From: Candidatus Poribacteria bacterium
GTDB lineage: Bacteria > Poribacteria > WGA-4E > B28-G17
DNA length: 34,875 bases
Assembly: GCA_021162805.1 (NCBI GenBank)
Contig: JAGGXZ010000192.1
Location: 1 to 34,875 of the forward strand
Direction of reading: 5' to 3'
Each line of letters opens with the position of its first letter. Within the stretch, counting starts at the first letter, position 1. Position numbers and translations under genes: made by a program. A model generated the notes under the pieces. It was not told the origin of the DNA and ran no database searches. It saw only the letters and a list, made by a program, of their open reading frames with translations. This document shows, piece after piece, positions 1 to 34,875 of the stretch.

Positions 1-153
1 CCTGGAATCTTGGATTATGCTCATGGATTCATCGGTCGAACTCCATATCCGAAATCCTACGCCTAGGTTCGGCACTATCACGGCGACGATCATGCCCAGC
101 AGAGTCGCCACAAGCAGGACTTCAAGTAGCGTGAAACCTGATTCCCTCTTCAC
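1..153 (-). CDS. GspJ-like minor pseudopilin (partial, runs off the window)
   Basis: Only the first 51 codons are in the window; the gene continues past position 1. It opens with GTG at 153, with a GAGGTGA Shine-Dalgarno six bases upstream; the nearby ATG at 160 is out of frame. The N-terminus is a class III prepilin signal: a short charged leader, then G6|FTLLEV with Glu at mature position 5, then about 20 hydrophobic residues. A prepilin peptidase would cut after G6 and N-methylate F7. As the third consecutive minor pseudopilin after GspH-like and GspI-like genes, the gspH-I-J order suggests GspJ, but with the C-terminal domain missing this rests on position. It starts 11 bases after the preceding stop and is probably co-transcribed. 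Confidence 0.75.
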   Translation of the reverse strand, partial: MKRESGFTLLEVLLVATLLGMIVAVIVPNLGVGFRIWSSTDESMSIIQDSR

Positions 154-164
154 TTCCCATCACC

Positions 165-551
165 TCAATCCCGCCTTGTCAATCTGGTATCGAGCTTTGT
201 ATATACCTCATCTTCATCCCTTTTCCCGTCTCCATTCTCGTCGAACCACACGATCACCGAGATCGTCTTCATCTCCGGATCTCCGTCATCCCAAACCGAG
301 TATCGATATGAGTCGTCAGGAGGAGGAAACGTCCCTGAACCGGTGTAGTTGACGTCGAAATTATTGATGGCCGAAAGCTTAACCTCCTCGATTTTTTTCT
401 TTGCTAATAGGGCAGTTTTGGTTATCCTCTCCGAGGTAATTCTTGCCTCCATCAGGGTGATCATCGCTCTGGATATGGGTATAATGGCCACGCCAATTAT
501 GATGGTGCTGACTAAGACCTCTATGAGCGTAAAACCCCGTCCATCTCTCAT
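165..551 (-). CDS. GspI-like minor pseudopilin
   Basis: A 128-residue prepilin-like protein. The leader ends at G6, followed by FTLIEV with the conserved Glu at mature position 5 and a hydrophobic alpha-helix to about residue 30. The C-terminal part is short and polar, with an acidic stretch near residue 105 (DENGDGKRDEDE) that looks like a loop able to bind Ca2+; calcium sites are known in pseudopilins, but binding here is inference. ATG at 551 overlaps the stop of the upstream gspH-like gene (ATGA), so translation is probably coupled. Size and position fit GspI of a type II secretion or type IV pilus-like machine. GspI and PilV-like minor pilins cannot be separated by eye. Confidence 0.75.
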   Translation of the reverse strand: MRDGRGFTLIEVLVSTIIIGVAIIPISRAMITLMEARITSERITKTALLAKKKIEEVKLSAINNFDVNYTGSGTFPPPDDSYRYSVWDDGDPEMKTISVIVWFDENGDGKRDEDEVYTKLDTRLTRRD

Positions 552-985
552 TCCTCTCTCACCTCTATCCTACCGATGATGGGATCGACGTCCACGACGT
601 AATGGTACTCCCCTTTGATCACATGGATCTCGCCGCCGGAGGTCGTTCCTCCGAGAGGTTGAAAGATGAACTGCGAGTTCCCTGTGATATTGACATCCAC
701 CGGTAGATTTCCCTGCTCGACCTTGGCCCATCCCCCCTCGAACTCCTTCCATATCTCGAATTTCGTAAAGGGGCCTTCCGAAGGCATGAACTCTATCTTA
801 TGATCCCTAGATGTGTTTATAGCCAGCGAGCGGGTATAGATGAGATATGAGGCTATCCTCTTCGCGGTGGAATAGCTCTTCACCTTCCACAGCACATCGG
901 AGCTGAACCTCGGTATGAGCACCGCCATCATTACAGCAGCTATTACCATAACTGCCATCAGCTCTATAAGGGTAAAGCCTTTCAT
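548..985 (-). CDS. GspH-like minor pseudopilin
   Basis: A 145-residue prepilin. Cleavage is expected after G3 (MKG|FTLIEL), with Glu at mature position 5, then a long hydrophobic segment to about residue 28 ending in IPRFSS, a typical prepilin helix exit. The remaining ~110 residues are predicted mainly beta, with alternating polar and hydrophobic stretches and a Gly/Thr-rich turn near residue 112, as in the GspH/FimT family (usual length 140-190). The start ATG overlaps the gspF stop. It would be one of the low-abundance subunits initiating the pseudopilus in the inner membrane. FimT (type IV pilus) is the main alternative name. Confidence 0.75.
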   Translation of the reverse strand: MKGFTLIELMAVMVIAAVMMAVLIPRFSSDVLWKVKSYSTAKRIASYLIYTRSLAINTSRDHKIEFMPSEGPFTKFEIWKEFEGGWAKVEQGNLPVDVNITGNSQFIFQPLGGTTSGGEIHVIKGEYHYVVDVDPIIGRIEVREE

Positions 986-2184
986 CTCGATATTCTCCCC
1001 ATTATGTCGAACATCGGGAGATAGATGGCCATGACGATGAACCCGATAATGGCTGTCAATATCAACGTCAGAGCCGGCACAAGGGTGTTCACCATCCTTT
1101 TAACGGTCACATCCACCTCTCGTTCCAGGAAATCGGAGCTTCTATCCAGCATCTCACCCAGCTCCCCCATCTCCTCTCCAGCGGAGATCATCTGTATGGT
1201 AACGGGCGAAAAGAGGCGGCTTTCGACCAGAATGGGAGTTATTCCCCCGCCCCTTGTTACGCTTCTCTTGAGCCTAGCGATCAGCTCGGCTATGACCGAA
1301 TTTTGGAAGACCTGATCTATAATGTCGAGGCAGTCGCTTATAGGGATTCCACTGTTTATAAGTGCTGCGAAGATCTTAAGAAACCTCGAGGTGATCGTCT
1401 TGCGGTTAAGCGCGCCGAAAAAGGGGATCTTCAACGTGTTTCTATCCAGCCATCTTTTACCTCTCTTCGTTTTGAGAAGCCGCCTGATCAGATAAGCTAA
1501 CCCAGCACCTAAAACGAGCAAAGCCCACCAGTATCTGCCGATCGTTCTGCTTAAGCCTACCAGAATAACGGTTGGCAGCGGCAGCGAAGCTCCGATCTTC
1601 ACGTAAACGGTCGAGAAGCGCGGGATAACAAACAGCGTCAAAAATGCGACAGCGATGAAGGCTATAACGGTAACGGCGATCGGATATACCAGAGCCGATC
1701 GAACCTTACGTCTGAGTTCTGCCTCAGCTTCCAGATATTTGGAGAGCTTCGCCAGCATATCCTTGAGCACCTCTCCTGCCTCTCCCGCCCTGACGATACT
1801 TACATAGAAAGGGGAGAAGACATCGGGATGTTCGTTGAGAGCATCGGCGAACGTCAGCCCTCGTTTCAGATCGTTTTGAACCTCGCGCAGCGTCCTTTTG
1901 AGCTTTGGTGTTTCAACCTGGCGTGTGAGCGTATCGAGCGATCTGACAAGTGGTATGCCGGAATCGAGCATCGCGGCCAGCTCTTCGGTGAAAAGGGCAA
2001 GTTCTGAGACCTTAACCTTCCTTTCAGATCGCCAAAGCGAGAGCTTACCCACCCTCGATATACCCGTCACGAATAACCCCATCCTCCTCAACTTAGCCCT
2101 TGCCTCTGATTCATTCTCGGCCGTTAGCGTTCCGCTTATCCTCTTCCCCGATCTGTCGATTGCATTGTATGAGAAGGTCTGCAT
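982..2184 (-). CDS. gspF: Type II secretion / type IV pilus inner-membrane platform protein (GspF/PilC family)
   Basis: About 400 residues, the normal family length. Two repeated cytoplasmic T2SSF domains (about residues 65-190 and 270-390) contain the hallmark stretches ELALFTEELAAMLDSGIPL and FLKIFAALINSGIPI. Hydrophobic segments lie near 165-190, 215-235 and 370-395. The N-terminus (FSYNAIDRSGKRISGTL) is the usual GspF/PilC opening. I chose ATG at 2184 because GAGGTG lies five bases upstream; a GTG at 2190, overlapping the gspE stop, is possible. GspF couples the ATPase to pseudopilus assembly. It sits directly after gspE, with coding regions touching or overlapping. Confidence 0.9.
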   Translation of the reverse strand: MQTFSYNAIDRSGKRISGTLTAENESEARAKLRRMGLFVTGISRVGKLSLWRSERKVKVSELALFTEELAAMLDSGIPLVRSLDTLTRQVETPKLKRTLREVQNDLKRGLTFADALNEHPDVFSPFYVSIVRAGEAGEVLKDMLAKLSKYLEAEAELRRKVRSALVYPIAVTVIAFIAVAFLTLFVIPRFSTVYVKIGASLPLPTVILVGLSRTIGRYWWALLVLGAGLAYLIRRLLKTKRGKRWLDRNTLKIPFFGALNRKTITSRFLKIFAALINSGIPISDCLDIIDQVFQNSVIAELIARLKRSVTRGGGITPILVESRLFSPVTIQMISAGEEMGELGEMLDRSSDFLEREVDVTVKRMVNTLVPALTLILTAIIGFIVMAIYLPMFDIMGRISR

Positions 2185-2186
2185 TC

Positions 2187-3887
2187 TCACACCTCGGTGT
2201 AGATCACCCTGTTTATCTCTTCAAGCGTGGTTATACCTCTAAGTACCTTGATCGCAGCATCTTGTCGAAGGGTGATCATCCCCGACTCTATTGCCGCCTT
2301 TCTGATATCGTCCGTGGAGGCCTTCTCGACGATCAACTTTCTGATCTCATCGTTCACCACCATCACCTCGAATATTCCGGTTCTACCTTTATATCCCGTG
2401 TGGAAGCAAAATTTACACCCACGTCCTCGATACAACTTTATCTCCCCGACCTCCCCCGGCTCCACGCCGAGTTGAAGGAGTTCATCCTCCGGCGGTTTAT
2501 AGCTCTCTCTGCATTCAGAGCATATAACCCTCACCAATCTCTGTGAGATAACCCCTGTAACGGAAGCGGCGATCAGAAAGGGCTGCACCCCCATATCCGT
2601 CAGCCTCACCACAGCGCTAGGAGCATCGTTCGTGTGTACTGTGCTTAAAACCCTATGCCCCGTGAGGGCCGCCTGAATGGCGATATCGGCCGTCTCAGGA
2701 TCTCTGATCTCGCCGACCATGATCACATCGGGATCTTGGCGGAGGACCGTCCGTAACACGGTGGCAAACCCCAACCCTATGTGCGGATTAACCTGAATCT
2801 GGTTGATTCCCTCGAGCCTGTATTCAACGGGATCCTCGATGGTGATTATGTTCATCGCCTCTTTGTCGAACCGACGCAGAATCGAATATAGGGTCGTGGT
2901 CTTTCCGCTGCCGGTCGGGCCTGTGACAAGTATCATGCCGTGTGGCCTGCCGATGAGCTCCTTGACGATCTTCTCGTCTTTCTCCGAAAGTCCTATCTCC
3001 TCGAGCTCGATCTTAAGCGATTCTTTATCGAGGATTCGCATGACCACCTTTTCGCCGTTTATCGTCAGTATGGTCGAGACACGAATATCCAATTGTCTGC
3101 CATCCCTTTCTATTGAGATATGACCGTCTTGTGGATGACGTCTCTCGGCTATGTCCATGTCGGCCATCACCTTGATACGCGAGATAACAGCCGGCTCGAC
3201 GTATTTCGGGATTATGGTCACATCATGAAGCACGCCATCTATCCGGTATCTGACGCGCATTTCAGGGTATTGAGGATCGAAATGTACGTCGCTTGCCCCC
3301 GCGTTGATCGCACCTGAGATGATCGAATCCACCAGCTCTATGACCGGATCCTCGCCGATCCGAATCAGCGATTCTAGATCTTCCTCCTCTTCCTCACCCG
3401 GCTTGAACTCATGGAACCTCATATCTATGATCGCCTGTTTCGTCGCCTGTTCGATGCTGAAATAATGGTTGATCGCCCTGAGTATCTCCGCCCTAGTGGC
3501 TATAAGCGGTCTTATCCTCAATCCCGTCTGCAGCTTTATCTCTTCCACCGTCTTTAGACTTATCGGAGGGGACATAGCCACATATAGCCAGTTTTTCTCG
3601 ATCTTAACGGGAATACAGGTATATCTACGGGCTATCTCCTCGGGGATGAGTCTCGCCACCTGAGGGTGAATGTTGACTTCCGAAAGGTCAACATAGGGAA
3701 TACCGAGTTGTTTTTCGAGGGCTTTGCCGAGCTGAGCTGAGGTGATATATCCCTGCTTAACTAAGATCTCACCGAGCCTTTCCCCGCTGCGCCTCTGTTC
3801 TTCAAGCGCCTCCTTTAACTCCGCCTCGGTTATCAACCCCTCCTGTAGGAGGATATCCCCCAATCTGGGTCTGGCCTTCCCTGGCAA
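2187..3887 (-). CDS. gspE: Type II secretion / type IV pilus assembly ATPase (GspE/PilB family)
   Basis: A 566-residue secretion ATPase. An N-terminal MshEN-type domain (about 5-150) carries two related motifs, RLGDILLQEGLIT and RLGEILVKQGYIT; in relatives this domain can bind cyclic-di-GMP. Then come the N2 domain (ASDVHFDP..MRVRYRIDG, near 200-220), Walker A GPTGSGKT at 323-330, the Asp box, Walker B with GEIRDPETADIA, the His box STVHTND, and a Cys4 zinc motif (CSEC...CKFC). All catalytic elements are intact. The start is TTG at 3887 with AGGGGGGAT six bases upstream; no in-frame ATG gives a better fit. It leads the E-F-H-I-J operon and powers pseudopilus assembly at the cytoplasmic face. 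Confidence 0.93.
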   Translation of the reverse strand: MPGKARPRLGDILLQEGLITEAELKEALEEQRRSGERLGEILVKQGYITSAQLGKALEKQLGIPYVDLSEVNIHPQVARLIPEEIARRYTCIPVKIEKNWLYVAMSPPISLKTVEEIKLQTGLRIRPLIATRAEILRAINHYFSIEQATKQAIIDMRFHEFKPGEEEEEDLESLIRIGEDPVIELVDSIISGAINAGASDVHFDPQYPEMRVRYRIDGVLHDVTIIPKYVEPAVISRIKVMADMDIAERRHPQDGHISIERDGRQLDIRVSTILTINGEKVVMRILDKESLKIELEEIGLSEKDEKIVKELIGRPHGMILVTGPTGSGKTTTLYSILRRFDKEAMNIITIEDPVEYRLEGINQIQVNPHIGLGFATVLRTVLRQDPDVIMVGEIRDPETADIAIQAALTGHRVLSTVHTNDAPSAVVRLTDMGVQPFLIAASVTGVISQRLVRVICSECRESYKPPEDELLQLGVEPGEVGEIKLYRGRGCKFCFHTGYKGRTGIFEVMVVNDEIRKLIVEKASTDDIRKAAIESGMITLRQDAAIKVLRGITTLEEINRVIYTEV

Positions 3888-3960
3888 ATCGATCCCCCCT
3901 TCGCTTCATAATCGGCCAAATTCTATCTCAAAGTTAACATCGCTGGTAAACCGGATGAAA

Positions 3961-3998
3961 AGATGAAAAGGCCATGCGCGGTAAATCCGCACATAGCC
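3961..3998 (-). terminator. Rho-independent terminator after the major pseudopilin gene
   Basis: Read on the minus strand, GGCTATGTGCGG - ATTTA - CCGCGCATGGCC forms a 12-bp stem (two G-U pairs) with a 5-nt loop at 3970-3998, followed at once by TTTTCATCTTTT. It lies 38 bases past the pseudopilin stop and before gspE, so it should end the regulator-pseudopilin transcript and separate it from the lower-abundance assembly genes. Confidence 0.8.
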
Positions 3999-4035
3999 AA
4001 AAGGGTGAGGGAGACACCGAAAGTTCCCGAACAAC

Positions 4036-4362
4036 TTACTGATGGTTGTGAGGGACAACCCTGTGGGTCTTTGGATCGAGCTCATAAGGATCACCAAACG
4101 GGCAGGTGGGAGGCCCGTCGGGGAAATACTCCTTGTTATTCAGGAAATCGCTCAGATTATCGGGCCATGTGCCGTTTTTCGTGTAATATAGCTCCAGTTG
4201 TGTATTGATATTGGCGATGTTCGCCTTACATGCCGAGATCTTGGCTTCCTTGGCGCTGGATGAGAAACGTGGTATGGCTATAGCAGCTAACACCGCTAAA
4301 ATAACCACCACAAGCAGAAGCTCGATCAGTGTGAAACCCTTATGGTTTCCCCTGATGATCAT
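4036..4362 (-). CDS. Major pseudopilin / type IV pilin-like protein (GspG/ComGC type)
   Basis: A 108-residue prepilin. The leader MIIRGNHKG is cut after G9, exposing FTLIELLLVVVILAVLAAIAIPRF with Glu at mature position 5, a textbook major pilin helix. The soluble part is short and contains two cysteines (CKAN and CPFG) and an ELDP..H tail resembling the GspG C-terminal region (TCPFGDPYELDP). AAGGAGGT lies seven bases before the ATG. It follows the CheY-like gene after 30 bases and is closed by a terminator, so it can be made in excess over the E-F-H-I-J gene products. A GspG-like role is most likely; a type IV pilin is the alternative. Confidence 0.85.
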   Translation of the reverse strand: MIIRGNHKGFTLIELLLVVVILAVLAAIAIPRFSSSAKEAKISACKANIANINTQLELYYTKNGTWPDNLSDFLNNKEYFPDGPPTCPFGDPYELDPKTHRVVPHNHQ

Positions 4363-4392
4363 GGCTTTTACCTCCTTAGTCTTAACATGGGA

Positions 4393-4779
4393 TTAGGCCG
4401 CTGCCTTTTTAGCAGCGAGATGCCTTTTTATCTTGTTGAAGAGGATCGTCGTGCTGAAGGGCTTAACGATATAATCATCAGCCCCTGCCCGATGAGCCCT
4501 CATGACGGAGTCCGTGTCATCCCTCGCCGTAAGAAATAACACCGGTATATCGCTGGTCTCCGGATCACGCTTCAGATTCGCACACACCTCATACCCGTTC
4601 ATGTTCGGAAGCATGATATCCAGAAGTATCAGGTCCGGCTTCTCCTCTCTTGCTTTGGCCAATCCCTCGACGCCATCCCTGGCATCGACGACATCGAAGT
4701 TCTTCAGATTCAGAAGGAACTTGACCGTCTCAATCACTTCGGGCTCATCGTCTATCAAAAGTATCTTTTTCCTCGCCAT
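4393..4779 (-). CDS. CheY-like single-domain response regulator
   Basis: A 128-residue receiver domain with no output domain. The phosphorylation site and switch residues are present: D10/D11 (LLIDDEPEV), phospho-acceptor D54 (LILLDIMLP), T84 (FLTARDD) and K106 (VKPF). The tail is Lys/Ala rich (HLAAKKAAA). ATG at 4779 has GAGGTGA five bases upstream and is preferred over an in-frame GTG at 4788. It is co-oriented with the pseudopilin gene 30 bases downstream. The partner is inferred to be pilus or secretion control; the cognate kinase is unknown. A soluble kinase lies at 13228, but no link to it is visible in the sequence. Confidence 0.88.
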   Translation of the reverse strand: MARKKILLIDDEPEVIETVKFLLNLKNFDVVDARDGVEGLAKAREEKPDLILLDIMLPNMNGYEVCANLKRDPETSDIPVLFLTARDDTDSVMRAHRAGADDYIVKPFSTTILFNKIKRHLAAKKAAA

Positions 4780-4850
4780 CTCCCTCACCTCTTATTATCG
4801 GGATTTTCTCCTCTAAATTCAAGTGCAAATATCATGCAAAGTTTGGCATA

Positions 4851-4882
4851 CCGAAAACCCCCGTAAAATAAGGCTTTTTCGG
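4851..4882. repeat. Inverted repeat in the regulator leader
   Basis: CCGAAAA (4851-4857) and TTTTCGG (4876-4882) are perfect 7-bp inverted arms with an 18-nt loop. They fall about 75 bases upstream of the CheY-like start on the minus strand. No convincing minus-strand promoter could be picked out nearby. It may be an mRNA hairpin or chance. Confidence 0.3.
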
Positions 4883-4956
4883 ACTCGCCTCTCGACCCTC
4901 CCGGAACGAAATGTTCAACTTCGTAAACATCCTCCGTTTTTGAGGTTGGGAACCCA

Positions 4957-4978
4957 GGTGTGAAGTCACTTTCACGCC
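4957..4978. repeat. Inverted repeat (possible regulator site or hairpin)
   Basis: GGTGTGAA - gtcact - TTCACGCC gives eight pairs with one G-T, centred in the 300-base divergent spacer between the CheY-like gene and dnaX. The TGTGA half-site resembles Crp/Fnr-family sites, but the spacing is eight bases rather than six, so it is not a standard Crp site. Confidence 0.3.
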
Positions 4979-4990
4979 CTATGTGAGGAT

Positions 4991-5027
4991 GTTAATCCAG
5001 ATTAACGAATTGTTAACCCGGATCATC
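4991..5027 (+). promoter_or_regulatory. Tandem operator-like repeat upstream of dnaX
   Basis: GTTAATCCAGATTAAC (4991-5006) is a palindrome with perfect 7-bp arms. A second related copy, GTTAACCCGGATCATC, begins 21 bases later (5012-5027); the first 14 positions differ at three. The 21-bp offset is two helical turns, so two regulators would bind the same DNA face. The second copy ends one base before the proposed -35 box of the dnaX promoter, a layout expected for a regulator-binding site. The binding protein is unknown. Confidence 0.45.
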
Positions 5028-5028
5028 G

Positions 5029-5057
5029 TTGCCTAATCGTGAGAAGGATGGTATAAT
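5029..5057 (+). promoter_or_regulatory. Predicted sigma70-type promoter for dnaX-ybaB-recR
   Basis: TTGCCT (5029-5034), 17 bases, then a perfect TATAAT (5052-5057). Transcription would begin near 5064, leaving a leader of about 20 bases. Confidence 0.55.
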
Positions 5058-5080
5058 TGCTATAACTTTCTTCCGCGGCG

Positions 5081-6715
5081 GTGATGAGATTGCACGTGGT
5101 TCTATCGCGCAAATGGCGTCCACAGAAGTTCAGTGAGGTCGTCGGCCAGGATCACGTGATAACCACCTTACAGAACTCCCTTGCCGCAGGCAGGGTGGCC
5201 CATGCCTATCTGTTTAGCGGCCCTAGGGGAACGGGAAAGACCACGGTCGCTCGAATCTTGGCCAAAGCCGTCAACTGCCTCAACCTCCAAAACCCTCAAT
5301 CGAAACCGGAGCCGTGTAACGAGTGCATCAACTGCAGGAACATCACCTCCGGCAGGACGTTCGACGTGATAGAGATGGACGCCGCCTCCAGCCGAGGCAT
5401 AGATCAGATCAGAGATCTGAGGGAGAACGTCAAACTCTCACCAAGCGGATGCAAATATAAGGTCTATATCATAGATGAGGTACATATGCTCACACCTGAG
5501 GCCTTCAACGCCTTATTGAAAACCCTCGAGGAACCCCCTCAGCACGTGATATTCATCCTGGCCACCACCGAGAAACACAAGGTGTTGGAGACGATCACAT
5601 CCAGGTGTCTTCAGTTCAACTTCAGGAGGCTCTCCTACGATGAGATAGCCGGCAGGCTCAAATTCCTAGCCCGCTCAGAAGGGTTCGATGTCGATGACGA
5701 GGCGCTGGAGATCATAGCCCGTAACGCCGACGGATGCCTGCGCGATGCCGAGAACATGCTCGAACAGATGGTCGCATCGGCTCAGGGAAGGATCACAGCG
5801 GAGTACGCGTCGATCATGCTGGGCCTAGGCCCTGCACACCTGATGGATGAACTTTCAAGATGTATGCTCAAACAAGACCTCCCCGGCGCTATCTCAGCCC
5901 TCGACGGACTAACCGAAAGCGGGGCCGATCTGACCCAGTGCCTCAAAAACCTCATAGGCTTCTTCCACGACCTGATGCTGCTGAAGATCAATCCCGATCT
6001 AAGAAAACTCATCGACGCATCCGGCTCCAGGGTGAACGAAATGCTATCCATGATCTCCGACGTCTCACTGGACAGATTGAGACGAATCGTAAAGGTGCTG
6101 ATGAGGACGGAGAGGGATATCAAGGAACTGGGATATGAGCGGTTTAACCTGGAGACCGCTCTGGTGGAGATCTGCCAGCTCCGCGACGGGGTGCCGATAG
6201 AGGAGGCCCTGGAAAGGCTGGAGGAGATTGAGGCTAAGATAGAGACGATGCCGACGGAGATAAAAACGCCCGTGATCCCCTCTCCCAAACCCTCACCGGT
6301 TCAGGAGATAAGCGTTGAGCGGAAGGAGGGGGAACCGGTGAGCGAGGATGAGCTGAAAAAGATCTGGGAGAAGCTCTTGGCGGAAGCCAAGGAGAACAGC
6401 ATGGCGCTCTACTCCTTCATGAGGGAGGGGGGACCGGTCTCGCTGCAGGGCAACAGACTGACCATCTCCGTCGCCAACTCGGTCGGTAAGGAGTACGTGG
6501 AGAAGGATGAAAGCAGGGAGTTCATACTCAGGACCCTTAAGGACCTCCTCGGCAAGGAGATACAGATAGAGGTGGTCGTTCAGGAGCCACCTGGCCAGGA
6601 GGAGAGGAAACCTTCCACCTCACAGTTCACCCTCTATCATAAGGCGATGAGGGACGATGGGGTGAGGATGGTCCTGGAGGCGTTTTCAGGTGAGATAGTT
6701 GAGATAGGAGATTAG
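5081..6715 (+). CDS. dnaX: DNA polymerase III subunits gamma/tau
   Basis: 544 residues; the clamp-loader ATPase of the replicative polymerase. It has the DnaX opening [18 protein letters not shown], Walker A GPRGTGKT (about 47-54), the zinc module C66, C79, C82, C85, Walker B DEVHML (132-137), sensor motifs ([16 protein letters not shown]) and the DNA-pol3 gamma helical domain to about residue 360. A charged, Pro-rich linker (about 390-430) precedes a tau-like C-terminal domain. Several starts are possible: GTG 5081, ATG 5084, TTG 5090 and GTG 5096; none has a strong Shine-Dalgarno at ideal distance, so the first few residues are uncertain. It heads the conserved dnaX-ybaB-recR operon. No programmed frameshift slippery site was identified. 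Confidence 0.95.
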
Positions 6716-6729
6716 AGGGAGGTAACCGA

Positions 6730-7044
6730 ATGGCAAAAGGTATGGGAAGCATAATCAAACAGGCTCAGAAGCTGCAGAAGAGGATGATGGAACTCCAGGA
6801 GGAACTGGCCAATAAGACGGTAGAGGCAACCGTAGGGGGAGGGATGGTCACCGTCGTGGCAAACGGTCAGAGAGAGATCCTCTCCATAAAGATCTCCCCT
6901 GAGGTGGTTGATCCCGAGGATGTGGAGATGCTGGAGGACCTCATCCTCGCAGCGGTCAATGAGGCCTCTCGAAAGGCTCAAGAGCTTATGGTCCAGGAGA
7001 TGGAGAAGCTAACGGGAGGGATCAGAATTCCCGGCCTGATCTGA
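6730..7044 (+). CDS. YbaB/EbfC family nucleoid-associated protein
   Basis: 104 residues, usual family length. It begins with [32 protein letters not shown], the amphipathic helix and dimer segment of YbaB, followed by [37 protein letters not shown], which is strongly family-specific. The dimer binds DNA as a tweezer-like clamp. GGGAGGT lies just upstream of the ATG, 14 bases after dnaX. The dnaX-ybaB-recR order is conserved across bacteria and supports the call. Confidence 0.93.
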
Positions 7045-7045
7045 A

Positions 7046-7654
7046 ATGCCATACTATCCCAAACCGCTCGAAAGACTTATCAATGAACTGAGAAGGTTGC
7101 CCGGAGTGGGCATAAAGACGGCCCAGAGACTGGCGTTTCACATGATGAAGATGTCTCCGGAGGAGATCTCCGCTCTGGCCAAGGCGATAGCCGATCTGCA
7201 TTCCTCTCTCACCTATTGCTCGATCTGCGGCAACATCACCGAAATCGGAAGGGATCCATGTGATATCTGCTCCGATCCCACCCGGGATCACTCCCTCATC
7301 TGCGTGGTAGAGGAACCCGACGACCTACTCGCCCTGGAGAGGACGGGTAGATATAAAGGCGTATACCATGTCCTCATGGGGGCCCTTTCACCGCTCGAGG
7401 GGATCACCCCCGACGACCTGAGGATAAAGGAGCTTTTCGAGAGGGTTAACAACGAGGATATCAGGGAGGTGATAATCGCAACCAATCACACAACTGAAGG
7501 GCAGGCGACCGCCATATATCTGGCCAATCAGCTTGGGAAATTGAACATCAAGGTCACCCGAATCGCCTATGGCATCCCCGTAGGTGGCGATCTGGAGTAT
7601 ATCGACGAGGTAACTCTGGCCAAGGCGCTGGAGGGAAGAAGGGAGATGATTTAA
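7046..7654 (+). CDS. recR: Recombination mediator protein RecR
   Basis: 202 residues. An N-terminal helix-hairpin-helix (LRRLPGVGIKTAQRLAFHMM), a Cys4 zinc finger (C58, C61, C72, C75), a Toprim domain (ICVVEEPDDLLALERTGRYKGVYHVLMG) and the C-terminal Walker-B-like segment (TRIAYGIPVGGDLEYIDEVTLAKALEGRR) are all present and in order. RecR works with RecO/RecF to load RecA on gapped DNA. It starts one base after the ybaB stop. The downstream transporter gene begins only 17 bases after its stop, so read-through is likely. Confidence 0.96.
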   Translation: MPYYPKPLERLINELRRLPGVGIKTAQRLAFHMMKMSPEEISALAKAIADLHSSLTYCSICGNITEIGRDPCDICSDPTRDHSLICVVEEPDDLLALERTGRYKGVYHVLMGALSPLEGITPDDLRIKELFERVNNEDIREVIIATNHTTEGQATAIYLANQLGKLNIKVTRIAYGIPVGGDLEYIDEVTLAKALEGRREMI

Positions 7655-7671
7655 AAATTAAGGAGGGCGAA

Positions 7672-9006
7672 ATGAAGGCAAAAGGGTTCAAGTTCATCTC
7701 AGCGGGCCTCCTCATGCTGGTGGCCCTTACCCTTTCCGGATATGCCAAGGAGGATGTCACTCTCACCATAATGTGGGCCGATTGGGAACCGGCTCATCTG
7801 CTTTTGAAACTGGCCAAGGATTTCACCAAGGAGACAGAGATCAAGGTTAGGGGCAACTTCGTCCCATGGCCACAGTATCACGATAAGATGTTCACCGAGT
7901 TCGCATCACACAGAACCAGCTTCGATCTCTGTCTGCCCGATAGCCAGTGGATCGGCGAGGCGGTGGAGGGAGGACATCTGCTGGATCTGACGGATTGGAT
8001 CAAGGAGAAGGTGGACCTGACCAACTATCCGGATATGGTGATGCGCTCCTACGGCGAGTATCCGGACGGATCGGGGAGATACTACGGCGTTCCAGGGCTG
8101 CTCGACTTCGTCCTGTTCGCCTACAGGAAAGATCTGTTCGATGATCCGAAGGAGAAGGCGGCGTTTAAGGAGAAGTACGGCTATGAGCTGGGAGTGCCCG
8201 AAACCTGGGAGCAGGTCAGGGACATAGCCGAGTTCTTCACCAGACCGGATAAAAACCTGTATGGGATAGCGCTCTGGCAGGCACCACTTGCTACCGCAGG
8301 TCTGGTGGACGAATTCCTAGGGCTTTTCTGGTCTAAGGGCGGTAGGCTCTGGAGCGGAAGGAAGGAGAAAAAGGTGGTGGGATATCTGAACGATGAGGCG
8401 GGATATGAAGCGGCTAAACTCTGGGCCGAGCTCTATAAATACCACCCCAAGGGCGCAGCTAATTACAGCGTCAGCGAGGTACTGACCGCCATGCAACAGG
8501 GATTGGTGGCCATGATCGCAACTTATGCCGCTTTCTACCCCGCCCTGCTGGACCCCGAAAAGAGTCTATACTACGATAAGATCGGATTTTTCACATCCCC
8601 GGCCGGGATCGATCCCTCAGGCAGAAAACACCATTACGTTCAGCTCGGCGGTCAGGGGATGTCCATCTCGGCATATACCCCTTATAAGGAGGAGTGCAAG
8701 AAATTCCTGGAGTGGTGGCTCAGAGAGGATACCCAGTGGAAGTTCGCCGAGGCGGGCCAGATAACACCCGATAAACGAGTGGTCGAGAATGATGAGTTCC
8801 TGAAGCTAGCCCCTATAAACAGGGTCGTGCGTGAAAGCCTGCCGTTGCTCAGGGACTTCTGGGAGATACCGGAGTATAACGAGATGGCCGAGTACATGTC
8901 CAGAAAGCTGAATCAGGTCTGCCTGGGACAGATCACTCCCAAGGAGGCGATGGACGATATAGCGAGAAAACACGAGGAGATCCTGAGGGCGAGAGGATAC
9001 TATTGA
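7672..9006 (+). CDS. ABC importer substrate-binding protein, sugar type (family 1)
   Basis: 444 residues with a Sec signal peptide (hydrophobic to about residue 23, cleavage plausible at SGYA|KED). The mature protein has the extracellular solute-binding family 1 pattern: TIMWADWEP, a hinge near FDLCLPDSQWIGEAVEGGHLLDLTDWI, and YYGVPGLLDFVLFAYRKDLFDDP, where relatives adopt a proposed sugar-contacting face. AAGGAGGG precedes the ATG. Two permeases follow at 9139 and 10034. The substrate is probably an oligosaccharide or polyol, by family only. No lipobox is seen. Confidence 0.88.
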   Translation: MKAKGFKFISAGLLMLVALTLSGYAKEDVTLTIMWADWEPAHLLLKLAKDFTKETEIKVRGNFVPWPQYHDKMFTEFASHRTSFDLCLPDSQWIGEAVEGGHLLDLTDWIKEKVDLTNYPDMVMRSYGEYPDGSGRYYGVPGLLDFVLFAYRKDLFDDPKEKAAFKEKYGYELGVPETWEQVRDIAEFFTRPDKNLYGIALWQAPLATAGLVDEFLGLFWSKGGRLWSGRKEKKVVGYLNDEAGYEAAKLWAELYKYHPKGAANYSVSEVLTAMQQGLVAMIATYAAFYPALLDPEKSLYYDKIGFFTSPAGIDPSGRKHHYVQLGGQGMSISAYTPYKEECKKFLEWWLREDTQWKFAEAGQITPDKRVVENDEFLKLAPINRVVRESLPLLRDFWEIPEYNEMAEYMSRKLNQVCLGQITPKEAMDDIARKHEEILRARGYY

Positions 9007-9015
9007 TATAACTTA

Positions 9016-9036
9016 AGGGGCGGAAATTCCGCCCCT
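9016..9036. promoter_or_regulatory. Intercistronic hairpin between binding-protein and permease genes
   Basis: AGGGGCGGAA-A-TTCCGCCCCT is a perfect 10-bp inverted repeat 10 bases after the binding-protein stop; the RNA stem would be GC-rich with loop AAATT. There is no U-tract, so it is not a standard terminator. In other importer operons such stems protect the upstream mRNA and leave less permease than binding protein; that role here is inference. Confidence 0.6.
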
Positions 9037-9138
9037 GATTGCCCGTTGTATTTGGTTCCGCTGGGGTGAGATGGAAGCTGACGATTTCGATCTATCGGAG
9101 TATGAAAAAGCCGTTTCTATCGTAGGCGGAGGGGCAAG

Positions 9139-10029
9139 ATGCTGGATAAAATCGGTGGGAAGGTTAGCGATAGAGCGTTGAAATGGATCTTCCTGATACC
9201 AACTTTCCTTCTCCTTCTCTTCATCGTTATCTTCCCCTTGATATGGTCCCTGGGATTGAGCTTCTGCGATTATAACGCCGCCAGAGGCGGCTCGCCTAGG
9301 TTCGTGGGTCTTGCCAATTACAGACATATTCTCTCATCGAGAGAGGTTTGGGAAAGATTCGCCATAACCGGCAAGTATGTTGCCTTGGCCGTCCTCGGGG
9401 AATTCATAATCGGCTTCACGCTGGCCCTGCTTTTGAACAGGGAGTTTTACGGCAAGGGGCTCATCACGACCCTCTTCCTTCTGCCGATGATGTTTTCCCC
9501 GGTGGTGATAGGGACGTTCTTCAGACTTATGCTCGATGCTAACTGGGGGATAGTGGATTATCTCCTCCATAAACTCGGCCTGCCCAAGATCGCCTGGACG
9601 AGCAGCCCGAAGTTCGCCATCTATTCCCTCGTGATATGCGACGTTTGGATTTGGACGCCTTTCATGTTGTTGATGTCATTGGCGGGGCTTTCGACCGTGC
9701 CGAGATATCTCTATGAGGCGGCCGAGATCGACAGGGCGTCGTGGTGGTTTAAGTTCAGATATATCACCCTACCGCACATCGCGCCTCTCCTGATCCTGGC
9801 TCTTCTCTTCAGGAGCATGGACGCGTTGAGATTCTTCGACAAGGTATATGTGTTGACCGGGGGAGGCCCCGGGGAGATAACACAGACCGTCCCCTACTAC
9901 ATCTATAAGGTCGCTTTCTCCTACTGGCGCACGGGCGAGTCGTGCGCCCTGGCCTACATCCTGGTGATAATGATCATAGGCCTAAGCTCCATCTACATCC
10001 ACTATCTCAATAGACTCAGCGCGAGGTGA
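9139..10029 (+). CDS. ABC importer permease, MalF-like
   Basis: 296 residues with six predicted membrane segments; the first (WIFLIPTFLLLLFIVIFPL) and the LANYRHIL loop are typical of sugar permeases of the MalF/UgpA group. The cytoplasmic EAA loop is YEAAEIDRASWWFKFRYITLPHIAP (about residues 192-216). Start ATG at 9139 has GGAGGGG seven bases upstream. It pairs with the permease at 10034, four bases downstream. No ATPase gene lies in this cluster, so a shared MsmX/UgpC-type ATPase elsewhere is probable. Confidence 0.9.
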   Translation: MLDKIGGKVSDRALKWIFLIPTFLLLLFIVIFPLIWSLGLSFCDYNAARGGSPRFVGLANYRHILSSREVWERFAITGKYVALAVLGEFIIGFTLALLLNREFYGKGLITTLFLLPMMFSPVVIGTFFRLMLDANWGIVDYLLHKLGLPKIAWTSSPKFAIYSLVICDVWIWTPFMLLMSLAGLSTVPRYLYEAAEIDRASWWFKFRYITLPHIAPLLILALLFRSMDALRFFDKVYVLTGGGPGEITQTVPYYIYKVAFSYWRTGESCALAYILVIMIIGLSSIYIHYLNRLSAR

Positions 10030-10033
10030 GAGG

Positions 10034-10876
10034 ATGAGCTTCAAAAATAAGGAGAAGCTTATAAGGCTAATGATAACGATATTGCTTTCAATCCTGGTGG
10101 TGATCTACCTCTTCCCGGTCTACTGGATGGTCTCAACAGCGACGAAGACCAGGATAGATGCCCTATCCATCCCCCCCAAATGGATATACAAACCGACCTT
10201 CATACATTTCAAGAGGATCTTTTCAAGTGAGGGCGGAACCTCCTTCCCACACCAGCTCTTTAACAGCTTTCTCGTATCCTTCATCAGCACCGGGTTGGTG
10301 GTGCTCATAGGATCGCTCTCGGCCTACGTCTTTTCGAGGTTCGAGCTTAAAGGGAAGGACGATCTCCTCTTTTTCATTCTATCGACGAGGATGCTGCCGC
10401 CTATAGTGGTGATAATACCGCTGGTGGTGATGTACAGGACGATAGGGCTTTTCGATACCAGGTTGGGGCTTGTGATCGCCTATACCGTTTTCAACCTCGC
10501 GTTCGCCGTCTGGATGATGAAGAGCTTTATAGACGAAATACCCAGGGAGTATGAGGAGGCGGCGATGATAGACGGGTATTCCCGCTTCCAGGCCTTCTTC
10601 AAGTTTATCCTGCCGGAGATGCGCACCGGCATGGTAGCAACGGCCATATTCAGCCTGATAATGTCGTGGAACGAGTTCAGCTTCGCCCTGCTCCTGACCG
10701 CCGACAGGGCCAGGACGGCTCCTCCCTCTATAGCGCAATCGATGGGCACATCAGGGACTAACTGGGGTCATATCGCCGCCGGATCGCTTCTAATGGTCAT
10801 TCCCGTTGTGATCTTCACCTTCCTGCTGCGTAAGCATCTGCTGAGGGGATTCACCTTCGGCGTGATAAAGGAGTGA
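10034..10876 (+). CDS. ABC importer permease, MalG-like
   Basis: 280 residues and six predicted membrane segments. N-terminal features ([15 protein letters not shown], then [16 protein letters not shown]) match the MalG/UgpE group. The EAA loop is [24 protein letters not shown] (near residue 174), and the C-terminus ([15 protein letters not shown]) is the standard family ending. It starts four bases after the MalF-like stop, so the two are almost certainly co-translated. It ends two bases from the stop of the convergent radical SAM gene, with no terminator visible between them. Confidence 0.9.
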
Positions 10877-10878
10877 GG

Positions 10879-12021
10879 TTAACTCCACACCCCCGGTATC
10901 TCCCAGCCGCAGTATTTGCATTTGCCGCCCACCACGTTGTTCTTGACCACGAAGAACCCCATCCTCTGTATGAGAAGTCTGCCGCAGTTCGGACAATAGG
11001 TGTTATTGGCCTTATGGGTGGGGGATATGTTCCCCAGATACACATATCTGAGGCCGACCTTCATCGCCTCCTCCCGCGCCTTTTCCAGCGTGCCCATTGG
11101 CGTAGGCGGAAGGCTTTTGAGCTGATACATCGGATAGAACCTGGAGAAATGAAGCGGCACATCCGGCCCCAGCTCGTCCATCACCCAGCTTGCGAGATCA
11201 TGGAACTCCTCCACCGTATCGTTCAAAGTGGGCACGACGAGATCGACTATCTCAAGCCATATCCCCTTCCGCTTTATGGTTTTTATCGTGTTCAAAACCG
11301 GTTGTAGCTGACCGCTGCATATCTCGCGGTAGAACTTATCCCTGAAGGCTTTGAGGTCTATCTTGATGGCATCCACCGTCTCGCAAAGCTGCTCAAGCGG
11401 TTTCTGGTTTATGTATCCGGCACTGACCACGACGTTCTTGATCCCCTCCTGCCGTCCCACTCGAGCGGTGTCATACATATATTCGTAGAAGACGGTCGGC
11501 TCGGCATACGTGTAGGCTATGGATCTGCATCCGTTCTGCCTGGCGTATCGAACCACGTCTTCGGGCGGGAGATAGACGTTATCCGTCTGTTCAGGCCGGC
11601 GCTGGGATATCTCCCAGTTCTGACAGTACTTACAGTTGAAGTTGCATCCGGCGGTGGAGATCGAAAATGCGGTCGTAGCCGGAAGGAAATGATAAAAGGG
11701 TTTCTTCTCTATGGGATCGACATGCACGGCGCATGGATTTCCGTATACCAGCGTGTAATATATACCCTTATGGTTTTCGCGAACGCCGCACCATCCCCGT
11801 TCTCTATCACCTATAACACACTCCCTTGGGCAAAGCACGCATTTGATCCGCTCGTTGGGCAGCTTCTCGTAGAACATCGCCTCCTTAGTGACGAATACAT
11901 GTTTCCCGTCAGCAAGGTTTACGCCTTTCCCTCCGGCGAGGGCGACCTCACCGAGGGAGATCAAAAGCGGACAGGCGGAGGAGAGCCTGAGGAACTCCCT
12001 GCGCGTCATGCCTTTAGCCAT
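10879..12021 (-). CDS. amrS: AmmeMemoRadiSam-type radical SAM protein (AmrS-like), Tat signal
   Basis: About 380 residues. It starts with a twin-arginine signal (MTRREFLRLSSACPLL), so the folded enzyme would be exported, unusual for a SAM enzyme. A first Cys cluster (CVLCPRECVIGDRERGWCGV) is followed by the radical SAM motif CNFNCKYCQNW, then PflA-like segments (AYTYAEPTVFYEY, AIKIDLKAF) and a C-terminal zinc ribbon (CPNCG...CKYCG) ending GVWS. This matches the AmmeMemoRadiSam radical SAM family, whose reaction is not settled. The usual AmrA/AmrB (Memo) partners are not in the window. ATG at 12021 is preferred to a TTG at 12063; AAAAGGGGTGA overlapping the upstream stop serves as ribosome site. 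Second gene of a minus-strand pair. Confidence 0.8.
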   Translation of the reverse strand: MAKGMTRREFLRLSSACPLLISLGEVALAGGKGVNLADGKHVFVTKEAMFYEKLPNERIKCVLCPRECVIGDRERGWCGVRENHKGIYYTLVYGNPCAVHVDPIEKKPFYHFLPATTAFSISTAGCNFNCKYCQNWEISQRRPEQTDNVYLPPEDVVRYARQNGCRSIAYTYAEPTVFYEYMYDTARVGRQEGIKNVVVSAGYINQKPLEQLCETVDAIKIDLKAFRDKFYREICSGQLQPVLNTIKTIKRKGIWLEIVDLVVPTLNDTVEEFHDLASWVMDELGPDVPLHFSRFYPMYQLKSLPPTPMGTLEKAREEAMKVGLRYVYLGNISPTHKANNTYCPNCGRLLIQRMGFFVVKNNVVGGKCKYCGWEIPGVWS

Positions 12022-12028
12022 GAAAGGT

Positions 12029-12808
12029 TCACCCCTTTTTTCTGTAATCCGGACTGATATCAACCAGCCTTTTCATCACCTCAACGGCGTGCCATCCGTC
12101 GGTTCGAGGTCTCTCACGTGAACGGATACAATCCAGGAAATGTTGACACTCCATCATGAGGATATCGGTCTGATTTTTGGGATCGAGAAAATCCCACGTC
12201 AGCTCATGCTCCCTCCCGCTGGATTCCCTCGTGCGAAGGGTAAAGGTTCGGCGGTTCACGTCCGCCTTATCATCGGCCTTCACCTGCATTTTCCCCGCCG
12301 GAACCCCTAAAGCGACTCCCAGGGCGATCATATGCACGCCGAAATTCCAATAGGGGTTCAGCAGCTTCTCCGGCGTGGAGGTTTTCAGGAAACATGCTTC
12401 CCCACCGATCGGCTCTCCGGGAAGTGAACTCAAGGCATCGAAGCCGGAGCCATAGCACAGGATATGACCGACCAACATAACCCGTCCCCTCTCGTCCGCA
12501 AGCCTTGCCAGGGTAATCGCTTCATCGACCGAGAGGGTTACGGGCTTTTCCACGAAGAGATCCCTGCCGGCTTCCAGCACCTTCCGGCTCAGCTCATAAT
12601 GCGCGGCCGGAGGAGCGGCCACGACCACCGCATCGCTCTCCCCTATGATCCGATCGATATCCTCGCTGAAGCGGGCGTTACACTGTTGACGAAGCATATC
12701 CCTGTTCCGATGCCCGTAGACCAGGTGAAGCACGCCTAAGGAGTGAAACTTGGAGACGAGGTTTTTGCCCCATCTTCCGGAACCGATAACGGAAACCCTG
12801 AGATCCAT
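12029..12808 (-). CDS. Gfo/Idh/MocA family oxidoreductase
   Basis: 259 residues. An N-terminal Rossmann fold shows RVSVIGSGRWGKN, then DAVVVAAPPAAHYELSRKVLEAGRDLFVEKPVTLS with the family EKP motif whose Lys is catalytic. The second domain contains NPYWNFGVHMIALGVALG, where the His-containing segment normally lies. It is shorter than the typical 330-380 residues, with a compact C-terminal sheet domain, but shows no frameshift. It probably oxidises or reduces a sugar or cyclitol with NAD(P). ATG at 12808 has GGGAGGGG upstream, and the gene is first in a pair with the AmrS-like gene. Substrate unknown. Confidence 0.82.
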   Translation of the reverse strand: MDLRVSVIGSGRWGKNLVSKFHSLGVLHLVYGHRNRDMLRQQCNARFSEDIDRIIGESDAVVVAAPPAAHYELSRKVLEAGRDLFVEKPVTLSVDEAITLARLADERGRVMLVGHILCYGSGFDALSSLPGEPIGGEACFLKTSTPEKLLNPYWNFGVHMIALGVALGVPAGKMQVKADDKADVNRRTFTLRTRESSGREHELTWDFLDPKNQTDILMMECQHFLDCIRSRERPRTDGWHAVEVMKRLVDISPDYRKKG

Positions 12809-12839
12809 TCCATACCCCTCCCTTCAACTATGTCGTCGT

Positions 12840-12855
12840 CCATAGCCTGCTATGG
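12840..12855. promoter_or_regulatory. Palindrome in the oxidoreductase leader
   Basis: CCATAGC-CT-GCTATGG is a perfect 7-bp inverted repeat, 32 bases upstream of the oxidoreductase start and well downstream of its predicted promoter. It could be an operator or a leader hairpin. Confidence 0.35.
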
Positions 12856-12944
12856 CGGCGAAGATGGCCACCTTAAACGCCGTGAGCCAGGATATAGATC
12901 TGGCTATCAGACCCTACTCAACGGTTCCCGTGAATTTTACATTA

Positions 12945-12973
12945 ATTTTAAACCTCATCCCTCCGGTTTTCAA
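12945..12973 (-). promoter_or_regulatory. Predicted sigma70-type promoter for oxidoreductase-amrS
   Basis: On the minus strand, TTGAAA (12973-12968), exactly 17 bases, then TAAAAT (12950-12945): five of six matches in both boxes. The leader would be about 130 bases and would contain the palindrome at 12840. Confidence 0.6.
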
Positions 12974-13010
12974 CCTCTGACTCGAACGCTCGAACGATTC
13001 GCCCCAGGTC

Positions 13011-13040
13011 TTGACATATATCCTCAACGTATGGCACAAT
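13011..13040 (+). promoter_or_regulatory. Predicted promoter of the kinase-importer-ftsEX operon
   Basis: Perfect TTGACA at 13011-13016, 18 bases, then CACAAT at 13035-13040 (four of six). It is divergent from the promoter at 12945-12973, with the two -35 boxes 37 bases apart. It is the only promoter I can support ahead of 13080-20284. Confidence 0.5.
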
Positions 13041-13079
13041 ATAACCGTTCACCACCTTAAGGCGAAGGATGTGATCCGT

Positions 13080-13211
13080 ATGGATTTCTCCCAATTACAA
13101 AGGCGTAAAAGGGGGTCCTGGACCAGGGTGATACTCTACCTCGTTATGTTGATCATCGTGGTCCTAATCATGCTTAAATCGGAGGCTTTGGTCAAGCTTC
13201 TCATCAGATAA
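13080..13211 (+). CDS. Small single-pass membrane protein (unknown)
   Basis: A 43-residue ORF from ATG at 13080: a basic N-terminus (LQRRKRGSWTR), one membrane helix of about 19 residues (VILYLVMLIIVVLIMLKS) and a short tail. GAAGGA lies about ten bases upstream. A longer in-frame version from 13011 would begin inside the promoter and is unlikely. It ends 16 bases before the histidine kinase start. I do not recognise a family. Positive-inside topology suggests the N-terminus is cytoplasmic. It could be an accessory of the otherwise soluble kinase, but that is only a guess from position. Confidence 0.5.
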   Translation: MDFSQLQRRKRGSWTRVILYLVMLIIVVLIMLKSEALVKLLIR

Positions 13212-13227
13212 AGGGAGGCGGAGTTGC

Positions 13228-14940
13228 ATGAGCTGCTGGAAGGTTCGAGACTGCAGACAAACGGAGTGTGAGGGATATGGAAGGAAAATGGACTTCTGTT
13301 GGTTCTCGAATTCAAGTTGCGATAGAGGAGGGGATATCTCCTTCAAGGAGAGGTTCTCCAAATACTGCCTGGAGTGTGATCTATTTTCGAGATACCTTGA
13401 GGAAAAGATAGGCGGCCCGGTGGAGGTTTTGAATTTGATCAGGGATATCGTCGGCCGAATCAACAGATGTGACACCACGCTTGAGGACGCTTATTTCAGA
13501 TTGCAGCATCTCTCCGAGAAGCTCTCTCAATTATATGAGCTCAGCGACCTGATGTTGAGCTCCCTCAACGTCGATAGGGTCCTCTACATCATCCTCACGG
13601 CGGTCACCTCGGGTCAGGCGTTAGGGCTGAACAGGGCCTTCCTGTTCATCGTCGATGATGAGGAGAAAAGGCTTAAGGGCAAAATGGCCGTTGGACCGAT
13701 AGACCTCAACGAAGCCAGCAGGATATGGTCTGAGCTGAGCTCAAGGCCCATGAGCATTCAGGAGATAGTGGAGGAGTATGAAAAACGCCCGCCTACCGAG
13801 CAGAATAGAGCTATAAACGAGATCATCCAGGGCATCTCCATACCATTGGACCAAACCGATTCAGTCCTGACGAGATCCATCATAGAGAAAGCCAGTTTCA
13901 ACAATATAAAGGTTGAGGAATGTTCGGAACGGGACAGAGAGCTAATGGGAAAACTCGGCAGCACGATGATAACGGTTGTGCCGCTTCTCACCCGCGATAA
14001 AGCTATAGGTGCGCTGATGGTCGATAACTTCGTCACAAACCGTCCCGTCACCGATGAGGATCTGGAACTCCTCAAGCTCTACGCCAATTACGCCGCCCTG
14101 GCTATAGTGAACGCCTCGCTGTATGAGAGCCTCGAAAAACGGATGAGGGAGCTGGAGGAAGCCTACGATACACTGCAGCAACAGGAGAAGCAGCTTATAG
14201 AATCGGAGAAATTCGCCGCCATGGGCAAGATGGCGGCCAGCATAGCACACGAGATCAAGAACCCTCTCGTCTCGATAGGGGGATTTGCCAGATTGGTATA
14301 CAGAAAGGTAGAGGATCAGGCCAGCAAGGAGTCGCTTCAAATCGTCATCAACGAGACCGTTCGGCTGGAAAATCTGCTGCAAAATATACTCTCCTTCGCC
14401 CGACCGCCCGAACCTAAACTTGAAAGAAAAGACGTAAATCAGCTCGTCTCAACCATTGTGCCTCTGGTCCAGCAGGAGGTGCAGGAACTGGAAAGTGAGA
14501 TAGAGATAGAGCTCGATCTATACCCCGGCAAAATCGAGGTGGAATTCGACGAGGGGTTGATCAAGCAGGTACTTTTGAATCTCTGCAGAAATGCCGTCCA
14601 GGCCATGCCTGACGGTGGAAAACTGTCCATTAAAACCGGTATCAGGGGCAATTTCGCCCAGATCGTGGTATCCGATACCGGCGTCGGAATCCCGAAGCAT
14701 CTGCTTAACTCGCTCTTCACCCCCTTCTTCACCACCAAAAGCACCGGAACCGGTCTCGGCTTGGCCGTGGCCAAACAGGTGGTCGTTAAACACGGCGGGT
14801 TTATAGACGTGGAGAGCGAGGAAAACGCCGGAAGCACATTTACGGTTAACCTTCCGATGGAGAGGAGAGATGAAGCTCAGAAAACTGATAGTTCTATCCT
14901 TGACCCTCGCTATGATAACGTCCCTGGGATGCGGGGGTAA
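13228..14940 (+). CDS. Histidine kinase with two-CW and GAF domains
   Basis: 570 residues, no membrane segments. The N-terminus is cysteine-rich (SCWKVRDCRQTEC...FCWF...YCLEC) and resembles the two-CW domain, probably metal binding. A GAF domain occupies roughly residues 95-295. A coiled coil (about 295-325) leads to HisKA with H341 (AHEIKNPL), then HATPase_c with N box LLNLCRNAVQAM, G1 DTGVGIP and G2 GTGLGLA. Normal kinases would stop near VNLPMERR; this one carries about 20 extra residues that overlap the next gene by 71 bases. GGAGG precedes the ATG. No response regulator gene lies nearby. Being first in an operon with a binding protein and permease suggests it senses something linked to that import system. 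Confidence 0.9.
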   Translation: MSCWKVRDCRQTECEGYGRKMDFCWFSNSSCDRGGDISFKERFSKYCLECDLFSRYLEEKIGGPVEVLNLIRDIVGRINRCDTTLEDAYFRLQHLSEKLSQLYELSDLMLSSLNVDRVLYIILTAVTSGQALGLNRAFLFIVDDEEKRLKGKMAVGPIDLNEASRIWSELSSRPMSIQEIVEEYEKRPPTEQNRAINEIIQGISIPLDQTDSVLTRSIIEKASFNNIKVEECSERDRELMGKLGSTMITVVPLLTRDKAIGALMVDNFVTNRPVTDEDLELLKLYANYAALAIVNASLYESLEKRMRELEEAYDTLQQQEKQLIESEKFAAMGKMAASIAHEIKNPLVSIGGFARLVYRKVEDQASKESLQIVINETVRLENLLQNILSFARPPEPKLERKDVNQLVSTIVPLVQQEVQELESEIEIELDLYPGKIEVEFDEGLIKQVLLNLCRNAVQAMPDGGKLSIKTGIRGNFAQIVVSDTGVGIPKHLLNSLFTPFFTTKSTGTGLGLAVAKQVVVKHGGFIDVESEENAGSTFTVNLPMERRDEAQKTDSSILDPRYDNVPGMRG

Positions 14941-16219
14941 AGGGAAAGAGGGGAAGGTCAAAGCCGATCTGGTTATCATCTCACCGCATCCCGAAACCAT
15001 AAAGGTGGAGTTCACAAACGCTTTTAAGAGATGGTATAAGGAGAAGTTCGGCAGGGAAGTGAACATAGAATGGCTCGACCAGGGAGGAACCTCGGACGAC
15101 CTCAGATACGTCAGATCGGAATTTCAGAGAAACCCTCAGGGTATAGGCATAGATATCTTCTTCGGCGGAGGCACCTCGCCCTTTCTGGTGATGGCCGAGG
15201 AGGGATTGCTGCAACCCTATAAGCTCCCGAACGAGATTTTATCCAGGATCCCACAGAACGTGCATGGCGTGCCGATATACGATCCCCAATACCGATGGTA
15301 TGGCGCTGTGCTTTCAGGGTTCGGGATAATGGTCAATAAGATCGTCGTCTCACGCATGAACCTCCCGAAGGTGGAGAGATGGGAGGATCTGGGTGATCCC
15401 GGACTTCTCGACCAGGTCTCGGCAGCCGATCCGCGTAAAAGCGGCAGCGCTCATATGATGTTCGAGCTTATCCTCCAGAGCACCGGCTGGCAAAAGGGAT
15501 GGGAGATCATCACGAGGCTCGGCGGCAACGCCAGGACGTTTACGACAGGCAGCAATGAGGCCGTCAAGGATGTCAGCACCGGCCAGGCGGCATATGCCCT
15601 CGCCATAGATTTCTATGCCTACACGCAGATGAACGCCGTGGGCGAGGACAAAATCGGATATATCGTCCCGAAAGGATGTGTGGTCTATAACGCCGATTCG
15701 ATCGCCATCCTCAAGGGCGCGCCTCATCTCGATCTGGCTCAAAAGTTCGTCCAGTTCGTGATGTCAGAGCGCGGACAGAAACTGTGGATGCTTAAACCCG
15801 GCGATCCGGAAGGGCCGGAGAAATTCAGCCTCTTCAGATCCAGCGTCATCCCCTCGCTCTACGACGAGCTAGCCGGAAGAACGGTCATAAGGATCAACCC
15901 CTTCAAAACCGAGAGCATATTCCAATACGATGCCGAAAAGGGCGGTATCAGATGGACCCTTGTCAACGACCTGATCGGCGCCATGATCATAGACACACAT
16001 GACGAACTCGTCCAGGCATGGAAGGCGATTATAAAGGGAGGAATGAGGGAAAAGGCGCTTGAAGAGTTGGTCAGATGTCCGATAACTGAGGACGAAGCCA
16101 TGAAGCTGGCAAGGGAGAAATGGAAGGATCAAGCCTTCCGGAACACCAAGATAACTGAGTGGACGAATTTCGCCCGCGAAAAGTACGCCAAGGCCCAGAA
16201 ACTGGCCGAGACACCGTAA
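14870..16219 (+). CDS. AfuA/FutA-type ABC substrate-binding lipoprotein
   Basis: 449 residues. A lipoprotein signal peptide ends in ITSLG|C21GG, so the protein is membrane-anchored by lipid. The mature sequence matches the COG1840 (ferric ion and related) binding proteins: LVIISPHPETIKVEFTNAF, GIDIFFGGGTSPF, WYGAVLSGFGIMVNK, DLGDPGLLDQVSAADPRKSGSAHMMFE and AYALAIDFYAY. The ligand may be ferric iron, but the subgroup also takes other oxyanions or organics, so this is open. GGAGAGGAG is directly upstream of the ATG, supporting a start 71 bases inside the kinase gene. The fused permease follows after 48 bases. Confidence 0.87.
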   Translation: MKLRKLIVLSLTLAMITSLGCGGKGKEGKVKADLVIISPHPETIKVEFTNAFKRWYKEKFGREVNIEWLDQGGTSDDLRYVRSEFQRNPQGIGIDIFFGGGTSPFLVMAEEGLLQPYKLPNEILSRIPQNVHGVPIYDPQYRWYGAVLSGFGIMVNKIVVSRMNLPKVERWEDLGDPGLLDQVSAADPRKSGSAHMMFELILQSTGWQKGWEIITRLGGNARTFTTGSNEAVKDVSTGQAAYALAIDFYAYTQMNAVGEDKIGYIVPKGCVVYNADSIAILKGAPHLDLAQKFVQFVMSERGQKLWMLKPGDPEGPEKFSLFRSSVIPSLYDELAGRTVIRINPFKTESIFQYDAEKGGIRWTLVNDLIGAMIIDTHDELVQAWKAIIKGGMREKALEELVRCPITEDEAMKLAREKWKDQAFRNTKITEWTNFAREKYAKAQKLAETP

Positions 16220-16267
16220 GGACAGATATCATCTCCTCGGACCAGACGACGATAACCAGGGGTTAAA

Positions 16268-17980
16268 ATGTTCCGAGGTCTTGAACGCAGATATGATCTG
16301 ACGCCGAGCACAGCTTTATTCCTGCTGTTGCTGGTGATCTTCTTCGGGGTTTTTCTCATATATCCCCTCCTCTACATCTTCAAGGAGTCCTTCTGGATAA
16401 ACGGTCGATTCGATCTGACCTATTTCAAGCTGATCCTCACCGATGAGACGCAAAGGGAGTGTATTCTCAACAGCTTCAAGATAGGATTCGCCGCCACCAT
16501 CCTGACGACCCTTTTGAGCATGCCTCTGGCATACGTGCTGGTGCGTTACGATTTCGTCGGCAGGGGGCTCTTACAGGGTCTTGTCCTGGTTCCCATGATC
16601 ATGCCTCCTTTTGTGGGCGCTATTGGGATGAAACAACTATTCGCCAGATACGGCAGCGTCAACCAGATCCTGATAAACCTGGGTCTTATGAACCCAAAAG
16701 CTCCCGTGGACTGGTTCGCGGGAGGGTTCTGGGGCGTCGTGATCCTCGAGACCCTGCATCTGTATCCGATCATGTATCTCAACATCGCAGCGGCACTGGC
16801 CAACGTCGACCCCTCCTTGGAGGAGGCGGCTGAAAACCTGGGTGCAACAAGACTCAAGTTGTTCAGGACGATCACCTTTCCTCTGATGCTCCCCGGATAT
16901 TTCGCCGGCGCGATAATCGTCTTCATATGGGCCTTCACCGATCTGGGAACCCCGCTGATGTTCGACTACAGAAAGACGATCCCCGTTCAGATCTTCGATA
17001 GGGTCAAGGATATAAGCGTCAATCCGATGGGATACGCCCTTGTGGTGCTGGTCATATTTCTGACCATGGCCGCCTTTTACGTGTCGAAGCGATTTCTGGG
17101 GACTAGAAGATACGAGATGCTCTCCCGCGGACATGTCGCTGCCCGCGAGAGGAAGGTGGGTGTATCGGGGACGATACTGATCTATCTTTTCATCGTCGGC
17201 GTGATACTGGTAGCCTTGATGCCCCACATAAGCGTCTTCCTGACATCTCTGACCCCGAATGCCGGAGAATGGTTCATGACGGTTCTGCCCGAAAGCTACA
17301 CCATCAAGCACTACGTCAGCGTCTTCACCCACCAGAACACGATGACGAGCATCAAGAACAGCTTTAAATACAGCCTTTTGAGCACCGTAGCTGATGTAAT
17401 CCTGGGCGTCATCATCGCCTACATTCTAACGCGCAAGAGGATCCCCGGACGGGATATCCTGGATGCCACAGCTATGCTTCCGCTGGCCCTCCCCGGCATA
17501 GTCCTGGCCTTCGGATACGTCGGGAGCTTCGCCGGGACGCCGATAGACCCTCGGGGCAATCCAACCGTTCTGCTTGTGATAAGCTACGCCGTCAGGCGTC
17601 TGCCCTATATGATCCGCTCGGCTTACGCCGGATTCCAGCAGACCAGTGTCGCTCTCGAAGAGGCATCGCTGAATCTGGGCGCTTCGCCTCTGAGAACGCT
17701 GTATAAGATCACCTTGCCGCTCGTGATGGCAAATCTGGTGGCAGGTGGTATACTCGCCTTTTCATTCGCTATGCTGGAGGTGAGCGACAGCCTCATCCTG
17801 GCGATGCAGGCGAGGTATTATCCTATAACCAAAGCGATATACGATCTCGCCCAGAGGCTTGAGGACGGGCCATACATCGCAAGCGCGATGGGGATGTTGG
17901 GTATGATACTGCTGACCGTAAGTCTGGTTATGGCCGGCAGGTTCCTGGGCAGACGGATGGGAGAGCTGTTCAGAGCATGA
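16268..17980 (+). CDS. Fused two-domain ABC permease (FbpB/SfuB type)
   Basis: 570 residues with about 12 membrane segments in two homologous halves. Each half has its own EAA loop: EEAAENLGATRLKLFRTITFPL (about residues 185-206) and LEEASLNLGASPLRTLYKITLPL (about 465-487). This tandem-MetI layout is typical of ferric iron permeases working with AfuA/FutA-type binding proteins. The cognate ATPase (FbpC-like) is absent; the only ATPase downstream is FtsE, which belongs with FtsX. The stop overlaps the next start (ATGA), indicating coupling. Confidence 0.9.
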   Translation: MFRGLERRYDLTPSTALFLLLLVIFFGVFLIYPLLYIFKESFWINGRFDLTYFKLILTDETQRECILNSFKIGFAATILTTLLSMPLAYVLVRYDFVGRGLLQGLVLVPMIMPPFVGAIGMKQLFARYGSVNQILINLGLMNPKAPVDWFAGGFWGVVILETLHLYPIMYLNIAAALANVDPSLEEAAENLGATRLKLFRTITFPLMLPGYFAGAIIVFIWAFTDLGTPLMFDYRKTIPVQIFDRVKDISVNPMGYALVVLVIFLTMAAFYVSKRFLGTRRYEMLSRGHVAARERKVGVSGTILIYLFIVGVILVALMPHISVFLTSLTPNAGEWFMTVLPESYTIKHYVSVFTHQNTMTSIKNSFKYSLLSTVADVILGVIIAYILTRKRIPGRDILDATAMLPLALPGIVLAFGYVGSFAGTPIDPRGNPTVLLVISYAVRRLPYMIRSAYAGFQQTSVALEEASLNLGASPLRTLYKITLPLVMANLVAGGILAFSFAMLEVSDSLILAMQARYYPITKAIYDLAQRLEDGPYIASAMGMLGMILLTVSLVMAGRFLGRRMGELFRA

Positions 17981-18786
17981 TGAGGGAGAGAATAGCCATA
18001 ACGATCATCATAATCGGACTTGTGCTCATAGGATGCGGGGCCGTCTACGACCTCGCCGCCAGAGTCCATAACCACACCGGTAGCGTGGGAGGGTATCTCC
18101 CTCAACCGGAGACCTCACCTATTCCTCCGATGATATCGATTATAATCGATGATATGGGACGAAGCACGGAAGCGTTTGAGAGGCTTGTAAATCTGAAAGC
18201 GCCGATCACCCTCTCCTTCCTCCCAGGCTTGCCCTTCACCAAGGAGCAATCGGTCAAGGCTAAGGCGATGGGATTCGATGTGATGTTGCACCTGCCGATG
18301 GAACCCCTGGGATATCCACAGGTAAACCCCGGGAAACTGGCGGTGCTGTGTGAGATGAGCGATTCGCAGATCGAAAGGACGATCGAGACGGCCATAAAAT
18401 TAGTGCCTGCAGCGATAGGCGTTGACAATCACATGGGCTCTAAAGCGACGGAGGATGAGCGGGTCATGAGGTCAGTGTTAAGCGTTTTGAAAAGACATAA
18501 GCTTTTCTTCGTGGACTCGTTGACCACAAATCGCTCCATCGGATACAAACTCGCCAGACATCTGGGGGTGCCGACGGCGCGTAACGACCTGTTCATAGAT
18601 AACCTCAGAAACACCGATGCCGTAACCAAATATCTCGACAGATTGGCCGATATAGCGCGAAGAAGGGGATACGCGATCGGAATCGGTCATCCATACCCGG
18701 AAACGATATCAGCGCTTGAAAGGGATATACCGAAGCTGAGGAAAAACGGGATCGGATTTGTGGGGGTCTCAGAGTTGGTGAGATGA
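17977..18786 (+). CDS. Divergent polysaccharide deacetylase family protein (YibQ/DUF610)
   Basis: 269 residues. An N-terminal hydrophobic segment ends in VLIGC (residue about 16), a plausible lipobox; otherwise it would be a membrane anchor. The catalytic-like fold shows ISIIIDDMGRS, PITLSFLPGLPFTKE, GFDVMLHLPMEP, IGVDNHMGSKAT and GYAIGIGHPYPETI, the standard divergent polysaccharide deacetylase motifs with Asp/His residues. In other bacteria YibQ genes sit next to envelope and cell-division genes (envC), and here it directly precedes ftsEX with a 4-base overlap. That supports an envelope or peptidoglycan role. The reaction has not been shown. Confidence 0.88.
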   Translation: MMRERIAITIIIIGLVLIGCGAVYDLAARVHNHTGSVGGYLPQPETSPIPPMISIIIDDMGRSTEAFERLVNLKAPITLSFLPGLPFTKEQSVKAKAMGFDVMLHLPMEPLGYPQVNPGKLAVLCEMSDSQIERTIETAIKLVPAAIGVDNHMGSKATEDERVMRSVLSVLKRHKLFFVDSLTTNRSIGYKLARHLGVPTARNDLFIDNLRNTDAVTKYLDRLADIARRRGYAIGIGHPYPETISALERDIPKLRKNGIGFVGVSELVR

Positions 18787-19439
18787 TACAGTTCTATAAC
18801 GTCAATATGGAATACAAAAGGGGTATAAAGGTTTTATATGATGTTTCCTTTCACGTCGACAAAGGTGAGTTCGTCTTTCTGGTCGGACCGAGCGGGGCGG
18901 GCAAGACAACCGTGCTGAGGTTGATCTACAGAGATCTGATCCCCACATCGGGTGAGATCATAGTCGTCGGCAAGAACCTCTCGCGCATGAAAAACTCGCA
19001 GATACCGTATCTGAGGCGGAGGATCGGGATGGTCTTTCAGGATTTCAAGCTCCTTCCACATAGGAGCGTCTTCGATAACATCGCCCTGCCGATGAAGGTT
19101 GTAGGAGCCGGTAGGAGCGCCATCAGGAGAAACGTCAATCAGCTCCTGCATCTGACGGGCCTCACGCATCGTAGGGATGCCTATCCGGAGGAGATATCGG
19201 GCGGCGAACAGCAGCGTGTGGCGATCGCCCGCGCCATAGCCAACGATCCCCTCCTCCTCTTGGCCGATGAGCCGACGGGAAACCTGGACCCCAATCTGTC
19301 ACTTGAGATAATGCGGCTGTTCGAGGCTCTTAACTACAGAGGCACCACGGTCTTCATAGCCACCCATAACTACGCCTTGGTCAGAAGAATGGGTAAAAGG
19401 GTGATCAGGATAGAACGGGGGAGGGTGTTTGAGGAATGA
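18783..19439 (+). CDS. ftsE: Cell division ATP-binding protein FtsE
   Basis: 218 residues, usual FtsE length. Opening [22 protein letters not shown] is FtsE-like. Walker A is GPSGAGKTT (about 37-45), Q-loop [21 protein letters not shown], signature [13 protein letters not shown], Walker [13 protein letters not shown], and switch His in TVFIATHNY. It couples to FtsX to control septal peptidoglycan hydrolysis. Start and stop each overlap neighbours by four bases (ATGA), so it is translated with the deacetylase and ftsX. Confidence 0.95.
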
Positions 19440-20284
19440 GCTACATCATAGAGGAGACCTTCTCAAATCTGAAGAGCGGAGGGGTGGTGAATCTGATAAG
19501 CGGCATCACCATCGCATTAGCGACGATAATCCTGAGTCTCCTCATGCTGGCTTTGGAATATATCGGTGGGGAGATACGATCCTTCAAAGATAAACCCGCC
19601 CTCGTCGTCTTCCTCTCCGATGCCCTTGACGAATCCTCGACAGGCAGGTTGAAAAGCCAGGTGGAAAAATTGGAGGGCGTTAAATCGGTCGATTATGTCT
19701 CCAAAGAAAAGGCGCTCGAGAGATGCAGGAAGATCTTCGGCGATGAGTGGAAACTTATAATAGAGGGATTAGAAGATATAAATCCGCTCCCGACCTCCCT
19801 GGAGATCACCGTTAAGGATGATTGGCTCACGCCCGATAGATTGGCCAAGATGGCGGAAAAACTTAAAGGTCTTGAAGGGGTGGAGGACGTCAGACGTGAA
19901 ACTGAGGCTGGGATCTTAGTGAAACGTATGGAGGCGGCGCTTTGGGGAACGGGAGTGGTCCTGGGTATAGCTTCTGCGGCCATCGTCTTCTTCTCGGTGA
20001 TGCTGACGGCACATTTCAGGCGCGAGGAGATAAGGATAATGAGGCTCGTCGGAGCGACCAACTGGTTCATAAGAGGTCCCCTCATCCTACAGGGTGTGTT
20101 CCTGGGATTTTTCGGAGCGGTCGTCGGACAGCTCGCATTTTACGGTATCTTCAGGCTTTATGCCCCCCAGATCGGGATATCGAAATTCCTTCCTCCCGAT
20201 AGGATCATCCTCCTGATCCTCCTGGGGATCGGCTTCGGACTTCTGGGAGGAATCGCCCCGATAAGGAGATACGTGGAGGCATAG
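19436..20284 (+). CDS. ftsX: Cell division membrane protein FtsX
   Basis: 282 residues with the FtsX plan: a short cytoplasmic N-terminus, TM1 (about 20-42), a large periplasmic loop (about 45-160) containing VFLSDALDESSTGRLKSQVEKLEGVKSVDYVSKEKAL, then three more membrane helices (about 175-200, 220-250, 258-280). EEIRIMRLVGATNWFIRGPLILQG is the characteristic FtsX segment between TM2 and TM3. It transmits FtsE ATP hydrolysis to periplasmic hydrolase activators. It is the last gene of the operon that begins near 13080. No terminator is obvious before the next promoter. Confidence 0.94.
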   Translation: MSYIIEETFSNLKSGGVVNLISGITIALATIILSLLMLALEYIGGEIRSFKDKPALVVFLSDALDESSTGRLKSQVEKLEGVKSVDYVSKEKALERCRKIFGDEWKLIIEGLEDINPLPTSLEITVKDDWLTPDRLAKMAEKLKGLEGVEDVRRETEAGILVKRMEAALWGTGVVLGIASAAIVFFSVMLTAHFRREEIRIMRLVGATNWFIRGPLILQGVFLGFFGAVVGQLAFYGIFRLYAPQIGISKFLPPDRIILLILLGIGFGLLGGIAPIRRYVEA

Positions 20285-20297
20285 CTTAACGCTAATG

Positions 20298-20326
20298 TTG
20301 ATCTGAGATTGAAATTGTGGTATTCT
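20298..20326 (+). promoter_or_regulatory. Predicted promoter for the GH2 gene
   Basis: TTGATC (20298-20303), 17 bases, TATTCT (20321-20326): four of six in each box. It lies in the 112-base gap after ftsX. Confidence 0.4.
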
Positions 20327-20357
20327 ACACTCACGCTATTGGAGGTGCTACTTTAAG

Positions 20358-20393
20358 ATGGTGGAGATAGCTGGAATTGAAAGGAGGACTTAA
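20358..20393 (+). CDS. Possible 11-codon leader ORF before the GH2 gene
   Basis: ATG at 20358 encodes MVEIAGIERRT and stops at TAA 20391-20393, three bases before the glycosidase ATG. It has its own GGAGGTG ten bases upstream, and the ribosome site of the large gene (AAAGGAGG) lies inside its last codons. This would allow translational coupling, but so short an ORF can be chance. Confidence 0.3.
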   Translation: MVEIAGIERRT

Positions 20394-23489
<3,096 letters not shown>

Positions 23490-23583
23490 CATTTACGGGA
23501 AAGGCTGAGGTTCATCCCGATTAGTATCCGTGGCGTTTCTCCGCTCGGGGAGCTCTGGCGTCCATGTGCGTATCTCCTACCCC

Positions 23584-23612
23584 TTGGCTTATCCCCGCGA
23601 AATGGTTATAAT
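23584..23612 (+). promoter_or_regulatory. Predicted promoter for pncB
   Basis: TTGGCT (23584-23589), exactly 17 bases, perfect TATAAT (23607-23612). Start of transcription would be near 23619, about 30 bases before the ATG. The rest of the 158-base gap after the GH2 gene shows no clear terminator. Confidence 0.55.
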
Positions 23613-23647
23613 TTTTTCTAGAACAGACAGCGCGCGAGGCGAGAGAT

Positions 23648-25030
23648 ATGAGCCTTAAATCGCTTTTCCTAACGGACGAGAACATGGCGCTGGCCGTTGA
23701 CCTGTATGAGCTCACCATGGCGGCCGCGTATTTTGATAACGGCATAACTCATAGATCTACGTTTGACCTCTTCATAAGGAAACTGCCGCCGAACAGGGGA
23801 TATCTGATAGCCGCCGGCCTGGAACAGGCCGTTCATTATCTTGTCAACCTCAGGTTTTCGCCCGAACACATACGATTTCTGCGCGAGCACCCGATCTTCC
23901 GCAATGTCAGCGACGAGTTCTTCAATTATCTGCGTGAGTTCCGGTTCACAGGAGATCTGAGGGCGATTCCCGAAGGGGAATTGGTCTTTCCCAGCGAGCC
24001 GATCCTCAGTGTCACAGCGCCGATCATCGAGGCGCAGATCGTAGAGACATACCTTCTATCGGTCATAAACTACCAGACAATGGTGGCGACAAAGGCATCG
24101 CGGGTGGTTCTGGCCGCCCGCGGGAGGAGCGTTGTGGATTTCGGAAGCAGAAGGGCTCATGGACCTCAGGCAGGGATCTTGGCAGCCAGAGCCTCATATA
24201 TCGGGGGATGTTATGGTACCTCCAACGTGCTGGCGGGTTATGAGCTTGGGATACCCATCGTCGGGACGGTCGCCCATTCCTGGAACATGACCTTCGATAG
24301 CGAGATGGAATCCTTTATAAGTTATTATAAGGTTTTTCCCCATAACACCACCTTGCTCATAGACACTTACGACACGATCGAGGGTGCCAGAAAGGCGGTC
24401 AGAATAGGCCCCGATCTGAAGGGAGTCAGGATAGACAGCGGCGATCTGCTGAGGCTAAGCCGTGAGGTAAGGGAGATTCTGGATTCAAACGGCATGGGAC
24501 ACGTCAAAATCGTTGCCAGCGGCGATCTGAACGAATATAAGATAGATGAGCTTCTCCGTAACGGCGCGCCCATAGACTTGTTCGGCGTCGGAACGGAGAT
24601 GGTTACCTCACGCGATGAGCCCACTCTCAGCGCCGTTTATAAGCTTGTCGAGCAGGATCGAGGGGGAAGGAGCATACCTAAGATGAAACTCAGCGATGAA
24701 AAGATCACATACCCTGGCAGAAAGCAGGTCTACAGACAGAGGGATGAACGGGGAAAGTTCAAACGAGACATCATATGCCGCGTCGACGAGGAGTTGGAGG
24801 GCGAAAGGCTGCTGGTGGACGTGATGAGGAATGGAGAACTGTGCTATGATCTTCCACCCATCGACCGAATAAAGGAGAAGGCTATGAGGAACCTGTCCGA
24901 CCTTCCTGAGGAATACAAGCGTCTGATCGATCCGGAGGAATATCCGGTTCTGAGAAGCAAACAACTGGAGGAATTCAAAAGGGAAACTGAGGAGAGAATT
25001 CTCAGGATGGAGATCGCCGAACATGAATAA
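23648..25030 (+). CDS. pncB: Nicotinate phosphoribosyltransferase
   Basis: 460 residues. The opening LALAVDLYELTMAAAYFDNGI variant (ALAVDLYELTMAAAYFDN) is diagnostic for NAPRTase. Further motifs are FDLFIRKLPPNRGYLIAAGLEQ, the active-site stretch VDFGSRRAHGPQAGILAARASYIGG, GTVAHSWNM, IDTYDTIEGARKA, GVRIDSGDL and KIVASGDLNEYKI with FGVGTEMVTS. The enzyme joins nicotinate and PRPP to give nicotinate mononucleotide in NAD salvage, in the cytoplasm. A weak GAGGCGAGAG serves as ribosome site. It overlaps the next gene by eight bases. Confidence 0.95.
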   Translation: MSLKSLFLTDENMALAVDLYELTMAAAYFDNGITHRSTFDLFIRKLPPNRGYLIAAGLEQAVHYLVNLRFSPEHIRFLREHPIFRNVSDEFFNYLREFRFTGDLRAIPEGELVFPSEPILSVTAPIIEAQIVETYLLSVINYQTMVATKASRVVLAARGRSVVDFGSRRAHGPQAGILAARASYIGGCYGTSNVLAGYELGIPIVGTVAHSWNMTFDSEMESFISYYKVFPHNTTLLIDTYDTIEGARKAVRIGPDLKGVRIDSGDLLRLSREVREILDSNGMGHVKIVASGDLNEYKIDELLRNGAPIDLFGVGTEMVTSRDEPTLSAVYKLVEQDRGGRSIPKMKLSDEKITYPGRKQVYRQRDERGKFKRDIICRVDEELEGERLLVDVMRNGELCYDLPPIDRIKEKAMRNLSDLPEEYKRLIDPEEYPVLRSKQLEEFKRETEERILRMEIAEHE

Positions 25031-25997
25031 GGCCAAAATCCAGGTGGAGCATCTGATAGCCGAGGCGGGATCGAAGGTAGAGGGGTTTCTGCGGGTGGGC
25101 GAGATGCAGGACGGAACGCCGATCAGAGTTCCACTCGCCATCATAAACGGCTGGTATCCGGGTAAAACCCTCTACATTCAAGCTGCCAGCGATGGTAACG
25201 AGCTGAACGGCATAGCTGTGGTGCAATATCTGCTTCAGAGGATCGATTCCTCCTCACTACATGGAGCCATTATCGCCGTGCCTATCGCTAACCCCATGGC
25301 GTTTCATCACCGTCAGTCACGCAGCCCGGTGGACGGGATGAAGATGAACAGATGTTTCCCCGGCAAACCCAACGGCACCTACAGCGAACGGATCGCCTAT
25401 AGGTTATACCACTCGGCCGTTAAAAAGGCCGACCTGTGTATAGATCTCCACCAAGGCGGCGTAGGAAGGATGATAGATGAAGTGAGGGTGAGGGTGGGAG
25501 AGGGAAACAGATGTTATAAGGAATCAATGGAGCTTGCCAGGATCTTCGGACTAGGTTATATCCTCGACAAAAAAGGCCCGGACGGTCAGTTGGCTCGTGT
25601 AGCCCCTGAAGATGGAATCCCAACGGTAGATCCCGAGCTCGGTGGGACACATGGATGGGATATCGAGAGCATCAGACGGGGCATACGCGGGGTGATCAAC
25701 GTGCTCAGGTATTACGATTTTCTGCCCGGCCAGCCCGAGATACCGTCCGGACAGATCGTGGTGCACAACTTTAAGGAAATCATAGCTAACAGAGGCGGTT
25801 TCCTCCGAATGCGAGCGAAGCTGGGCGATAATCTGAACGAGGGAGATCTGATAGCCGATATCCTCGATCCCTTTGGGAACGTGGTGGAGAGGATAAAATC
25901 CCCATGTCATGGGGTTTTGTGGTCACATAAGCCCTATCCCATGACCTCAAGCGGGGAGATTGTAGCTACGCTTGGGGTAGAAGTGGGCTACATCTAG
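25023..25997 (+). CDS. Succinylglutamate desuccinylase/aspartoacylase family protein
   Basis: 324 residues of the AstE/AspA zinc hydrolase fold. The segment normally reading HG(D/N)E..G is here SD57GNE60LNG, so the first zinc-binding His is replaced by Asp while the Glu is kept. The third ligand H143 is present in CIDLHQGG. Other family features are AVPIANPMAFHHRQSRSPVDGMKMNRCFPG and a C-terminal beta-barrel-like domain (GGFLRMRAKLGDNLNEGDLIADILDPFGNVVERIKSP). Asp can bind zinc, so activity is possible but not certain. It overlaps pncB by eight bases, suggesting a shared transcript. The amide substrate is unknown. It ends tail-to-tail with the M20 gene. Confidence 0.82.
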   Translation: MNKAKIQVEHLIAEAGSKVEGFLRVGEMQDGTPIRVPLAIINGWYPGKTLYIQAASDGNELNGIAVVQYLLQRIDSSSLHGAIIAVPIANPMAFHHRQSRSPVDGMKMNRCFPGKPNGTYSERIAYRLYHSAVKKADLCIDLHQGGVGRMIDEVRVRVGEGNRCYKESMELARIFGLGYILDKKGPDGQLARVAPEDGIPTVDPELGGTHGWDIESIRRGIRGVINVLRYYDFLPGQPEIPSGQIVVHNFKEIIANRGGFLRMRAKLGDNLNEGDLIADILDPFGNVVERIKSPCHGVLWSHKPYPMTSSGEIVATLGVEVGYI

Positions 25998-27172
25998 AGG
26001 CTTAACCCTCTGATCGCCAGCGAGGCCATCATCAACATTCCCACCTTCATCGCCTCCTCCGGCACGTCGAAGGTCGGGGAGTGTATCTGGCTCACGAATC
26101 CTCTCTCCTCGTCCCTAACCCCTATCCTGAAGAAGACTCCAGGCGCATATTCCAGGTAGAAGGCGAAATCCTCCCCTCCCATGCTTGGCTCGACCTCAAA
26201 GACCTTATCCTCTCCTAGTATCTCCGCTCCGACCGATCGAACTAGATCTGCGAGTTGTGGATCGTTATACACGACGGGCGAGCCCATCTCATAGGAGAGA
26301 TCACACTTAACTCCCATAGAGAGCTCAATGCCGTTTAAGATGGATCTCATCCTCTCGATGATCAGAGTCCGCACCTCCGGATCGAGCGATCTGACCGTTC
26401 CCTCCATCCTGACCTCGCTCGGTATGATGTTACACGCCGTTCCGCCCTCTATTTTCCCGACCGTCACGACGGCCGGATCGATGGGTGAGACGGATCGGCT
26501 GACGATGGTCTGGAGCTGCGTTATGAGATATGCGGAGGCGGCGATCGGATCTCTGGTCTGATGTGGTTGGGCACCGTGACCGCCGATCCCTTTGATCTTT
26601 ATCCTGAACCAATCCATGTTCGCCATCGACGGCCCCGATCGCACCCCTATCTCTCCGACGTTCAGATGCGGCCATACATGCAATCCGAATATCCGATCGA
26701 CATGGGGTTCCTCCATGACGCCTTCCTCGATCATCGCCTTTGCGCCTGTACCGACCTCCTCGGCGGGCTGGAAGATCAACTTAACCGTTCCGGAAATCTG
26801 AGGGTGGATCGAGCTGAGTATCATACCGACTCCGACCAAGATCGCCGTATGAACATCATGTCCGCAGGCGTGCATGACCCCATCGATTCTGGATCGATAC
26901 GGCACGTCGTTCTCCTCCTGAATCGGCAGAGCGTCCATATCGGCCCTTAAAGCCACGCAGGGTTTCTCATATCTCCCCCTTATCAGCCCCACCACGCCGT
27001 TTCCGCCGATATATCGCCTGATTTCAACCCCGGCTCCCTCCAGGACGGATGCGACCAAGCTGGCCGTTTTAACGGTCTCATCCTTCAGCTCGGGGAACAT
27101 ATGTATCTGACGCCGTATTTGGACGACATCGGAGAATATCTCATCGATCAGACCCTGGATCTTCCCCAACAT
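25994..27172 (-). CDS. M20D family amidohydrolase/peptidase
   Basis: 392 residues. The pattern is that of the N-acyl amino acid / IAA-amino acid amidohydrolase group (HipO-like): RRQIHMFPELKDET, ALRADMDALPIQEEN, the zinc motif HACGHDVHTAI, LIFQPAEEVGTGA with catalytic Glu, FGLHVWP, the dimerisation-domain hallmark IKGIGGHGAQPHQTRDPI, and MGGEDFAFYLEYAPGVFFRIG near the end. All expected metal ligands are present. ATG at 27172 has GGAGGTGTGAT directly upstream. It probably releases amino acids from N-acyl conjugates in the cytoplasm. The convergent stops overlap by four bases with the aspartoacylase-like gene. Confidence 0.92.
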   Translation of the reverse strand: MLGKIQGLIDEIFSDVVQIRRQIHMFPELKDETVKTASLVASVLEGAGVEIRRYIGGNGVVGLIRGRYEKPCVALRADMDALPIQEENDVPYRSRIDGVMHACGHDVHTAILVGVGMILSSIHPQISGTVKLIFQPAEEVGTGAKAMIEEGVMEEPHVDRIFGLHVWPHLNVGEIGVRSGPSMANMDWFRIKIKGIGGHGAQPHQTRDPIAASAYLITQLQTIVSRSVSPIDPAVVTVGKIEGGTACNIIPSEVRMEGTVRSLDPEVRTLIIERMRSILNGIELSMGVKCDLSYEMGSPVVYNDPQLADLVRSVGAEILGEDKVFEVEPSMGGEDFAFYLEYAPGVFFRIGVRDEERGFVSQIHSPTFDVPEEAMKVGMLMMASLAIRGLSL

Positions 27173-27197
27173 ATCACACCTCCGTCGTTTTTAGGTA

Positions 27198-27226
27198 ATT
27201 GTAAGAACATTGGGCTTTGAAGTCAA
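27198..27226 (-). promoter_or_regulatory. Predicted promoter for the M20 amidohydrolase
   Basis: Minus strand TTGACT (27226-27221), 17 bases, TACAAT (27203-27198): five of six in both boxes, about 20 bases before the ribosome site. Strong by eye. Confidence 0.65.
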
Positions 27227-27252
27227 AGGAATAGGGGTGATAAAACGGGGGC

Positions 27253-27282
27253 TAGACAATCAGGTGAGGATTCATGTAAAAT
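27253..27282 (+). promoter_or_regulatory. Predicted promoter for nrdJ-dcd
   Basis: TAGACA (27253-27258), 18 bases, TAAAAT (27277-27282): five of six in both boxes. Transcription from about 27289 gives a ~130-base leader that contains the inverted repeat at 27316-27375. A palindrome ATTATC-CTTGAT-GATAAT overlaps the end of the -10 box. Confidence 0.5.
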
Positions 27283-27315
27283 TATCCTTGATGATAATCC
27301 TACGGTAGTCCTTCG

Positions 27316-27375
27316 TTCGTTATTGCGTTGAGCGTTCGTTGTGTTGAAGGATGGAGACGGCAACGCAATAACGAA
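27316..27375. repeat. Inverted short-unit repeat in the nrdJ leader
   Basis: TTCGTTATTGCGTTG (27316-27330) and its exact complement CAACGCAATAACGAA (27361-27375) form a 15-bp stem with a 30-base loop. The left arm and loop read as loose 7-nt units (GCGTTGA GCGTTCG TTGTGTT), like the repeat cores at 32132-32180, 32317-32384 and 34788-34862. It lies in the predicted leader, 45 bases before the nrdJ ATG. Confidence 0.7.
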
Positions 27376-27419
27376 ATAAACGATAACTTGATCAAACTTC
27401 AGTCGCGGGGAGAGGGATT

Positions 27420-30400
27420 ATGCGAGAGATATCCGAAAACGCTATGAGGATATTGAGGGCCAAGTACCTGCTTGAAGGGGAAACGGTTGAGGAGATGTTT
27501 CACAGGGTCGCCAGCGCCGTCGCCCAAGCCGAGGCTGAAAGCGAGAAGTGGAGCTCGATCTTCTATGATCTGCTTTCAAGCTGGGATTTCGTTCCGGGAG
27601 GACGGATACTCGCCGGGGCCGGAACTCCTAACGGACAACTCTTTAACTGTTTTGTCCTGCCCATAGAGGACTCGATGGAGAGCATCTTCGAGACCCTTAA
27701 GAACGCCGCCTTAGTGCTGAAAGCCGGAGGCGGAACGGGATTCTCCTTCTCAAGGCTCAGGCCCAAGGGAGATGTGGTCGCCACCTCAAGGGGGATAGCC
27801 TCCGGACCGGTCTCGTTTATCAAGGTTTTCGACTCAGCGGCGGGGATCATTCGCCAGGGAGGGATGCGCAGAGGAGCTAACATGGCGATCCTGCGCGTGG
27901 ATCACCCGGATATTATGGAGTTCATCTCATGTAAGGCCAGGGAAGGCGAGCTTAGCAACTTCAACATATCGGTCGGAGTCACGGATAAATTCATGGAGGC
28001 GCTTGAAAGGGACGAGGAATTCCCCCTCATCCATCCTAACACCAAGAAGGTCGTGAAAAAGCTTCCCGCTAGGGAGATATTCGACCTGATGGTCGAGATG
28101 GCATGGCGTAACGGCGAACCGGGGGCCGTCTTCCTCGACACGATAAACAGGTTCAACCCCACCCCGGCCTTGGGCGAGATCGAATCCACCAATCCGTGTA
28201 TAGTGGGCGATGCTCTCGTGGCGACGGAGCACGGATTGATGAGGATGGAGGAGTTGGTAAGGCGGTATGCCGAGGGAGGAATAAGGGTCGCCGTCGATAG
28301 AAGAATGCTCGGAATGAGCCAGATGCTTTTTGAAGGCACAACCGGCCAACCCATATGGGCGATCGAGGAGGGAGTGGAGTTCCTTCCCATCTCCAGGGCC
28401 TTCAAAACGGGGGTGAAACCGACGGTTAAGGTGACCACGAGATCGGGTTGCGAGCTGATCCTCACCCCGGATCACAAGGTGATGACAACCCGGGGATGGG
28501 TTCCCGCCGGCGAGCTCATACCCGGCAGGGATGAGATCTTCATCCAGTCCGGAGCAGGCCTGTTTAACGATGAAAGGAAACTGCCGTTTGAGGTTCGAAA
28601 TGAATATAAGGGATCAAATGGAAGAACCTACAGGCTGAACCTGCCTGGGGAGTGGTCATATGAGCTGGGGTTCGTTCTGGGATGGCTCGTCGGGGACGGC
28701 TGGGTGCGCAGCGGAGATAAAAACTGCCGTGTCGGTTTCACCTTCGGCGAGGACGATCTGGAGGTGATGGAGGAGATAAAGAGGATCGTAAACGGATGGT
28801 ATGGGGCCGATATCAAGCCGGTTAAGAGGGGAAACGGTATCTATCATCTGTCATATCACAGCCGATTCCTCGTCGATTTCTTCCTCAAGCTTGGGGTAAA
28901 ACCGGTCAAGGCGGCGGAGAAGGAGGTGCCGGAGAGCATCTTCGGCGCGCCACGAGATGCCGTCATCGGCTTCCTGCGAGGACTGTTCACGGCCGATGGG
29001 ACAGCCGAGTATTACGAGGAACATGGGATCTTCTACGTCAGATTGACCTCAAAGTCCTTGAAGCTTCTCAAAGGGGTGCAGCTGCTTCTCCTGAACCTCG
29101 GAATAAGATCTAGAATCTTCGATAGATCTAGACCTCAACGGAGCGGTTTCAAATACCGAACCGTTTCAGGGGAGGAGAGGGTTTATAAACTTGACGGTAT
29201 CTGCTACGAGCTCAGCGTAACCCGCCAGAACGTGAAAAAGTTTGCGGATATGATCGGCTTCCACGGCGGTAAACATTCGGATAAACTCGATCGAATGATT
29301 CACAGACGGCTTCGCCGCGAGAACTTCATCGACGTGGTTGAATCCGTTGAGAAGGACAGACGCCGCACCGTTTACGACCTCACGGTTCCCATCGCCCACT
29401 CTTTTATTACAAATGGAATAGTTATATCAAATTGTGGCGAACAACCTCTTTTACCGAACGAAGCTTGCTGTTTGGGCTCCATAAATTTAGCAAATCTTGT
29501 TAAAAATGGTGATTTCGATTGGGAGAGGCTGGGCGAGGTCACGCGGCTGGCGGTCAGGTTCCTCGATGACGTGATAGATGTGACCAGGTATCCGCTCGCG
29601 GAGATCGAGAAGATGTCGAAGGGAAACCGAAAGATAGGGCTGGGCATTATGGGCTGGGCGGATGCTCTTTATCAGATGGGGATCCCCTACGATTCGGAGG
29701 AGGGAATCGAAAAGGCCGAGGAGGTGATGAAGTTCATAAATGAAGCCGCATGGGGCGCCTCAGAGGAGCTGGCCAGGGAGAAGGGACCGTTCCCGTTCAT
29801 AGAGCACGCCGTGAAACCGGATTGGCTCCGACGGAACGCCGCCGTCACGACCATCGCTCCTACGGGCTCCATATCGATGATCTCCGAGGCCTCCTCCGGA
29901 ATAGAACCCGTTTTCGCACTTGTCTATTACAAGAAGGTGCTGGAAGGAGAGAAGCTCCCGGAGGTCAACAGATATCTCGTTCAGGCGCTGAAGGAGAAAG
30001 GGCTTTACTCGGAGGAGCTGATCAGGAAAATAGAGGAGAAGGGCTCGATAAGGGAGATACCGGAGATACCCGAGGAGATCAAGCGAGTGTTCGTCACCTC
30101 CATGGACATAGCGCCTGAGTGGCATGTCAGGATGCAGGCCGCCTTTCAGAAGTACACCGATAACGCCGTGTCCAAATGTCTGGCTAAAGGCACACTGATT
30201 CCAACTAACAAGGGGCTTATACCTATCGAGGAGTTAGGTTTTGCTAGAGGAGATGATGTCTTCGCCGATCCTATCAGTGGGTTAAAGGTCGTCGGTCCCG
30301 ATGGTAAATGGCATGACGTCACAGCTCATTACTCCGGTGGAATTCAGAGGACAAAGATCATCCGATTGAGCAATGGGACGAAAATCGAGGGGACATTCAA

Positions 30401-31463
30401 CCATAGGATAATGACGATCAACGGGTGGCGTCGTCTAGACGAGCTGAAACCCGGTGATCTAATAGTTTGTACGCGCCCTGTTTCTTCCGGGAAATTGGGG
30501 GAAATACCCGGGTGGGTTATTGGTATTGGGTTCATTGGGTTATTGGGTTCATCGGGCAGTAAACTCAATATATCCTATAAACCCTATAACCCAATAAATC
30601 CTGTAACTTTCCTGTTAAATCCGGCGGACGGCAGACAGTGGACAGCGGACGTTGAAGATCGATATCTCGTGAAGGTGGCTGAGATCGAAGAAGGTGAGTC
30701 AGAGGTATATGACATAGAAGTCTCCGAAGTGCATAGCTATGTCGTGGACGGTGTGATCACTCATAACACGATTAACCTCCCACATGAGGCCACCAGGGAG
30801 GATGTAGCAAGGGCGTTCAAGCTCGCCTATGAGCTTGGATGCAAGGGGATAACCATCTACCGCTACGGCAGCCGTGAGGAACAGGTGCTCAACCTCGTCT
30901 CAGAGGAGAGGAGGAAGGAGACGAGAGGCAAAGTTGGTCCTCGTCCTCGTCCCACCGTCACAAGAGGTGCTACTATCAGGATGTTAACCGGCTGCGGCAA
31001 GCTCTATGTGACCATAAACGAAGATGAACAGGGGTTGATCGAGGTGTTCGTCAACGCCGGCAAGAGCGGCGGATGCGTCGCATCGCAAAACGAAGCCATA
31101 GGGAGGCTGATCTCACTGGGACTTCGCTCAGGGGTTGACGTTCAGGCGATAATCAAAGAGATGAGGGGGATAAAATGCCCGCAGCCCGCATGGCAGGATG
31201 GAGAGCTGATCCAATCCTGCGCCGACGCCATAGGCAGGGCGATAGAGCTATATCTGCGCCAGAACGGGAAGTGGGAATCCGAGGCGCAGATCAAGTCGGT
31301 TCAGTTCTCCTCTCCGCCATCGCAGCAGGCAAGTTCCCGGTCATCGTCCATATCCTCGAACGAAGCGGGTATGCCGCCGGAGTGCCCTAAGTGCGGAGGG
31401 CCACTGGAGTTCGTGGAAGGATGCGTCGTGTGTAGGAACTGCGGCTATAGCAAGTGTGATTGA
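27420..31463 (+). CDS. nrdJ: Adenosylcobalamin-dependent (class II) ribonucleotide reductase with two inteins
   Basis: 1347 codons; 738 remain after removal of two inteins (residues 260-671 and 920-1116), normal for NrdJ. Extein marks: WDFVPGGRILAGAG, FNCFVLPIEDSMESIF, LKAGGGTGFSFSRLRP, RQGGMRRGANMAIL, the active-site NPC(GE) motif split by intein 1, TTIAPTGSISMISEASSGIEP, YTDNAVSK|TINLPHEA split by intein 2, then a TSCPD-type domain (AGKSGGCVASQNEAIGRL) and a C-terminal zinc ribbon (CPKCGG..CRNCGYSKC). The enzyme makes dNTP precursors from ribonucleotides using B12. ATG at 27420 follows GGGGAGAGGG. dcd lies 14 bases downstream and is functionally linked. No cobalamin riboswitch was recognised. 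Confidence 0.95.
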   Translation: MREISENAMRILRAKYLLEGETVEEMFHRVASAVAQAEAESEKWSSIFYDLLSSWDFVPGGRILAGAGTPNGQLFNCFVLPIEDSMESIFETLKNAALVLKAGGGTGFSFSRLRPKGDVVATSRGIASGPVSFIKVFDSAAGIIRQGGMRRGANMAILRVDHPDIMEFISCKAREGELSNFNISVGVTDKFMEALERDEEFPLIHPNTKKVVKKLPAREIFDLMVEMAWRNGEPGAVFLDTINRFNPTPALGEIESTNPCIVGDALVATEHGLMRMEELVRRYAEGGIRVAVDRRMLGMSQMLFEGTTGQPIWAIEEGVEFLPISRAFKTGVKPTVKVTTRSGCELILTPDHKVMTTRGWVPAGELIPGRDEIFIQSGAGLFNDERKLPFEVRNEYKGSNGRTYRLNLPGEWSYELGFVLGWLVGDGWVRSGDKNCRVGFTFGEDDLEVMEEIKRIVNGWYGADIKPVKRGNGIYHLSYHSRFLVDFFLKLGVKPVKAAEKEVPESIFGAPRDAVIGFLRGLFTADGTAEYYEEHGIFYVRLTSKSLKLLKGVQLLLLNLGIRSRIFDRSRPQRSGFKYRTVSGEERVYKLDGICYELSVTRQNVKKFADMIGFHGGKHSDKLDRMIHRRLRRENFIDVVESVEKDRRRTVYDLTVPIAHSFITNGIVISNCGEQPLLPNEACCLGSINLANLVKNGDFDWERLGEVTRLAVRFLDDVIDVTRYPLAEIEKMSKGNRKIGLGIMGWADALYQMGIPYDSEEGIEKAEEVMKFINEAAWGASEELAREKGPFPFIEHAVKPDWLRRNAAVTTIAPTGSISMISEASSGIEPVFALVYYKKVLEGEKLPEVNRYLVQALKEKGLYSEELIRKIEEKGSIREIPEIPEEIKRVFVTSMDIAPEWHVRMQAAFQKYTDNAVSKCLAKGTLIPTNKGLIPIEELGFARGDDVFADPISGLKVVGPDGKWHDVTAHYSGGIQRTKIIRLSNGTKIEGTFNHRIMTINGWRRLDELKPGDLIVCTRPVSSGKLGEIPGWVIGIGFIGLLGSSGSKLNISYKPYNPINPVTFLLNPADGRQWTADVEDRYLVKVAEIEEGESEVYDIEVSEVHSYVVDGVITHNTINLPHEATREDVARAFKLAYELGCKGITIYRYGSREEQVLNLVSEERRKETRGKVGPRPRPTVTRGATIRMLTGCGKLYVTINEDEQGLIEVFVNAGKSGGCVASQNEAIGRLISLGLRSGVDVQAIIKEMRGIKCPQPAWQDGELIQSCADAIGRAIELYLRQNGKWESEAQIKSVQFSSPPSQQASSRSSSISSNEAGMPPECPKCGGPLEFVEGCVVCRNCGYSKCD
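28197..29432 (+). other. NrdJ intein 1 with LAGLIDADG homing endonuclease
   Basis: Residues 260-671 (412 aa). The N-terminal block starts C260-IVGDALVATEHG; block B is TRSGCELILTPDHKVMTTRGW. Endonuclease motifs are LGWLVGDGW (residues 420-428, D426) and FLRGLFTADG (518-527, D526), both with the catalytic Asp. Block F is RRTVYDLTVPIAHSFITNG and block G is IVISN671, followed by +1 Cys672. The penultimate residue is Ser where most inteins have His. The insertion point is NP|C in the active-site NPCGE motif, so Cys672 would be the thiyl-radical cysteine after splicing. Confidence 0.9.
30513..30600. repeat. Inverted array of GGGTTAT-type units inside intein 2
   Basis: Left arm: repeated TGGGTTAT / TGGGTTCAT units (8-9 nt). 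Right arm: the complementary ATAAACCC / ATAACCCA units. ATTGGGTTAT (30534-30543) pairs perfectly with ATAACCCAAT (30586-30595). It is translated in frame as part of the intein linker and reads as Gly/Ile/Asn/Pro-rich sequence. Confidence 0.75.
30623..30650 (+). repeat. Four 7-nt GCGGAC-type units inside intein 2
   Basis: GGCGGAC, GGCAGAC, AGTGGAC, AGCGGAC follow one another exactly at 7-nt spacing. The same word family fills the core of the element at 32275-32424. No inverted partner is present here. Confidence 0.75.
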
Positions 31464-31477
31464 TGAAGAGGTGAGAT

Positions 31478-32059
31478 ATGGTTCTTTCGGACAGAGATAT
31501 CGTCAGATATATGGAGATGGGGAAGATAAGGATAACCCCGCCGCCCGATCTGTCCGTCCAGTTGGGCTCCTGCTCGCTGGATTTAAGGCTGGGGAACGTG
31601 TTCAGGGTTTTCGAGCACAGCAGACATCCGTATATCGATCTGAGGGAGAGGGTAGATCTGAACGACATGATGCGAAAGGTCGTCGTTCCGGACGGCGAAC
31701 CGTTCATCATGCAGCCGGGCGAATTTGTGCTCGCCACGACCCTTGAGGTAATAGAGCTCGCGGATGACATCCTGGGAAGGCTTGAGGGGCGTAGCAGCTT
31801 GGGAAGGCTCGGTATAATCGTGCACAGCACTTCGGGTGTGTTCGACCCGGGGTGGATCGGCAAGGCGACGATGGAGTTGGGGAACCTGGGAAGGATGCCG
31901 GTGGCGCTTTATCCGGGGATGCGTATCTGCGCCTTCACCTTCGAGCTTTTAACCTCTCCGGCCAAGGTTCCCTACAACAGGAAACCCTCCAGCAAGTATG
32001 CCGGCCAGATGGAGCCGGAGGCCAGCAAGATAACGGTGGAAGGGATAGGTGAAGAATAA
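31478..32059 (+). CDS. dcd: dCTP deaminase
   Basis: 193 residues. The opening LSDRDIVRYMEMGKIRITPPPDLSVQLGSCSLDLRLG and the core LEGRSSLGRLGIIVHSTSGVFDPGW.GKATMELGN are diagnostic of the dCTP deaminase/dUTPase trimer family; the Glu in MELGN is the catalytic residue and RSSLGR binds the phosphates. The enzyme deaminates dCTP to dUTP (some members also hydrolyse dUTP to dUMP), feeding thymidylate synthesis. A bifunctional version cannot be excluded by eye. It starts 14 bases after nrdJ with GAAGAGGTGAG upstream, and the pair forms a dNTP supply operon. Confidence 0.93.
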   Translation: MVLSDRDIVRYMEMGKIRITPPPDLSVQLGSCSLDLRLGNVFRVFEHSRHPYIDLRERVDLNDMMRKVVVPDGEPFIMQPGEFVLATTLEVIELADDILGRLEGRSSLGRLGIIVHSTSGVFDPGWIGKATMELGNLGRMPVALYPGMRICAFTFELLTSPAKVPYNRKPSSKYAGQMEPEASKITVEGIGEE

Positions 32060-32063
32060 GATT

Positions 32064-32215
32064 CGCTCATATTATCGTTAAGTGTAGCGGAGATCCGGGA
32101 GGTCAGAAATGCTTATTTCTTAGGGTTGGAAGGAGACAGGAAACAGGAGGCAGGGGAAAACCTATATTCCTGTCTCCTATCGATGATATCGCTATACTCA
32201 AGAGAAATAAGAGCG
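32064..32215. mobile_element. 152-bp short inverted-repeat element, copy 1
   Basis: The left end (32064-32094) begins CGCTCATATTATCGTTAAGT and continues GTAGCGGAGAT. The right end (32190-32215), read inward on the minus strand, begins CGCTCTTATTTCTCTTGAGT; 19 of 26 positions pair with the left end. The core holds 7-nt units GGAGACA GGAAACA GGAGGCA (32132-32152) and a perfect 12-bp stem, AGGAGACAGGAA (32131-32142) with TTCCTGTCTCCT (32167-32178). No coding capacity. No clear target duplication: ATAAGATT on the left, CTCTCATT on the right. It starts four bases after the dcd stop. Confidence 0.75.
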
Positions 32216-32274
32216 CTCTCATTTATCTCCAGTAAGAAAATTCGCCAGAAATTACGATGTGAGATCTGGCAGAA
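32213..32274. repeat. Partial element end between copies 1 and 2
   Basis: From 32213 the sequence CGCTCTCATTTATCTCCAGT resembles the element's right-end type (about 17 of 20 positions), but reads rightwards, back-to-back with copy 1 through the palindrome GAGCGCTC (32211-32218). GCCAGA and TCTGGC (32244 and 32265 regions) form a 6-bp inverted pair. It is probably a broken or older copy; the far end is missing or overwritten by copy 2. Confidence 0.4.
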
Positions 32275-32424
32275 CGCTTATATTATCGCTGAGTGTAGCA
32301 GAGATTTTTAAAGCTACCGTCCGCAGTCGGCAGTCCGCCGTCCGCCGTTATTCCGCTGCGGACCGCGGACGGTGGACGGCGGACAATTAGCCATAGATTA
32401 CTACACTCAAGGGAAATAAGAGCG
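32275..32424. mobile_element. 150-bp short inverted-repeat element, copy 2, with 8-bp target duplication
   Basis: The left end is CGCTTATATTATCGCTGAGT then GTAGCAGAGAT; the right end, read inward, is CGCTCTTATTTCCCTTGAGT then GTAG. The direct repeat TGGCAGAA flanks it exactly (32267-32274 and 32425-32432). The core is an inverted heptad array: CCGTCCG CAGTCGG (32317-32330), CAGTCCG CCGTCCG (32331-32344), CCGTTAT, then TGCGGAC CGCGGAC (32357-32370) and GGTGGAC GGCGGAC (32371-32384). No ORF. It looks like a non-autonomous, MITE-like element moved by a transposase elsewhere. Confidence 0.82.
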
Positions 32425-32452
32425 TGGCAGAAAATTATGAGGGTAGATCAGA

Positions 32453-32908
32453 GTGCCGATTAATCGAATCGTCATTAAAAATTACAAGAGCTTGGAGGAC
32501 CTCTCTCTTGACCTGAAGCGCTTTATGGTCTTCATCGGGCCGAATAACGCCGGTAAAAGCAACCTGTTCGACGGTCTGAGCTTCCTTTCAGACCTGGTTA
32601 AGAGCGACCTCGGCGTTATACGACAGAGAGGAAGGTTTGAGCAAATCGTGTTCAACGGGGAAATCGATCGGGTGATCTCCTTCGAGATCTTCGGCGAGAT
32701 GGACATAGACGGTGAAAGTAGACGCTATAGATACCTTATCGAGTTAGAGGGTGACCGCTTTGGAGGTTGCTTTAACAGGAAAGAACTTTTCCTGTTGCTT
32801 CAAGATGATGAATGGCAGAAGATTCTTGAATTTCCGACAGATCAAGGAACCGCCGTTGAGAGAAGTCTTGAAAGCGCTGACCCTTGGAGAGATATGGTTT
32901 TCAGGTAG
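32453..32908 (+). pseudogene. Truncated AAA15/COG4637-like ATPase
   Basis: 151 codons from GTG at 32453. The N-terminal part is typical: INRIVIKNYKSLEDLSLDL, then Walker A GPNNAGKSN and LFDGLSFLSDL. Relatives are about 350-450 residues with Walker B and a C-terminal switch region; all of that is missing here. The product ends abruptly at DPWRDMVFR. An internal deletion is likely, because the start of a DUF4276-like gene (the frequent partner of such ATPases) follows directly. It begins 21 bases after the flanking repeat of mobile element copy 2. Such ATPase pairs are often tied to phage defence, but this copy should be inactive. Confidence 0.65.
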
Positions 32909-32923
32909 TATAGGAGGAGTTCC

Positions 32924-33171
32924 TTGAAGATAGCCCTATTTGTCGAGGGGTTGGAGAATACCTAAGTGCTGGGGGCAAAATTAGAATTTCCCCATCCTCA
33001 ACATTAGAATGCAGGCCGAAGGAGGTTATGAGGTCTCTCTTTAGAAAAGCAGGCAGATCTTTTCGTCCCACACACGATAATCCTAAGATCGCCCTGAAGA
33101 TTGATATCAACAAGGCGATGCGGCATAATAGAAGTTTCTCTGAATTTCGGGATCTGATAGAGGATCCCTGA
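32924..33171 (+). pseudogene. Remnant of a DUF4276-like gene (frameshift and deletion)
   Basis: TTG at 32924 with AGGAGGAG five bases upstream encodes LKIALFVEG, the usual opening of DUF4276 (Toprim-like) proteins, but the frame stops within 14 codons. One frame over, from about 32942, an open stretch runs to TGA at 33169 and ends in KIALKIDINKAMRHNRSFSEFRDLIEDP, which resembles the C-terminal segment of that family. The whole is only about 80 codons where about 190-220 are expected, so both a shift and an internal loss are inferred. The family call rests on short motifs. Confidence 0.45.
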
Positions 33172-33188
33172 ATCCGAGGTGTTTGAGG

Positions 33189-34703
33189 ATGAGTGATATG
33201 AGAGCTGATAAAGTTAGGGTTCGTATAGCTCCCGCTCCCACGGGACATATGCATCTGGGAAACGCCAGAACCGCCCTCTTCAACTGGCTCTTTGCGAGAC
33301 ATCACGGCGGGAAGTTCATCCTTCGTATAGATGACACGGACGAAGAGCGCTCCTCCGAGGAGTCCATAAAGGCCATCCTCGACGCACTGAGATGGTTGAA
33401 GATGGATTGGGATGAGGGACCTGAGGTGGGAGGGCCATATGGGCCTTATATCCAGTCACAGAGGATAGATATCTACAGGCGATACGCCCGTAAGCTCGTG
33501 GAGGATGGCAGGGCCTATTATTGCTACTGCACAAGGGAGGAGCTGGCCGCCGAGAGGGAGGAGGCGCGTAAGCAAGGCAAGCCCTTCAAATATTCGGGCA
33601 GATGCAAAGGGTTGACCGATGAGGAGAGGAGGAGGTTCGAATCTGAGGGAAGGGTCCCCACCATAAGGCTTAACCTCGAGGCGGCGTGGGATTCCTCTGA
33701 GGGGAAGATCGTCGTCGACGACCTTGTGCTGGGCGAGGTCGAATTCAAACTGAGCGCCTTCGACGATTTCATAATCCTCAAATCCACCGGTATGCCCGTC
33801 TACAACTTCGCCACCGTCATAGATGACCATCTCATGCGGATAACCCACGTCATACGGGCGTCGGAACACCTTTCAAACACGCCCAAACAGATTCTGATCT
33901 ACAAGGCGTTAGGGGTCAAGCCACCGCTTTTCGCCCACGTGCCGATGGTCTTGGGAAGCAGCAAGGGAGAGAAGCTCAGCAAACGTCACGGCGCCGTCTC
34001 TGTGGAGTGGTATCGGGATGAGGGATATCTCCCGGAAGCCATGATAAACTTCCTGGTCAGGCTCGGATGGTCGTATGACGATAAGGAGGAGATCTTCTCC
34101 CTGGACGATCTGATAGAGAAATTTGATCTCAACAGGGTCGGCAAAAGCGGCAGCGTCTTCGACATCAAGAAGCTCAACTGGCTTAACGGCAAATACATAA
34201 TGATGATGTCGCTCTCCGAGAGGACAGACGCCGTCATTCCCTTCCTGGAGAGAGAGGGGCTGATCAGGAGGGAGGAGATCACCCCGCAGAGACGAAAGTG
34301 GCTGGAGAGGATGGTGGAGGCCGTGGGAGATAGGATGACCAAGCTCTCGGACATAGTAACCTACACATCCTATCTCTTCGTGGAGGAGATCGAGTACGCG
34401 AAGGACGGGATAAAGTGGCTCTCCAGGGAACACGTCCCTGGAATGCTCAGAGAGGTTCGAGATGTGCTTGCCGATGTCGATCCGTTCGACGCCGAGCATA
34501 TAGAGAGGGCGCTTCGCGAGTATATCGAAAGATCGGGAATCAAACCGATACAGGTGATGCAGCCGATAAGGGTGGCGCTGACGGGTAAGACGGTTGGTCC
34601 GGGGCTGTTCGACGTGATTGAGCTTATGGGCAAAGAGAGGGTGCTGGGACGGCTGGAGAGGGGAGCGAGAGAGGCGTTAAACCTCCGACAAGCTGAGGCG
34701 TAG
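33189..34703 (+). CDS. gltX: Glutamyl-tRNA synthetase
   Basis: About 504 residues, normal for bacterial GluRS. HIGH-type motif APAPTGHMHLGNARTALFNW near the N-terminus, FILRIDDTDEERSS, YYCYCT, the anticodon-side catalytic motif KLSKRHGA (KMSKS type), and a helical C-terminal domain ending in IKPIQVMQPIRVALTGKTVGPGLFDVIELMGKERVLGRLERG, which is strongly family-specific. It charges tRNA-Glu (possibly also tRNA-Gln if GatCAB is present). ATG at 33189 has GAGGTG seven bases upstream; TTG 33183 and ATG 33198 are alternatives. No promoter was recognised in the decayed region upstream. Confidence 0.95.
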   Translation: MSDMRADKVRVRIAPAPTGHMHLGNARTALFNWLFARHHGGKFILRIDDTDEERSSEESIKAILDALRWLKMDWDEGPEVGGPYGPYIQSQRIDIYRRYARKLVEDGRAYYCYCTREELAAEREEARKQGKPFKYSGRCKGLTDEERRRFESEGRVPTIRLNLEAAWDSSEGKIVVDDLVLGEVEFKLSAFDDFIILKSTGMPVYNFATVIDDHLMRITHVIRASEHLSNTPKQILIYKALGVKPPLFAHVPMVLGSSKGEKLSKRHGAVSVEWYRDEGYLPEAMINFLVRLGWSYDDKEEIFSLDDLIEKFDLNRVGKSGSVFDIKKLNWLNGKYIMMMSLSERTDAVIPFLEREGLIRREEITPQRRKWLERMVEAVGDRMTKLSDIVTYTSYLFVEEIEYAKDGIKWLSREHVPGMLREVRDVLADVDPFDAEHIERALREYIERSGIKPIQVMQPIRVALTGKTVGPGLFDVIELMGKERVLGRLERGAREALNLRQAEA

Positions 34704-34749
34704 CATAGAAGGCGGACCGGGACAAGATTAAGACAAGATTAGATGGTAT

Positions 34750-34875
34750 CGCTCATATTTTCGGTGAGTGTAGCAGAGAGCTGATTTGCGTAGTGCGTAA
34801 TGCGTGCGGCGTAAAGCGCCTTACGCTCTACGCCCTACTCTCTACGCCTTGCGCACTACGCTTGATGGATAACCG
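34750..34875. mobile_element. Short inverted-repeat element, copy 3 (runs off the window)
   Basis: The left end CGCTCATATTTTCGGTGAGT then GTAGCAGAGAG matches the copy 2 left end at 27 of 31 positions. The core is a new heptad palindrome: GCGTAGT GCGTAAT (34788-34801), GCGTGCG GCGTAAA (34802-34815), GCGCC, then TTACGCT CTACGCC (34821-34834), CTACTCT CTACGCC (34835-34848), TTGCGCA CTACGCT (34849-34862). If the length is near 150 bp, the right end lies about 25 bases beyond the window. It starts 46 bases after the gltX stop. Confidence 0.7.

Follow-up and report, generated by a model that had tools for sequence, protein, structure and literature searches.

MITEAba12 is a short, gene-less element of constant 113-bp length with imperfect terminal inverted repeats, a known parent (ISAba12) and AT-rich target-site duplications of a fixed 9 bp, which are kept in about 40% of its copies (PMC6382973). 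The hupL MITE of Candidatus Thiomargarita nelsonii has a 19-bp inverted repeat and 10-bp direct repeats (PMC4853749). Among insertion sequence families, both ISL3 and IS256 make 8-bp duplications (PMC7643977, PMC6305408, PMC7780238); in ISL3 elements these accompany 24-bp imperfect repeats (PMC6305408, PMC7643977), and in the IS256 family the duplications are AT-rich and the repeats hold TGTAAA (PMC7780238).

The family described here was found in contig 192 (JAGGXZ010000192.1) of a Candidatus Poribacteria assembly of 4.35 Mb in 232 contigs that is 95% complete; the window is the whole stretch analysed, 34,875 nucleotides long. Like MITEAba12 (PMC6382973), its elements are short and gene-less, with imperfect terminal inverted repeats and fixed-length AT-rich duplications, and the fraction of copies retaining the duplication (36%) is close to that of MITEAba12. 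It differs from MITEAba12 in its 8-bp duplication, its variable centre and in having no parent found. With the hupL MITE (PMC4853749), set beside it by description only, it shares a high copy number, residence in the large genome of an uncultured bacterium and a parent not found in ISfinder.

An 8-bp duplication at copy 2 and across the genome

The window contains three elements, the second of which, copy 2, is the subject of this analysis. The features are as follows.

32064..32215, forward strand: MITE copy 1, 152 bp, with the ends of copy 2 and a different centre
32267..32274, forward strand: left 8-bp target-site duplication TGGCAGAA (direct reading; register-8 test on 58 copies)
32275..32424, forward strand: MITE copy 2, 150 bp, subfamily A (direct reading; DNA search)
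32275..32298, forward strand: left terminal inverted repeat of copy 2, 24 bp (direct reading; 93 left ends genome-wide)
32317..32384, no strand: central palindrome of copy 2 with a 7-bp period, CCGTCCG and GCGGACG arrays (TRF; fold)
32401..32424, reverse strand: right terminal inverted repeat of copy 2, 24 bp (direct reading; 87 right ends genome-wide)
32425..32432, forward strand: right 8-bp target-site duplication TGGCAGAA (direct reading; register-8 test on 58 copies)
34742..34749, forward strand: left half of the copy 3 duplication, GATGGTAT
34750..34875, forward strand: MITE copy 3, 126 bp followed by the contig end, with a 7-bp-period centre

Copy 2 starts with CGCTTATATTATCGCTGAGTGTAG and ends with CTACACTCAAGGGAAATAAGAGCG, both copies of TGGCAGAA abut it with zero gap on direct reading, and near-identical copies (97–98%) are present elsewhere in the genome. 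An open reading frame immediately downstream (32453–32908, 151 aa) resembles AAA_15/AAA_21 ATPases over their N-terminal part only and is possibly a truncated gene.

The flanks of the other copies were checked for 8-bp duplications in the 58 elements for which both ends were present with 20 nt of flank or more. In each, the k bases immediately outside the left end were set against the k bases immediately outside the right end, with k running from 4 to 12. A perfect 8-bp duplication was found in 21 of the 58 elements (36%) and other lengths were not enriched, with no exact match at k = 5–7 or k = 9–12 and one at k = 4. When flanks were paired across different copies as a chance control, one exact 8-mer occurred in 3306 pairings, corresponding to 0.018 expected in 58 elements, so the flanking repeat is not a product of chance. 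The duplicated words differed among copies and were AT-rich at both ends; position 7 was A or T in all 21 and position 8 was T in 16. The preliminary description had taken the repeat at copy 2 as showing that the unit had moved as DNA and as defining its boundaries to the base, and this is borne out by the other copies, which are duplicated too and always by 8 bp.

The 37 elements without a perfect duplication included copy 1, whose flanks ATAAGATT and CTCTCATT agree at four of eight positions and thus form no clean duplication. In six further copies the flanks agreed at seven of eight positions, which can be explained by point changes. In at least one copy, L006, the right flank CTCGCAATT recurs as the left flank of L009, which lies at a contig end; the arrangement resembles two different insertions joined together, and recombination between copies or mis-assembly could have produced it.

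Contigs cut within an element could be paired by their duplications, namely C168 with C84 (GATCTGGT) and C26 with C44 (AATACAAA). The window contig likewise paired with C58, where the left flank of copy 3 (GATGGTAT) and the right flank of the copy at the C58 end (AATGGTAT) agree at seven of eight positions. Several contigs, including that of the window, stop 126–127 bp into an element, as would follow if an assembler using a fixed k-mer had broken there. Repeats of the family fall at contig ends of the assembly, and joins between contigs can be suggested from the 8-bp duplications.

One of the 21 perfect duplications belongs to L143 (QMSU01000163.1). This contig is assigned to a Thermoplasmata archaeon MAG with a name pointing to Guaymas, and in it a full element lies between two copies of TATTTTAT. 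L143 is a second assembly of the locus of the truncated copy L020 with near-identical flanks, and for that reason it is most simply read as a mis-binned contig, probably from the same organism or one very closely related to it. The same locus is borne by contig C197 of the Poribacteria genome.

Family size, ends and insertion sites

A DNA search of the genome with the element returned 57 matches, many of them confined to its first or its last 50 bases: the ends are conserved and the centre is variable. Pattern searches of the genome allowing up to three mismatches detected 93 left ends and 87 right ends, and none with the reversed control. The pattern common to both ends had 196 matches compared with 5 for the reversed control, from which we estimated about 95–100 elements in the genome. 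Copies with paired ends spanned 88–297 bp, and end pairing across the genome gave no credible longer, gene-bearing copy. The 24-bp consensus sequences of the left and right ends were identical at 19 positions.

The DNA search with the element found no copy in 58 relatives. At one mismatch or fewer, the end pattern was absent from 84 further genomes of the phylum, among them that of the one other member of the bacterium's family, and it had no match in IMG/VR. Two matches were obtained in GTDB contigs, L142 and L143; the former sits within a Bacteroidetes protein gene and was taken as chance, and a search of the genome holding the latter gave no further real copies.

Altered copies were also observed. 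L113, L116, L124 and others retain the right end only and begin on the left at a 7-bp-period palindrome arm, as if the remainder had been lost or exchanged at that arm. L026 and L027 (contigs C76 and C26) are split by DNA with CTACCTGACA-type ends (TAGCTACCTGACAGTTTT / AAAAGTGTCAGGTAGCTAG), which is possibly another insertion sequence.

Each insertion site was closed by removing the element and one repeat, and was then examined for an open frame of 130 codons or more spanning the junction within 480 nt. Such a frame crossed the junction at 3 of 53 sites, compared with 75% of random window positions, and persisting insertions are therefore mostly intergenic. Two insertions sit within other repeats: the closed site of L064 reads GTCATTTAAAATAAATGAC, in which a palindrome is restored, and that of L057 is 80% identical over 66 nt to an uninterrupted repeat at L105. 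These two are the nearest approach to empty sites that we obtained. The preliminary description had looked to an empty site in a related strain; none was found in another strain, and the sole second assembly of a locus, L143, also carries the element.

Candidate sources of the transposase

An autonomous relative with the same ends was searched for by the end pattern and was found neither in the bin nor in the other genomes of the phylum or the GTDB contigs; a short-read MAG may lack contigs of multicopy insertion sequences. Long-range end pairing gave two pairs of more than 1 kb (5.4 and 7.6 kb), both of which were rejected because in each the left end is part of a degraded or truncated MITE. 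The transposase families searched in the bin were ISL3, IS1595, IS256 and DDE_Tnp_1. Neither the ISL3 (PF01610) nor the IS1595 (PF12762) transposase had a match in the 95%-complete bin, and DDE_Tnp_1 had one weak match, on contig C45 and more than 20 kb from known ends. IS256 (PF00872) was present as fragments only, one on C214 above the family cut-off and those on C170 and C5 by similarity to C214. The contig C214 breaks off within the fragment, a sign that additional copies may be unassembled. By eye, the IS256 fragment on C170 (L140) adjoins a reading frame resembling the end of an IS1-family transposase, with GGTGTTCTCGACACATGAT as end repeat.

The ISL3 and IS256 families had been named in the preliminary description as places to look for the mobilising enzyme. 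Of this lead, the 8-bp duplications of both families stand in the literature; the bin, on the other hand, holds no ISL3 transposase and IS256 only in fragments, and comparison of the MITE ends with the terminal repeats of the two families gave a convincing match to neither. With IS256 elements such as ISCth4 (PMC7780238), the family shares AT-rich 8-bp duplications, and the end of the C5 fragment (GGTACTGTATAATATTTTGTGTAAA) has GTGTA at positions 19–23, the same position as in the MITE ends, with an overall agreement of 10–11 of 24 positions (p 0.03–0.08 against shuffles). The MITE differs in having no transposase, and its consensus ends contain TGTAG, that is, TGTA without AA, and not the subterminal TGTAAA of IS256.

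Movement by an ISL3-family transposase has in its favour that elements such as ISArsp7 and CLJ-ISL3 combine 24-bp imperfect repeats with 8-bp duplications, as does this family (PMC6305408, PMC7643977), and that ISArsp7 has GCTCTT in common with the MITE right end at positions 2–7. We nevertheless consider it unlikely, given the absence of PF01610 from the bin and ends that differ beyond this short motif, the identity with two ISL3 elements being 6–11 of 24 positions and mostly no better than shuffles. Judged by sequence, the MITE ends are assignable to neither family and the end comparison is not decisive. If an enzyme is to be named, an IS256-like (copy-out/paste-in) transposase is the single best guess, a tentative one with somewhat less than an even chance, and another family making 8-bp duplications is given about the same chance; IS256 is weakly preferred because fragments of it are present in the genome.

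Exchangeable palindromic centres and the spread of the family

Unrelated centres were found between the same ends, forming at least four subfamilies (A, C, D and E), all of which include one or more copies with a perfect duplication. TRF detected 7-bp arrays in all three window copies, those of copy 2 lying at 32317–32348 and 32358–32384, and the whole copy 2 element folds strongly (z-score −5.1). No terminator-like sites were found near this element, and an Rfam search with it gave no match. A 7-bp period runs through much of the centre sequence: the identity of the inner sequences was 0.42 at lag 7, 0.33 at lag 14 and roughly 0.22–0.31 at the other lags, the 0.31 seen at lag 10 being consistent with a second type of centre, GTCATT. 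Comparison of L013 with L006 showed that in L013 one 7-bp-period palindrome is nested within the loop of a second one. Palindromes of this type were also found without MITE ends, as DNA search matches to positions 41–110 or 46–116 of the element only. Elsewhere in the window, a ribonucleotide reductase reading frame (27420–31463, 1347 aa) has intein splicing and LAGLIDADG domains and carries short-period arrays in frame in or near the intein region (30513–30650), among which a GCGGACA 7-bp array at 30624–30650 resembles those of the MITE centres.

We regard the element as very probably a non-autonomous DNA transposon of the MITE type. It has terminal inverted repeats, a duplication of fixed length and a short, gene-less body, and is dispersed in many copies; there is no room in it for a transposase gene, and the surviving copies show an intergenic bias. 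The constant ends, differing centres and perfect duplications in every main subfamily argue for this reading; counting against it are that the bin yielded no transposase with these ends, that a perfect duplication is lacking in 37 of the 58 copies and that other strains gave no true empty site. The occurrence of palindromes without outer ends and the strong folding would also suit a central palindrome that is itself the mobile unit, as a REP-like or hairpin element with the outer repeats as merely frequent neighbours; this is very improbable, since the 8-bp duplication abuts the outer repeats and not the palindrome, and since it is the outer repeats that stay constant around wholly different centres. 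Reading the TGGCAGAA repeat as coincidental, or as an old tandem duplication, and not as a target-site duplication could draw on copy 1, which lies 60 bp upstream without a duplication, but can practically be dismissed in view of the different 8-bp words at 21 of the 58 copies, always in register 8, where 0.018 would be expected.

As a MITE, the element is most likely moved in trans by a DDE transposase. Such an enzyme, made elsewhere, would bind the 24-bp terminal inverted repeats and link both 3' ends to AT-rich, mostly intergenic target DNA with a stagger of 8 bp between the strands, and gap repair after joining would duplicate the 8 bp. The trans-acting transposase and its chemistry belong to the model; the repeats, duplications and dispersal are shown by the assembly.

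The constant-end MITE might further act as a vehicle and insertion target for palindromes of 7-bp or 10-bp period that spread independently, nest in one another's loops and are exchanged into and out of it; we hold such a two-tier mobile system to be a speculative proposal, rather improbable as it stands. If true, many unrelated hairpins would be dispersed by one transposase. In sum, this is a new, high-copy MITE family with an ordinary mechanism and unusual modular centres, for which the ends and the duplication length are now fixed. Its combination of constant ends with exchangeable periodic palindromes allows the spread of hairpins in bacteria to be asked about.
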